This document shows positions 1 through 64,000 of a DNA stretch of 64,000 bases, piece after piece; the first letter of the stretch is position 1, and every line of letters begins with the position of its first letter. This DNA comes from Liolophura sinensis. Lineage: Eukaryota; Mollusca; Polyplacophora; Chitonida; Chitonidae. The notes beneath the pieces are model-generated. The model did not search any database, had not been told where the DNA came from, and saw only the letters and a program-made list of their open reading frames with translations. Both the position numbers and the translations under genes were made by a program. The stretch lies in contig NC_088305.1 in assembly GCF_032854445.1 (NCBI RefSeq), positions 23,715,400-23,779,399 of the forward strand, in the 5' to 3' direction.

Positions 1-598
1 AAGTGCTGTCCTCAGTGACAGTCAGATGTGTGTGCAATGTTGTCCACAGTGACAGCCAGACGTGTGTACAAGTGTTGTCCTCAGTGACAGTCAGATGAGT
101 GCATAAGTGTTGTCCTCAGTGACAGTCAGATGAGTGCATAAGTGTTGTCCTCAGTGACAGTCAGATGAGTGCATAAGTGTTGTCCTCAGTGACAGTCAGA
201 TAAGTGTACAAGTGTTGTCCACAGTGACAGTCAAATGTGTGTAAAGATGCTGTCCTCAGTGACAGTCAGATGTGTGTGCAATGTCGTCCACAGTGACAGT
301 CAGATGTGTGCACAAGTGCTGTCCACAGTAACAGTCAGATGTGTGTACCAGTGCTGTCCACAGTAACAGTCAGAAGTGTGTACAAGTGCTGTCCTCAGTG
401 ACAGTCAGATAAGTGTACAAGTGCTGTCCACAGTGACACTCAGATGTGTGCACAAGTGCTGTGGACAGTAACAGTCAGAAGTGTGTACAAGTGTTGTCCT
501 CAGTGACAGTCAGATGTGTGCACAAGTGCTGTCCAGTGACAGTAAGATGTGTGTACAAGTGCTGTCCTCAGTGAGGGTCAGATAAGTGTACAAGTCAG
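1..598. repeat. 35-bp minisatellite
   Basis: About 17 diverged head-to-tail copies of a 35-bp unit containing GTCCTCAGTGACAGTCAGAT. The array continues off the left edge and lies just downstream of the ZSWIM2 stop codon. Confidence 0.95.
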
Positions 599-697
599 AA
601 GCTGTTTACAATGACAATCAGATGTCCTGTATAGTGGTTGACAGACAGATATGAAGATGTGGCCTCATTGGTTAGAGGCTTGCAAATCCCCAAAAAC

Positions 698-897
698 TCA
701 CTCCAGCACTGTATGTACATGTAGATAGTCTGGATGAGGCAGTGACAAAAGATCTAGCTTATTTACCAGGTGGTGACCCCCTGATGGTTGCTCCCTTGAT
801 GAGGATCGCGTACGAGACGGTCCGCCACTGGCTCGTGTAGACTCAGAATGAGGCAAGGAGTTGGTTCTGTGTAGTGAGCGCCCTCTATGGTCAGTAA
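698..897 (-). CDS. ZSWIM2: ZSWIM2 exon 11 (terminal, stop at 698-700)
   Basis: Acceptor GTGACAG in phase 1 joins exon 10 and opens a frame with VTDHRGRSLHRTNSLPHSES, ending HTVLE and TGA. No AATAAA is visible downstream on this strand in the window, so the 3' end is not fixed. An internal GTAAAT could extend the gene out of the window. Confidence 0.65.
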
Positions 898-3800
898 CTG
901 TCACCAAAGTACATAAAATCAAGGGAGGTACCACATAGCCAAGAAGAAGGATTAACAAGGGCTAATGTAACAAGATTACATGTAAGTATGTATTTAACTT
1001 TTAAATGTCAAGCCTCTGTTAGAGCATGAAATAAGACTTCCACAGGATTTTGTGCACTTTTGATAGGGGTTTTATGTGAATATGTTTAATACTTTAATGA
1101 AGGCTACCACATTTACGTATAGAGGAAACCGGAGTCTGGAGGAAACCATAGGATGGAAGAAATCACAGTCTGGAAGAAATCACAGTCTGGAGGAAACCAA
1201 AGTTTGAGGGAAACAAGATTCTGGAGCAAACCACAGTTTGGAGGAAAACAAAGTCTGGGAGAAACCAGATTCTGGAAGAAACCAGAGCTTGGAGGAAATC
1301 AGTTTGAGGAACACCACATGTAGCACTTGATCCTCATCCAATTCCTTGTACAGCACATGTGCCACTGATCACTTTACACCAATGCCACCACTATCAAGCT
1401 TGACGTTTGCAGCCAGGTCTGACGCATTTTGGCTTGTTTTGTAACAGGCTACTGTGTTTAAACCCATCAAAATTGTTTCATGCAGCTAGACATGCGACAT
1501 GTTGCACAGATACCATGGATAGACAAAATGTATGTGTATCAAGTGACAACAGATGTAAATGTTCAGGTAGATTTTTTTCTGACTTTACACTCCCATCCTC
1601 ATCACAGCTCCCTCAGTGAGTCTGGCATTGTTTAAAAGTTCTGCGCAATTTTTCTATACAATTTGCCATTGTTGGCGAATGATGTGAACTAAGCGCAGAT
1701 GGTTTGTTTACCACCAAGTATCTGACTGTATAAACCTGATCCCGATGGTGCACAACCAACTGGAACTGGATTAAAACAATCAACCTTAATCATTAATGAA
1801 TCTATTGACCTGTTATGTATAACTCAATAAGCTATAATCTAAAAATTAACCAATGCACTGGCCTAAGACGTCTCTAAACTTCGCCGAGTCTTACACAGCT
1901 AACACCTGTAACATTAGGAATGCCCTAATACACTTACCATCAGGAGTTGTCTGTGCTTTCGGAGGCCTGCCTGCCACCCGAGGGCCTTGTGCACCAGCAC
2001 ATTGACTGGTGGAGAAGCCCGCTGAGATGCCATCCAATCCGTGAGGAGCCGGGATTGATGGTGCCACGGGATCCACATGTATCCGCTCAGAGGGAATGTT
2101 AGCCAACTGTTGACTGATCCGCTTCCTGCGTATCCGAGCTCTAGCCAGCAGCCTGTTGCCTAAAATGCTGTCTGACTCGTGATTTCTGGAAGATGTTGTT
2201 ATCTCCCCTGATGGCCTAAAATTACAAAAAGTATCATTTATTTATTTATTTATTTATTTGACTGATGTTTTACGCCGTACTCAAGAATATTTCACTTATA
2301 CGACGGCGGCCAGCATTATGGTGGGGGAAACCCACGACCATCCACAGGTTGCTGGTAGACCTTCCCACTTACGGCCGGAGAGGAAGCCAGCATGAGCTGG
2401 ACTTGAACTCACAGCGGCCGCATTGGTGAGAGGCTCTTGGGTCATTACGCTGCGCTAACGCGCTAACCGACTGAGCCACGGAGGCCCCCACAAAAAGTAT
2501 CAAGTGACATATGCAAAGGTGCAGATAAGCTGGTGTTTACACAGCAAACAATAATACATAAAATGATATAAAATACACAAAATTCCTACAAGCACATGTA
2601 AACCCCTAATCGCACAGTTCAGTATCGGAACTCAAGAGAATATGATGGACAAGACAAATGAAAATATACTCTATTTCATCAGACGTGCTCAGATGGTGCG
2701 ATTTATCAAATTCTACACATTCTATGAAACTGCATTCGTCTGTGTCAATTCAGCATATCTGGGCTTAACTACGTGTACATGTGTGTATGATCCCCTTTCC
2801 TGCCTACAGACACAATGATTCAGAAACTGCCTCTGTAAGACTCTTTATGACAAACATGTTTGTGGGCCTATTCACAGGAAATGTTTTATCCAAGTGTGAT
2901 GCTAAAATGAAAACTGATATATGTCATATTTGAAAGGATGTGCTTGAAATTTAAAAGTCATATGTTCACATAAAAGGAGGCATATCATAAATGATACAGT
3001 TACTTTTCCTTTCGTACGTTAAATATTGCTCGTTAAGCTATGTAGAATATATAACATGGGCATTTCATCCTGCCTACTTCATGCCTCTGTCGCCTAGCTC
3101 TGTCATACCCAGAATTTCCTGTGAGGGCTGTTCCATTCAGGCCAAACAGTATTCCTGACAGTCCTGTTGGCACTTCCCCATCCCTGTAGTTGGGTATGGT
3201 GGGGCGTGGCCTGTGGCTTGATGGCTCACTCTGTGAGGGTGAAGCAGGACCCCTAACCCTGCTGCCTAATGAGTGGAGCCTGGCCAGCCCCACCCCTGGG
3301 ATCTCCAGGTGGCCTGGATCAGAGTGAACAGAACCCTCCCTGAAAGTTTACATGTAGGAAAGAGATAATATAAGAAATGAAAGCCATAATGACAAATTCT
3401 ATTCAAAGATCATCAAAGGCTGGGCCAACCTGACCAACAATTACATACACCTGCAACTTCAGGTATGACAAAATTAGTAATTATTTACTGTTCCCAATAT
3501 TTCAACTCTAGTATTAAGGATTACTTTGTGTTATACTTTTACTGTAGGTACAGGAACATGTAGCTCCATGGCATATATTCTGTTGGCATATTTATAGAGA
3601 TTATCACAGCGGTGTGCGATCTGTGATGATGTATCACAATAGCGTGCGATTCGTGATGATGTATCACAATAGTGTGCGATTCGTGATGATGTATCATAAC
3701 ACTCTGTGATCCGTGATGATGTATCACAACAGTGTGTGATTCGTGATGATGTGTCATAACAGTGTGTGATCTACGATGATGCATCATAACAGTGTGCGAT

Positions 3801-6800
3801 CTGTGAAGATGTATCATAACAGTGTGTGATTCGCGATGATGTATCACAACAGTGTGTGATTCGTGATGATGTATCATAACAGTGTGTGATCTGTGAAGAT
3901 GTATCATAACAGTGTGTGATCTGTGAAGATGTATCATAACAGTGTGGGATCCGAGATGATGTATCACAACAGTGTGTGATTTGTGATGATGTATCATAAC
4001 AGTGTGTGATCTGTGAAGATGTATCATAACAGTGTGTGATCCGTGATGATGTATCACAACAGTGTGGGATCCGAGAGTGATGTATCATAGCAGTGTGGGA
4101 TCCGAGATGACGTATCATAACAAAGTGTGAACCCAGATGATGTATCGGCCTGTCGTATCAGCAGAGCTCAAATAGCAAGGGTGATGGAACAGGCTGACCC
4201 GAGACAACGAGAGCTGATACAACATCGCAGAACCTGCACTTTTATGATAATCTATTTAACATATACCTTTATTTTTGCATAATAAGTGGTCAAAACGCAC
4301 ACGGTTTTTCATCGATCAGTAGACCGACTTGCTACAACTAGAGACCCTGCATCAACAACATGCTAAGTTCATCTATAAATGAGCACAATTTCTTCAGCTC
4401 AAATGTTTCTCTATTCATTTATTAGATTGGTGTTCTACGCCATACTCAAGAATATTTCATTAAATGTGTCTTTACAATTTAATGTTGTTGTTGTAGTTAC
4501 ATCTCACCAAATTCCGATGTTAGTTCAGGGATTCCCCTGGTAGAGGTGCTTTAAATGTAAACATTGAAATTAGTCCTTGTTTTCAAAGGATACATACACA
4601 AACCATTCTATACGGCAAAATACAGGACGCCTCTGCATCACCTGGGTACCAGCCATAGGTATATGATAAATTTATTTATTTATTTATTTTATCTATGGTC
4701 AGCTTACCGCCTGTTTAGTTGACCATGGGTGCTGGGCATTTCTCCAGTTTCTGAGTGCTGGTCACTCGGAGTCCAAACCACTTGACCATCAACTGGACAG
4801 GTGACATGAGAGTGAAGTAGCCAGGGGTCTATACAGTCACGGTGAAACTGACCACAGGGAATAAAAAACACAACAGATAATAAATAATCCCCATGCAGGG
4901 AAGTGATCAGTCCAAAGTATAAAATTTATTTAGAGTGATACATTTTTTGTGTGGAATCAAGTGCATATAGGCTGCTCATTAGAGCTACCAAGATTTATTC
5001 ATTTATTTAATTGGTGCTTTGTGCCATACTCAAGAACATTTCACTTACAACTATATATAACGGTGACCAGCATCATGGTTGGAGGAAACTGTGCAGGGCC
5101 CGAGGGAAACCCATGACCATCCATAGGTTGCTACCAACATTTAACTTGGGCCACAAGAGTATCTCACTAATATGACAGTGGTAAGATTTACAGGCTGAGG
5201 AAACTACATGCTGTGGACATAGGCTGCAGAAACTATACTGTGTAACTTTTTTTGTGTTGATATATCTGTTAAAAGAGTCTTTACTTCAAGCATGCAGACT
5301 GTCAGTAAATCAGGAATCTTTACATCAAGCATGTGCACTGTCAGTAATCAGGAATCTTTATATCAAGCATGTGCACTGTCAGTAATCAGGAATCTTTACT
5401 TCAAGCATGTGCACTGTCAGTAAATCAGGAATCTTTATATCAAGCATGTGGACTGTCAGTAATCAGCAATCTTTATATCAAGCATGTGGACTGTCAGTAA
5501 TCAGGAATCTTTACTTCAAGCTTGTGCACTGTCAGTAATCAGGAATCTTTATATCAAGCATGTGCACTGTCAGTAATCAGGAATCTTTACTTCAAGCATG
5601 CGCACTGTCAGTAATCAGGAATCTTTACTTCAAGCATGCGCACTGTCAGTAATCAGGAATCTTTATATCAAGCATGTGCACTGTTAGTAATCAGGAATCT
5701 TTATATCAAGCATGTGCACTGTCAGTAAATCAGGAATCTTTATATCAAGCGTGTGCACTGTCAGTAATCAGGAATCTTTACTTCAAGGGTGTGCACTGTC
5801 AGTAATCAGGAATCTTTGCTTCAAGTGTGTGCACTGTCAGTAATCAGGAATCTTTGCTTCAAGCATGTGCACTGTCAGTAATCAGGAATCTTTATATCAA
5901 GGGTGTGCACTGTCAGTAATCAGGAATCTTTACTTCAAGCATGCGCACTGTCAATAATCAGGAATCTTTGCTTCAAGTGTGTGCACTGTCAGTAATCAGG
6001 AATCTTTGCTTCAAGCATGTGCACTGTCAGTAATCAGGAATCTTTATATCAAGGGTGTGCACTGTCAGTAATCAGGAATCTTTACTTCAAGGGTGTGCAC
6101 TGTCAGTAATCAGGAATCTTTGCTTCAAGCATGTGCACTGTCAGTAATCAGGAATCTTTACTTCAAGCATGCGCACTGTCAGTAATCAGCAATCTTTACT
6201 TCAAGCATGCGCACTGTCAGTAATCAGGAATCTTTATATCAAGCATGTGCACTGTTAGTAATCAGGAATCTTTATATCAAGCATGTGCACTGTCAGTAAA
6301 TCAGGAATCTTTATATCAAGCGTGTGCACTGTCAGTAATCAGGAATCTTTACTTCAAGGGTGTGCACTGTCAGTAATCAGGAATCTTTGCTTCAAGTGTG
6401 TGCACTGTCAGTAATCAGGAATCTTTGCTTCAAGCATGTGCACTGTCAGTAATCAGGAATCTTTATATCAAGGGTGTGCACTGTCAGTAATCAGGAATCT
6501 TTATATCAAGCATGTGCACTGTCAGTAATCAGGAATCTTTATATCAAGCATGTGCACTGTCAGTAATCAGGAATCTTTATATCAAGGGTGTGCACTGTCA
6601 GTAATCAGGAATCTTTACTTCAAGCATGTGCACTGTCAGTAATCAGGAATCTTTATATCAAGCATGTGCACTGTCAGTAATCAGGAATCTTTACTTCAAG
6701 CGTGTGCACTGTCAGTAATCAGGAATCTTTACTTCAAGCATGTGCACTGTCAGTAATCAGGAATCTTTACTTCAAGCATGTGCACTGTCAGTAATCAGGA

Positions 6801-9800
6801 ATCTTTACTTCAAGGGTGTGCACTGTCAGTAATCAGGAATCTTTACTTCAAGCATGTGCACTGTCAGTAATCAGGAATCTTTATATCAAGCATGTGCACT
6901 GTCAGTAATCAGGAATCTTTATATCAAGCGTGTGTGCTGTCACTAATCAGGAATCTTTACTTAAAGCATGTGCACTGTCAGTAATCAGGAATCTTTACTT
7001 CAAGCGTGTGCACTGTCAGTAAATCAGGAATCTTTACTTCAAGCATGTGCACTGTCAGTAATCAGGAATCTTTGCTTCAAGCATGTGCACTGTCAGTAAT
7101 CAGGAATCTTTACTTCAAGGGTGTGCACTGTCAGTAATCAGGAATCTTTACTTCAAGCATGCGCACTGTCAGTAATCAGGAATCTTTACTTCAAGCATGC
7201 GCACTGTCAGTAATCAGGAATCTTTATATCAAGCATGTGCACTGTCAGTAATCAGGAATCTTTATATCAAGCATGTGCACCGTCAGTAATCAGGAATCTT
7301 TATATCAACCATGTGGACTGTCAGTAATCAGGAATCTTTCATTCATGTATGTATGACAGCAGTCAGGTTTATGGGTGGAGGAAAGCAGAGTACCAAAAGT
7401 AAACCACTGAAAATTGCTGACCTTTTGACCTACAATGGGAGACTAGAGGGCGAGCTACACAGAGGGTCCAAATGACAGTGGAACATCACTTTCTTCTATG
7501 ATGTTGCATTGTGCGTGTACTTCATATATGTTTTATGAGCATACGTTCACTGATAATTGTGACGTAATGGGGAAAAGAACAAATGAGTTCAGAGCGTTGG
7601 ACCGTCTTGATACTGGAGGGAAGGAGTTTACAAGTTCCCCATTGCAGAGGCAGCTGGATTCAAGTCTGTGACCCCACTGGTCAGTAGCTAGTCAGGTGTA
7701 GGAATAACACCACCTTCCACAAGGAAAGGAGTCAGTGACTACATCTGGCAGCTTGTCAAGGTAATCCCGAGTACACCAACATGGATTTATGATTGCAGCA
7801 TGCATGTTTTATGTTAATACCTTGTGTTTACAGGGCAGCTTCCTCAGGTACTGCCCCACCTGGTATCCCCTCAGACACATCCTACACTGTACCCCGGGGG
7901 CCAGGCACTGGCTGCTCTCACGCACCCGCTCCAAGGGGAATAACTCCAGAGCTTCCTCAGGCACACTCCTCAGACCAGCCTCACCCTGGCTAAAAACGCA
8001 CACAATGTCAATTTCAATAATGAGAGCAAAAAGTAAACTGTCACAGGGTCCCCATGCACCCATGACAGAAAAGTATCTCTCAAAGAATTTAAAGCACATA
8101 ATGACTTTCAAAGTTTCAGTTTTAGAGACAGTATTGTACAAACCTTCCAATGCCTGTGTTTTGGCGGCTTATTTATCAATACATGTAGAAAATAGTGCAA
8201 TACGACATTTAATATTGAAAAATCAAGTTTTTAAGATCTTGAAAACATCGGGAAAATTTCAAGGTTTAGGGTGAGCCATGAATGGAGTTCATGTAACCTC
8301 ACACAGAATCCAGATCACGTACCTGTCAAGCTGTAACAACAAGTCATAGTCATTCTCTGATATTTCCCTGTTCAGTAGATCATTCATTACTGCCTCTGGT
8401 AGGGAAAAACCCAGAGTTCGCTGTGCTGGACGCCATCTTTGATTGCGTTTCTGGGAAGACACAAGCATGTCCATGGTTTAGACTGCAATCATGATGGTTC
8501 GTCTTGGTTCCACAAAATCGAATTTCTATTGGTGCTATCTTATTAGTGGCATAAGATGATTTAAAAGACAAATTACAAAACATGAATTCACAAAAATTTG
8601 TGACAGTGGCCCTGGTCTTAATGATTATAACTTTTTAATACCCATAATCTGCACATATTTATGGAATATAGGCCTTAAAAGAGCCTCCAAAACACATCAC
8701 AATACAACTGAGAATATGAACAACACACTACTGCTCTGGTGGTTGAAGTCACACTGGGGATTCCCAGTTTTCATCGTCAGCAAACGGATCAGGTGATAAG
8801 TTTGCTTGTATTTATTCATAGGTGCTTAATGTCCTACTCAGGAAATTTTTATATTTAAAGAGCTACTTTAGTGTTAAGACATGTTTGTCTTAAAGGTAAG
8901 GTTAAATGACAAGGGTCGAGCTATTGGGAATGGCTTTCTTATAAATTGTAGAAAAAACGCATTGTATTAAAAGCCGTTGTTGGTTTGGGAAGATACCGCA
9001 ACAAAAGTTTTCTGCCATTTCCAATTTTGCTTGGTGTGATGTCATGCAAGAGCATTTGATGTAGCCCATCACTGACTTATGGCAACAAATGACGTCACTG
9101 GGTTACTTTTTACTGGGTTGATTACTAGTAACTGACATATAATTACACTTTAACAGGCGGTCAGCATTATGGTGGGAGGAAATCACAGGTTGCTGTCAGA
9201 CCTTCCCACGTATGGCCGGAGAGGAAGCCAGCTTGAGCTGGCCTTGAATTGGTGAGAGGCTCCTGGATCAATGAGCTGCGTAGGTGTGCTAACCACCTTG
9301 GCCATGGAGGCACTCCACTGATCATGCCAAGAAATACAAGTACGTATACGTCAATACTACAGTACAATGTAGACATAAGAAAAGCAGCCGTTGGTTTAAA
9401 ATATTGGTTTTCTCTTCTCACAAGCATGTACACAATAAAAAATATGGGTTCTGCGGATACTAACCTGTCTGAACTGAAAGGCGTGATCAGTGTGGATGGG
9501 GGTGTTAAAACAGGCCTGACACAGGTGGTAATCTGCACATACACAACACCTGCAAGTAGACCAATACAAAGCGTATGGTCATTCTTTTAATATATTAAGC
9601 TAAATATATCTGATGAGTTAACTACTAATCCAGCTCTTAAAAACTGTCCCATTAACACTTCCTACCTTGATTATTAACATTTTCTTATTTTATTAATATT
9701 TTTGAATTTCCCTCATATTTGTATGGTTTAAATCTTTGGTCATGCAGTGAAAGGTGAATCATTTGATACATATCTTATCTTGATTACTGTATATATGTAT

Positions 9801-12800
9801 GAATACCTGGCCAGAATAAATACTGCTTATTTTACAATTACTTCATTCTTCATATGAAGTACTATAAATGGCGTAAAATTTGTCCACAACTGTAAGTTGT
9901 CCCTTTTTTCTGATTGTGAGAATTCTGTTAATCTTAGAAACATGTCAAAGTGTGTTTGATAGGTAGGATGATACATGTATCCTACCAAAAAGTGAAAGGT
10001 TCAGAACCCCCCAAAAAATTTTGTGTCATTAATTTTTTTTAAAAATACATTTTTTGTGCCACATTTAAGACTTTTCACAGTATTAAACTTCAGATCACTT
10101 GCTACAGTACCTGTAACATTTGCCGATGATAGGGTTCATGTGACACGCCCTGCATGTCGTCCCTAAATGTCTATCTAGGTGGGTGTGGCTTCCCGTGCCC
10201 CGCCCAGTTTGGTCCGCATTACGTCCTTCCTGGCGCAGCAGCTCAAAAGGACCAAAGTCTTCCCGACACAATGGACATTTTATGGTTGTCTCCCCTTGTG
10301 ATTTTTGGTGCTCGGCCCAAACCTTCATACACTTGATGTGGATACTGTTTCCACAGCCAAACCTGGAAAACAACACAACCGAGACTTCATACACTTGATG
10401 TGGATACTGTTTCCACAACCAATCCTAGAAAACAACACAAGGGAGACTTCATACACTTGATGTGGATGCTGTTTCCACAACCAAACCTGGAAAACAACAC
10501 AACCGAGACTTCATACACTTGATGTGGATACTGTTTACACAATCAAACCTAGAAAACAACACAAGGGAGACTTCATACATTTGATGTGGATACTGTTTCC
10601 ACTGCCAAACCTAGAAAGCAACACAAGGGAGACTTCATACACTTGATTTGCATACTCTTTCTACAACCAAGCCTAGAAAACAACACAAGGGAGACTTCAT
10701 ACACTTGATGTGGATACTGTTTCCACAGCCAAAACTAGAAAACAACACAACCGAGACTTCATACACTTGATGTGGATACTGCTTCCACCACCAATCCTAG
10801 AAAACAACACAAGGGAGACTTCATACACTTGATGTGGATACTGTTTCCACAACCAAACCTAGAAAACAACACAAGCAAGACTTCATACACTTGATGTGGA
10901 TACTGTTTCCACAACCAAACCTAGCAAACAACACAAGCGAGACTTCATACACTTGATGTGGATACTGTTTCCACCACCAAATCTGGAAAACAACACAAGC
11001 CAGACTTCATACACTTGATGTGGATACTGTTTCCACAACCAAACCTGGAAAACAACACAAAGGAGACTTCATACACTTGATGTGGATACTGTTTCCACAA
11101 CCAAACCTAGAAAAACAACAAAATCTATGCTTCAAAACAAGAGACATTTGTATATGTATATCAGCCATCAACCAAAAATAGATGCTGCAGCTCAACAATT
11201 GCACGAACGATTCCCACAAAATAACACAAACCACCAAAGAACTAAGAAAGTATACAAAATACGAAATTAGGATGGAATTATGCAAAGAGAGGTAGTCAAC
11301 AGTTTGCAATGATGTGGGAAAGACACAAGGTATGTTCTACGCGACTGAATGAAATCTGTTTTCAAATCGTGTACCATGCTGATACCGAGGTATGTAAGGT
11401 GAAGATAATCAAAATGTATATCTGTAATACATTTGATATGGATATTATGAACAGAGTGAGATATAAACTACAAATCTGACTTACTTGCAAAATGTCACTG
11501 GCAGCTTCTTCTCCAACAGCTCTTCTTGACAAATTGGACACACGTCTTCCTCAGATATTTCCTTCTGTTCAAGCACTGTTCGTCCATCAGCGGCATTGGT
11601 GATCAGTTTTTTGTGAACAGGTGTGTGACGCTGGCGTGCCCTGGTGGCATCAGGAGCCATCTGACCACGTAACACAGCATTTATCTCCCTTTCCACAAGC
11701 CCTAACTGCCAGGACACTGAAAAAAATAAACTTAACATGTCAGAATCAAAATATCACAATGACAGCAATATGCAATTAAATTATATAAACAATACATGAG
11801 CATCCACACATCTACAGAGACAGAATATTACGGTGTTGATAAAAAATACATGTATTATACTGTTTATTAGTATTGTATGTTAGGTTGTATGGGAGTTTTT
11901 CCAAGTCTTTGCTTCAACTATACAGTACAGAAGGGTGATTAGTTAACGACTAACTTAGCACACCTGTCAGGCTTTGGTGGTTAGTCATGTTTGTTGCAGT
12001 GGAATATTCTTGAATACGGCGTAAAACACCAATAAATATAAATATACACCTTCACTTAAATTAACTGCTTCTTGCTTAACGTACAATTAAGATCAATATA
12101 TCAGACATACAGCTGTCATAAAGTACCTGGATCATGTCGTGGGACTCTGTATTTCTTCAGTAAAAGCCAGCAGATGTGCTTGCACACATCCTTCTCTTTA
12201 CCAAACACAGAGCAGCTACATTTGTGGGGGTCTCCAAGATAGACCTGTTGTATGAACAGAACAGGTAAAATGAAAGTAAACTGATGCGTTTTCAACATTC
12301 ATATCTGTGACATTAATAGTTAAGACTATTTAGAATTAAAATCACAAACACTCAGAAATGTATGAGATGTATGGTCAGTCAGAATAAGAAATATAAATGA
12401 TTTCTCTGTGAATAGATGGAGGGAGGGGGGCACTTTTTGTTACTTTTATCATCACACCTGAATCACAAACTATTGCATGATGTCTATATGTGAGTACCTC
12501 AGTTACCTGTTAGTTTGAACTTTCACTTGAATTGTTGTATTGATAATATATATGCTGTACAAATTAAGGCACACAGGAGGATGCATGGCAGCAAGTCATC
12601 AAATTACCACCATAAATGCTTATCAGTAAATTATACAACTGTGTAAAAGGGACAGGGTTGTTTCATGCGTTTCCCATGCTCTGTCCAGTTTCCTTCTTCG
12701 TATAAGCAAAATATGTTTTACAGTATAAATCATCAATTAAACAAAAACCTGATTCTGGTTACAATTAAGTGAAATATATTTGAGTACAATGTAACACAAC

Positions 12801-13260
12801 AATCAAAAAAATAAATTAAATAATTACATTAATTTGCAGAAACGTGCAGTCTGCATATTAAATGAAAACTGGGTACAATTCAATTATCCTGTTAACTGTA
12901 GCAGGCTAGGCTGGGTACAACTTGTACAGGGTACGAGATTGCACGGATACGACTTGATGTAATCCCATTTATTACCATACATACAATTTAATGCATCTAC
13001 GAGAGCATGATAATGTAAAACGGGATGGAAAACTGTTTATTCTGCTACAACAACAACACGTTTACAACTTTCACTATTCTACACATGAAATCGAAAGTGA
13101 TGTCAATAACCTTAAACTTTTTCGTCTCCCCTTCCTCTTTCAGCAGGAATCCTGTGGGTCCAGTTTGTCTGAGGATGTACATTGTGGCGTTTAACGCTTG
13201 ATCCTGACGCCAGCTGGCAGCGTCGCTGATCGCTCGACGCCATGCAACGCTACGGGACAT
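698..13260 (-). CDS. ZSWIM2: E3 ubiquitin-protein ligase ZSWIM2 (11 coding exons)
   Basis: Coding exons in transcript order: 13111-13260, 12127-12244, 11485-11716, 10111-10362, 9465-9549, 8323-8450, 7821-7989, 4708-4847, 3109-3339, 1938-2215, 698-897. All junctions are GT-AG and the phases chain perfectly: 1983 nt, 660 residues plus TGA, close to the roughly 630 residues of vertebrate ZSWIM2. Domains: SWIM finger (C59, C61, C71, H73); RING (C149, C152, C166, C170, H175, C178, C196, C199); ZZ finger (C237, C240, C249, C252, C261, C264, H270, H273); second RING (C357, C360, C375, H377, H380, C383, C395, with D398 as eighth ligand). The C-terminal ~260 residues are low complexity. In mammals the protein (MEX) is a testis-enriched E3 that works with UBCH5-type E2s and promotes death-receptor apoptosis; that role here is inferred from orthology. 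The start is the ATG at 13258-13260. The least certain part is the last exon, where a GTAAAT at 762-767 could be an alternative donor. Confidence 0.93.
1128..1312. repeat. Short-period repeat (~20-25 bp)
   Basis: Degenerate copies of a GGAGGAAACCACAGTCTGGA-like unit inside ZSWIM2 intron 10. Confidence 0.8.
1938..2215 (-). CDS. ZSWIM2: ZSWIM2 exon 10, C-terminal region
   Basis: Open for 278 bases between acceptor ATTTTAG and donor GTAAGT; includes RARIRRKRISQQLANIPSER. Phase 2 in, phase 1 out. A full-length SINE has inserted 21 bases upstream of its acceptor. Confidence 0.75.
2237..2489 (-). mobile_element. Full-length tRNA-derived SINE with 13-bp target duplication
   Basis: On the minus strand the head has a perfect A box (TGGCTCAGTCGG) and B box (GTTCAAGTC), a body with AATGCTGGCCGCCGTCGTAT and a tail of ATAAATAAAT repeats. 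Target-site duplication ACAAAAAGTATCA lies at 2224-2236 and 2490-2502. It inserted in the polypyrimidine tract of the ZSWIM2 exon 10 acceptor. Confidence 0.95.
3109..3339 (-). CDS. ZSWIM2: ZSWIM2 exon 9, C-terminal disordered region
   Basis: An open frame of 77 residues rich in Gly, Ser, Pro and Arg. Acceptor TTTCAG and donor GTATGA both fit the phase-2 boundaries of the neighbouring exons. The assignment rests on phase and strand continuity rather than on recognised sequence. Confidence 0.75.
3600..4145. repeat. 30-bp minisatellite
   Basis: About 18 copies of a 30-bp unit including GTATCATAACAGTGTGTGAT, in ZSWIM2 intron 8. The period is a multiple of three, so long histidine-rich ORFs appear in it on the minus strand; these are repeat artefacts. 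Confidence 0.95.
4412..4462 (-). mobile_element. SINE tail fragment
   Basis: Matches only the last ~45 bases of the tRNA-derived SINE (TACGCCATACTCAAGAATAT). Confidence 0.7.
4708..4847 (-). CDS. ZSWIM2: ZSWIM2 exon 8, second half of second RING
   Basis: Encodes FHRDCIDPWLLHSHVTCPVD and a polar tail. It supplies H380, C383 and C395; the last zinc position is aspartate (CPVD), which matches the CP-D form of this RING in the family as I recall it. Phase 2 donor GTAAGC. Confidence 0.9.
4991..5130 (-). mobile_element. 5'-truncated SINE copy
   Basis: Diverged copy of the tRNA-derived SINE, from the (TTTA)n tail through the CAGCATCATGG and GACCATCCATAGGTTGC body segments. Confidence 0.8.
5270..7340. 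repeat. 38-bp minisatellite with higher-order structure
   Basis: About 54 copies of a 38-bp unit (core AATCAGGAATCTTTATATCA then AGCATGTGCACTGTCAGT) fill most of ZSWIM2 intron 7. Variant units recur in the same order about 570 bp apart (compare 5684 onward with 6253 onward), so blocks of about 15 units were duplicated together. Confidence 0.97.
7345..7432 (-). mobile_element. Second SINE-like family, fragment
   Basis: CAGGTTTATGGGTGGAGGAA followed by AGCAGAGTACC, a segment shared with 20.46-20.65 and 51.15-51.35 kb. Confidence 0.6.
7821..7989 (-). CDS. ZSWIM2: ZSWIM2 exon 7, first half of second RING
   Basis: Starts at acceptor TTTTTAG, giving SQGEAGLRSV, and runs to CRMCLRGYQVGQYLRKLPCK plus HK (C357, C360, C375, H377). 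Phase 0 end at donor GTATTA. Confidence 0.9.
8323..8450 (-). CDS. ZSWIM2: ZSWIM2 exon 6, linker
   Basis: Encodes KRNQRWRPAQRT followed by an acidic helical stretch ending LLLQLD. The KRNQ-WR motif after the ZZ finger is conserved in ZSWIM2. Acceptor TTCCCAG, donor GTACGT, phase 2 end. Confidence 0.9.
9155..9313 (-). mobile_element. SINE copy lacking its tail
   Basis: Body and tRNA-like head of the SINE (GGCCGGAGAGGAAGCCAGC, then a head ending CCATGGAGGC), with part of the B-box area deleted. In ZSWIM2 intron 5. Confidence 0.8.
9465..9549 (-). CDS. ZSWIM2: ZSWIM2 exon 5, ZZ finger core
   Basis: An 85-base exon encoding CCVCADYHLCQACFNTPIHT and DHAFQFRQ, the second cysteine pairs and the histidine pair of the ZZ finger. 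Acceptor TTGCAG, donor GTTAGT, phase 0 end. It overlaps no long ORF but is fixed by homology and by phase on both sides. Confidence 0.9.
10111..10362 (-). CDS. ZSWIM2: ZSWIM2 exon 4, second half of RING and start of ZZ
   Basis: Begins FGCGNSIHIKCMK, continues to KCPLCRED and completes the RING; it then enters the ZZ finger at CRACHMNPIIGKCYR. The first ~37 bases and the acceptor of this exon are the seed of the 62-bp tandem array lying immediately upstream in the intron. Only this copy continues into the rest of the exon. Donor GTACTG, phase 2. Confidence 0.93.
10323..11112 (-). repeat. 62-bp array of a 3' splice site plus exon start
   Basis: Thirteen copies, counting the functional one at 10323-10384. 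Read on the gene strand, each unit is the intron end TTGTGTTGTTTTCTAG and then the first ~37 exon bases encoding FGCGNSIHIKCMK. The period is 62 bp, not a multiple of three. The array sits in ZSWIM2 intron 3, directly upstream of the genuine exon 4 boundary. Confidence 0.95.
11485..11716 (-). CDS. ZSWIM2: ZSWIM2 exon 3, first half of RING
   Basis: A linker rich in basic residues is followed by EEDVCPICQEELLEKKLPVT and FCK. This gives the first three RING zinc ligands (C149, C152, C166). The donor GTAAGT is in phase 2, splitting the lysine before FGCGN. Confidence 0.93.
12000..12040 (+). mobile_element. SINE tail fragment
   Basis: GAATATTCTTGAATACGGCG followed by TAAAACACCAAT, the 3' end of the tRNA-derived SINE. 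Confidence 0.7.
12127..12244 (-). CDS. ZSWIM2: ZSWIM2 exon 2, SWIM zinc finger
   Basis: Encodes VYLGDPHKCSCSVF and then VCKHICWLLLKKY, the complete CxCx(n)CxH SWIM signature (C59, C61, C71, H73). The acceptor is ACAACAG, the donor GTACTT, and the exon ends in phase 1. Confidence 0.93.
13111..13260 (-). CDS. ZSWIM2: ZSWIM2 exon 1 (start codon)
   Basis: Encodes residues 1-50, starting MSRSVAWRRAISDAASW and running through the conserved QDQALNATMYILRQTGPTGF block that precedes the SWIM finger in this family. It ends in phase 0 at AAG followed by GTTATT. Confidence 0.9.
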
Positions 13261-14649
13261 TGCGAAAAGCGGTTCCTCTAGCTGTCAAAAAAAAACCCTC
13301 CAAAAACCCACTCTTCAGCCCAGGTTCTTCTTACAAGGAGAGCCCACATGGAAAGGGAGTCTGTGATTTCACATTCAGGGCATGTTTTCAGCGGGAAATC
13401 AACAGTATGTCTCAGTCTGTATTGACAAATGTTCCCCTGTCCAACCGAAGTCACGCTTCGGCAGCCATTTTGAATGTTTACAAAAATTGCTATGGAGATT
13501 CGTCTTAAGGGAGACAACTATCGACAGGTGTCCCTTGGATTTTTCGTGCAGTAGGCCTATTGGGTTTTTTTTAAAATGTAGATCTATACTTACAATACGC
13601 CAGCTAAATACTTTCGTAGCAATTCCAAAAAATTCCAAGGAAATTAAAATACAGAATAAAGTAGACCGTTCTTGTCCCACCTAGCTTTCAGATCACGATG
13701 ATGTGAGGATTACGTTACCAGTTTAACGAGGTCTACTGTGCATGTAGCGTAGAGTCTTGACAGGTCTACATGTCTACAGGTTATATGTACATAGGTCTGT
13801 ATGGCTAAAGTGTTCTCTCATAAAGGCCTCACCACATAAAACGACAAACCTAGTTATTTTTTCAAGAAATAAATAGGACTAAAAAAAATAATGAATAAGT
13901 AGAAAGCCAATAATAAAAAATGAACAAAATAAATAAATAAATAAATAAATAAATAAAAAAATGTACATCCCATAAAGAATAAATATCGGCACCAGTAAAT
14001 AAAAATAAACAAATTAATCAATCCAGCTTGTTAACCTAATTTCTGTATTAGGTCGAAGAATTAAGGATGGGATGTAGGCCTACATAGGACTAGGCCCACT
14101 GAGCCACTGAGGAAGCCTTTACACGTGAACTCAACAGAACAGGCCTATCAGAGTATGTCGATTAGGACTGACCAATTAGACTGCATGCTTTTTCTTTTGG
14201 GGAATATACGCCATTTTGGTCATATTTCTAGTCGTCCTGTGTACTCTTCAGACGCATCACGATACACCAATCAGTTGTACTGTATATTCTGTGTATGGTG
14301 AAGTAAGGAGTTCAGATTGTTGACGTATGTAGGCCTACATGCATTATAGGTCTAAGGGCGAATCTTTCAAGGTGTGCCAAACAGTTGGCTTACAATGTGA
14401 CATTGTGCAGAGCTTTGGGATTGGCAGATAAAATTGTGTCACACATATCCTTTTAAGGCATTTTTTTTCCATTCGATGGATTTTTCGGTCTATATCCCTA
14501 ATTCTAAAAAATTTTATATGAATGACATGTTTCAGCGGTGTGAAACATTAGGCCTACACGTAACTGAATGCTTCGTATGCCTACCTCGATCATAACAGCA
14601 CCTCGATCATAACAGAACCGATTTTATATAATTGATTTATTTATTTTAA

Positions 14650-14696
14650 TGTCTGCCGCAGGTTGTTGGCAGACATTCCCACGTACAGCCGGAGAG
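14650..14696 (-). mobile_element. SINE body fragment
   Basis: Short match to the SINE body: GCAGGTTGTTGGCAGACATT followed by CCCACGTACAGCCGGAGAG. Confidence 0.65.
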
Positions 14697-15067
14697 TCAA
14701 ATTCTTTGACTAAACATTAGATTTTCGGGTAAAAAAAAAAACCTGAACAAACTGAAGTACCGGGAAGCATCACCAGATTTGCACTGAAAACTATATCTAA
14801 GAGTAAACTACATTCACACATATTTTACACTCTTTCAAATAAAATGCATTAAAATGTTTTAATTCTTATGTGGCCTTTTTATGGTCAGTACTACCAATGG
14901 CTGCTTGGCTACTCTGACGTCACATGTATTTTTTTCTGTATTCACCTACAGGTGATATTTTTCTGAACATTATCTGTAGAAGTAATATTTTATTTACGGG
15001 TATATAGTAAGAGCTATTTCCACATTAACATGTGTGATAAGAGTGGGGAATCTATTTGTGACGCCAG

Positions 15068-15236
15068 TTGGTTTGTGACGGCCGTAAGTCCGAAGGTCTG
15101 TTAGCGACCTGCGGATGGTCGTAGGTTTTCCCCGGGCTGTGCCTGGTTTCCATCCACCATAATGCTGGCCGCCGTCGTATAAGTGAAATATTCTTGAGTA
15201 CGGCGTAAAACACCAATCAAATAAATAAATAAATAA
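15068..15236 (+). mobile_element. 5'-truncated SINE with 14-bp target duplication
   Basis: Lacks the tRNA head. The body and (AAAT)n tail are intact. Duplication ATTTGTGACGCCAG at 15054-15067 and 15237-15250. Confidence 0.93.
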
Positions 15237-15422
15237 ATTTGTGACGCCAGAGTTACGCCAGCTATGTGGTTCAAAAAGCCCATCATGGATTGCAAGGATC
15301 TTAACTCATTTAAATCTCTTAAAATAATTTGAAAAAAATAAATGAAATCAGTTTTACACAGTTGTGAGTCGGCGTTTTTTTTTTTTAGATTTCTTTCCAT
15401 ACTCCTCACAGCGCATGCATAG

Positions 15423-15424
<2 letters not shown>

Positions 15425-15513
<89 letters not shown>
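15425..15513. repeat. (TA)n microsatellite
   Basis: About 44 uninterrupted TA dinucleotides, followed by a T-rich run. Confidence 0.98.
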
Positions 15514-15516
<3 letters not shown>

Positions 15517-17793
15517 TTTTTTTTTTTTTTGAAAACCTAAACTGTAGGAAGAATGAAACAGATCTCAGATTCAATCCATATAATTCTGAGATCTGAGATC
15601 TGAGATCCCACGGCTTGTAATCATCTCAAGTCTTTTAGTACAATAAACGGTGGACAATGTTCGCATACTATTTAGCTGGTTTTCGTTGCAGATTACTTGG
15701 CAACTAACAGTATGGCGTAGGAATGGTCCAGTGAGTTGATAATGGCGCAGACATGCAGGTCGTCAGTTACTTGCCAAGGGTTGTTGCCGTTGGTCAACGG
15801 TGTATATGAAACACCACGGGGCAAGGCGTTAAACGCGAATAGATTGCAAAGCAAAATGATCAAAAGCCAAAGAAAATGCAGAGGATGATTTAATGCATGG
15901 CTGAAGCATTTGCAATCACTGATGCCGTAATTCATGACATTCTCGTCGTGAGTGTGCAAACGTGTGCGAGCAGTTTGCAGTTTGTCAGAATTATTGCGCA
16001 GGTTAAAAGTGGAATTATTGCACGGGCTAATACTTCCTGTTTAACAGACAAATTTCAATGTTTGCATTCAAACAAAACCAAACAAAATCAATACAACACA
16101 TAATGTATAAAAGGATTTATTTAATTTTTATTTAAAAATTGCACGAGAAATACATGTAGGAGAACGGTATAAACTCGCATACTGTGTACGGTGCATGTGT
16201 CATTTGTAATACACGTACATGTACATTACAAGTAAATGGTTTGATGATTTGTGGTGCAGAAGGTGTGTAGTCTGCAAGGATATACCACCCCAGCATAATA
16301 TCCCATAATATCAGTTTGTAGTTATATATGCATACAAAGGAAGACAAACCTAAATGAATAAGAGTACGTGGCAAGGACATTGGTTACGACCTTTACGGGT
16401 TTTTACATGATATTTCTTTATTACTATAATAATGATTATAGAGCTTGGCCTTACTTAAACCTTCAGAAGTTTCCGCAAATGTTTTGTTTGATGTAAGTCA
16501 ATTACACGCACCCCGGCCTTTGCATTCTTCCGTCAGTGCTTCACATGAGCCTCTTACAAAAAGGCATTTCCTGTAAATGAAGAGCTGCATGCGCACAACG
16601 GTAGGAAGATGTGCTCTACATATGTCCGGTAGGAATTTTGGTTCTTGTACCTGAACTACAGTATTTTCATCATTTTAGAGGTAAATATTCAAGCTGTACT
16701 GATGGCTGCGTTCGTAATAAAAACGGTCTATATAGGTTTCCAGCCTCGTTGTTATTAGGAGACAACACCGTATTCTTAATTTGTGACATACTGTTCGGTC
16801 TTAAAATATTATACGTAGTTTCAACATGGAGCAGAAAGGTAAATGTCTGTGGTGTACTGTTTATGGTCAGAGCCTGACGACTCCATGGAGTTGACGCTCT
16901 GTATTCACTTGTGGTAGGCCTAAATACGTACGATACGTGAGGCTTTGACCCGGAAAACAGCATCAACATTACAGAAGCTTAACATCATTAAAAGGTATAA
17001 CGCACATTCTGAATCAGACCCCGACTCTGGCCAGGAACGACCCACTGAACGTGTAATTTAAAGAATTATTCCAAAATGGACTTAAGCTTCCACTATACCC
17101 AACCAACCGGTGTGGCGAAAATCCGAAATGAACGGAAGATTCGTGGCCTATGGCGCCGTCATCTTACCAAACCATTATCGAGGGGACGTTCAGCAAAAGG
17201 GGTGTATGATATACATGTACATGGGTGATTCTATAATGGTGGTGGTTTTTATGTCCGTGCCGATTTGGCATACGTCATGGGAAGTGCAAACGGGTAACAT
17301 TCTTTTACCATGAAGAAAAATATACCACAAAGAATCCTTTGATTGTCTAAAAGCTTCAGCAGATTGCTTGAAGTCGGATGAAGCAAATGAGTATTAACGA
17401 CTACATTTATAGCTTCCGGGATTAGTGTAAACATGTAAATATAAGTATCTAATATCAATTTTTATAAAACAGGTTGAGCTACTCCAACCTAATCCGCAAA
17501 AACATATATTTAAGTATTTATTTACGACATACTATTGACAAATTTATGGTGATCAGTTCAAGAACAGTGATATTACAATTCTATCCGTGCTTACAAATAC
17601 ATACCGATAGTAATCAGCATCAGTTCCTCGTATTATGTGTAAATATAAAGAACACAGATTTATGCTTTTCTACGACATGGTACAGTTAATTACTCAGTTA
17701 AATAACATAATTCTGTTCCATTATAACACAACTTATAATGTTCACATTTTTCTTTTTACATTTCAGTTATAGATGTTCAGGTAGAGCAATGTT

Positions 17794-17799
17794 TTTATT
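17794..17799 (-). terminator. Polyadenylation signal of the VWC-like gene
   Basis: AATAAA on the minus strand, 40 bases past the TAG at 17839-17841. This implies a very short 3' UTR. Confidence 0.65.
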
Positions 17800-17838
17800 A
17801 GGTAACATCCTATGATCTGGAATCTTGGAACTTTCGGT

Positions 17839-17890
17839 CTATCCCATGTAACTGACACAGAGAGGACGGCAGTATGCGCATGCGTCGTGC
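17839..17890 (-). CDS. Exon 54: terminal exon with stop codon
   Basis: HDACAYCRPLCVSYMG then TAG (17839-17841). Acceptor TTTTTCATACAG is strong, phase 2 matches exon 53, and AATAAA follows. Confidence 0.82.
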
Positions 17891-20800
17891 CTGTATGAAA
17901 AAAAGAAGATGTAAATTATGAATATGTATATACTTATTAATGAGATAACAAATTATTCAGTTGTACTTTGTATAAGAATCCAAGAATGGTTGCAGATGGG
18001 ATGCTCTTTGTCAGCAGGTTTAAGGCTACGCATTGATTATGCATATTTAGCAATGGCGTGCTCTCCATGTAGAGTTTCATTCCAAGCGCTGCCTCACTCG
18101 AATACAATGCCGAAGACATCAAACATGACGCCCCACACAGTCGCTCAATATACCGACGCCTAACTGAACAGTGTTTGATCCATGGAAAACCAAGTTTGTT
18201 CATTTTACAACCTCCGGACACTTGCGGTGTACGGTCTCTAGCCACTTAAGGTGTAAAACTCACACCAGTGTTATTCATTTACGTCAACCTGAACCACTAA
18301 ACCAAAAAATTTCTTGAATAATAACCCAACAGAAAGAAAATGGCTAAAGTCAACAGCGGTTAATTATTGCATGGAATAAGGGATATGAACGTCGTTTCTC
18401 TATGTTTCTCATTGGTAGAAATTAATTAAACTACGCATACTCTCAATGACACGGATCTATTCTCTGAAGCATTTCACGCAAAATATGACATCCCTGTCAA
18501 CAACTGAAAATTTTGTTTCACCATGCATTCTTCAAAACATAACCAATCCCTGCGCTCCTCTTGACAGTCGCCAGAGATATTTTTTTCAGAGAAGATGGCG
18601 ACTTTGCGCATGACAGGCTTACATACGGCTATATACTTACATGCATTTCCACGGGCAGTATGAATTGGCACAGCCAGTAGCTTTAGAACAGTCCAGGGGT
18701 TTCGCTCCTCCCGGGCATATATCACCTGCAACCAATCAACGTCACAAAAGAGTTATCACAGTCCAATTCATAGTAGGGGAGGTTAACAAAGGTCCAGGGC
18801 CTAGTTTTCACAAAGCGAGCGTAGCGCTACGTTCATGTAATTACCATGACGACTTAAAACCTACAATGCTGGTTGCCAAGGAAGATTCGTTACGTGCGCT
18901 ATGTAAAACCGAATTATCCACAGCCTCGTTTCCGCTACACGGGAACAACAGTATAAAAACCGGAAGTGCTCAGAGGAGAACTATGGATATGTACTGTTGG
19001 CCTTCTTTGGACATGACATATTTTCTTTTCTTTCTTTCTTTATTTCTTTCTTTAATTTTTTTTTCTTTTCTTTTTTTAATTTTTTTTTTGCTTTATTCTT
19101 ACCAAATTGGTGATTGACATTTCAAGGACAGATTTTGGAATTTACTGCCAGGTGTGTTTTGGTTGGAACAAATGCTAGTTATTAACGTCACAATTGAAAA
19201 CCAGCGCCCGTATTTATCAAACGTCTTAAAACTGAAGAGAAAAATTCAAACACAGCTACATTTAAAATATTTTCCTCTAGAAAGCTTATAATTTGCGCAC
19301 TGATTCTTTACGGCAGAGCAGTGTACTAACCACAATTTGAGATCTTTCCTGCTCTGTGTTTGGCTCTTTAAAGACTTACAATTTATGATCAAGTCTCAAA
19401 TTGCTTGATAAATACGGATTTATCCGTCAAACTCCATTGAGATGTTTACCTATAATGCCTCAGAAACTTTCAGATTTAAATAGGTGCTGCACAGGAGAAC
19501 TGAAGGTTAAATGAAGGCCCTCCAACCATACTGAGTGTTAAAACGCCGGATTAGTGAATGTTTCAGCTGACTGTATTCGTGGGTTACACGACTGTTTGTA
19601 AGCCACACTCAAAATTTAATCTGTTAATTTTAACAGAAAGCCTGAGTGTTGTCTGAGTGATGCTAGAATGTATTCTGTTATTATAACACAGCACTGTGTC
19701 ATATTCAACATAATATCCTGATAGTCTAATAGAATCTTTGTGTTGAATTATTAGAATATGTGTGTTTATAGGCCCTATTTAACGGAATAATCTGTTGTAA
19801 TAGCAGAATACACTCTAGTATCACTCAGACAACAGACTTACTGTTAAAACTAAGGAATTAATTTTTGAATGCAGTAATTCGTTCAATAAACAGTTCAAAT
19901 GCAAGCACACTCAGTAACCATGTTCTGCTGAAACCCACAAACTAGACAAGTAGTTTGAACCATAAAATCTCCAGTGTCCGGGTGTACTTTTGAATAGCAT
20001 TCAACTGTTATACAGTTAATCGTCAGTAAGATATATCTAAGGAGATATTCCACTGTAAGATCATCAGCTTATTTCACCAAAGCATTTTGTACTCAGGTCA
20101 AAAGTTTAAAACCAACAATTATAAAACAAAATATTCGAAGCTGGAAATTCAAACACGGCTGAAATTGTACTACCAAACAACAGAACCAGTCGTGAAACAT
20201 TATTATTTATTAAAGATTATTAAACATTATTAAAGAGCTTAATATGGATTATAACTTTAGGCTAAACCCCAAAATCGCTTTGTGAAAATGCCCCCGGTCT
20301 TGTAGCACCAAGCTTATAGACCTGTCAAGCTAGATGCAAGGAAAATATCTTACCTTTAGGTTTGCAGATAATGTTACATTTGTCATCACAGTAATCAGGT
20401 CTGAAATCGTAAGAAAACATATTTTTTTCATTTACCCAATGTTCAGTATTTTACGTATTTATTTATTCAATTGATTGCTGATTAACGGTGAACTGAAGAT
20501 ATTTTCACTTCCATGAGGCCGGGAATGTCCTTGGGTGGATCGAGGAAACCAGAGTATCTGGAGTAAATCACCCGCTCTTTGCAGGTATTTGGCCAGCCTG
20601 TTCTCTAGACAGACAAATCAGCGAGGCAGGCCTGGGTGAACACGTGAACGCATTGCTCAAAAACTTAACTTAACTTACACACATTCTCTGCCGTAACCAC
20701 AGTAGGCCCGGAGACATGCATTTTCACACGTTAATTTACTTGCACGTGCGGGGCAACCTGAAAATTCAAAACAAAAGGATAGTCAAAGCGCTATATCACA

Positions 20801-23800
20801 CAAAACATTATAGGTCTGGCTTAATCATAGATAACATGCAAAACAATTAGAGATTTGAAATGAAGTACAGTTAATGAATTCATTTAATTTTGGGAAGAGC
20901 AACGGTCTATTGTCCAATAGCATAAAAATAGCGGTGTTCATTGTGGTAAACGTTCACCCCGCAAACCTTAGCTAACTTTAAAGGGCATCATGTAGGGCTG
21001 CATTCTACGAATAGATGAACACAACACACCCATTTCCTTCTTGCAATTTTTGTCGTCGCACGTGACTTTGCTGTCGTCATTGCACGTGCATTCTTTGCAT
21101 CCATCCATGTACATTTCACCCACTTCGTATATTTTTTCTCCAACTTTGCAAACTGGAACGGGTAAGAAAAATGACATTGCAATAAATGGCTTCAGTTAGA
21201 TGGCAGACACAAAGCACACAATATTGCTTCACTTACCAAAATTGCTAATTTACAGTTCATAAGACTATAATATGGCCATATTCATTTGAATCATAGGAAA
21301 AGAAAAAAAACGCAAGATAACGGTAAACACGTTCAGTAAAAAAGCTCCGTGTACCGTCTTCATCACGTCATTATGACCATGGATAGTAATTCACCGGGAG
21401 CCTAGTTATTTGTTTATTTAATTGGTGTGTTACACCGCACTCAAGAATACACCGTGCAAGTATTATCCGGTGGAAGGAAACCGGACAGAGCCCGGGAGAA
21501 ATCCACGATCCGCAGCTTGGTGGCAGACATGCCTACTTGCGACAAAATCCTACTTGCAATTTTTAAAATTTAATTAATTGAAAAACTTTTTAAACAGTAG
21601 TTTTAAAGATTCCATAATAATTATCTCTTTGATTATTCTCATTATCAAGAGATCGTTTCATAATGTTTTAAAATTTTCCTAATGGCTTGCAAAAGTTATT
21701 TTGGACTCTGTTCAGCAAAACTAAAAGAAAATGGACGCAATTGTTACTCAGTAATTTAGCCAATCGATTTAATCCGACATTCTGCATATATAACCTAAAT
21801 ATACATTGTCACAACTCTGTTAGGCTCTGTTAGGCTACTTGGGAAGTGCAATCAATGCAATAAAATAATATTTATAATGGTTAATCTTTTGAAGCCGGGT
21901 CGACATTGCAATGTTGTGGCAACAGCCGGAATTCCACGAATCTATAGACACAGGCGACACCTGGCGACGAGGCCAGGCGCCATATACCTTGAACTACTGA
22001 AGCAGTAGAGGAAGCCGGCACGAGCGATAATTGCTGTATGCTAAATTTACATCTTCCCACCATACAATGGTGTCCACCGTCTTATAAATGTATTCTTGAG
22101 TAGGGCGTAAAACATCATTCAAATCAAAACTTAATAACTAAACTAAAACTAAATTCAATGTCCCTTGATTATAAATTATTCACTGCTTTCGTATACCTTT
22201 TATTATGCAAGGTTTCTCTTCGCAAGTGACTTTCAAGTCGTAGTTACAAGTACAAAGCTTACATCCATCCTTGTACTGCTCACCAGGTTTGTATGTTTTG
22301 TCTCCCACTTTGCAAACTAAAAATGAAAGATAAATTTTGTCAGCTTTCATATGCGTGCCATATTTTTTACATGCAACAAAATCAGCATTGTATGTTCATT
22401 GGTCATTATACGAATAGAAACTTACGAATCTGTCTGTAATTAAAGATCTCTTCGCAATGATCTCTGTTTTAGAAATCAATCTGTTCTTTACTTGACAATT
22501 ACCTTTGCAATGTTTCTCTTTACACGTGACGGTCAAGTCGTAGTTACAGGTGCAAAGCTTACATCCGTCCTTGTACATCTCACCAGGCTTAAATGTTTTA
22601 TCTCCGACTTTACAAACTGAAAGAATGGAGGTTAAGATCATTAGTTTTACTAGATATACACTCCCTAAAATCAGTATTACATGTTTAGTTACAGAGATGT
22701 TCTCTAATCACCACGCATATAGGGATCCGCCAACCAGTGCGTGATTTCTATTTAAAGTGAAAGCTGCATGATGACCTGATCTACAAATGAAGCTGGTCAC
22801 CTTTTATTTCATGTTTACCTTTACAATGTTATCCTCGCACTTGACTGTCAAGTCGGATTTACAGGTACACTGCTTACACCCGTCCTTGTACTGTTCACCA
22901 GGTTTGTACGTTTTGTCTCCCACTTTGCAAACTGAAATAAAGATAAATTTCTTCAGATCATTCATAATACATACCTTATTTCTATTCTCTATCCACCACG
23001 CATAGGAAACTACAAAAATTACAATTACAAAACCATCAGTGATCTCTGTTCAAAAAGCAGCAACATAATCAGTTTCGTTTCATTTGAAAATTACCTTTGC
23101 AGTGTTTATCCTCGCACGTGGACCGTCAAATCGTAGTTACAGGTACAAAGCTTACACCCGTCCTTGTACTGCTCACCAGGTTTGTACGTTTTGTCTCCAA
23201 CTTTGCAAACTGAAATAAAGATAAATTTCTTCAGATCATTCATAATACATACCTTATTTCTATTCTCTATCCACCACGCATAGGAAACTACAAAAATTAC
23301 AAAATTACAATTACAAACCATCAGTGATCTCTGTTCAAAAAGCAGCAACATAATCAGTTTCGTTTCATTTGAAAATTACCTTTGCAGTGTTTATCCTCGC
23401 ACGTGACCGTCAAATCGTAGTTACAGGTACAAAGCTTACACCCGTCCTTGTACTGCTCACCAGGTTTGTACGTTTTGTCTCCAACTTTGCAAACTGAAAT
23501 AAAAATAAATTTCTTCAGATCATTCATAATACATACCTTAATTCTATTCTCTATCCACCACACATAGGACACTACAAAAATTACAAAATTACAATAACAA
23601 AACCATCAGTGATCTCTGTTCAAAAAGCAGCAACATAATCAGTTTCGTTTCATTTGAAAATTACCTTTGCAGTGTTTATCCTCGCACGTGACCGTCAAAT
23701 CGTATTTACAGGTACCACAGCTTACACCCGTCCTTGTACTGCTCACCAGGTTTGTATGTTTTGTCTCCCACTTTGCAAACTCACAAATGGAAAAGCAAAT

Positions 23801-26800
23801 TTTCAGTAAGTATTAAATGAAATCCAAAAGTTGCAGGTGTGTGGCTTAAACTTGATTTTATGTAAATACTCTAATCTTGACCTTGCAACTGTCAATATTG
23901 CATATTGAAATAGAGAGATGTTTTCTAATCACATGACTTAGGAATTTACCAATCGAAATGAACAGTTACAAATGAATCTGGTGTTCATATTCGTTTCATT
24001 TGACGATTACCTTTGCAATGTTTATCCTCGCACGTGATGGTCAAATCGTAGTTACAGGTACACAGCTTACACCCGTCCTTGTACTGCTCGCCAGGTTTGT
24101 ATGTTTTGTCTCCAACTTTGCAAACTGAACAAGAATATGAACATCGTTAGTTTTATTGATATGCATACCTTAATTTTCATTTTGAAAAGCAAAAATCAGT
24201 ATTACATGTTAATATGCAGAGACGTTCTCTAATCACGAAACAGAGGAACATACGAACCAGTCCCTAATTTCTATTTAAGTAAGAAACTACAAGTAAGCCT
24301 GGTTTCCATATTCCCTTTATTTAACTTCTAAGTTTACCTTTACATCAGTCCTTGTACTGCTCACCAGGTTTGTATGTTGTGTCTCCCAATTTGCAAACTG
24401 ATATTGAAGATACATGTAAATGTCATCCGTTATATTCACATGTAAACCCTAATTTTGTTCTCAACATGCAGAAACTCAGTAGTGCATGCGCAGGTACTTT
24501 TATTTCAGGTTTACCTTTACAATGTTTGTCCTCGCACGTGACTGTCAAGTCGTATTTACAGGTACAAAGTTTACATCCGTCCTTGTACTGCTCACCAGGT
24601 TTGTATGCCTTGTCTCCCACTTTGCAAACTAAAACAGTAAGTATTAAATAAATGCAAAGGTTTGGAGGGGCGTGAATTAAATGGTTTCCGATATCTTTCT
24701 ATCTGATAGGAGAGAGGGCATTTATATCCAGAGCATATCCAAAGTACCAAATAATTTGGCTTCTCTGCAGCCCCAATTCGAAAAACTGACCGTTTGTAAT
24801 GAATGAAGAAATCATTTGTACAATGAACATATACATCCACTGAGTGAACGCACTATCTCCACTGATGACTTACCTTTACAATGTTTAATATCTTCGCACG
24901 TGACTGTCAAGTCGTAGTTACAGGTACACAGTTTACATCCGTCCTTGTACTGCTCAGCAGGTTTGTATGTCTTGTCTCCCACTTTGCAAACTGAAACAGC
25001 AAGTATTAAATAAATGCAGATTTTTGGAGGGGCGTGAATTAAATGGTTTCCGATATTTTTCTATCTGATAGGAAAGAGGGAATTTATATATTCAGAGCAT
25101 ATCCAAAGTACCAAATAATCTGGCTCCTCTGCAGCCACAATTCGAAAAACTGACCAGTTGTAATGAATGAGGAAATCATTTGTGCAATGAACATATACAT
25201 CCACTGAGTGAAAGCACCATCTCCATCGATGACTTACCTTTACAATGTTTAATATCTTCGCACGTGACTGTCAAGTCGTAGTTACAGGTACAAAGCTTAC
25301 ATCCTTCCTTGTACTGCTCACCAGGCTTAAATGTTTTATCTCCGACTTTACAAACTGAAAATGAAAATTCAGGTCGTGATTTTATGTAAATACTCAAATC
25401 TTGACCTTGAAACGCAAATGTCAGTATTGCATATTAATTAGAGAGATGTTCTCTAATCACCTGGCTTAGGCATTTGCCAATGTAAATGAACAGTTACAAA
25501 TAAATCTGGTGTTCATATTCGTTTCAATTGACTATTACCTTTGCAATCTTTATCCTCGCACGTGACTGTTAAGTCGTATTTACAGGTACAAAGCTTACAT
25601 CCGTCCTTGTACTGCTCACCAGGCTTGTATGTTTTGTCTCCAACTTTGCAAACTAAAACAGTAAGTATTAAATAAATGCAAAAATTTAGAGGTGCGTGAC
25701 TTAAATGGTTTGCGAATGCCCTTCTATCTGATAAGAGAGAGGGCATATCCAGAGCATACACAGAGTGCCAAATAATACAAATTCCATTGTACATGCATTG
25801 TTCAAATGCATACGCCAGTTTTGTTCTTCGATTACCACGCATAAGAAAGCACCAGTCAGTCCGTAATTTCCATTTAAAAGAACTAATATATTATTTTACA
25901 AATGAATCTGGCATTCACCGACGTTTCATTTGAAAATTATCGTTGAGTTGTCATTCATCCTCACCTTTGCAATGCTTATCCTCGCACGTGACCGTCAGGT
26001 CGTAGTTACAGGTACAAAGTTTACATCCGTCCTTATACTGCTCACCAGGTTTGTATGTTTTGTCTCCAACTTTGCATACTAAAACATCGTAGAAAAACAC
26101 CAATAATCTGATGGGAAATTTGCACCGCATGAAAAATCAGGGAAATCATTACATCCTGTCCTATCCAGGTGTGATGAAAAAAAAAACTAACATTCAGATC
26201 GCAGAACGTTGATAGCAGCAGAATTGACTGAAGTTGTCAGAATTATTTCATGAGATATTTGGATATTCAATGAAAACCATAGTCTCATAAAAACTGTTAT
26301 TCCCTGATTATTGATGTAGGCCTATACTTGAGCTCGTTTGATGCGCAGGTAAATGCGAAGAGCTCATTTTATCGAACACAAAGGGAAATGTTCATGAAGA
26401 CCTGGTTTAAATATAAACATGGTCATTTTATGATCATGTACATGGGAAGGTTTGCCAGGAACGTGCGGATGGTCGTGGGTTTCCACTGGGCTCCGTCCGG
26501 TTTCCTCCCACAATAATGCTGGCCGTCGCCGTATAAATGAAATATTCTTTATATGTATATAAAAAAACACCAATCAAATAAATACAATAAATAAATTTTA
26601 TGATCAGTTTGCTTGTAGTTTTACCTTTGCAATGTTTCTCTTCACATTTGACTGTCAAGTCGTATCTACAGGTGCAAAGCTTACATCCGTCCTTGTACTG
26701 CTCACCAGGTTTGTATGTTTTGTCTCCAACTTTGCAAACTAGAAGTTGAAAACCAAATTTCAGAGATGTGTTATTTGGAGGCAAATTCATTTCTAAGAAC

Positions 26801-29800
26801 TTAATGTTTAATGCACAGATTTTGACACTTCTCAGTTTCGTTTTCATACCAAATCGTTAGTGTAAACTGTGCAAAATCAGCTTAATCTTAATTACTGTAC
26901 AGCGTCAATGAAACGTTAAATTAGATAATCGTCTTGTATACCTCAAATCTATACCGAAAAACGACATGATGTTGGTGTTATGGACATTGTGGTATCCTGA
27001 CCTTTGCAGTCCTTATCTTCGCACGTGACTGTCAAGTCGTAGTTACAGGTACACAGCTTACATCCGTCCTTGTACTGCTCACCAGGTTTGTATGTTTTGT
27101 CTCCCACTTTGCAAACTAAAAATGGAAAAGTAAATTTCAGAGATGTGTTATGTGGAGCATCCCACTTTGCAAACTGAAAATGATGAATCGCGCGATATGC
27201 GGAAACTAAAATCATCCAAAAAAGAAGTATGAACTAGCCAAATATCTAGATCACAGTCGTGTACAAGACACTTTGTTATACTTTTACTTTTTTCTGATAT
27301 TATACAACAATTTCAATCGGATTCAAAGAGCTCTTTTATAAGAAGGTAAACGACCCTTTCTTCCAGGTCGACTGACAAACTGCTCACAGTGACAGATCGT
27401 ATGCGAAATGGCGCAAGGGTTTTCCCGGTATGCGGTTGAACATGTTATGTAGGCCAAGCTAAAATATTCGTTTCTATCCATCAGCCTACTGTGTGTCGTT
27501 AAATACATAGGATAATAGCCGCCTAATGTTGGTATTTGAAACAAGTTTTGTCTTAAGAATTATTCCGTGAATATATGACGGTATTTAATAGACTTTTATT
27601 ACGACGCTAAACTGAACAAAACAGCCCCCTTTCTCCATGTAACTGTACGATATGATGTTAGCCGAAGTAAATGGCGTTGAGCTTTCATTGGAAGAATGCT
27701 GTGTGTATAATCTGTATAGGTTTAAAATAATATATTTAAACTTATCTAACAAATAGCTTGACATTATATGAAGGAATATAAACAAATTTTCCTGTGTGGG
27801 TCAAGTTCACCCCCCCCCTCCCTTCCATTACCTCACTTTGTTAAACTCTAAAAAAAAGTAAGCAATTATAGGAATTGAACTCATTATCCTAAATAAATTT
27901 TTTTTTCGATTTATAAAAATATGATTGCGTGAATCAACACGATACTTTGTTATGGCTTACTACTCCCTAACTAGACACCAAATGTGTGGAAATGATTTTG
28001 GTTCACGTAATCATATTTTTATTATGAAGAGAATCCTCTCAGGAAAATGCATTAAGAAAAGCTAACTGTACATTTGCCTTTTGATAAAAAAAGGTGTAAA
28101 TCCCATTACTCCAATTTTCCACACACATGTTGTTCAGTAATTGCACTTCTTTTTCAAGTATGTTTTATTTATTTTGTCTGCATGAAAAACATTACACCTC
28201 ACCCCTGCACCAAAGTGGGACGAGGTCCTTTATCGTGAAAAAGTTTAAAACGTATATAAGGCACAGTTAATAGGGAACAGTAAACAATTGGTAAAGAAAC
28301 AAACACAAATCAAATAAATAGGTTGACCTTAGCTGGAGGTAGGTGCACATTCCTAATTTCCGGAAACAATACACGTGAATGCAATAAGATCAACATTTAC
28401 AAAAGCCTAGGAATCTTCAGCTTTTGATTCTCACCTTTGCAGTGTTTATCTTCGCACGAGACGGTTAAATCGTCTTTACAGGTGCAAAGCTTACATCCGT
28501 CCTTATAAGTCTCGCCGGGCTTGTACGTTTTGTCTCCGACTTTGCAAACTGAAAATAAAGACGCATTTTTTTCTCAGATCATTCATATGCATACCGTATT
28601 TCTATTCTCTTTACTGTCCGGAGAGTTACTGTGTAAAACCATTTATGTTACGGTATTGTTGTCATCAACAAGAAATATTCCTCGTATTCTATTCTGTGCA
28701 GTATTTATGGAGATATGGCCAGACTGCTATCCAGATTGCTATTTGAGGCGCCCTCTGGTGTTAAAATCGGGAATTAATGGCATCACGTGATAGCCCGCAT
28801 TAAGTGTCATTAATGTACCAAGTATGATGTCTGTAGGTGCAGTATTAATGGAGACATGGGCCAGACAGCTATTCAGATTGCTATTCACAGAAGCGCCCCC
28901 TGGTGTTAGAATCGAGAATTATTGGCTTCACGTGATAGCCCGCATTAAGTATCATTAACGTACCAAATAAAATGTCTGTAGGTGCAGTATTGGTGGAGAT
29001 ATAGCCTAATATGCTATTTATAGAAATAATTCCCGTAGAATGGCTAACATTCAACTGCGAACAGCACAACAGTTATTTCAGGTACATATATAGATGTTTT
29101 AAAGCAGGTATTAAAACTTTAACAACGTCAGTTATTCTCTGTAATTTCTTTAGATAAAATTCGACGAGTTGTTAAATTTCAGTCACGGAAGATACGTATA
29201 GTTTCAAAGAACATATGCAGAACAATTTTGCAAACGAGTACGAATCAATCTTGTGAAACTGACAATTTGAAAGCGGTGGAGAAATGTATCATAGATTGTG
29301 ATTTCCTTATGCCTCATTTGAAAGCTAGGCTTATTTTTCTTTTTAGCTGAACTCCTTACAATCCACTTTGTCAACTCCCACTTAATGTCGTGTCTGTATT
29401 AGGTTGGTTAATACCTCTGCAGTCTTTGTCTTCGCACGTGACTGTCAGGTCGTAGTTACAGGTACACAGCTTACATCCGTCCTTGTACTGCTCACCAGGT
29501 TTGTATGTTTTGTCTCCCACTTTGCAAACTAAAAATGGAAAAGCAAATTTCAGAGACGTGTTATTTGGAGCAAATTCATTTTCAAGATCTTGTGTGTTTA
29601 GTGCACAAATTTTGAATAACACTGTTGTTTTAATACTTTCACCTGCGGCCAAGCTCTTTTTAATAAGAGGCACAATAAATGAATGAATGGAACGTAAAGA
29701 TAAGTCGGCAATACTGCAATCGTACATGTGGAATAAAAGTTACAATATACAGACTGACAAGATGATTGATTGAGTACCTGACTGAATAATTGGTCTTTTT

Positions 29801-30398
29801 TCTGCCACACACAAACTGACGGACGGTAATGTAAGTTGTGTTTAACACTCAAAATTGTAATCTGTTAATTTTAACAGAAAGTCTGTTGTCTGAGTGATGA
29901 TAGAATGTATTCTGTTATTATAACACAATATTCTGTCATATTCAACATAATATTCTGTTAATCTAATAGAATTTTATGGTTGAATTAATAGAATATGTGT
30001 GTTATATTTGACGGAACAATCTGCTATAATAACAGAATACATTCCAGCATCACTCAGACAACTGACTTTCTGCTGAATTTAACAAATTAATTTTTTGAGT
30101 GAATCATGAGCATGAGGGCGAAAATGGCCACACAAACGCCCTCTGCCACTCACACCAGCATCGCTATTCGCTATGAAAGGTGCTTTAGTCGGCAGCTCTT
30201 ATTCCCTACATCCAAACGCCTGAGCACTGTGATATAGGCGAAACTCACCCTTGACCACCGTGGTAAACATCAATCAATCAGTCAAAAGGGAAAGTCTGTC
30301 AGCAACCTGCAAATGGTCGTGGGTTTCCCCCCACCGTAATGTTGGCTGCCGTCGTATAAGTGAAATATTCTTAAGTACGGCGTAAAACACCAATCAAA

Positions 30399-30433
<35 letters not shown>

Positions 30434-33400
30434 ATCAGTCAGTCACTCAACTGACTCAGCTTCGCTATGTACTGGAGAAAGGCGCAGGCTTACGATACCA
30501 TTCTGCTAGTGAAGTATCATCGGTAGACCGACCTTTTTCTTCACATTTGTCGCACGTAATAGACGAGTCGTCGTTGCACTTGCATTTCTTGCAGCCATCA
30601 TTGAACGTCTCGTCAGGTTTATAGGCCCTCAAGCCGAATACGCATACTGAAATATGAATATAAATATACTGTGTCATTGTATTTATTCGGTTGATTAGCA
30701 TTTTACGCCGTACTCAAGAATATTTCACTTATACGACGGCGGCCAGCATTATAGTGGGAGGAAACCGGGCAGAGCCCGGCAGAATCCCACGGCCATTTGT
30801 AGGTTGCTGCAAGACCATCCCACTTACGGCCGGAGTGGAAGCCAGCATAGGCTGGACTTGAACTCACAGCTACAGCATTGATGGGCGGTTCCTGAGTCAT
30901 TGCGTCGCGCTGGCGTGCTAATCCCGTCAACCACGGAGGACTGTGTCATTTTAACAAAATGTGTATGTAGTCAATTTTCTGCATTGAGGGTAAATGGTTG
31001 TTCTGTATACAAGTTTACAAATGATAGATAATATGTAAAAAATGTTGTGGAGCGTAATAATAGTAATTCATCGATGCATTTGGGACAAGGAAATGGATTG
31101 CTTTTTTTACTTCCTTTTTGAAAATAAAACATGTAACTTCCGTTCTTGTTTTACAGTTCAGCTCCTTCAAAACTGTCTCTGCTTTTGAAATGTCTGTTCT
31201 ACTGTGAAGACACTTCTTTTAATGACAAAAAACATTGCTGGATTGGAAAATGGTATGTACAACAATGTAGTTAGTCTTCAAAGCTCATCGAACCATCTCC
31301 CGGTAGATGGCGTGAGCGTCACTGTAACAACATGTTACTGGCTAATCTGTCGACTGACCTGGTGCGCACGAGCTGGTATCACACGTGATCTTGTCGCCGT
31401 CACATTTGCACTTCTTACAGCCGTAGTAAAAGTGTTCACCGTTTTTCAACTTCAAGCCCTTGTAATCGCAACCTGTCATTAAAAGACAGAAAGAAAATGA
31501 GTCGGGCAAAACCCATAAACTTTAAAAAGAAAATACACAAAACACAAGTCATTACCATTAGAAACACGACTTAAACCTCCCAAATGAAATGGATTGAATT
31601 CTAAAGTGGTCCCTGGTGACGTCACGTGTGATTTATCTCCTATGACATTTGGCTACTCAGACTGGTCTTGTGAAAAGCAGTATGCAATGCATTCTGAATG
31701 AGACATCATTGTTACGAGCAGAAAAGCAAAACATCGTCCATAAAGCCCACATCAGAAATCATTTAATTTTGAATGCATTTAATTTTATAAGCCTGGTAGT
31801 ATCTTACACATAGCTCAATTTTTTGGACTTTATACACTTTCTTAGTTCTTTGAAGGTTTGTGTTATACGTCTGTTTGGGAATTGGTCTTGCAATTATTGG
31901 AACGTCCTTTTCGGTTGACGGCTTTGACGGGTTACCGATCTGTCTATTCACAATGACTCAACATTAAAGTGTATATATAGTCAAAAATAATGTGCGCCTG
32001 AAACAAAAGGCAAGAGAACTCTGAAATTTTGAAACTGAAAATTCCACTCAGAAATTATTTCGTACTATGAGTTTTAAGACATGTGTCGCAAACTGTTCAC
32101 ACTATTTCAAGCGCATTTTAAAGTCCACTGAAAGTCACCTGAATGTCCCAAAGGTAGTTCACCAATTACGATAACACAGAAAAGGGCTACTTTCAGAATG
32201 ATCTATAGAGAAATTCTTACAGTAGAGAAATTGTTACAGTAAAGAAATTGTTACAGTTGAGAAGTTATTATGAAGAAGGTGATGTGACGTCACATAAATT
32301 TGATATGATCCGAAAAGGCCAGTTTTTTTTATCCTACCATAAATCCATTATATGGTGTAAAACAAAATTCAAAAAAAAAAAATTAATGAAATCCATTATA
32401 TGGTGTAAAACACAATTCAAAAAAAAAATTAATGAAAAGTTTTGGTGTGTTCTCCAGCGCTTTGAATGACACTCACATCATCACATCGTTTACACTAGCT
32501 TTATGAAAAACTGAATCAAGTAAACCCATTAGCAAAGTTAGAAGATTCAAAAGGATAAAAATAATGTCCTAATCATATGTAGCTTGCATTTTAGAGCAGA
32601 GAGTGAAGTATATGGTATTATTTCATTCTTCGTAATTATTGTATGTTATCTTGTAAGTTACACATGGCAACATGTTCTAATCTCACCTTTACAGTATTTA
32701 TCGTCGCACGTGACCGTCAAGTCGTAGTTACAGGTACATAGCTTACATCCGTCCTTGTACTTCTCACCAGGTTTGTATGTTTTGTCGTCGACTTTGCAAA
32801 CTAAAAGTGGAAAAGCAATTTCAGAGGTATGTTATTTATCCAACCTTACAGACTGAAAGTTTCGACAATTTATACCACAAGCAAATGACATTTTGGCTAA
32901 TACAGTTTGTCGGAGAAGACAATGGATATCACAGAATGGGTTTTTTTAAGTATGTTTCAGGATTAGTTAAACGTCTGGTAACAAAATATAAAGCATAACC
33001 CAGATAAAACAGATACATTGTACTGTATTCCTTATCCTCACCTTTGCAGTGTTTATCCTCGCACGTGACTGACAGATTGTAGTTACAGGTACAAAGCTTA
33101 CACCCGTCCTTGTACTGCTCACCAGGTTTGTATGTTTTGTCTCCAACTTTGCAAACTACAAATAGAAAAGCAAATTTCAGTAAGTATTAAATGAAATCCA
33201 AAAGTTGCAGGTGTGTGGCTTAAACTTGATTGTATGTAAATGCTCTAATCTTGACCTTGCAACTGTCAGTATTGCATATTAATATAGAAAGATGTTCTCT
33301 AATCACATGACTTAGGAATTTACCAATCGAAATGAACAGATACAAATGAATCCGGTATTCATATTCGTTTCATTTGACGATTACCTTTGCAATGTTTATC

Positions 33401-36400
33401 CTCGCACGTGACTGTCAAGTCGTATTTACAGGTACAAAGCTTACATCCGTCCTTGTACTGCTCACCAGGTTTGTATGTTTTGTCTCCGACTTTGCAAACT
33501 GAAAACAGTAAGTATTAAATGAAGTGCAAAGGTTCCTGGTGCGTGACTTCAATGGTTTGCGAATGTCTTTCCATCTGACAGGAGAGAGAGCATATCCACA
33601 GCACCAAATAATTTGGCTTCTCTGCAGCCACAATTTGAAGAACTGATCGGTTGTAATGAATGAGGAAATCAGTTGTACGATGAACATAGTCAGGATGTAC
33701 TTACATCCACTGAGTGAGAGCATCATCTCTATTGATGTCTTACCTTTACAATGTTTAATATCTTCGCACGTGACTGTCAAGTCGTAGTTACAGGTACAAA
33801 GCTTACATCCGTCCTTGTATTGCTCACCAGGCTTAAATGTTTTATCGCCGACTTTACAAACTGAAAATGAAAATTCAGGTCGTGATTTTATGTAAGTACT
33901 CTAATGTTGACCTTGAAACGCAAATGTCAGCATTGCATATCAATATAGAGAGATGTTCTCTAATCACATGGCTTAGGAATTTACCAGTCTAAATGAACAG
34001 TTACAAATGAATCTGATGTTCATATTCGTTTCATTTGACGATTACCTTTGCAATCTTTATCCTCGCACGTGACTGTCAGGTCGTATTTACAGGTACACAG
34101 CTTACATCCGTCCTTGTACTGCTCACCAGGTTTGTATGTTTTGTCTCCCACTTTGCAAACTAAAACAGTAAGTAGTAAATAAGATTTAGAGGTGCGTGAC
34201 TTAAATGGTTTGCGAAAGTCCTTCTATCTGATAGGAGAGAGGGCATATCCAAAGCATACGCAGAGTGCCAAATAATACAAATTCCATTGTACATGCATTG
34301 TTCAAATGCATACGCCAATTTTGTTCTCTGATTACCACGCATAAGAAAGCACCAGTCCGTCCGTAATTTCCATTTAAAAGAACTAATATGTTATTTTACC
34401 AATGAATCTGGCAAATGAATCAAACTAAAACAGTAAGCATTAAATAAAATGCAAAGGTTGCAGGTGGGCGATTTAAATGGTTTGTGAATGTCTTTCTATC
34501 TGACCCGAGAGGGTACATATCAAGAGCATATCCACAGCACCAAATAATTTGGCTTCTCTGCAGCCACAATTTGAAGGACTGACCGGTTGTAATGAATGAG
34601 GAAATCAGTTGTACGATGAACATAGTCAGGATGTACTTACATCCACTGAGTGAGAGCATCATCTCTATTGATGTCTTACCTTTACAATGTTTAATATCTT
34701 CGCACGTGACTGTCAAGTCGTAGTTACAGGTACAAAGCTTACATCCGTCCTTGTACTGCTCACCAGGCTTAAATGTTTTATCGCCGACTTTACAAACTGA
34801 AAATGAAAATTCAGGTCGTGATTTTAAATAAATACTCTAATGTTGACCTTGAAACGCAAATGTCAGCATTGCATATCAATATAGAGAGATGTTCTCTAAT
34901 CACATGGCTTAGGAATTTACCAGTCTAAATGAACAGTTACAAATGAATCTGGTGTTCATATTCGTTTCATTTGACGATTACCTTTGCAATCTTTATCCTC
35001 GCACGTGACTGTCAGGTCGTATTTACAGGTACACAGCTTACATCCGTCCTTGTACTGCTCACCAGGTTTGTATGTTTTGTCTCCCACTTTGCAAACTAAA
35101 ACAGTAAGTAGTAAATAAGATTTAGAGGTGCGTGACTTAAATGGTTTGCGAATGTCCTTCTATCTGATAGGAGAGAGGGCATATCCAAAGCATACGCAGA
35201 GTGCCAAATAATACAAATTCCATTGTACATGCATTGTTCAAATGCATACGCCAATTTTGTTCTCTGATTACCACGCATAAGAAAGCACCAGTCCGTCCGT
35301 AATTTCCATTTAAAAGAACTAATATATTATTTTACAAATGAATCTGGCAAATGAATCAAACTAAAACAGTAAGCATTAAATAAAATGCAAAAGTTGCAGG
35401 TGGGCGACTTAAATGGTTTGTGAATGTCTTTCTATCTGACCCGAGAGGGTACATATCAAGAGCATATCCACAGCACCAAATAATTTGGCTTCTCTGCAGC
35501 CACAATTTGAAGAACTGACCGGTTGTAATGAATGAGGAAATCAGTTGTACGATGAACATAGTCAGGATGTACTTACATCCACTGAGTGAGAGCATCATCT
35601 CTATTGATGTCTTACCTTTACAATGTTTAATATCTTCGCACGTGACTGTCAAGTCGTAGTTACAGGTACAAAGCTTACATCCGTCCTTGTACTGTTCACC
35701 AGGTTTGTATGCTATGTCTCCAACTTTGCAAACTGAAACACCCGAGAAAACACACCCATGTCACCGAAAAATCATTACATCCATTTCCTGTCCCAATATG
35801 ATAAAGAAATTAATAATCGGAACAGTCAGAATTAAATGAAGCTGAAATACCATTCTTCTAGATCAAAGCGCGAAAATTTCCCACGAGATACACGTTTTCA
35901 TCTTTAGGCCTACCTCTGCAACGCAATGAACACGTGACTGTCAGGTCGTAGTTACAGGTACAAAGCTTACATCCGTCTTTGTACTGCTCTCCACGTTTGT
36001 ATGTCTTGTCTCCCACTTTGCAAACTGAAATTATTTTTTTTACATCTGTACTATCATTTATAGTAGAAAATGAGTTTTAAGTTTACCGGAAATTGTTAAT
36101 TGGATAAAAAAAATTTCTATGGAGATTTTTTCATAAACAAAACTACAAAATCTGTTTTTGAATTGTCGCTCTGTAGGTGAAAATCTAACAATTGCCCGTC
36201 CCCATACACCACCCCAGCCTCTCCCCATCAAATAATTCGTGTACGACAATTTCATGAATACGATCATCCTTACCTTTGCAGTGTTTGTCCTCGCACGTGA
36301 CTGTCAAGTCTTTGTTACAGGTGCAAAGCTTACATCCGTCCTTGTACTGCTCACCAGGCTTGTATGTTTTGTCTCCCACTTTGCAAACTGAGAGTTGAAT

Positions 36401-39400
36401 AGTGTTTGTTGAAATGCGAACTTAACAGATCCTTAAACAATATATAAGATATACCAGTTTGGTATAGTTGTCGTACGTGTGTACAGTATTTTAATGATTT
36501 TACCACGTAAATGTAAAAGTAAAATATTTTTGGCCAGTCTTTACAAAGACTCCTTTATGTGAGAATCCTTCATCAGTTTCGTCAATATTTGTCAGATTCC
36601 TTCAAGTGGGTCGAAAGCTTGTGAAGTCTTTCACTTTTGGTCATTCTTAGACAAAGACTCCTTCAAGTGGGTAAAAACTTCCTAAACCTTTTACATTTTG
36701 GACAATCTTGACAAAGATCCCAGAAAGTGTTTCGAAAGTTTATGAAATCTTTATAAATTTGATCATTCTTTTACAAAGACTCCCACAAGTGGGTCGAAAG
36801 CTGTGGAATGTTTTACATTTTGGTCAATCTTGACAAAGACTCCTTCAAGTGGATCAAAAGCTGGTGAAGCCTTCTACATTTGGTCAATCTTGACAAAGTT
36901 CACGGCACGTCGAAAACTAATCAAACCATTTCAATTTTGGTCAATCTTGACAAAGACTCCTTCAAGTGGGTCGAACGCTTGAGAAATGTTTTACATTTTA
37001 GTCAATGTTGACAAAGACTCCTGCAAGTGGGTCGAACGCTTGTGAAATGTTTTACATTTTAGTCAATGTTGACAAAGACTCCTTCAAGTGGGTCGAAAGC
37101 TTGTGAAATGTTTTACATTTTGGTCAATGTTGACAAAGGCTCCTTCAAGTGGATCAAAAGCTGGTGAAGCCTTCTACATTTGGTCAATCTTGACAAAGTT
37201 CGCGACACGTCGAAAACTAATCAAACCATTTGAATTTTGGTCAATCTTGACAAAGACTCCTTCAAGTGGGTCGAAAGCTTGTGAAATGTTTTACATTTTG
37301 GTCAATCTTGACAAAGACTCCTGCAAGTGGGTCGAAAGCTTGTGAAATGTTTTACATTTTGGTCAATGTTGACAAAGACTCCTTCAAGTGGGTCGAAAGC
37401 TTGTGAAATGTTTTACATTTTGGTCAATGTTGACAAAGACCCTGCAAGTGGGTCGAAAGCTTGTGAAATATTTTACATTTTGGTCAATGTTGACAAAGAC
37501 TCCTTCAAGTGGGTCGAAAGCTTGTGAAATGTTTTACATTTTGGTCAATCTTGACAAAGACCCTGCAAGTGGGTGGAACGCTTGCGAAATCTTTTATATT
37601 TACACGTTGATGACTTATTATTATCAATTCATATCAGATCAAAGGTAAAACCTTGTCTAATTCGTGTTCATATGCAATGGTTTCTGCATGAAGTGTTGTC
37701 AATTTAATTTAATCAGAAAAGAAACAAAGAGTATCAAGGAAATAGAAAAAAACTTAAAATACTTCTTGCATTTCTGAAATCTGGCCAGGAAATATTATCA
37801 AAACATTATGTTGTTATCATTGATTACGAGGTGTCTATTATCCTCACTTTTGCAATGTTTACCAATTTGTACAATTAACACAGTCGGTGCGTATTTACAG
37901 CCACTGACTGAAAGCAACTCTTTTGATTGCTTACCTTTGCAATCTTTATCCTCACACGTGACTGTCAAGTCGTATTTACACGTACATAGCTTACACCCTT
38001 CCTTATACTGCTCACCAGGTTTGTATGTTTTGTCTCCCACTTTGCAAACTAAAAGTTGAAAAGACATGTTATTTGAGGCAAACTTATTTCTAAGAACTTG
38101 TGTGTTTAGTACACAAATTTTGAAACTTGTGAGTTACGTTTTCATACGCAATTGTTACTGCAATGGATGTGTAAAATAAGTTTAATTTTAATTCCTGTAC
38201 AAAGCTGCGCTAAATTATGAATAATCGTCTTGTATTTTTCAAATCTATGGACCGTTTCCGTTGGGCAAAAAGACATGATGTTGTTGTCATGGATTTTGTG
38301 ATACATGTATGCATACCTTTGCAGTCTTTGTCTTCGCACGTGACTGTCAAGTCGTAGTTACAGGTACAAAGCTTACATCCGTCCTTGTACTGCTCACCAG
38401 GTTTGTATGTTTTGTCTCCCACTTTGCAAACTAAACAACAAGATACACATATGGATGCCATGAAGAAATCATACAATACAAATGTAGATATATATCCAAA
38501 AATAGATATATGTAACCTCCCACTCCACAGAAAAACATCCTTCTCTACCGACCTGAATGCAGCTAATGTTAATCATGAGTGTCTGTAATAATAACAGATC
38601 ACTTAGATCAACACCGTTCCCATCCTTATAAACTGCGTAAATGCCAACTAACACAACTACACGGTAAGTAATGTGCTCGAAAATAATAGTTCGGAGGCTA
38701 AATGTATTCATTAAAATTTAAATTCTGCACTATATAAAAAGCGAATGACTCGAATTAGTGACTTATTATATGAGAAAATGAACATCAGTAAATGACAACA
38801 TGTCACGTGGCTGTTTTTGACTAGAATGGTCATCTTCACCTTTGCAATCTTTATCCTCGCACGTGACCGTCAGGTCGTAGTTACAGGTACAAAGCTTACA
38901 TCCGTCCTTGTACTGCTCACCAGGTTTGTATGTTTTGTCTCCAACTTTGCAAACTGAAAGTTACAAATTAGTTAAGCTGAGTTATTTTTAATGGAGATCG
39001 AGTTTTACTTAGAGTGAAATGATTATTACATATATTTCCAAAAAATCTGTTCAACTTTCATATACAATAGTTATATGCACCCCGTGTTGTCAACTAAATT
39101 GGAGTACAATTTCAGAAATCCTAAAGGTTTATATCCATTATATTCAGTTTGCATTCCTGAAATCTATTTAGTGTTTCGGGTGACCAGAAAAGTCGGGTAT
39201 AGTCATTATCCTGTTTCCATGGACTGTTAAATGTGAACTAGGGCGCTCGCTGATGTGGTGTAAAGTTCTCAGTCAATGGAGCAGAAATTGTCACCATATC
39301 ACAGAAATTTCTCGAGCCATGTAATTTCGCCAAAACCATAAAAACTGAAAGTGTCGTCGTACTTTTATTATTTCACGTTGTTGTTATACTCATTTCTATA

Positions 39401-42400
39401 CTATATTTCACGTATTTAATTGTTGTTACAATCAAGAATATTTCACCTATTTGATTGTTGTTATAATCAAGAATATTTCAACGTATTTGATTGTTGTAAT
39501 AATCAAGAATAGTTCATGTATTTGATTGTTGTTATACTCAAGAAAATTCTCATATTTGATTGTTGTTATATTCAAGAAATGTTAAATTTATCTCCTGATT
39601 TGTGAGTACTGTAGTTTACAACACACACGGAAATCACGAAAATTATTAGGATGTAAATTTCAATGAAGTCAATGGACTTCATCCGTCACAATTACTCGCA
39701 ATAACATCCAAGAATGAGTTCAACTGACTGTTCTGTATGACTATCAATGTTGTACTTATTTTCTATTGACCATGTGTGCCTGGCATAAATCTTTAGCTGA
39801 TTTATCTGAGGCAACACGAAATCTCATTGATGCCACAGTAATACAAAAGGGATCCTTGCGACTTTATGGGACTTTGTTCTCGGTGAGTAGGGATCTCCAG
39901 TAAAAACTTCTGGGTAAAGACGACCTGAGAGGTTTGCAAATAGAACCTAACTTCCCCACATCACAAAAACATTACACATGCACTCAACACCAATTTGTTC
40001 CTTTACAACCAAAACAATGAGAAACATAAAAGTGGCGTCAATTTACCGACCAAATGACGTTATCAAGCCTTCCGACTTTCCAACATTCGTATATCCGTCA
40101 TATTGTACTTGAACCATTATCCAAAGATAACTCAAATTAATACTTAAAAACAACAACATAAAATTACCTGTTTTATCACAATATTTGTCTTCACATGTGA
40201 TCTTAGCGTAGACGTTACAGGTACAAAGCTTACACCCGTCCTTGTACTGCTCGCCAGGTTTGTATGTTTTGTCACCGACTGTGCAGACTGAAAGGTGAAA
40301 AGGTCAAGAATTCCACATCAAACAGTGTAACAATGAAATCGAAACCGGTCCGGGGTTCACGCAGGCAGAAATAGAAATAATATCCGGCATTCTAGAACGC
40401 TTAATTATATGCTGAACCATATGTGTTGTGCCGTTTAACTATCATTATTTCTACACACAGTTCTAAATCTAGTGGTTAGCGTGCTAGTGTAACACAGTGA
40501 CGCAAGGAGTCTCTTACAGAAAAAAAAGGCTGTGAGTTCAAGTCCAGCTCATAATGCTGATCGCCGTCGTATATTGGTGAAATATTCTTGGGTGCGGCCT
40601 AAAACTCCAATCAAATAATTAGGCCTAAATTAATTCATTAATAAACTGATTTGGTCGGTGTGGCAAATTGCATGGAAGTAATAGTCTCTCTTTTTGACGA
40701 CGGGTTATGTGGTGTTCTACATGCAGTCTTCACTAAAAATGGATCTAGCCATTCTTGGGCCTGGAGTGGTTTTTAAAAATCAGGCATGTTCAAGATGGCG
40801 AATGGAGCAACATAGAAAATTAATACAGATATAAGCACGTTTAATTACCTTTGGGGCATTTGGACACATCACACGAGATTTCGCCGTATTTCATACAAGT
40901 ACAGTGCTTACAGCCGTCATAAAACTTTTCACCAGGATTAAGAATCTTCTTTTCATACTTGCATTCTGTGAGAGAAAAATAATATTTCGTTCTTGTTAAC
41001 AAGTGAAAATACTGAGAATTTTACCAAAGTAATCTAGTATACCACTATATTGTAATTTAATATAAGGCTTACTCTGAACACACTGTGGTTTTACAGTAAA
41101 ATGTGCTGGCGGTTCGGGCTACAAAACTATTTGCCTGTAGATAAGCTGCTCTATTCTAACTAAATTTGCAGGCAAAATTGCGCAGTAATGTAAGAATGGC
41201 GCTGAAAAAGTATGTCTCTTACGCTTGTTTTTGCCGCCTAAATTCTCTAAAGTTACAAACAACTATGGAATATACACAACGCAATTAGAGAAAAATGAAC
41301 GTAATATCATGCTGCTCTTCTCTGTCGTAAATACATTAAATGTTGGATATAATATATACCGTATAATTAGATATTCACAGCAGTACCTTAGTACTCCGCT
41401 CCATTCTTATACGTTTCACATTACTTGCCAGTCATGTATGGTATTCCAAAGCTTTTAATTGTAAAGAGCATCGCCAAGCACCTCTTAGGTAAACATTACG
41501 AGCCATTTTAATCAATGGATTAACAACAACTTTGGTTTTACCTTTCTCTTGAGTTTCGGTAGTGGGACATTTGTTGATATCACACTCCAATTCGCCGTAT
41601 TTTTTACAGGTACAGACTTTGCAGCCGGCATGAAATGTATCGCCTTCAGCATAGACCTTACCATTGTACTCACAACTTGATTTGGCTAAAAATAAAGCAC
41701 ATTGTTAAAAAGGACGTCGCACCAGTTCCGGAAAAGAATTTCGGACATATTAAAATTTAAAATTTTAAAAATTTATTTTAATGTTGAGTTGTATGAGTTA
41801 TGAGGTTAAAGCTGAGAGAGATTTGTCGCAACCCAAAATAAAGAATGTGTCAGACTTTAAACTTAGATACTGTACCGTATCAGAATTGTTTTGTTTCAAG
41901 GTTATGTTCAGCAGTAATACCACCAGGTTAGACTAACACTGACTTAAGTCTATGTCAGCTTCGCAATTTATCTCCTAAGATCACCGTTAAGGCAAGTCAC
42001 TAAAATAAAAACCAAAATATGAAGGGCGCAGCGATCACATGGTGTAACAGAAGACACAAACTGTAATGGCGTGACACCTGCGCATCTAATATTTAAACCG
42101 TCATACCTGGTTGACAAGTTTTCTTTTCGCACCACACTTTTCCTGAGCTTTGGCACTCGCAATAACGACATTCTTCGTAGAATTTCGCACCCCATTTGTA
42201 ATAGCGACCCTTGTACTCACACCCTGCATACAAATTCAAGGGAGGTAAATATGGAGTTTTTTCTCATGGACACAAGTACCAGAGTTCTTGCTCTGACACT
42301 GACTTTGTTTCTTCATGGAAAGAGAGTTGGGATGCAGCAAATGATGGTCAGTTGCATTATATTTTGCGACCATCTGTTAGTAATGCTTTTATACAACTAA

Positions 42401-45400
42401 GAAATAGCTATATGCTGATGTATCGCTTTTTGGGATTCTTTCTGGGACACGCCCATTACATTCACCTCTGCATAAATTTTTTTTTACAATTTACGCGAAA
42501 ACCTCAATCGGTATTGTCTGAATTACTGCATCTAAGGCATAATTTACTGACAGAGTATTCCATTCGGAAAGAGTCTTCCATTCGGAAAGGGTCAATGACA
42601 CCCACTGACAAATGGAACAATCTGCCAGTCACTGCTGACTTAGATGCAATAGTTCAGATAATCCCGATTGAGGTTGTAACAGCAATACTGGAGCCAGCTG
42701 CATCCATCCATCACAAGGACTGGAGAGTGTCATATAAACAAGAGTTATCTCCACTTCCTTTCAAAACATACAGACACCTCGTTATATCATTGCACGCTTA
42801 CTACACCTGTGCCCTCAAATATATAGCAAATAACATCAGTGCATTTCTTAACCTTATTCTGCTTAAGCCTTGGTTCTAGGGGTTAATTTGCTACTATTTA
42901 AGCATTTATATATGAACAGTTAGAATAAAACACTAACTGAGGTACACTGACAAGAAGCCGTATTTCGTTCTTTACAAGCGACCATTTGCCAGCATTCAAC
43001 CTGTCGTCCGTGCTCTGGTTTTACATTTCTATTCTGTACGACTATTACGCTGTAGTCCCTGTTCTCATTTTACTCACTATTATGTACGTCTATCACGCTA
43101 TCGTCTCAGCTCTGGTTATACTCTCTATTCTCTACGTCTATCACGCTGTCGTCCCTGCTCTGATTTTACTCTCTATGCCGTACGTCTATCACGCTATCGT
43201 CTCAGCTCTGGTTTTACTTTCTATGCTGTACCTCTATTACACTGTCGTCCCTGGTCTGACTTTACTCTTTAGTCTGTACGGCTGTTACACTCTCGTTCCT
43301 GCTCTGGTTTTACTCTCTATGCTCTACGTCTATCAAATTGTCGTCGTTAATCTGGTTTTACTCTCTATGCTGTATGTCTATCACATTGTCGTTCCTGCTT
43401 TGGTTTTACTCTCTATACTGTATGTCAATCACACTGTCATCGCTGCCCTGGCTTTACTCTCTATGTCGTTCGTCTATCAAACTGTCGTCGCTGCCTGATT
43501 TTACTCTCTATGCTGTACACCTATTACACTGTCGTCGTTGCTCTGGTTTTACTCTCCTTGCTGTACGTCTATCACAATGTCGTGTCGTCGTTGCTCTGGT
43601 TTTACTCTGTATGCTGTACGTCTATAACTCTGTCGTCGCTGCTCTGGTTTTACTCTCTAAGCCGTTCGTCTATCACACTGTCATCAATGCCCTGGTTTTA
43701 CTCTCTATGCTGTACGCGTATCATACTGTCGTCGCTACTCTGGTTTTACTCTGTATGCTGTACGTCTTTCACTTTATCGTCGCTGCTCTGGTTTTACTCT
43801 CTAAACCGTTCGTCTATCACACTGTCATCGCTGCCCTGGTTTTACTCTCTATGCTGTACGCTTATCATAATGTCGTCGCTGCTCTGGTATTACTCTGTAT
43901 GCTGTATGTCTATCACTCTGTCGTCGCTGCTCTGGTTTTACTCGCTATGTTGTTCGTCTATCACACTCTCATCTCTGCTCTGGTTTTACGCTCTATGCTG
44001 TACGCCTATCACTCTGTCGTCGCTGCTCTGGTTTTGATCTCTATGCTCTTCGTCTATCACACTCTCATCGCTGCTCTGGTTTTACTCTCTATGCTGTACG
44101 CCTATCACTCTGTCGTCGCTGCTCTGGTTTTACTCGCTATGCTGTTCGTCTATCACACTCTCATCGCTGCTCTGGTTTTACGCTCTATGCTGTACGTCTA
44201 TCACTCTGTCGTCGCTGCTCTGGTTTTGATCTCTATGCTGTTCGTCTATCACACTCTCATCGCTGCTCTGGTTTTACTCTCTATGCTGTACGCCTATCAC
44301 GCAGTCGTCGCTGCTCAGGTTTTACTCTCTATGCTGTACGCGTATCATACTGTCGTTGTAGGCCTATCACATTGTCGCCCCTGCTCTGGTTTTACCCTCT
44401 ATGCTGAACGTCTTTAATTCTATTATGCAATTGTACAATATAAAGAACAATTCCAGCCCAACAGAATTTATCGTCTTGCCATTTAGGTTTTAGTGATTTA
44501 TACCTACCACATTTTTTCATGTTGCACTGAATAAGGCCTTTTTTGTTGCAAACACAAGTAGTGCATTTGTCGGCCGTTTTGAATGTTTCTTCGATTTTGT
44601 ATGTAGTGCCGTCACACAAGCAGCCTAGATGAAAAAAGAGACAGAGCAAATAATTGTTGCAATAATTCATAATTTGTGTAAAAAGAATGAAAAGGCATAA
44701 AAGACAGATCGAAGAAACCTATATCAGATGAATGCTACAGTTCTATGGTGGGCCATACACTGTATCTACCGCACTACTAAGGCTGGATGTATCTAATCCA
44801 CGTGATAAACCGAATTGTCCAACATTTATTTCTCATTTGAAAAAAGGAAGTGTGTAGTCTATAGTTCACTTCTGTCCTTTCGTCGACGGTTTGTGGACAA
44901 ACTGGAGACTCTTGTAATCATGTGTTGCGACAGAACAATGGTAAATTCAAATTGCGGAATACCGTCCCATTAAGACAACAACCAGGCATAGAGGTAACAG
45001 CGTCCATAAGACAATATCCCTGCCAAGCAATATAAAGCCCATCTTACAGTTTAAATAGTCAAATCTATTTAATTCTATTCAGAAAAGTCAAAAAGAATTA
45101 TGTAAAGGTATTTTAGATACAGTTTTCTTTTTTACCTGTGGTGCATTTTCTACGGTGGTTAAACCTTTGAGCTATCAGAGCTCATAGTCCGCATCATTTA
45201 TAGTGATATTTTAAACCAATCAGAAATGATTTACCAGCAATTTAGATTCATAAAAATACGTCAGCAAATCTACGACACAGACAATTAACTTCACCAGGAG
45301 CTACTGTCAGATCCGCAAACTTACATCTTTATTACCGATTGACAATGTTGTAAGGAACAGCCAGGGATAACAATCTGGTACTAATCGGACTAATTGAAAT

Positions 45401-48400
45401 CTTACCTGTGGGGCAATGTTTGTCTTCACACTGAACCACACCTGAATACTTGCAGAAGCACATGTTGCAGCTGAGAGGATCCTGAAAATCTGTCCCTACG
45501 TCAAACGTGCCTCCGTTATAACTGCACACTGAAGCGTAACGACAGCAACAACGACAATTAAACCCAGTCAGATCGGTGTCAGCTCTTCTGTTAGTTAGAA
45601 TGTGGTCAAAACCAGCCAGTATGTATAACACTGGTTTTCGCACATTTCACACATTATCGAATTTCTAACAAAAGCCAAGAAGTTGAGACAGCGGAGATTT
45701 TGCATACGTTTTAGGTAAGTGTGTTCCACTATTATGGCCCTTCTTTGACCTTCTAGGTCATGTATATACTTCAATCTATGCGGCCAAACCCACATTCGTA
45801 TACCGGTCGTCAACCTTAATGGAAGTTCCCGGTCAATAATTGCACGTAAATGTGTTCTAATATGATAACTTTCCTTGATGACAACCTAGTTTGCCATGTA
45901 CGTACTCCAAATCTAGGCGTTGAAACCGACATTCGTAGACCAGCCGGCAACCTTAATGGAAGTTCCAGGTCAATAACTGCACGTAAATGTGTTCTACTAT
46001 GATGACCTTCCTTGATGACAACCTAGTTTGTTGACAAAGCTCGGCGTATAAATCGACAATTGTATACCAATAGTCAACCATAACGGATGTTCCAGTTCAA
46101 TAACCGCAAGATAAACTACAAAAACAGCGCATTTCACTAAAGAACTCCAGAAAGTACATGAAGTCATGAGCCCTATGCGTCGGAACAGACATTCGTATAC
46201 CAGCCGTCAACCACTAAAAAACGTCCCAGGTCAATAATCGCAGGCCATTCTCAAAAACGACGTATAGCACAAACTAAGAAAGTACATAAAGCACGAATAT
46301 AGGACGAACCGTGCAAAGAGAAGCAGTCAACAGTTTTCAATGATGTTGGCAAGATTTTGCAAAGGCCAATGACCACGTACGGTTTGAACCTACCTTTTGG
46401 AACACACAAAAAGCCGCAAGGTTTTGTGCAGTAATTTGGCCTGAAAATAGATGAAATAATCAATAACTGAATTAATATAGATGATGCAGACACAAAAATG
46501 TCTTGTTTTCTTTTTCTGTGCGTTTTTTGCTTTCTTCTTTCTTCTTTTATTGCTAATTTCTGTAATACCGTCAGGTGTGCTGGAACTAGTTTTATATATA
46601 TTTAAAAATCAATCTGTAACAGCATTTTCTTTCATTGAACGTATATGCTTCACGGTTTGAAACCCAACTTGTCACTGACGACCATTGATTGACCTTGTTG
46701 AAAAGATGGTGTTGAAGCAAGAGCAGGACTGATTGGCTGATGATAAAGAAGCATATCATTGCTGAAAATGAGGGTGTGAAGCAACAGTAGGACTGATTGG
46801 CTGACGATAACGAAGCATATCACTTGCTCCAGATGATTAGCCCTAATAAGCCTATCAGGGCGACGTTTTCTTCATATCTTTGATTTTTGGTAGGTATAAG
46901 CTCTCAAAGTTACAAGATATACTTGTACTTCATTGCACGTTTAGAGCAGTTTCAAGATGTCCTTGTACTGAAATGCACGTTCACAGCAGTTACATGAGAT
47001 ACACATACTTAACTGGCCATCCACAAGCCTTCATCTGGTATACATGTACTTAACTGTAAGTTTATAGCAGTTACAAGATATACATGTACTTAATTGCGCG
47101 TCCACAGCAGTTACGTGATATACACGTACTTACCCTAATTCTACGATATTCTATCATATCAAAGAACAATTTTCAGAGCAATTTATGCACATTTTTAGAA
47201 ATAAAAACTACATTGGTTGAATTGCCCAGTTTCAGGGCTTTACAAAAAGTACAATTTTATCAGCCAACACAGACAAACGACTTCAGAACACTTGCAAACA
47301 TGCCAACAGGTTTGAAGAATTACAACGATTGCACGTTCATAGCAGTTACATAACAAACATGTATAGGTTATACTTACACACATTGTTTGTCTCCAGGACA
47401 ATTTACGTTATCACATAGGTTCTTGCAGTGATACTTGTGATCTTGGCTTTCTCAGGACAACTGTGAAAAATTAAAACATAACTACTGTGTTCTTTATTGT
47501 GATTAGGAGAACGTCTTCCTTGAATTAAGTGTCTTTTGAGTCGAGAGAGATTGAGGAGAAAATCCCCGCCCTTCACCATTTTAACAGAAAGTCATCCGTT
47601 CTGAGGGATGCCAGTATGTATTCTGTTGTTATAACAAATATTCTGTCATAGTTAACACAATATCGTGTTATTCTAATAGAATCTTTATGGGAATTAATTG
47701 ATTAATTTGTGTGTTTAACAGAATATTTAACAGAATAATCTGCCACATTAGCATCACTCTGATGACAGAGTTTCTGTCAAAATTAGCAGATTATTTTTCC
47801 AGCGTTCGCTTAACTCCAGTGCCCTTTGAATCATGTTGTATAGCAGTGAAAATGCCATATTATCTTGAGGCCTTACTGTTATTAATGTGGTTTAAGCTTG
47901 GGGGCTTAAATCAGTACTACAGCAGATTTCCTGAGGAGAAAAGCGTCAACGTCTACAGTCCCATGCCTTCTACGTGACTAACGCCTTTATTGTTGCCTTA
48001 GTATGACTTATTCCTCTAGCTACTTAATATACTGTGAACTCACCGGGTGGACATTTTTTGTCCGAACACGTGATCTTGCCGTCTTCCCCGCACGTGCAGT
48101 CTTTACATCCGTCCTTGAATGTTTCTCCGGCCTTGTAAGTCTTCTCATAGGTCTTGCACTACAACTGAATACAAATAATGTACTGTGCCAGAGAATGAGT
48201 TAACGTGTCTATCTACAAGTGTGATTTCATCAAGCTCACGTCTCTCTCCATCACAACATCAACAACTCCTTTGCTAAGAGCACTGCTTCATGGTTCTTAG
48301 TCCGTGAATTAGTACTTTTTCAAATACCTGTCACATCTATTGTTTTTGATATTAGTTTTGTGATTAAAAACATGGTTGGTTTAGTTGCACGTATTCTGTT

Positions 48401-51400
48401 AATCTTCACCATATTGTTTTATAAGCAATGGTAATAATGTTAAAGACTGTACGGTGATACCTTCTGGACAAGCCTCATATGGCACTCACACTTTCTTAGC
48501 GCTTGAGCACGTGCATTTACTGCAGCTATTAGGATCCGTAAACTTCTCTCCTATCGGGAAGGGACATGCCGCCAAATTCACACTCTGAAATGCAACAACA
48601 ACAATGTGCACGAGGGAAGAAAACTATCTCTGACTAAACTTTCTCAAATGGCTAAGATGATCATTTTGCGTTGATTCTATCGATTTTAGGAAGATTTTTT
48701 GGCGGTTTATTCGGAAAGTCGTATGATGTACTGGTTACTCCTAAATTATGTAATTTTTATTTTTCAGCCAAAAATATAATATTTCATGACTTTTATTTGT
48801 ACTTTTTAGGTGGCTTTGTCTCCGGCAGTAAGTGGGAAGGTCTGGCAGCAACCTGCTCATGGTCGTGGGTTTCCCCCGGGCTCTGCCCGGTTTCCTCCCA
48901 CCATAATGCTGGCGCAGTCGCATAAGTGAAATATTCTTGAGCACGGCATTCAACACCAATCAGATAAATAAATGAATACCTTTTAGGTGCACTTTCTTGA
49001 CAAAGACAAATATTTCACGTCCGTTGACATTTTCATATGAGTAAATATGCATCAGTGCTTCTACAGCAAACATGTTGGTAAAAACACAGCCCGAATTTCG
49101 TGTAGTGGACAATGGCCACTACTTATGGGGCGATTCATATCGCCACAGAGCGAGTTTGAGGGCTTTATTCTAAACATGCGGTCAGAATTATGGTGGGAGG
49201 AAACCGTGCAGAGCCCGGTGGAAATTCACGACCATCTGCACGTAGGCTGTCAGACCTTCACACATATAGTCGGAGAGGAAGACAGCATAGCTGGAATTCA
49301 ATTCAAGCGAACTCATTGGTGGGAGGCTCTTGTGTCATGCGCCGCACTGGACGTGTTAACCACCTAGGCCCTCTAATCTTGTTGTAATATGTGAATACAT
49401 ACAATCTCTATGTGGATATTAATCTGGTTTCAATATGTGAATACTGACATCTGTGAGTGAGTATTAATCAAGTTGTAACATGTGAGTACTGACATCTGTG
49501 AGTAAATATTATTTTGGTTGCAGTATAAACCTATACAGGCCACTCATTTGTTGCACGCATCATACCAGTAGGGCACTCATCTGCCGTTACATATCATACA
49601 AGTAGGGCACTCCTCTGTCGTGCATGTCACACCTGTAAGGCACTCATTTGTCGTACATATCATACCTGTTGGACACTGACCTGACGTACATATCATACCT
49701 ACAGGACACTGATCCGTCGTACATGTCATACCTGTAGGAGACTCATCGGACGTACATATCATATTTGTTCGGCACTCTTCGTACATGTCATACTTGTACG
49801 GCACTCATCTGTTGTACATATCATACCTATATGCCACCCATCTACCGTACATATCATATCTATAGGACACTCATCGGACGTACATGTCATGCCTGTAGGA
49901 CACTCATCGCACGCATATATCATATTTGTTAGGCACTCCTCTTTCGTACATATCATACCTGTTGGGCACTCCTCTGTCGTACAGGTCACACTGCCATCGT
50001 CGTTGCAGGTGCACTCGTTACAGCCGTCATCAGCCGTGTAGGTCTCACCAGGCTTGTATTTCACGTCATTCACTTCACACACTGCAACAACAACGAAAGG
50101 ATGGAGGGATAATGAATCATTCTCGATGTGTAACTGAGTCATTATCACTTAAAATCGTTATCTATGACTTGACGATATGATATTTGGTCAGGTCATTATT
50201 CATTCACTTACAAAATACTTGGCGCATTTTACTACACTGATGTGATCATAACGCATAGAATTACAAAATAATGATTGCAACCGAAGTCCAAAATGACGTC
50301 GATTTTTTAATTACATTCTGTCACTGAGGTTTAACGAAGTATTAACCCCTTGCAATTTATGATTTAAGTGTTCGTCACAGCGACAAAACAACAATTGTTT
50401 TGTACATGAGTTTTTCCTGATTTTTGTCACATGTACCTTTATATAATTCTCTGACATGTATATCATATTTCGCGAACTAACCTGTGCATTTCACCCGCTT
50501 CCCATCAACGAAATACGCCGGGTTACATCCACCACAGTAATCAGCTCTGAAAACAGAAAGCAAAGTAAAAAGAACAGCCTTAATTTTATTTCTTGAGCAA
50601 TGTTTAAATAACTTAACCTCTGAACCTCTATAGAGACTACTGGTGGGTGCGATAAGGGAATGTCGGATTTGCTTAGATGGCATTTTATACATTTCTATAC
50701 ATGTATTTCTCCAATCCTGACTTTATTAAAGATATATACAGTATCGTTTCTGATTGGCTAGCGTGAGAGATAGGCAAGTGTTTTTCAAACGTGACCAAAG
50801 CGGAAATGTTTAACCAAGGAAATCCTATATCTACTGATGGTCAAGCAGCGTCGATTCTCTATTACTTTAAATTTGTTTGCAAAGTGTTCAAATTAACAAT
50901 ACCCTGTAGACAACCTTACGAGTCGGTTTTTGTTGGACAAAGCTGGTTGGCAAAAGTTATTGATCGATCTTTATTTTCGGGCCTTAATTTCGAGCGAATA
51001 ATTATTGATCATGACATGACCCTAATTAACACATTGGAGGAAATAAAAATTCCCTTTCAATCATTATGTATGATGTGCTAAACTACTGGGACTTCTTCTT
51101 CAAATACATCACAACTAAGTATCCGATCAGAACCGAATTTAGTTTTATTTGATTTATTTGAGTTTAACGTCCTATAGGCCTATATAGTCAATGATTTTTC
51201 CGTAAAACAGCAGGGGTCAGGTTTATCAGTGGAGGACACTGGAGTTCTTCACAATATACTGTACAAGCTTTCCAACACAATGCCGTTGGAAACTCGCAGT
51301 AGCTGGATTCGAGACTGAGACCTCGCTCGTCATATGCTGATGTAGCGAGGATATCACATACCAGTGCATGTTACCCTTTTTTGGACTGTCACATATACTC

Positions 51401-53523
51401 ACATGCAAGTGGCTTCTGGAAATGCAGCGCAGCCTTTATATGCAGATTTGCACGGGTCCCTGAAACAGTACTTCCGGGGACGATATTTAGGACACTCTGA
51501 AATGGGAAGAAAAAAAACCCCTCCTATAAAATAGCTTCTGTGTGCGAGAGGTTGATCAGCACTAGCACTTGTATGTTGAAAACAATATATGTTGTCTTTG
51601 TGTTTAGCTTGATTTCCTTTTATCAAATAAATTTAAGCCTGTCTACTTGAGATTGAACTTCGATTTCAGTATTATTTCAGTGCAAGAAGCTCCAGGACCC
51701 GACCATCGTATTGGTAATGCTGCTGCATTGGAGCATCATATTTCAGACACCAGAAGGGACACCAGATCAGATTACAATATACTTGGACAGACCTACCCGT
51801 ATTTGGCAAAGCCTCATGTAGTAAGCGCCAAGCAAAAATAGAGACCAGACCACCCGTAAATAGTGCGAAAAAGTATGACAAGAAAGGGGGAAGAACTCAT
51901 GAATTCGGCTTATTGGTGTGTAAGATCAGTTACACTGGACAATCACACTGCTGTCGAGATTCTGTGGAGAAGTGAAAGTGTCTTACCGCACTCAACGGGT
52001 TCCCCTTGAATTGTGAATTCCGCTTTACACCCACCGCAGTAGTTTGCTCTGGTAAACATTTAAGTTTTAATGAAGGTGAGTAATAATAAAGTAATTGTAA
52101 AATTCATGTATAGCTGTGTTAATTTCTTGACTTTATTTGTCTATTTGATTGACTCGTATATATGTTACTTCGTCCATCGAAAAACTTAAACCGATGAAAA
52201 GCATTACAGAAATTTACCACATTATTAACATTAACGTAATGGTGACACCTTGTCGGGCACCAAGGATGGCACATACTTACTTGCACTCTGCTGACGGATG
52301 AGCTGGGGCAGTCAGCGGTTCGACAAGGATCGAAGAAACAATATGTATACGCTTTGCCTTTAGGACAATCTGCAATAGGAGGCAAAACAGCGCTGGAGCT
52401 AATGAAAGAAAATGTACTAACACTGTGAATGCTAATGAAAGAAAATATATTGACATTTTGATCGTTAATGAATGACATTTTAAACCTTAGTGACAGAAAA
52501 TGTACTGACATTTTGAGCGTGATTGACAGAAAATGTGTTGACATTGTCAACGTTATAATGACAAAAGGTATTGACATTTTGAACACAATAATTATAAAAA
52601 TGCGTTGACAATGTGAAAGCTAAAATGACAAAAACGATATTATTGTACCCATGGCAAACATATGTAACATATTGTAGCCAGTATGAACATTGGCAATGAT
52701 TATGCTGAAAACTGCAATGCAATTGAAAGAACAATTATGGAAACGGTGTATACAAAATAGCAAGAATCCGAAAATATTTGATCTACTTGAATGATCGATT
52801 GATTGATTATTGGGACTCAAGATATATAGATTTGAAACTGTGATGTGGAAACAATTCTAAGCCAGTAATGATCACATAGTGGACTTTTTCTCTGGGGTCT
52901 GCTCGGTTTCCCATTTTTTAGTGTTTTACGTCGTACTTAAGAATATTTCCCTTTTTACGACTGCGGTGGAAAGAAAATCGTGCAGAGCCCAGGGGAAACC
53001 CACAATTATCCACAGGTTGCTGACAGATCTCCCTACGGACGACCGGAGAGGAAACCTAGACGATGGGGGGAAACTTAATCTAATATCATAATGCAATAAC
53101 AGTCCTTACTTTGAGCAAATGTAACTCTTTGGGAAATAGCTGAAATGAAATAAAAAAGAGCATTTAGTGATATACAATAAACAGGGGCATTTAAAATTAT
53201 GTTTATAGATATATACAAGTAAATTGATAAAAACATATCAAAATATAATTTATGAATTCTTCACAGGAAAAAATATATACTCACAGTCGAATGTAAAAGA
53301 TTTCGTTTAAAGTGCTACCCGAGCAGCACTTAGCCTTATAAATTTTTTTACGAATGCTTTTGGAAGATAACGTTATCAAGATGTATGAATATCTTTAATT
53401 TAATTACGTAGACTGCGGTGATTTCATGAAACAATATTTCACAAATTTATCACAAATGGAATGTTTTCACTTACCAAAAAATATGAGTATGGCTAACAAG
53501 GGTCTGACAAATTCTGTCTCCAT
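17839..53523 (-). CDS. Secreted protein of tandem six-cysteine VWC-like repeats (54 exons)
   Basis: Exons are listed individually below (exon 1 at 53475-53523, exon 54 at 17839-17890). Layout: signal peptide (exons 1-2); two paired-exon modules with a YCGGC motif (3-4, 5-6); repeats 7-9; a paired module (10-11); repeats 12-50; two C-terminal paired modules (51-52, 53-54). Repeats follow C-x16-C-x2-C-x-C-x7-C-x4-C, consensus start VCKVGDKTYKPGEQYKDG. This resembles the first half of a VWC domain and also the pacifastin spacing. Every repeat exon is phase 1-1, so any can be skipped or duplicated without shifting frame. About 5.6 kb coding, roughly 1870 residues if all are used. No transmembrane segment or catalytic motif is seen; an extracellular structural or binding role is inference. 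Eight exons (3, 8, 9, 10, 42, 44, 46, 47) carry lesions as sequenced, so a single uninterrupted product requires skipping them or corrected sequence. Confidence 0.85.
18641..18725 (-). CDS. Exon 53: last paired module, first half
   Basis: DICPGGAKPLDCSKATGC then ANSYCPWKCM, 85 nt, phase 1 in, 2 out. Confidence 0.85.
19606..19871. mobile_element. MITE copy 1
   Basis: A 266-bp near-palindromic AT-rich element with ends CACTCAAAAT and ATTTTTGAATG. The interior includes TCTGAGTGATG and its inverse. It is flanked by CA on both sides. Confidence 0.85.
20354..20400 (-). CDS. Exon 52: C-terminal paired module, second half
   Basis: PDYCDDKCNIICKPK, 47 nt, phase 2 in, 1 out; same size and form as exon 11. 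Confidence 0.85.
20457..20645 (-). mobile_element. Second SINE-like family copy
   Basis: An (ATTT)n end, then CGAGGAAACCAGAGTATCTG and AGTAAATCACCCGCTCTTTG; resembles the 7.35-kb fragment. Lies between exons 51 and 52. Confidence 0.6.
20679..20757 (-). CDS. Exon 51: C-terminal paired module, first half
   Basis: GCPARASKLTCENACLRAYC then GYGRECV, phase 1 in, 2 out, 79 nt. Confidence 0.85.
21030..21152 (-). CDS. Exon 50: last six-Cys repeat
   Basis: VCKVGEKIYEVGEMYMDG then CKECTCNDDSKVTCDDKNC and KKEMG. A diverged end member; donor GTGTGT. Confidence 0.86.
21405..21535 (-). mobile_element. SINE copy, diverged
   Basis: Tail and body of the tRNA-derived SINE (CGCACTCAAGAATA, then GGAAACCGGACAGAGCCCGG), between exons 49 and 50. 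Confidence 0.8.
22066..22125 (+). mobile_element. SINE tail fragment
   Basis: GTCCACCGTCTTATAAATGT, TTCTTGAGTAGGGCGTAAAA. Confidence 0.75.
22197..22316 (-). CDS. Exon 49: six-Cys repeat
   Basis: Consensus start, NYDLKVTCEEKPCIIKG; two codons longer than the consensus. Confidence 0.9.
22503..22616 (-). CDS. Exon 48: six-Cys repeat
   Basis: DKTFKPGEMYKDG with TCKEKHC; intact. Confidence 0.92.
22819..22931 (-). CDS. Exon 47: repeat exon, -1 frameshift
   Basis: CKSDLTVKCED, then one A of GATAAA is missing, so the last cysteine is lost (113 nt). Confidence 0.82.
23095..23209 (-). CDS. Exon 46: repeat exon, +1 frameshift
   Basis: An extra G in GCACGTGGACC (siblings read GCACGTGACC) breaks the frame between the fourth and fifth cysteine. 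Otherwise nearly identical to exon 45. Confidence 0.85.
23380..23493 (-). CDS. Exon 45: six-Cys repeat
   Basis: Intact middle copy of the 285-bp triplication (exons 44-46). Confidence 0.92.
23665..23779 (-). CDS. Exon 44: repeat exon, +1 frameshift, weak acceptor
   Basis: 115 nt: an extra C in GGTACCACAG (plus strand) breaks the frame in the CKLCTC region. The acceptor is TGTGAG rather than the CAG or TAG of its siblings. Confidence 0.8.
24011..24124 (-). CDS. Exon 43: six-Cys repeat
   Basis: Consensus with LTITCEDKHC; intact. Confidence 0.92.
24338..24397 (-). pseudogene. Exon 42: truncated repeat exon with stop
   Basis: VCKLGDTTYKPGEQYKD, TGA, then CKG. Fifty-four bases encoding four of the six cysteines are deleted between two TTTACA copies, and a C-to-A change (plus strand) turns the next glycine codon into TGA. 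Both splice sites and the 1-1 phase survive. Confidence 0.85.
24515..24628 (-). CDS. Exon 41: six-Cys repeat
   Basis: VCKVGDKAYKPGEQYKDG with CKYDLTVTCEDKHC; intact. Confidence 0.92.
24874..24990 (-). CDS. Exon 40: six-Cys repeat (DIKHC type)
   Basis: KPAEQYKDG (G to A) with TCEDIKHC; introns on both sides match those around exon 39. Confidence 0.92.
25238..25354 (-). CDS. Exon 39: six-Cys repeat (TFKP, DIKHC type)
   Basis: DKTFKPGEQYKEG with TCEDIKHC; intact, 117 nt. Confidence 0.92.
25539..25652 (-). CDS. Exon 38: six-Cys repeat (KYD type)
   Basis: Protein-identical to exons 24 and 26. The flanking intron is also homologous to the 34-35 kb duplication. Confidence 0.92.
25965..26078 (-). 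CDS. Exon 37: six-Cys repeat
   Basis: Consensus with NYDLTVTCEDKHC; protein-identical to exon 45. Confidence 0.92.
26437..26594 (+). mobile_element. 5'-truncated SINE with 12-bp target duplication
   Basis: Body plus AT-rich tail; duplication ATTTTATGATCA at 26425-26436 and 26595-26606, close to the exon 36 donor. Confidence 0.92.
26625..26738 (-). CDS. Exon 36: six-Cys repeat
   Basis: CRYDLTVKCEEKHC variant. A SINE with target duplication starts about 30 bases into the following intron. Confidence 0.92.
27002..27115 (-). CDS. Exon 35: six-Cys repeat (consensus)
   Basis: Protein-identical to exons 18 and 19; donor GTCAGG. Confidence 0.92.
28435..28548 (-). CDS. Exon 34: six-Cys repeat
   Basis: KPGETYKDG with CKDDLTVSCEDKHC; intact. 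Confidence 0.92.
28695..29000. repeat. ~143-bp tandem duplication
   Basis: Two copies plus a partial one, each starting GTAGGTGCAGTATT and containing TCACGTGATAGCCCGCATTA. Confidence 0.85.
29415..29528 (-). CDS. Exon 33: six-Cys repeat
   Basis: Consensus ending DKDCRG; donor GTATTA. Confidence 0.92.
29846..30101. mobile_element. MITE copy 2
   Basis: A 256-bp copy with terminal inverted repeats CACTCAAAA and TTTTGAGTG, flanked by AA on both sides. Lies between exons 33 and 32. Confidence 0.88.
30285..30432 (+). mobile_element. 5'-truncated SINE
   Basis: Body and long (AAAT)n tail; flanked by AATCAGTCA at 30276-30284 and 30433-30441. Confidence 0.9.
30533..30646 (-). CDS. Exon 32: diverged six-Cys repeat
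   Basis: VCVFGLRAYKPDETFNDG then CKKCKCNDDSSITCDKC. Spacing of the last pair is shortened. Donor GTCGGT. A SINE sits 32 bases upstream of its acceptor. Confidence 0.86.
30679..30939 (-). mobile_element. Full-length SINE with 11-bp target duplication
   Basis: Complete element from tail to tRNA-like head; duplication ACTGTGTCATT at 30668-30678 and 30940-30950. It inserted beside the exon 32 acceptor in the sense direction. Confidence 0.93.
31359..31472 (-). CDS. Exon 31: diverged six-Cys repeat
   Basis: GCDYKGLKLKNGEHFYYG then CKKCKCDGDKITCDTSSC. An old-type repeat amid homogenised copies; intact, donor GTCAGT. Confidence 0.88.
32687..32800 (-). CDS. Exon 30: six-Cys repeat
   Basis: VCKVDDKTYKPGEKYKDG with TCDDKYC; intact. 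Confidence 0.9.
33042..33155 (-). CDS. Exon 29: six-Cys repeat
   Basis: CNYNLSVTCEDKHC; creates an N-L-S glycosylation sequon. Intact. Confidence 0.92.
33385..33498 (-). CDS. Exon 28: six-Cys repeat
   Basis: Consensus with CKYDLTVTCEDKHC; intact. Confidence 0.92.
33744..33860 (-). CDS. Exon 27: six-Cys repeat (TFKP, DIKHC type)
   Basis: First 117-nt member of the 936-bp series (33744, 34680, 35616). Confidence 0.92.
34046..34159 (-). CDS. Exon 26: six-Cys repeat (KYD type)
   Basis: Protein-identical to exons 24 and 38. Confidence 0.92.
34680..34796 (-). CDS. Exon 25: six-Cys repeat (TFKP, DIKHC type)
   Basis: DKTFKPGEQYKDG and TCEDIKHC. Protein-identical to exon 27, exactly 936 bp away. 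Confidence 0.92.
34982..35095 (-). CDS. Exon 24: six-Cys repeat (KYD type)
   Basis: Consensus with CKYDLTVTCEDKDC. Copy of exon 26, exactly 936 bp away. Confidence 0.92.
35616..35732 (-). CDS. Exon 23: six-Cys repeat (DIKHC type)
   Basis: VCKVGDIAYKPGEQYKDG with TCEDIKHC, 117 nt. Its 3' part matches the start of the 936-bp tandem unit. Confidence 0.92.
35914..36024 (-). CDS. Exon 22: six-Cys repeat, one codon short
   Basis: YKRGEQYKDG and then TVTCSLRCRG: spacing between the last two cysteines is three instead of four residues. In frame at 111 nt. Confidence 0.88.
36274..36387 (-). CDS. Exon 21: six-Cys repeat
   Basis: Consensus start, then CNKDLTVTCEDKHC; intact. Confidence 0.92.
36535..37605. 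repeat. 61-bp minisatellite
   Basis: About 17 copies of a unit containing CAAGTGGGTCGAAAGCTTGT and TTACATTTTGGTCAA, in the intron between exons 20 and 21. A variant block (GTCGAAAACTAATCAAACC) recurs about 300 bp apart, showing higher-order duplication. Confidence 0.95.
37935..38048 (-). CDS. Exon 20: six-Cys repeat
   Basis: KPGEQYKEG variant with CKYDLTVTCEDKDC. The 61-bp minisatellite lies in the intron after it. Confidence 0.92.
38317..38430 (-). CDS. Exon 19: six-Cys repeat (consensus)
   Basis: Encodes the same 38 residues as exon 18; donor GTATGC. Confidence 0.92.
38840..38953 (-). CDS. Exon 18: six-Cys repeat (consensus)
   Basis: VCKVGDKTYKPGEQYKDG and CNYDLTVTCEDKDC. Protein-identical to exons 19 and 35. 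Confidence 0.92.
39390..39585. repeat. ~40-bp repeat, about 5 copies
   Basis: Units of the form GTATTTGATTGTTGTTATAA then TCAAGAATATTTCA between exons 17 and 18. Confidence 0.8.
40168..40287 (-). CDS. Exon 17: six-Cys repeat, first of the KPGEQ class
   Basis: VCTVGDKTYKPGEQYKDG then CKLCTCNVYAKITCEDKYC. The transition from diverged to homogenised repeats; intact. Confidence 0.9.
40468..40622 (+). mobile_element. SINE with internal deletion
   Basis: tRNA-like head (GTTAGCGTGCTAG, GTGAGTTCAAGTCCAGCTCA) joined directly to the tail (GCCGTCGTATATTGGTGAAA). Confidence 0.85.
40849..40965 (-). CDS. Exon 16: six-Cys repeat
   Basis: ECKYEKKILNPGEKFY then CKHCTCMKYGEISCDVSKC; intact. Confidence 0.88.
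41542..41685 (-). CDS. Exon 15: six-Cys repeat with polar tail
   Basis: The longest repeat exon (144 nt): CEYNGKVYAEGDTFHAGC, CKVCTCKKYGELECDINKC, then PTTETQEK as a linker. Intact. Confidence 0.88.
42107..42223 (-). CDS. Exon 14: six-Cys repeat
   Basis: GCEYKGRYYKWGAKFY then CRYCECQSSGKVWCEKKTC; intact, diverged. Confidence 0.88.
42990..44410. repeat. 48-bp minisatellite
   Basis: About 29 copies of a unit including TATCACACTGTCGTCGCTGC and TCTGGTTTTACTCTCTATGC, in the intron between exons 13 and 14. It reads as long hydrophobic plus-strand ORFs (VVAALVLLSMLYVYHT) only because 48 is divisible by three. Confidence 0.95.
44508..44624 (-). CDS. Exon 13: six-Cys repeat
   Basis: GCLCDGTTYKIEETFK then CTTCVCNKKGLIQCNMKKC. 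Carries an extra N-terminal cysteine; intact. Confidence 0.88.
45406..45528 (-). CDS. Exon 12: six-Cys repeat
   Basis: VCSYNGGTFDVGTDFQ then CNMCFCKYSGVVQCEDKHC. A diverged repeat; intact, phase 1-1. Confidence 0.88.
45785..46245. repeat. ~137-bp degenerate tandem repeat
   Basis: About four copies built on CATTCGTATACCAGCCGTCA and GGTCAATAATTGCACG, between exons 11 and 12. Confidence 0.75.
46394..46440 (-). CDS. Exon 11: paired-module second half
   Basis: PNYCTKPCGFLCVPK, 47 nt, phase 2 in and 1 out; close in form to exon 52. Confidence 0.8.
46685..47115. repeat. Short tandem duplications
   Basis: Two ~65-bp copies containing GGACTGATTGGCTGA (46.7-46.83 kb), then about six ~37-bp units with GATATACATGTACTTAA and CACAGCAGTTAC. 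Confidence 0.75.
47378..47460 (-). CDS. Exon 10: paired-module first half, frame-broken
   Basis: Frame pieces CPEKAK and DHKYHCKNLCDNVNCPGDKQ belong to one module half homologous to exons 51 and 53. At 83 nt it appears to lack two single bases compared with the expected 85 (one near the acceptor, one within CCAAG). Confidence 0.7.
47578..47800. mobile_element. MITE copy 3 (ends eroded)
   Basis: The same interior (TATTCTGTTGTTATAACA, CTAATAGAATC) but the terminal CACTC motifs are lost. Confidence 0.8.
48044..48164 (-). CDS. Exon 9: repeat exon with a frame problem at its 5' end
   Basis: Core is intact: CKTYEKTYKAGETFKDGC then CKDCTCGEDGKITCSDKKC. The first bases after the acceptor (TTGTAGTGC) are one too many, so the phase-1 entry reads into a stop. 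The donor GTGAGT is good. Confidence 0.7.
48461..48584 (-). pseudogene. Exon 8: degenerate repeat exon
   Basis: Recognisable as IGEKFTDPNSCSKCTCSSAK between normal splice sites (AG at 48585, donor GTATCA), but there is a frame break before that segment and a TGA at the expected fifth cysteine region. Its length of 124 nt breaks the 1-1 phase. Confidence 0.65.
48813..48978 (+). mobile_element. 5'-truncated SINE
   Basis: Body and tail, flanked by near-identical CTTTTTAGGTG (48802-48812) and CCTTTTAGGTG (48979-48989). Confidence 0.88.
49177..49375 (-). mobile_element. SINE copy lacking its tail
   Basis: Head and body, diverged: GGTCAGAATTATGGTGGGAG through CCACCTAGGCCCTC. Confidence 0.8.
49390..49525. 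repeat. ~50-bp repeat, three copies
   Basis: Units with AATATGTGAATACTGACATC then TGTGAGTGAGTATTAATC, next to the 33-bp array. Confidence 0.75.
49545..49991 (-). repeat. 33-bp array of exon 7 end plus splice donor
   Basis: About 13 units downstream of the exon 7 donor, each homologous to the exon's last 33 bases (11 codons, of the type MICTTDECPTG). Several unit junctions keep a CAG|GTATGA-like donor. The frame stays open through five units, then a 29-base unit near 49765-49793 breaks it. One later unit is 34 bases long. Confidence 0.9.
49959..50081 (-). CDS. Exon 7: six-Cys repeat with amplified 3' end
   Basis: VCEVNDVKYKPGETY then GCNECTCNDDGSVTCTTEEC. It uses donor CAACAG|GTATGA. The last 33 exon bases are the template of the 33-bp array that fills the start of the next intron. 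Confidence 0.9.
50482..50546 (-). CDS. Exon 6: YCGGC half-module
   Basis: ADYCGGCNPAYFVDGKRVKC, phase 2 in, 1 out. Completes the second module begun in exon 5. Confidence 0.88.
51150..51350 (-). mobile_element. Second SINE-like family copy
   Basis: GTTTAACGTCCTATAGGCC, then CAGGTTTATCAGTGGAGGAC and a tRNA-like GGATTCGAGACTGAGACC. Confidence 0.6.
51403..51496 (-). CDS. Exon 5: DPC half-module (intact)
   Basis: ECPKYRPRKYCFRDPC followed by GCAAFPEATC. Phase 1 in, 2 out, 94 nt. This is the intact paralogue of exon 3 and shows what that exon should read. Confidence 0.88.
51987..52048 (-). CDS. Exon 4: YCGGC half-module
   Basis: ANYCGGCKAEFTIQGEPVEC, phase 2 in and 1 out. It pairs with exon 3 to form one cysteine module. 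Confidence 0.85.
52281..52369 (-). CDS. Exon 3: DPC half-module, +1 frameshift
   Basis: Encodes CPKGKAYTYCFFDPCRTADC and should continue PAHPSAEC into exon 4. A run of four G at 52304-52307 (plus strand) is one base too long, giving 89 nt where the phase 1 to 2 pattern needs 88. Confidence 0.75.
52405..52640. repeat. ~36-bp degenerate repeat
   Basis: About six units with GACAGAAAATGTACTGACAT and TTTGAGCG, in the intron upstream of exon 3. Confidence 0.7.
52905..53060 (-). mobile_element. SINE copy, diverged and headless
   Basis: TTTTACGTCGTACTTAAGAA, then AGAGCCCAGGGGAAACCCAC, between exons 2 and 3. Confidence 0.78.
53110..53139 (-). CDS. VWC-like gene exon 2: end of signal peptide
   Basis: A 30-base exon encoding AISQRVTFAQ. 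Acceptor TTTCAG, donor GTAAGG, phase 1-1. Signal cleavage is plausible after TFA. Confidence 0.75.
53475..53523 (-). CDS. VWC-like gene exon 1: start codon and signal peptide
   Basis: METEFVRPLLAILIFF: a hydrophobic secretion signal starting at the only sensible ATG. Donor GTAAGT, phase 1. The sequence upstream in the same exon probably reaches an acceptor (ATCCTCACAG) at 53581-53583, leaving a 57-base 5' UTR segment and a spliced non-coding exon further up. Confidence 0.85.
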
Positions 53524-53699
53524 GGTGACGGTAATATCTGATTTCTGTTTCTAACGGAAACAGGCTGTCAGGCCAAGTCACTGTGAGGATAAAATAAAGA
53601 AGTAGGAAACAAGAAGTAGATCAAAATGTGCCCTTTGGCATGTCCCAAGCATAGTTTACATGTAACGTAAACATAAACCGGTTAAACATAAGTTTAAAT

Positions 53700-53860
53700 T
53701 TATCTATTTATCTACTTTTCTGTTTAACGCCCCACTCAAAAGTGTTTCACTTTTACGATGGCAGTCATTTTTATGGGTGCTAGAGTATTCACGGCAAACT
53801 ATCAACTAGTGACAATCTACTGACAGCTCTTTCCCTCACTTAGCGTCCTTTGCTGCACGC
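53700..53860 (-). mobile_element. SINE-like copy, diverged
   Basis: (ATTTATCT)n end, then TTTAACGCCCCACTCAAAAG, TTTCACTTTTACGATGGCAG. Family assignment uncertain. Confidence 0.55.
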
Positions 53861-54019
53861 TATATGGGGGAAAGCCAATCGGTCTACAGCCAATGTAAGA
53901 CTAATTAAAAGGCCACAAGGGAGTCGTTTCCACACACATCCACTCTCATGTACATGGATGCTATACAATTTACATGAACAAGTGGTAAGTCTTATAAAGA
54001 AAACACGAATGGCGGTTAT

Positions 54020-54560
54020 TTAAACCCAAATCTACTACGGCAGTGTGATAATTGGTATCTGGTCATATATAATTGGTGAAGCAGCGACGACAATGTGATC
54101 ATTGGTCACTGACACACACAGACGGTAAACCAACGAAAACTGTGTGATAAATTTATCTAGTCACATACACTTGGTGAAGCAGCGACGACAGTGTGATAAT
54201 TGGTATCCCGTCACAAAGAGACAGTGAAGCAGCGACGACAGTGTGATAGTTTGTATCTCTTCACACATAGCCGTTGAAGCGGCGACTACAGCGTGATAAT
54301 TGGTATATGGTCCGACACAATTGGTGAAGCAGCGACGACAATGTAATAACTGGTCACTGGTCACACACAGACGGTAAATCAACGAAAACTGTGTCATAAT
54401 TTATATCTGGTCACACACATCTGGTGATGCTGCGAAGGCAGTGTGATAAAATGTATCTGCTCACACACAGCTGGTGATGCAGCGACGACAGTGTCACAAT
54501 TGATATCTGGTCACATAGAGCTGGTGATGCAGCGAAGATAGCGTGATAATTGATATGATA
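54020..54560. repeat. ~50-bp minisatellite related to the 48-bp array
   Basis: About ten copies with core GCAGCGACGACAGTGTGATA. The same core, reverse-complemented, is part of the 48-bp array at 43-44.4 kb. Confidence 0.9.
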
Positions 54561-55067
54561 AATTAACCGCCACATGCGTATGATGATGGCACTTTACGTC
54601 AGTCAGGTGTTTCCCTGTAAGTGTTTTAGACAATGCATGAATTATAGAATTAAACACACCCTTTAGTACTTTGGGTCTAGTGGACAATAGCCGAAAAATA
54701 CATGTACAGTATGCAAAAGGGATATTGCTCTTCGTTTTCAAACAGTTCTCTTAAAATAGAACGTATTCAATATAAAAAAGTAAGACATAATCCCAGTTAT
54801 AACTTTTTGAATGGACACTTTCTAGGGCGGGTGTAATAATTTCTTCAAAAAATACATGCATGTAAGATCCATGGAGTTCGCTTCTTTAGAATTAGGTCTC
54901 ACAAGTTCAAACGGTCACCGCTGCATACGTAAGAGACCCTGATTTATGTATCGGTACATTCATGTTCTGGGGCCACTTTTTCAAAACTTCGTAAATCATA
55001 CTTCTCGCAACTTTTAGTCGTAAAAAAAGACGACGTGAGTTACGGGAAAAGTGACGACAAACTGAAA

Positions 55068-55320
55068 CCGCTTCGGTGGCCTAATGGTTAGAGCGTCCGC
55101 CTCGACGTCGCGAGATGTGGGGTCGAACCCGGGTGGATTATATAAAAGTGATATTTGCCGCCTGGCCTTGCGCTCAGCAATGAGACATTAGAGCAAGGAA
55201 ACAGTATTGGTTGACCCGGTGTCAGGATAATGCGACTAGGTGGGGTTTCATGTCTGAATGATAATTCAGTGGCACACTATATGTAACCTAATGACACCTA
55301 ATGACTCATCGTCGTCATAT
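55068..55320 (+). mobile_element. tRNA-derived SINE (different head)
   Basis: Head with A box TGGCCTAATGG (55077-55087) and B-box-like GGTCGAACC (55121-55129). It lacks a closed acceptor stem, so it is not a tRNA gene, and it continues into a ~190-bp non-tRNA body. Confidence 0.7.
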
Positions 55321-56177
55321 GACGGAAAAATTATTTAGTATGACTTGACGTAAAATCCCAAGAACTGATTTGTAACATTTTGTGGAAGTGGGTAATGCTC
55401 TTTTGTGAATACAATAGGTCTTTGACATGCCGTGGTTAAAGGAGTTGTTGCCCATTCCACTAGTTAAGTAATAACTCGATAACTTTCTGTCTAGTCTACT
55501 GTAATTTGATATGAATAGACTTTGCCAAGCTAAATGCAGCATTTCATCTTTAGTGTCTCTGGATTCGGTTTCCTCGTGGATAACCTACGTTTCCTCGACC
55601 CTTGAACTTTAACGCCAATCAATCAATAAAGCAAATCAGTGAGCGGATATATAAATTACAAAGTACATAGAGTTGACAAGATATAGCAATCTTATAAGAC
55701 GAAAAATAAAGATAATACTGAGGACGTAAAGACATGTTTCACAAGCTATCGATATTTATATATTATAAGGGGGATATTTGTAAACTTGACAAGAGCATCG
55801 GAAGCTTGTGAGGCCTTGTAGGCCTACATTTACGTGATAATGATTTATTGTTTTCATTATTGCCAATGAACCCACGGACGACTGTGAGTCTAAAGCAGTA
55901 CTAGTATACGAAAAACAAGCTGTATACAAATTAATGCATTTGCTATAATTTAGCTTCAGGTTATTGCTGACATTTAGGATAAACTAGAGAATTTGACCAC
56001 ATGCAACAAACAATGGCACCTTCTTCAAATTATATCAAATAGCTGTCTAAAAAACCTGTGTATGGCTTAGTACCCAGAACGCGACAGAAATGTGAATCTG
56101 ATTATTTCTCTTTCAAATTCGAAAACCTATAGCAATTTGAAAATTAGTGCCTGTGCTTGAGTTATTAATAAACTTAC

Positions 56178-56400
56178 GCTATGAAGAAAGACACCTAGAC
56201 TTCCACGATAGCTTTCCATATTCTTAACCTACTCTGCATCAAAGTGGTCAGTGACGTCATGGAGATGACTGTCATGAAGCAGACAACCAAATGACAGTGT
56301 CTCGTGAGCTGTTCACCAGAGCGAGGCTGAGTTCGCGCGACTAGTCTGGTCACATTCCTTGTAGGACATCTTCGCTTCGCTGACAGACCGTACACTACAG
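56178..56400 (-). promoter_or_regulatory. Candidate promoter and 5' UTR exon of the VWC-like gene
   Basis: A GTAAGT donor at 56172-56177 follows a stretch containing a perfect CRE (TGACGTCA, 56252-56259). It would splice to the acceptor at 53581. A rival donor exists at 58730-58735, with a TTTAAAAAG box about 40 bases upstream. Neither can be chosen from sequence alone. Confidence 0.2.
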
Positions 56401-56683
56401 ACTATACTTCACGATATGCACTCATCAAAAACGCTTCGAGAGATCTCTATTTGTGATTATCGTGTCATCACAAGAGATAACATCTCTTAACTAATTAGTA
56501 AAACTTAAATTTGTTCTCTTTGTCGTTTTATCAACAACAGAAATAGACAACCGCCTTAGAAGTTAACTATTACTGAACAGTGAATTAACCACTAGTCAAA
56601 TAAATGACTGTCAATAGAAATAGTCAGGCGGAAATGTGCACATACTCATACTGCGTGCAATTTTTCGCACACGCAATATGACA

Positions 56684-56852
56684 TTAAGCTACCTCGGTAC
56701 GTGAGAAGGTCTGTCAGCAGCCTGCAGATGGCCAGGGATTTTTCTAGGGCTCTGCCTGGTTTCCTCCCACCATAATGCTGGCCGCTGTCGTATAAGTCAA
56801 ATATTCTTAACTGAGTAAGGCGTAAAACACCAGTCAAATAAATAAATAAATA
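56684..56852 (+). mobile_element. 5'-truncated SINE with target duplication
   Basis: Body plus (AAAT)n tail; AATATGACA flanks at 56675-56683 and 56853-56861. Confidence 0.9.
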
Positions 56853-59639
56853 AATATGACACTCAGCTTTAAACCTCTGTTTAATTATTTAAATATAAAC
56901 TATTAAGATAAATTTCTTGAACGCACTCATCACTTTCCCTAAATTGCATGCAAATTAGCTCCTCTTCTCCAAATTAAAAACAAAAAAAAACTCCAAATAA
57001 ATGGGAAGGTGGAATTATATCTAATTAACTTTGAATACAAGCTTTTTTTATAATTGGTGATGCATTTGGAACCTATCAAGTCTTAAAACTTGCATTCAAA
57101 ATTCTTATGCGATACAGGCCGCGTTGCTATGCAACTCCATGTATACAAGATATGTCCCTGTTAATAATCATTGTTAATAAGCCACACGTTAGGGAGGTCT
57201 AATGGATTTTCCGAGAGGAAAGAGCGCGTGATCAATGGGGTGTGGCGAAGGGCATTGGTATATGGACACAGCGCGCTGTCGAGTTTTCTCTACATAAACC
57301 TGGTCGCAATCATTTAAGTGTAACGTTTTGTAGAATAGTGTAAAGCATGAAATAAATGAATTAATAAATAAGTAAATTAATAAGTAAATAAGACTTTGTG
57401 AGGTGAAAAAAAAACGGTTGCCAAAACTGTTATAATGTACCAACATGACATTAAAATTTATCAAAATAGAAAAAAGGATATATGCTTCTAGATGGATTGT
57501 CTGACATTTAATTTAAAGCCTTATTATTATAAATTATCCATTGCCAGCGCTAAATTAAACCTGAACATCACCACCTTAAAAATATTAAAACTAATGTTAT
57601 CAATTCCTAATGGTTGGTGTAGTTGCGAACGGCAAGACTTGTGTTTTGCTGTCATTTTTCTTCCGACCTCTAATAATTTTTTTCCTGCGTTCAATACAAC
57701 TTTTACTGTACAACTTTCGACTTCACTGCAACTTTATTTATTTTCCGAACATCAATACAGCTTCATATATGTTCAGCGCACTTTTACCGAACCACTTCAT
57801 ATATTATCGTATCAGCTAATAAGGCACAACTATCGACTTCAACGCAACTCCATATTGGTTTAAAGCACTTCTACCGGCAACTGCATATGTGGTTAGTGCA
57901 GCTTTTACCGAGCAACGTTTGTATTCACTTTTAGTCATATGTTCACAATACAGTTACATGTATGTATATGATTTTGCTGACTACAAATACAATTTTCGGA
58001 AACCGACACTGTTCTCATTATTGGTGAATGCAAGTTGTTCGCTTTTTGTGAATCAATGATTAGGGCTTAACGCTTTTCTTCTGCGGCAACATAACAGCCA
58101 TATGACGTGAGTTATCTTTGAAATTCATGAGAGGAGTTTTGAGTTCGAACTCTTTTATGCCTAAAGGCATCATGTGTATCATGTGAGCTGTCAAAAACGT
58201 CAGGCAACTCTATCCGACCACATCTACTATAACATGGTCATCCGAAAAAAGCTTCATAAAAAGTAATTTAGATTAGACGAATGGTGGAGAAAATAGAGGT
58301 GCTGAACGTTCATGAACTTCAGAAGCTCCTGTCAGACAGGTGATCAGTAAATTAATGTCAACAAAGGTTACCTAGCATTTGTCACCATTCACATAACACA
58401 GTGGGACTGTTTTTACCTTTGATGACAAAAGAATTCCAACTCGAAACTCCCCTATTAGAATGGGAAGCCCAGAAAATGCATCTCAAACTCACAAAGGGTA
58501 ACTTATCACTTCAAAAGGTAAATATTTATTCTTGTACAATTGGTAACATTTGGATACAATAATAAGTAAGAATTATTTTACAACTTAAAATCTTTACACT
58601 TTGACAGTTTTGAAACGGATGATATAGTATGTACCAACATGTCCATGTGAATACCTTCCACGATTCACATTATGAACAATGAAAATAGTAATTATTATTC
58701 GTAATCTCTTTATACTACCAAAAACTTGAACTTACCTGGAAAAGCAATGAGCTGGATATACGTGTACACAAAGCCTTTTTAAAGTCCAGTGTTTGGTTTG
58801 GCTTTGCTATAGCCAATACTTCAATCGTCAATTTACTAATACATTTTCTAAGCTCATCGGCCTTTTATAACAAATGAATCCGGCGCAAACCACTTTTAAA
58901 AGTTAGTCACGAAACTGTCATGAAAATCAAAGTAAATCAGGACAAATTCTATATCTGTTTTTTTTTTTCTCTTTTTATCATCGAGTCAGTGAAGCGACGA
59001 AAACTGGTCATTTTAATGGGATTTGTGTTATAAATGGGTATGATCCACACGTGTGGAAAAATCTGATAAGACATCTAATGCAAACATCAGTTATCCTCTG
59101 AACGGGAAGGTGTATTTAAGGTAGCACATTGCATGTGAGCTCTACAACGCATTTCCCCAGCATGAACATGCACCTTGCACGAACATTAAAACGAATCACA
59201 AACGGTAACTGTCTTTATCAGTATGCAACCTAAATAACACAAGTTGCATTTATGTCTTTATACCAGTGTCAGGATGAAATTATACCAATGATTTTATCTC
59301 TTTGTTTTTTTGACGATATTGAGCAACAGTTAAGAATGCTGTTTGTTTCGTTTTTATTATCTAGATTGAAAAACATGAACGGTATTTTGGAAAATATAAT
59401 GGCTTAAATTTAGGTATCCTCTTAAACAATCGTACGTACCGACTGACACACCAAAAATCTCGGTTCACCACATAATTGGAAACTTTGGTAACTATAATAG
59501 TCCATTGGCTCTCAGTGTATATACAGAAACCCGTGGGTCTTGTGTCGGTAAATGTGACTGGGCAGGGCATAATTTCGGTGTCTTCGGCATGGGGTTCCAT
59601 TGAGGCAGCACAAATGTCATCACAGAGATTGACGTTTAA

Positions 59640-59830
59640 TCAGGAGACAGCGTGGTGAATTGACCGAAGTAACTGTGAAAGCGTTCGAATCCAGTTCTTG
59701 CTTGCGCGGATGTAGAGGGTTGGTTGATGTGGTCACACCTTCACTCATAACCTGACCGCCGTCATATGAGCCAAAAATTCTTGAGTTCGACGTTAATAAA
59801 AAAAAATAAAAATAAATAATTAAATACATA
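59640..59830 (+). mobile_element. SINE-like copy
   Basis: B-box-like GCGTTCGAATCC, then CCGCCGTCATATGAGCC and TTCTTGAGTTCGACG with an A-rich tail; the tail shares a plan with the main SINE. Confidence 0.6.
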
Positions 59831-61892
59831 AATAACGGTGAAAGCGACGTTAAAACCAGAAAAAAGACATGCTTATTAACATTTATATCAAAATCATATA
59901 AATACATGTACATGTACGTGCCGATATAAATATATGTACATGTACGTGCCGATTAAAATACAAAACAGCTGGTCCACTAAACTATGCTGCAGTTCTTCTC
60001 TGCTAAACAAGAGCTACCAGGAGACTCACCAAGAGCTACTCAGCAGTCTGATTGCATAATGACGCAGTCGCCTGCACGCAATATGCATTACGGTCTTAAA
60101 ATACGGGCAGGTTTGTTTACAGTAAAATGGAAGGTATGGTCGAACCACACTCCATACATGTGTGCTATATATGTAAGCATAATGAGGCATGTCAACAAAT
60201 CTAAGAAAGCTCAGCACATTTTTTTTGCATGAATAAACCAAACAGCAATGATCACGAAGTGAAAATCAAGAGCCTGGACATGCTATGCATCAGCATTGAG
60301 AGACCAGTATGCAAGTCTAACAAGCATTCCCTAACTACAAAATTCTATGTTCAAAAAGCAATAACCCATGAAAATATCGATGTGGCGCAACTGAAATAGC
60401 GTATCCTCATATACCTGTAGGAGGAAATGCTGTGTAGTCTTTTATATTGGCAAGAATTCACTACCGGTATCTGAAAGTCTACATTCTATGTTTAAAGGGT
60501 AACAACTCTGTCAAAAAAAAAAACCATTTGCAAGCCAAATCGCACATGTGTATTTTCACATGGCCTCTGCTCATGCGTGCTCCGTTTCATGAAAATCCAA
60601 TCGAAAACTGAAGGGGGAGATGTGTTAACAAGGCTGAGAGACAACTTTATCGCTATATCTCCCAACCACATTATAAATCGGATGGTTATAAAGGATTATG
60701 TGAGCATTTTTTTTTTTTAAAAACACTGTATACTTTTTGGCGAGTAAATATTGTTATTCTTCTGAGGGAGATCATTCATGGCATACAAGATTTTGAAGAT
60801 CCCTTTTCTCGATCGTAACTGTTTTGGTTAAGAATTTTCCTTAGGCTATAATGATTAAATGAATGATTAGGGCTAAGCACCACGTCGGCAGTATTTCAGC
60901 CTTATTGTGGCACGAAAGTATTAGAAAAAGGATACAATTGTCTTTCCACATGAAAACTAAAACAAACAGGAAACGCAAGCTTTTTAAACCAGCTAAACAA
61001 TCAAAAAGTAATGGAAACCCTAAAATCACAATGGTAAACAATGTAGGCTCGGCATATCTACAAATTCGACAGTCACGCTGTCCAATGTGGCTCAAAACAC
61101 ATTTGACTGCTTAACCCTGATCAAGGACAAAGTTATGTTTTAAACAATGTGGACACATTCTGTTCACCGTGTCCCAACGGATGATTTCTGGGTCACTCAT
61201 CTTTCACGACTGGCTTGCCTAGCATGCTGAGGTCTTTCGTTTCACCCCGGAGACGCCATAGGGGCTTGGCCCATAAATCCACAGGGAAGCGTCAATTATG
61301 AGTCAGGAAATGTTAAAGCAAAATGATCCTTACAACCTTTGTAAACCTACAAACTATTCATGAAAATGCATGCCAGGTTCAATTATGGATGCGCATAGGA
61401 AATATTTTTTGCATATTTGTTCAACCCTCTGGAACAGTTTATATGTATGTCCTCACGCAATGGGCGGGATTGTGCGCGAAACTCGGTGATACTTAGTCAT
61501 GATGAACGCGGTTCTAAGCGGCTGAAAACACGCGACATGTATGCACGTTTTGAAGAAACCATATAACCCACATACATCCAGTGTGAGTTCGACCCCAGAT
61601 ATCACCAGTACATATAAGGGGATGCCATTCAGCCAATGTTCATCTCTCAGTTTTCTGCAATTAACTATATGTACATGCAAATAGGGCTACAAATGTTAAA
61701 ATTAGATTTAGTGGGGACATTATTCATGTGTTTTTCTGCAAAATGCTTTTACTTTTGTGTTGCAAATATCCCAACTTTCTACCAAACACATTTATGCCGC
61801 CATAACCTCTCAGGCGCTTGACAGTAGAGATTTGTTCCACAGTTTCTGAGACTCATCAAAGCGGTAGCTGTTTGAGTTCGTGTCCAGCTAAT

Positions 61893-62045
61893 TTTGGCTT
61901 CCTCTCCGGTTGTATGTGGGAATTGTGTCGTGGATTTCCGCCAAACTTAGTCCGCTTTCCTTCCACCATAACCTTGGGCGTAGTCGTAGAAGTGAGTTAT
62001 TCAATACATGATTACGGAGTAAAACACCTGTCAAAGAAATAAATA
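61893..62045 (+). mobile_element. SINE copy, diverged
   Basis: GGCTTCCTCTCCGGTTGTAT through a tail with GGAGTAAAACACCTGTCAAA. Confidence 0.78.
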
Positions 62046-62652
62046 AATCTTTCCACAGTAGAGTTTTTATCAGGCATGTGCAAGCGCAATACATTCAATC
62101 AAACCATATGTCACAAATGGGGATCAGGGCGATAAGTTAATAATAAAGGCACATCATCATCTCGAATTGACAAACGGAGCGAGTTTGTGAATTGATTTTT
62201 ATACTTCTTTGCGTAAAGCTTTCTGGGGGACTCCTACAAAGACGTCATACGGCCATTCATGCAGTCTTTCCACAACTATTGATCGTTGTATAGTCAGGTA
62301 TTTTTGTCAGATATTAAATGTATTAAATATTACAGGTTATACACGGGTTTCTTTGGTTCAGTAATTCGAAGGTGCTTGAAAATACATTATATGTATATAT
62401 TTATACCGATTCGATTCGGTTCAGCGGTGCGTGAAATGTGTACATATGTTATGTGCGAGTTAAGCATCAAGAGATCTGCACGACCTCAGGGTAATCGATC
62501 TTCTTGTTAACACATTCAAACTACGCTAAAAACTTACATACAGAAAAATGCCCTTGAATTCCCGGAAACCTTTCATATGGAGGACGATTTAACATGTAAC
62601 GTGGTCTGTAAACGGATCTTTCACTGTGGTCTACAACCAAATGCAAAAAATA

Positions 62653-62845
62653 CACTCAAAATATTATAACACAATATTCTGTCATATTCAACATAATATC
62701 CTCTTGGTGTAATACAACCTTTATGTTGAATTAAAGAATATGTGTTTTATATTCAACAGAACAATGCGCTGCAACAGAAAACACTCTGCTATGACTCAGA
62801 CAACATATACTTACTGTTAAAATTAACAGATTAATTTTTTGAGTG
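62653..62845. mobile_element. MITE copy 4 (internally deleted)
   Basis: 193 bp with intact CACTCAAAA and TTTTGAGTG ends, flanked by TA on both sides; lacks part of the left arm. Confidence 0.87.
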
Positions 62846-64000
62846 TAACAGTTCATAACAGACAAAGAACATGCATAATTAATGTGAACAGGTGACTTAA
62901 AGGGGAAGAAACATTAAAACATTTATTTTCTTCATGTCTATAATATGAATTTAATGCGGTACGATTTACACGATTTACATGAAGTCCACCAGAATTACAT
63001 TCAGAACTACACAGGTGAAGTCAAATGTTAACGATATACGCCATCAATATGAAGGACAAACCCTCCCTTAAAACCCAAACACCTGACTACATTTAATTCA
63101 GTGGGGGAAGATTTCAAAAATGAAAAGGTATTTAAAAAAAAATAAAGTTTTCTTTATTGTCTGAGTACTGATGATTCCTTCATGTTTCATGTTCCTTTCC
63201 TTTGAAACACAAAAGTGTTTACTGCTCTATTTTAGAATAATTATTCATGGAAGTGTGGGCATACGGCAAAAAATATAGCTATAGCTTGGTTATATTGCCG
63301 ATGAGAACATTTCGATCTCCTCGTTTTATAATAATTCTTTATCTCACTCAGCAAATACATCTGTCCGTAACACTACTTTGCAGGTTTTCGTTAACAGATT
63401 CCAAAACCGTTTCAAACGCTTGGTTTGATTTTGAGAAAGTCATATGTAATCTGGCAATGGCGTATTGACCAACTCACGCACGCGCGCTGGTGAATTTGTT
63501 ATTTGATCAATCAGCTTTGTCAGGCGGAAATGACACTTGTTCTCTATATAGATTTGTTTAAGTAATTGTTATCTGTTTAACAGATTGTGAGATGCATTCA
63601 CTGGTAGTGTACTAAAACAGCATCCAGTTACTGAAGCTATTTTGGAACAGATTTACAAAGTATATGTAAAAAGAAATATCACGCCATACTGGCTCAGATA
63701 TAGTTACAGTATTTAATCAGTGGGATTGTAGAGCAGTGAACCTATCGATGAATTCAAATGTTTCATTGCGTAATTGCCGCAAAATTACGCAATATTAGAC
63801 ATAACTATGTCACGGAATGTTACAGCTGTTATAAACTCCAGATTCCATAATTAAATTGTTTCAGGTCAGTGTTTACACCCACAAATGCTGATCCACTGAG
63901 CAGGCAACATGTATGAAAACAAATGCACGCAGTATCAAAGAATCTTTTTCCCTAGTCCACCTACTACAGCTTAATCGATTGTATGTCCTATGTTTTATCA

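Follow-up and report, generated by a model that had tools for sequence, protein, structure and literature searches.

An exon of Liolophura sinensis is followed by an intron that begins with many copies of the exon's own end, and the splice donor of the exon lies at the first of the junctions between copies. This raises the question of whether such copies add protein or are carried as silent intron, and of where the donor itself came from. In the present study, we analyzed the window, which is a stretch of 64,000 nucleotides (NCBI RefSeq assembly GCF_032854445.1, contig NC_088305.1, positions 23,715,400 to 23,779,399 of the forward strand). All coordinates below are those of the window, and a slash in a motif marks a splice junction.

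The host gene lies on the minus strand and consists of many short exons, with one six-cysteine module per exon. A pattern search requiring six cysteines identified 37 module exons from 50079 to 21043 (minus strand), including the exon numbered 7 in the initial annotation. Exon 7 (49959..50081, minus strand; 123 nt) is in phase 1 at both ends, is flanked by the acceptor TTGCAG and the donor CAG/GTATGA, and encodes a six-cysteine pacifastin/VWC-like module (CEVNDVKYKPGETYTADDGCNECTCNDDGSVTCTTEECPT). The open stretch containing exon 7 matched Pfam Pacifastin_I (E 8.2e-7, 29.1 bits against a cut-off of 27.9), and one sibling exon was above the Pfam cut-off for both Pacifastin_I and VWC. Relatives of solved structure, identified by sequence, were pacifastin-type inhibitors (best such E 0.0028), with von Willebrand and mucin modules weaker. 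A match to TLP-IPT looked stronger (E 6.9e-8), but was composed of four weak stretches added together. In a protein alignment of 16 of the 37 exons, which placed exon 7 against 15 of its 36 siblings, the six cysteines were invariant, as was already demanded by the search pattern. The final 33 nt of exon 7 encode SVTCTTEECPT, which supplies the last two of the module's six cysteines; this VTCxxxEC module end is also present in the 36 sibling exons. A literature search with peptide strings of the six-cysteine module returned no match.

Several module exons are near-identical, and so are their introns, in tandem blocks of 285 and 364 bp (22815-23781 and 24511-25360). These exons form a very recent exon-duplication series. 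The next module-like exon after exon 7 (48461-48584, minus strand) has a frame shift and a TGA at an expected cysteine codon; it seems to have decayed, and splicing may leave it out. The module at 48045-48158 (minus strand) is open. As judged by eye, a phase-1 junction from exon 7 is incompatible with its two nearest upstream AGs, one directly before TGC and the other six bases further upstream.

The initial annotation reported that the last 33 bases of exon 7 (11 codons, two cysteines) recur approximately 13 times in the next intron. This count was borne out by a wrap-around alignment to a consensus derived from the array itself, which recovered one exonic copy (49959..49991, minus strand, read from 49991 to 49959) and 13 intronic copies with a score of 543; the maximum among 30 mono-nucleotide shuffles was 22. 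TRF independently delimited 49537-49983, with a period of 33, 13.6 copies, and 75% matches. The intronic array occupies 49531..49958 (minus strand) and extends past 49545, where it had originally been taken to end. When the whole window was scanned without gaps at a threshold of 22 matching bases of 33, 12 matches were obtained, none of which lay outside the array. The left edge of the array is inside the exon and is sharp, with the 33 nt upstream of 49991 matching the unit at only 7 of 33 positions (shuffle mean 8.3). At the far edge the likeness fades: the 33 nt past 49531 match the unit at 12 of 33 positions in register. A separate 45-bp array of three copies (49374-49511) adjoins the 33-bp array on this far side.

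The intronic copies differ from the exonic copy at approximately 5-13 positions per 33 nt. Copy 6 (49793) has a 4-bp deletion, copy 12 a 1-bp insertion, and copy 13 a 2-bp insertion; in all column counts, the insertions were omitted and the deletion was treated as a gap. Units separated by a lag of five were the most alike (mean 6.1 differences versus 7.8-9.3 for the other lags between 1 and 8), which points to a probable block duplication of five units. In the distance matrix and the tree, one intronic copy (49600..49632, minus strand) was exon-like. Its junction reads CAG/GTGTGA, it encodes GVTCTTEECPT, with 10 of the 11 residues of the exonic unit, and its five differences from the exonic copy are the tied-smallest distance.

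Since the register of the unit begins exactly at the donor, each junction in the array is a potential donor. GT was found at 9 of the 13 intronic junctions, and the remainder are AT (49925, 49859, and 49764) or GC (49892). CAG/GTATGA is identical at three junctions, namely, the putative authentic donor (49953..49958, minus strand), 49731, and 49665. The putative authentic donor ends the module where the siblings end theirs. It scored 8.0 with a general donor matrix, which is approximate, and 8.9 with a matrix built from 35 of the 36 sibling exons (the exon at 21043, without a nearby GT in register, was omitted). The CAG/GTGTGA of the exon-like copy at 49632 scored 7.8 in the general matrix, nearly equal to the authentic donor, and 7.6 in the sibling matrix. 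Therefore, a simple duplication of the exon end would immediately create a good donor. The general matrix also ranked two other GTs above the authentic donor, at the exonic position 50048 (8.7) and at 49680 in the array but off register (8.6); scores of this simple kind predict donor use imperfectly. The splice columns (AG and GT) decayed like the others (9/48 versus 52/344, p = 0.52), and a selective pressure on the spare donors in either direction was rejected on this result. The first three junctions beyond the authentic donor read AT, GC, and AT, a pattern that was spotted post hoc and given no weight. The AT copies at 49925 and 49764 are closely related, with four differences between them.

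We consider it very probable that this array is a boundary-spanning minisatellite that was seeded on the splice junction and grew from the exon into the intron, with the exon-proximal donor kept, the mRNA unchanged, and the copies drifting. In this scenario, the exon end underwent a short tandem duplication, which would have placed CAG before the exonic GTGTGA and produced a new CAG/GT donor; the intron-start sequence at issue at the exon 7 donor (minus strand) in this donor replacement is GTATGATATGTACG. The earlier donor would have been displaced to the array's distal end, where TAG/GTTTAT is now found, and would then have decayed; we infer the place of this original donor from the layout of the copies. 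Subsequent rounds, including the block copying of approximately five units, may have expanded the array. The spliceosome would have stayed on the first, exon-proximal donor, leaving the mRNA unaltered and the copies free to drift as intron. We also infer the use of this first donor, and the codon-position results given below and the donor scores both fit a normal mRNA.

According to the initial annotation, the donor GTATGA is homologous to the exonic GTGTGA and looks as if born from a coding duplication. The homology stands; the unit is exonic in origin, its left edge is inside the exon, and the copy at 49632 retains GTGTGA. With this exonic origin of the unit, and with CAG/GTGTGA kept at 49632, the probable derivation of the donor from copied coding DNA is well supported. 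The first GT is common to the exon and to any ordinary donor, and only the later bases are assignable. This caveat bears on an alternative in which the GTATGA donor is ancestral and the first duplication took the exon end together with a small number of intron bases; the resemblance to GTGTGA would then be due to chance, or to microhomology at which the duplication started. CAG/GTATGA is indeed ordinary in the host gene, occurring in exactly this form at the sibling exon 42114-42221, and the bases GT are uninformative. However, the likeness runs through the sixth base of the unit and ends exactly at 49991, and the copy at 49632 has G at donor position +3, as does the exon. We regard an ancestral GTATGA as fairly unlikely.

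The next point is whether any of the spare junctions may be used. As the initial annotation stated, the unit is a multiple of three and the first five intronic copies stay open; the sixth (49793) has the 4-bp deletion. The two candidate donors named in that annotation, TAG/GTATGA (49821..49826, minus strand) and CAA/GTATGA (49788..49793, minus strand), proved to be in phase 1 and would extend exon 7 by 132 and 165 nt, or 44 and 55 residues, respectively. A GC donor-like junction, CAG/GCATGA (49887..49892, minus strand), is also in frame and would add 22 residues. If the array is read through in the frame of exon 7, the first in-frame stop is the TGA at 49759..49761 (minus strand). The extensions had been described as cysteine-bearing undecapeptides; within them, one unit (49859) has lost a cysteine and another (49925) has moved one. 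The divisibility of the unit by three, the five open copies, the phase-1 donors, and GT at 9 of 13 junctions all favor the idea that the array supplies working alternative donors, adding 22, 44, or 55 residues of such undecapeptides in some tissues. With indels set aside, no stop was found in the unit frame among the 13 copies, which also favors this idea. However, approximately 1.2 stops were expected and zero has P = 0.30, such that 30% of neutral arrays would be free of stops anyway; the open frame was rejected as evidence of coding. Cysteine-codon losses were below expectation (5 versus 9.6, Poisson P = 0.085, from cells that are non-independent because the copies share ancestry), and are a weak hint toward coding use.

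Changes in the intronic copies were even across the three codon positions (19/23/24, p = 0.73). Over eight comparable codons, the intronic copies gave 14/11/18 (p = 0.42), whereas 23 distinct sibling exon ends gave 32/17/65 (p = 1.3e-7). This comparison covered 28 of the 36 siblings, of which 23 were distinct, and left out 35620, 34684, 33748, 25242, and 24878, which have an extra codon, together with 44509, 31366, and 30543. These counts gave no sign in the intronic copies of the coding-like evolution of a coding repeat or an alternative exon extension. Moreover, the in-frame junctions at 49826, 49793, and 49892 scored 6.5, 4.6, and 1.3 in the general matrix, all under the 8.0 of the authentic donor (4.7, 2.0, and 3.5 in the sibling matrix), three of the four junctions adjoining the authentic donor are not GT, and the 44- and 55-residue extensions hold odd numbers of cysteines, 7 and 9, respectively. 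The length isoforms raised by the initial annotation are not supported, given variation that is not coding-like, weaker in-frame donors, odd cysteine counts, and an open frame that is expected by chance. We consider working alternative donors to be very unlikely. The array has the look of silent intron, not of added protein, although its donors may be used at a low level.

The junctions may also be viewed as dual-specific AGGT splice sites, as in polyubiquitin, where multiples of 33 nt would be removed or kept, with every junction serving as a donor and an acceptor at once. AG/GT is read at six of the 13 intronic junctions, among them the authentic one (49958, 49826, 49731, 49698, 49665, and 49632), and such introns are described as being in excess in human tandem repeats (PMC10809524). 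However, the nine AG junctions tested as acceptors scored -16.9 to -4.1 versus 4.9 to 18.2 for 30 VWC-like exon acceptors, using a matrix built from 30 of the 37 exons with exon 7's own acceptor among them. UBC-like use of acceptors inside the 33-nt array was rejected on these scores, and we find dual-specific splicing scarcely credible at this locus. A far-reaching reading combines a coding-derived exon-7 donor with a live in-frame ladder, giving length isoforms by tissue or individual, and, in view of a second boundary array on an acceptor 39 kb away (described below), has boundary-seeded minisatellites commonly causing the turnover of splice sites in this genome. We regard this combination as decidedly improbable.

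A second boundary array was found in a gene that neighbors the module gene, and it has multiplied an acceptor side. This array (10323..11123, minus strand; detected with TRF) has 12 intronic copies and 1 exonic copy of a 62-nt unit, with a partial copy at its upstream edge. The unit consists of the last 22 nt of the intron, with the acceptor AG included, and of the 40 nt at the start of a putative RING exon (10111..10362, minus strand). When joined to the preceding exon, this exon matched Pfam zf-RING_2 (E 1.6e-7, 31.9 bits against 27.3). This region also encodes a SWIM finger (E 2.2e-6), and a ZZ-like stretch at 9399-9578 was under its cut-off; we take the combination of SWIM, RING, and ZZ to recall ZSWIM2. 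The acceptor AG is retained in all 13 copies. Splicing to any one of the 12 upstream acceptors would run into a premature stop, which falls at codon 27 or 35 in the spliced frame that was tested. Scored with the VWC-like exon matrix, the used acceptor reached 0.1, and among the 12 others 3 were higher, 2 equal, and 7 lower; none of the 13 reached the score of even the weakest among the 30 reference acceptors, and this matrix says little here.

Two boundary arrays in one window do not amount to an excess. Random seeding, computed for 11 hand-picked TRF arrays with a period of 30-62 (short, few-copy, and whole-exon duplications were excluded) and a number of exon boundaries guessed at 80 to 120, gave 0.58-0.87 expected boundary arrays and a probability of 0.12-0.22 for at least two. 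An excess was rejected, with the number found being close to the random expectation. Other arrays in the window include 28 copies of a 48-bp unit (43001-44356), directly downstream, in minus-strand terms, of the exon at 44509-44622; across these copies, the 48-nt period produces long plus-strand open frames as a by-product. The longest array in the window is a 38-bp array at 5278-7339, with approximately 54 copies.

The best reading of the exon-7 array is as a case of a known kind of repeat, which has been called a 'mirage' in amphioxus. Its one exonic and 13 intronic copies, with the left edge in the exon, are tandem repeats that span an exon-intron boundary, and the GT at 9 of 13 intronic junctions provides splice-like sequence within the copies. 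A literature search on mirage minisatellites at exon/intron boundaries matched only the amphioxus globin work, and a search for boundary repeats in bivalves returned no match. Amphioxus mirages are tandem boundary repeats in Adh3, the globins BflGb6 and BflGb9, TnC, and PGBD5, and their length differs between haplotypes (PMC3087553, PMC3902484); splicing was normal by RT-PCR (PMC3087553). They resemble the exon-7 array in that minisatellite-like copies of a boundary extend into the intron with some splice signals intact (PMC3087553, PMC3902484). BflGb9 is a donor-side case and BflGb6 an acceptor-side case, and both sides also occur in the present window. In contrast to the globin units of 150-160 bp and the Adh3 units of 10-72 bp, the exon-7 unit is 33 nt long, purely exonic in register, and present in 14 copies. 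The exon-7 array is also older than the amphioxus mirages, with its approximately 5-13 differences per 33 nt between exonic and intronic copies, and it is represented here by one haplotype.

Similar repeats have been described in humans. The 31-bp VNTR of CBS, c.1444_1467+7(16_21), comprises 16 to 21 units that straddle the end of exon 13, is polymorphic, and has a length associated with lower enzyme activity (PMC2630376, PMC5188458). It closely parallels the exon-7 array, in that it spans a donor, has a unit of approximately 31 bp, and holds the donor context in each unit (PMC2630376, PMC5188458). However, its name indicates a unit of 24 nt of exon and 7 nt of intron, which is not a multiple of three. 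The introns in the tandem repeats of human UBC and VCX3A share the AGGT-containing junctions, and repeats of this type are discussed in relation to the birth of introns (PMC10809524). The AGs of the exon-7 array are, in contrast, poor acceptors, and a donor-only duplication is the better description. In another case, a boundary-crossing duplication similarly yields a donor from formerly exonic DNA (PMC4974935). A new intron arose there, whereas here the intron is positioned as in the siblings and only the donor has perhaps been replaced. Genes in human segmental duplications have internal tandem repeats at exon-intron boundaries, with 27 intron modifications counted (PMC2812944). Their minisatellite units of ~30 bp similarly alter exon or intron length at boundaries (PMC2812944). 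They vary between paralogues, whereas the present array is one locus in one haplotype.

The nicest points of the exon-7 array are the exact register between unit and donor, the retained exon-like copy, and the acceptor-side array nearby. It shows a route by which a splice donor may come from ordinary coding DNA through one small duplication, and the array leaves a dated series of copies that can be read. The donor-side array, with its in-frame and tolerated extension, and the acceptor-side array, with its early stops, would form a natural test in neighboring genes. Such paired arrays would test how the spliceosome chooses one site among 13 near-identical ones. As Liolophura sinensis is a mollusc, this case would extend boundary arrays beyond chordates and plants.
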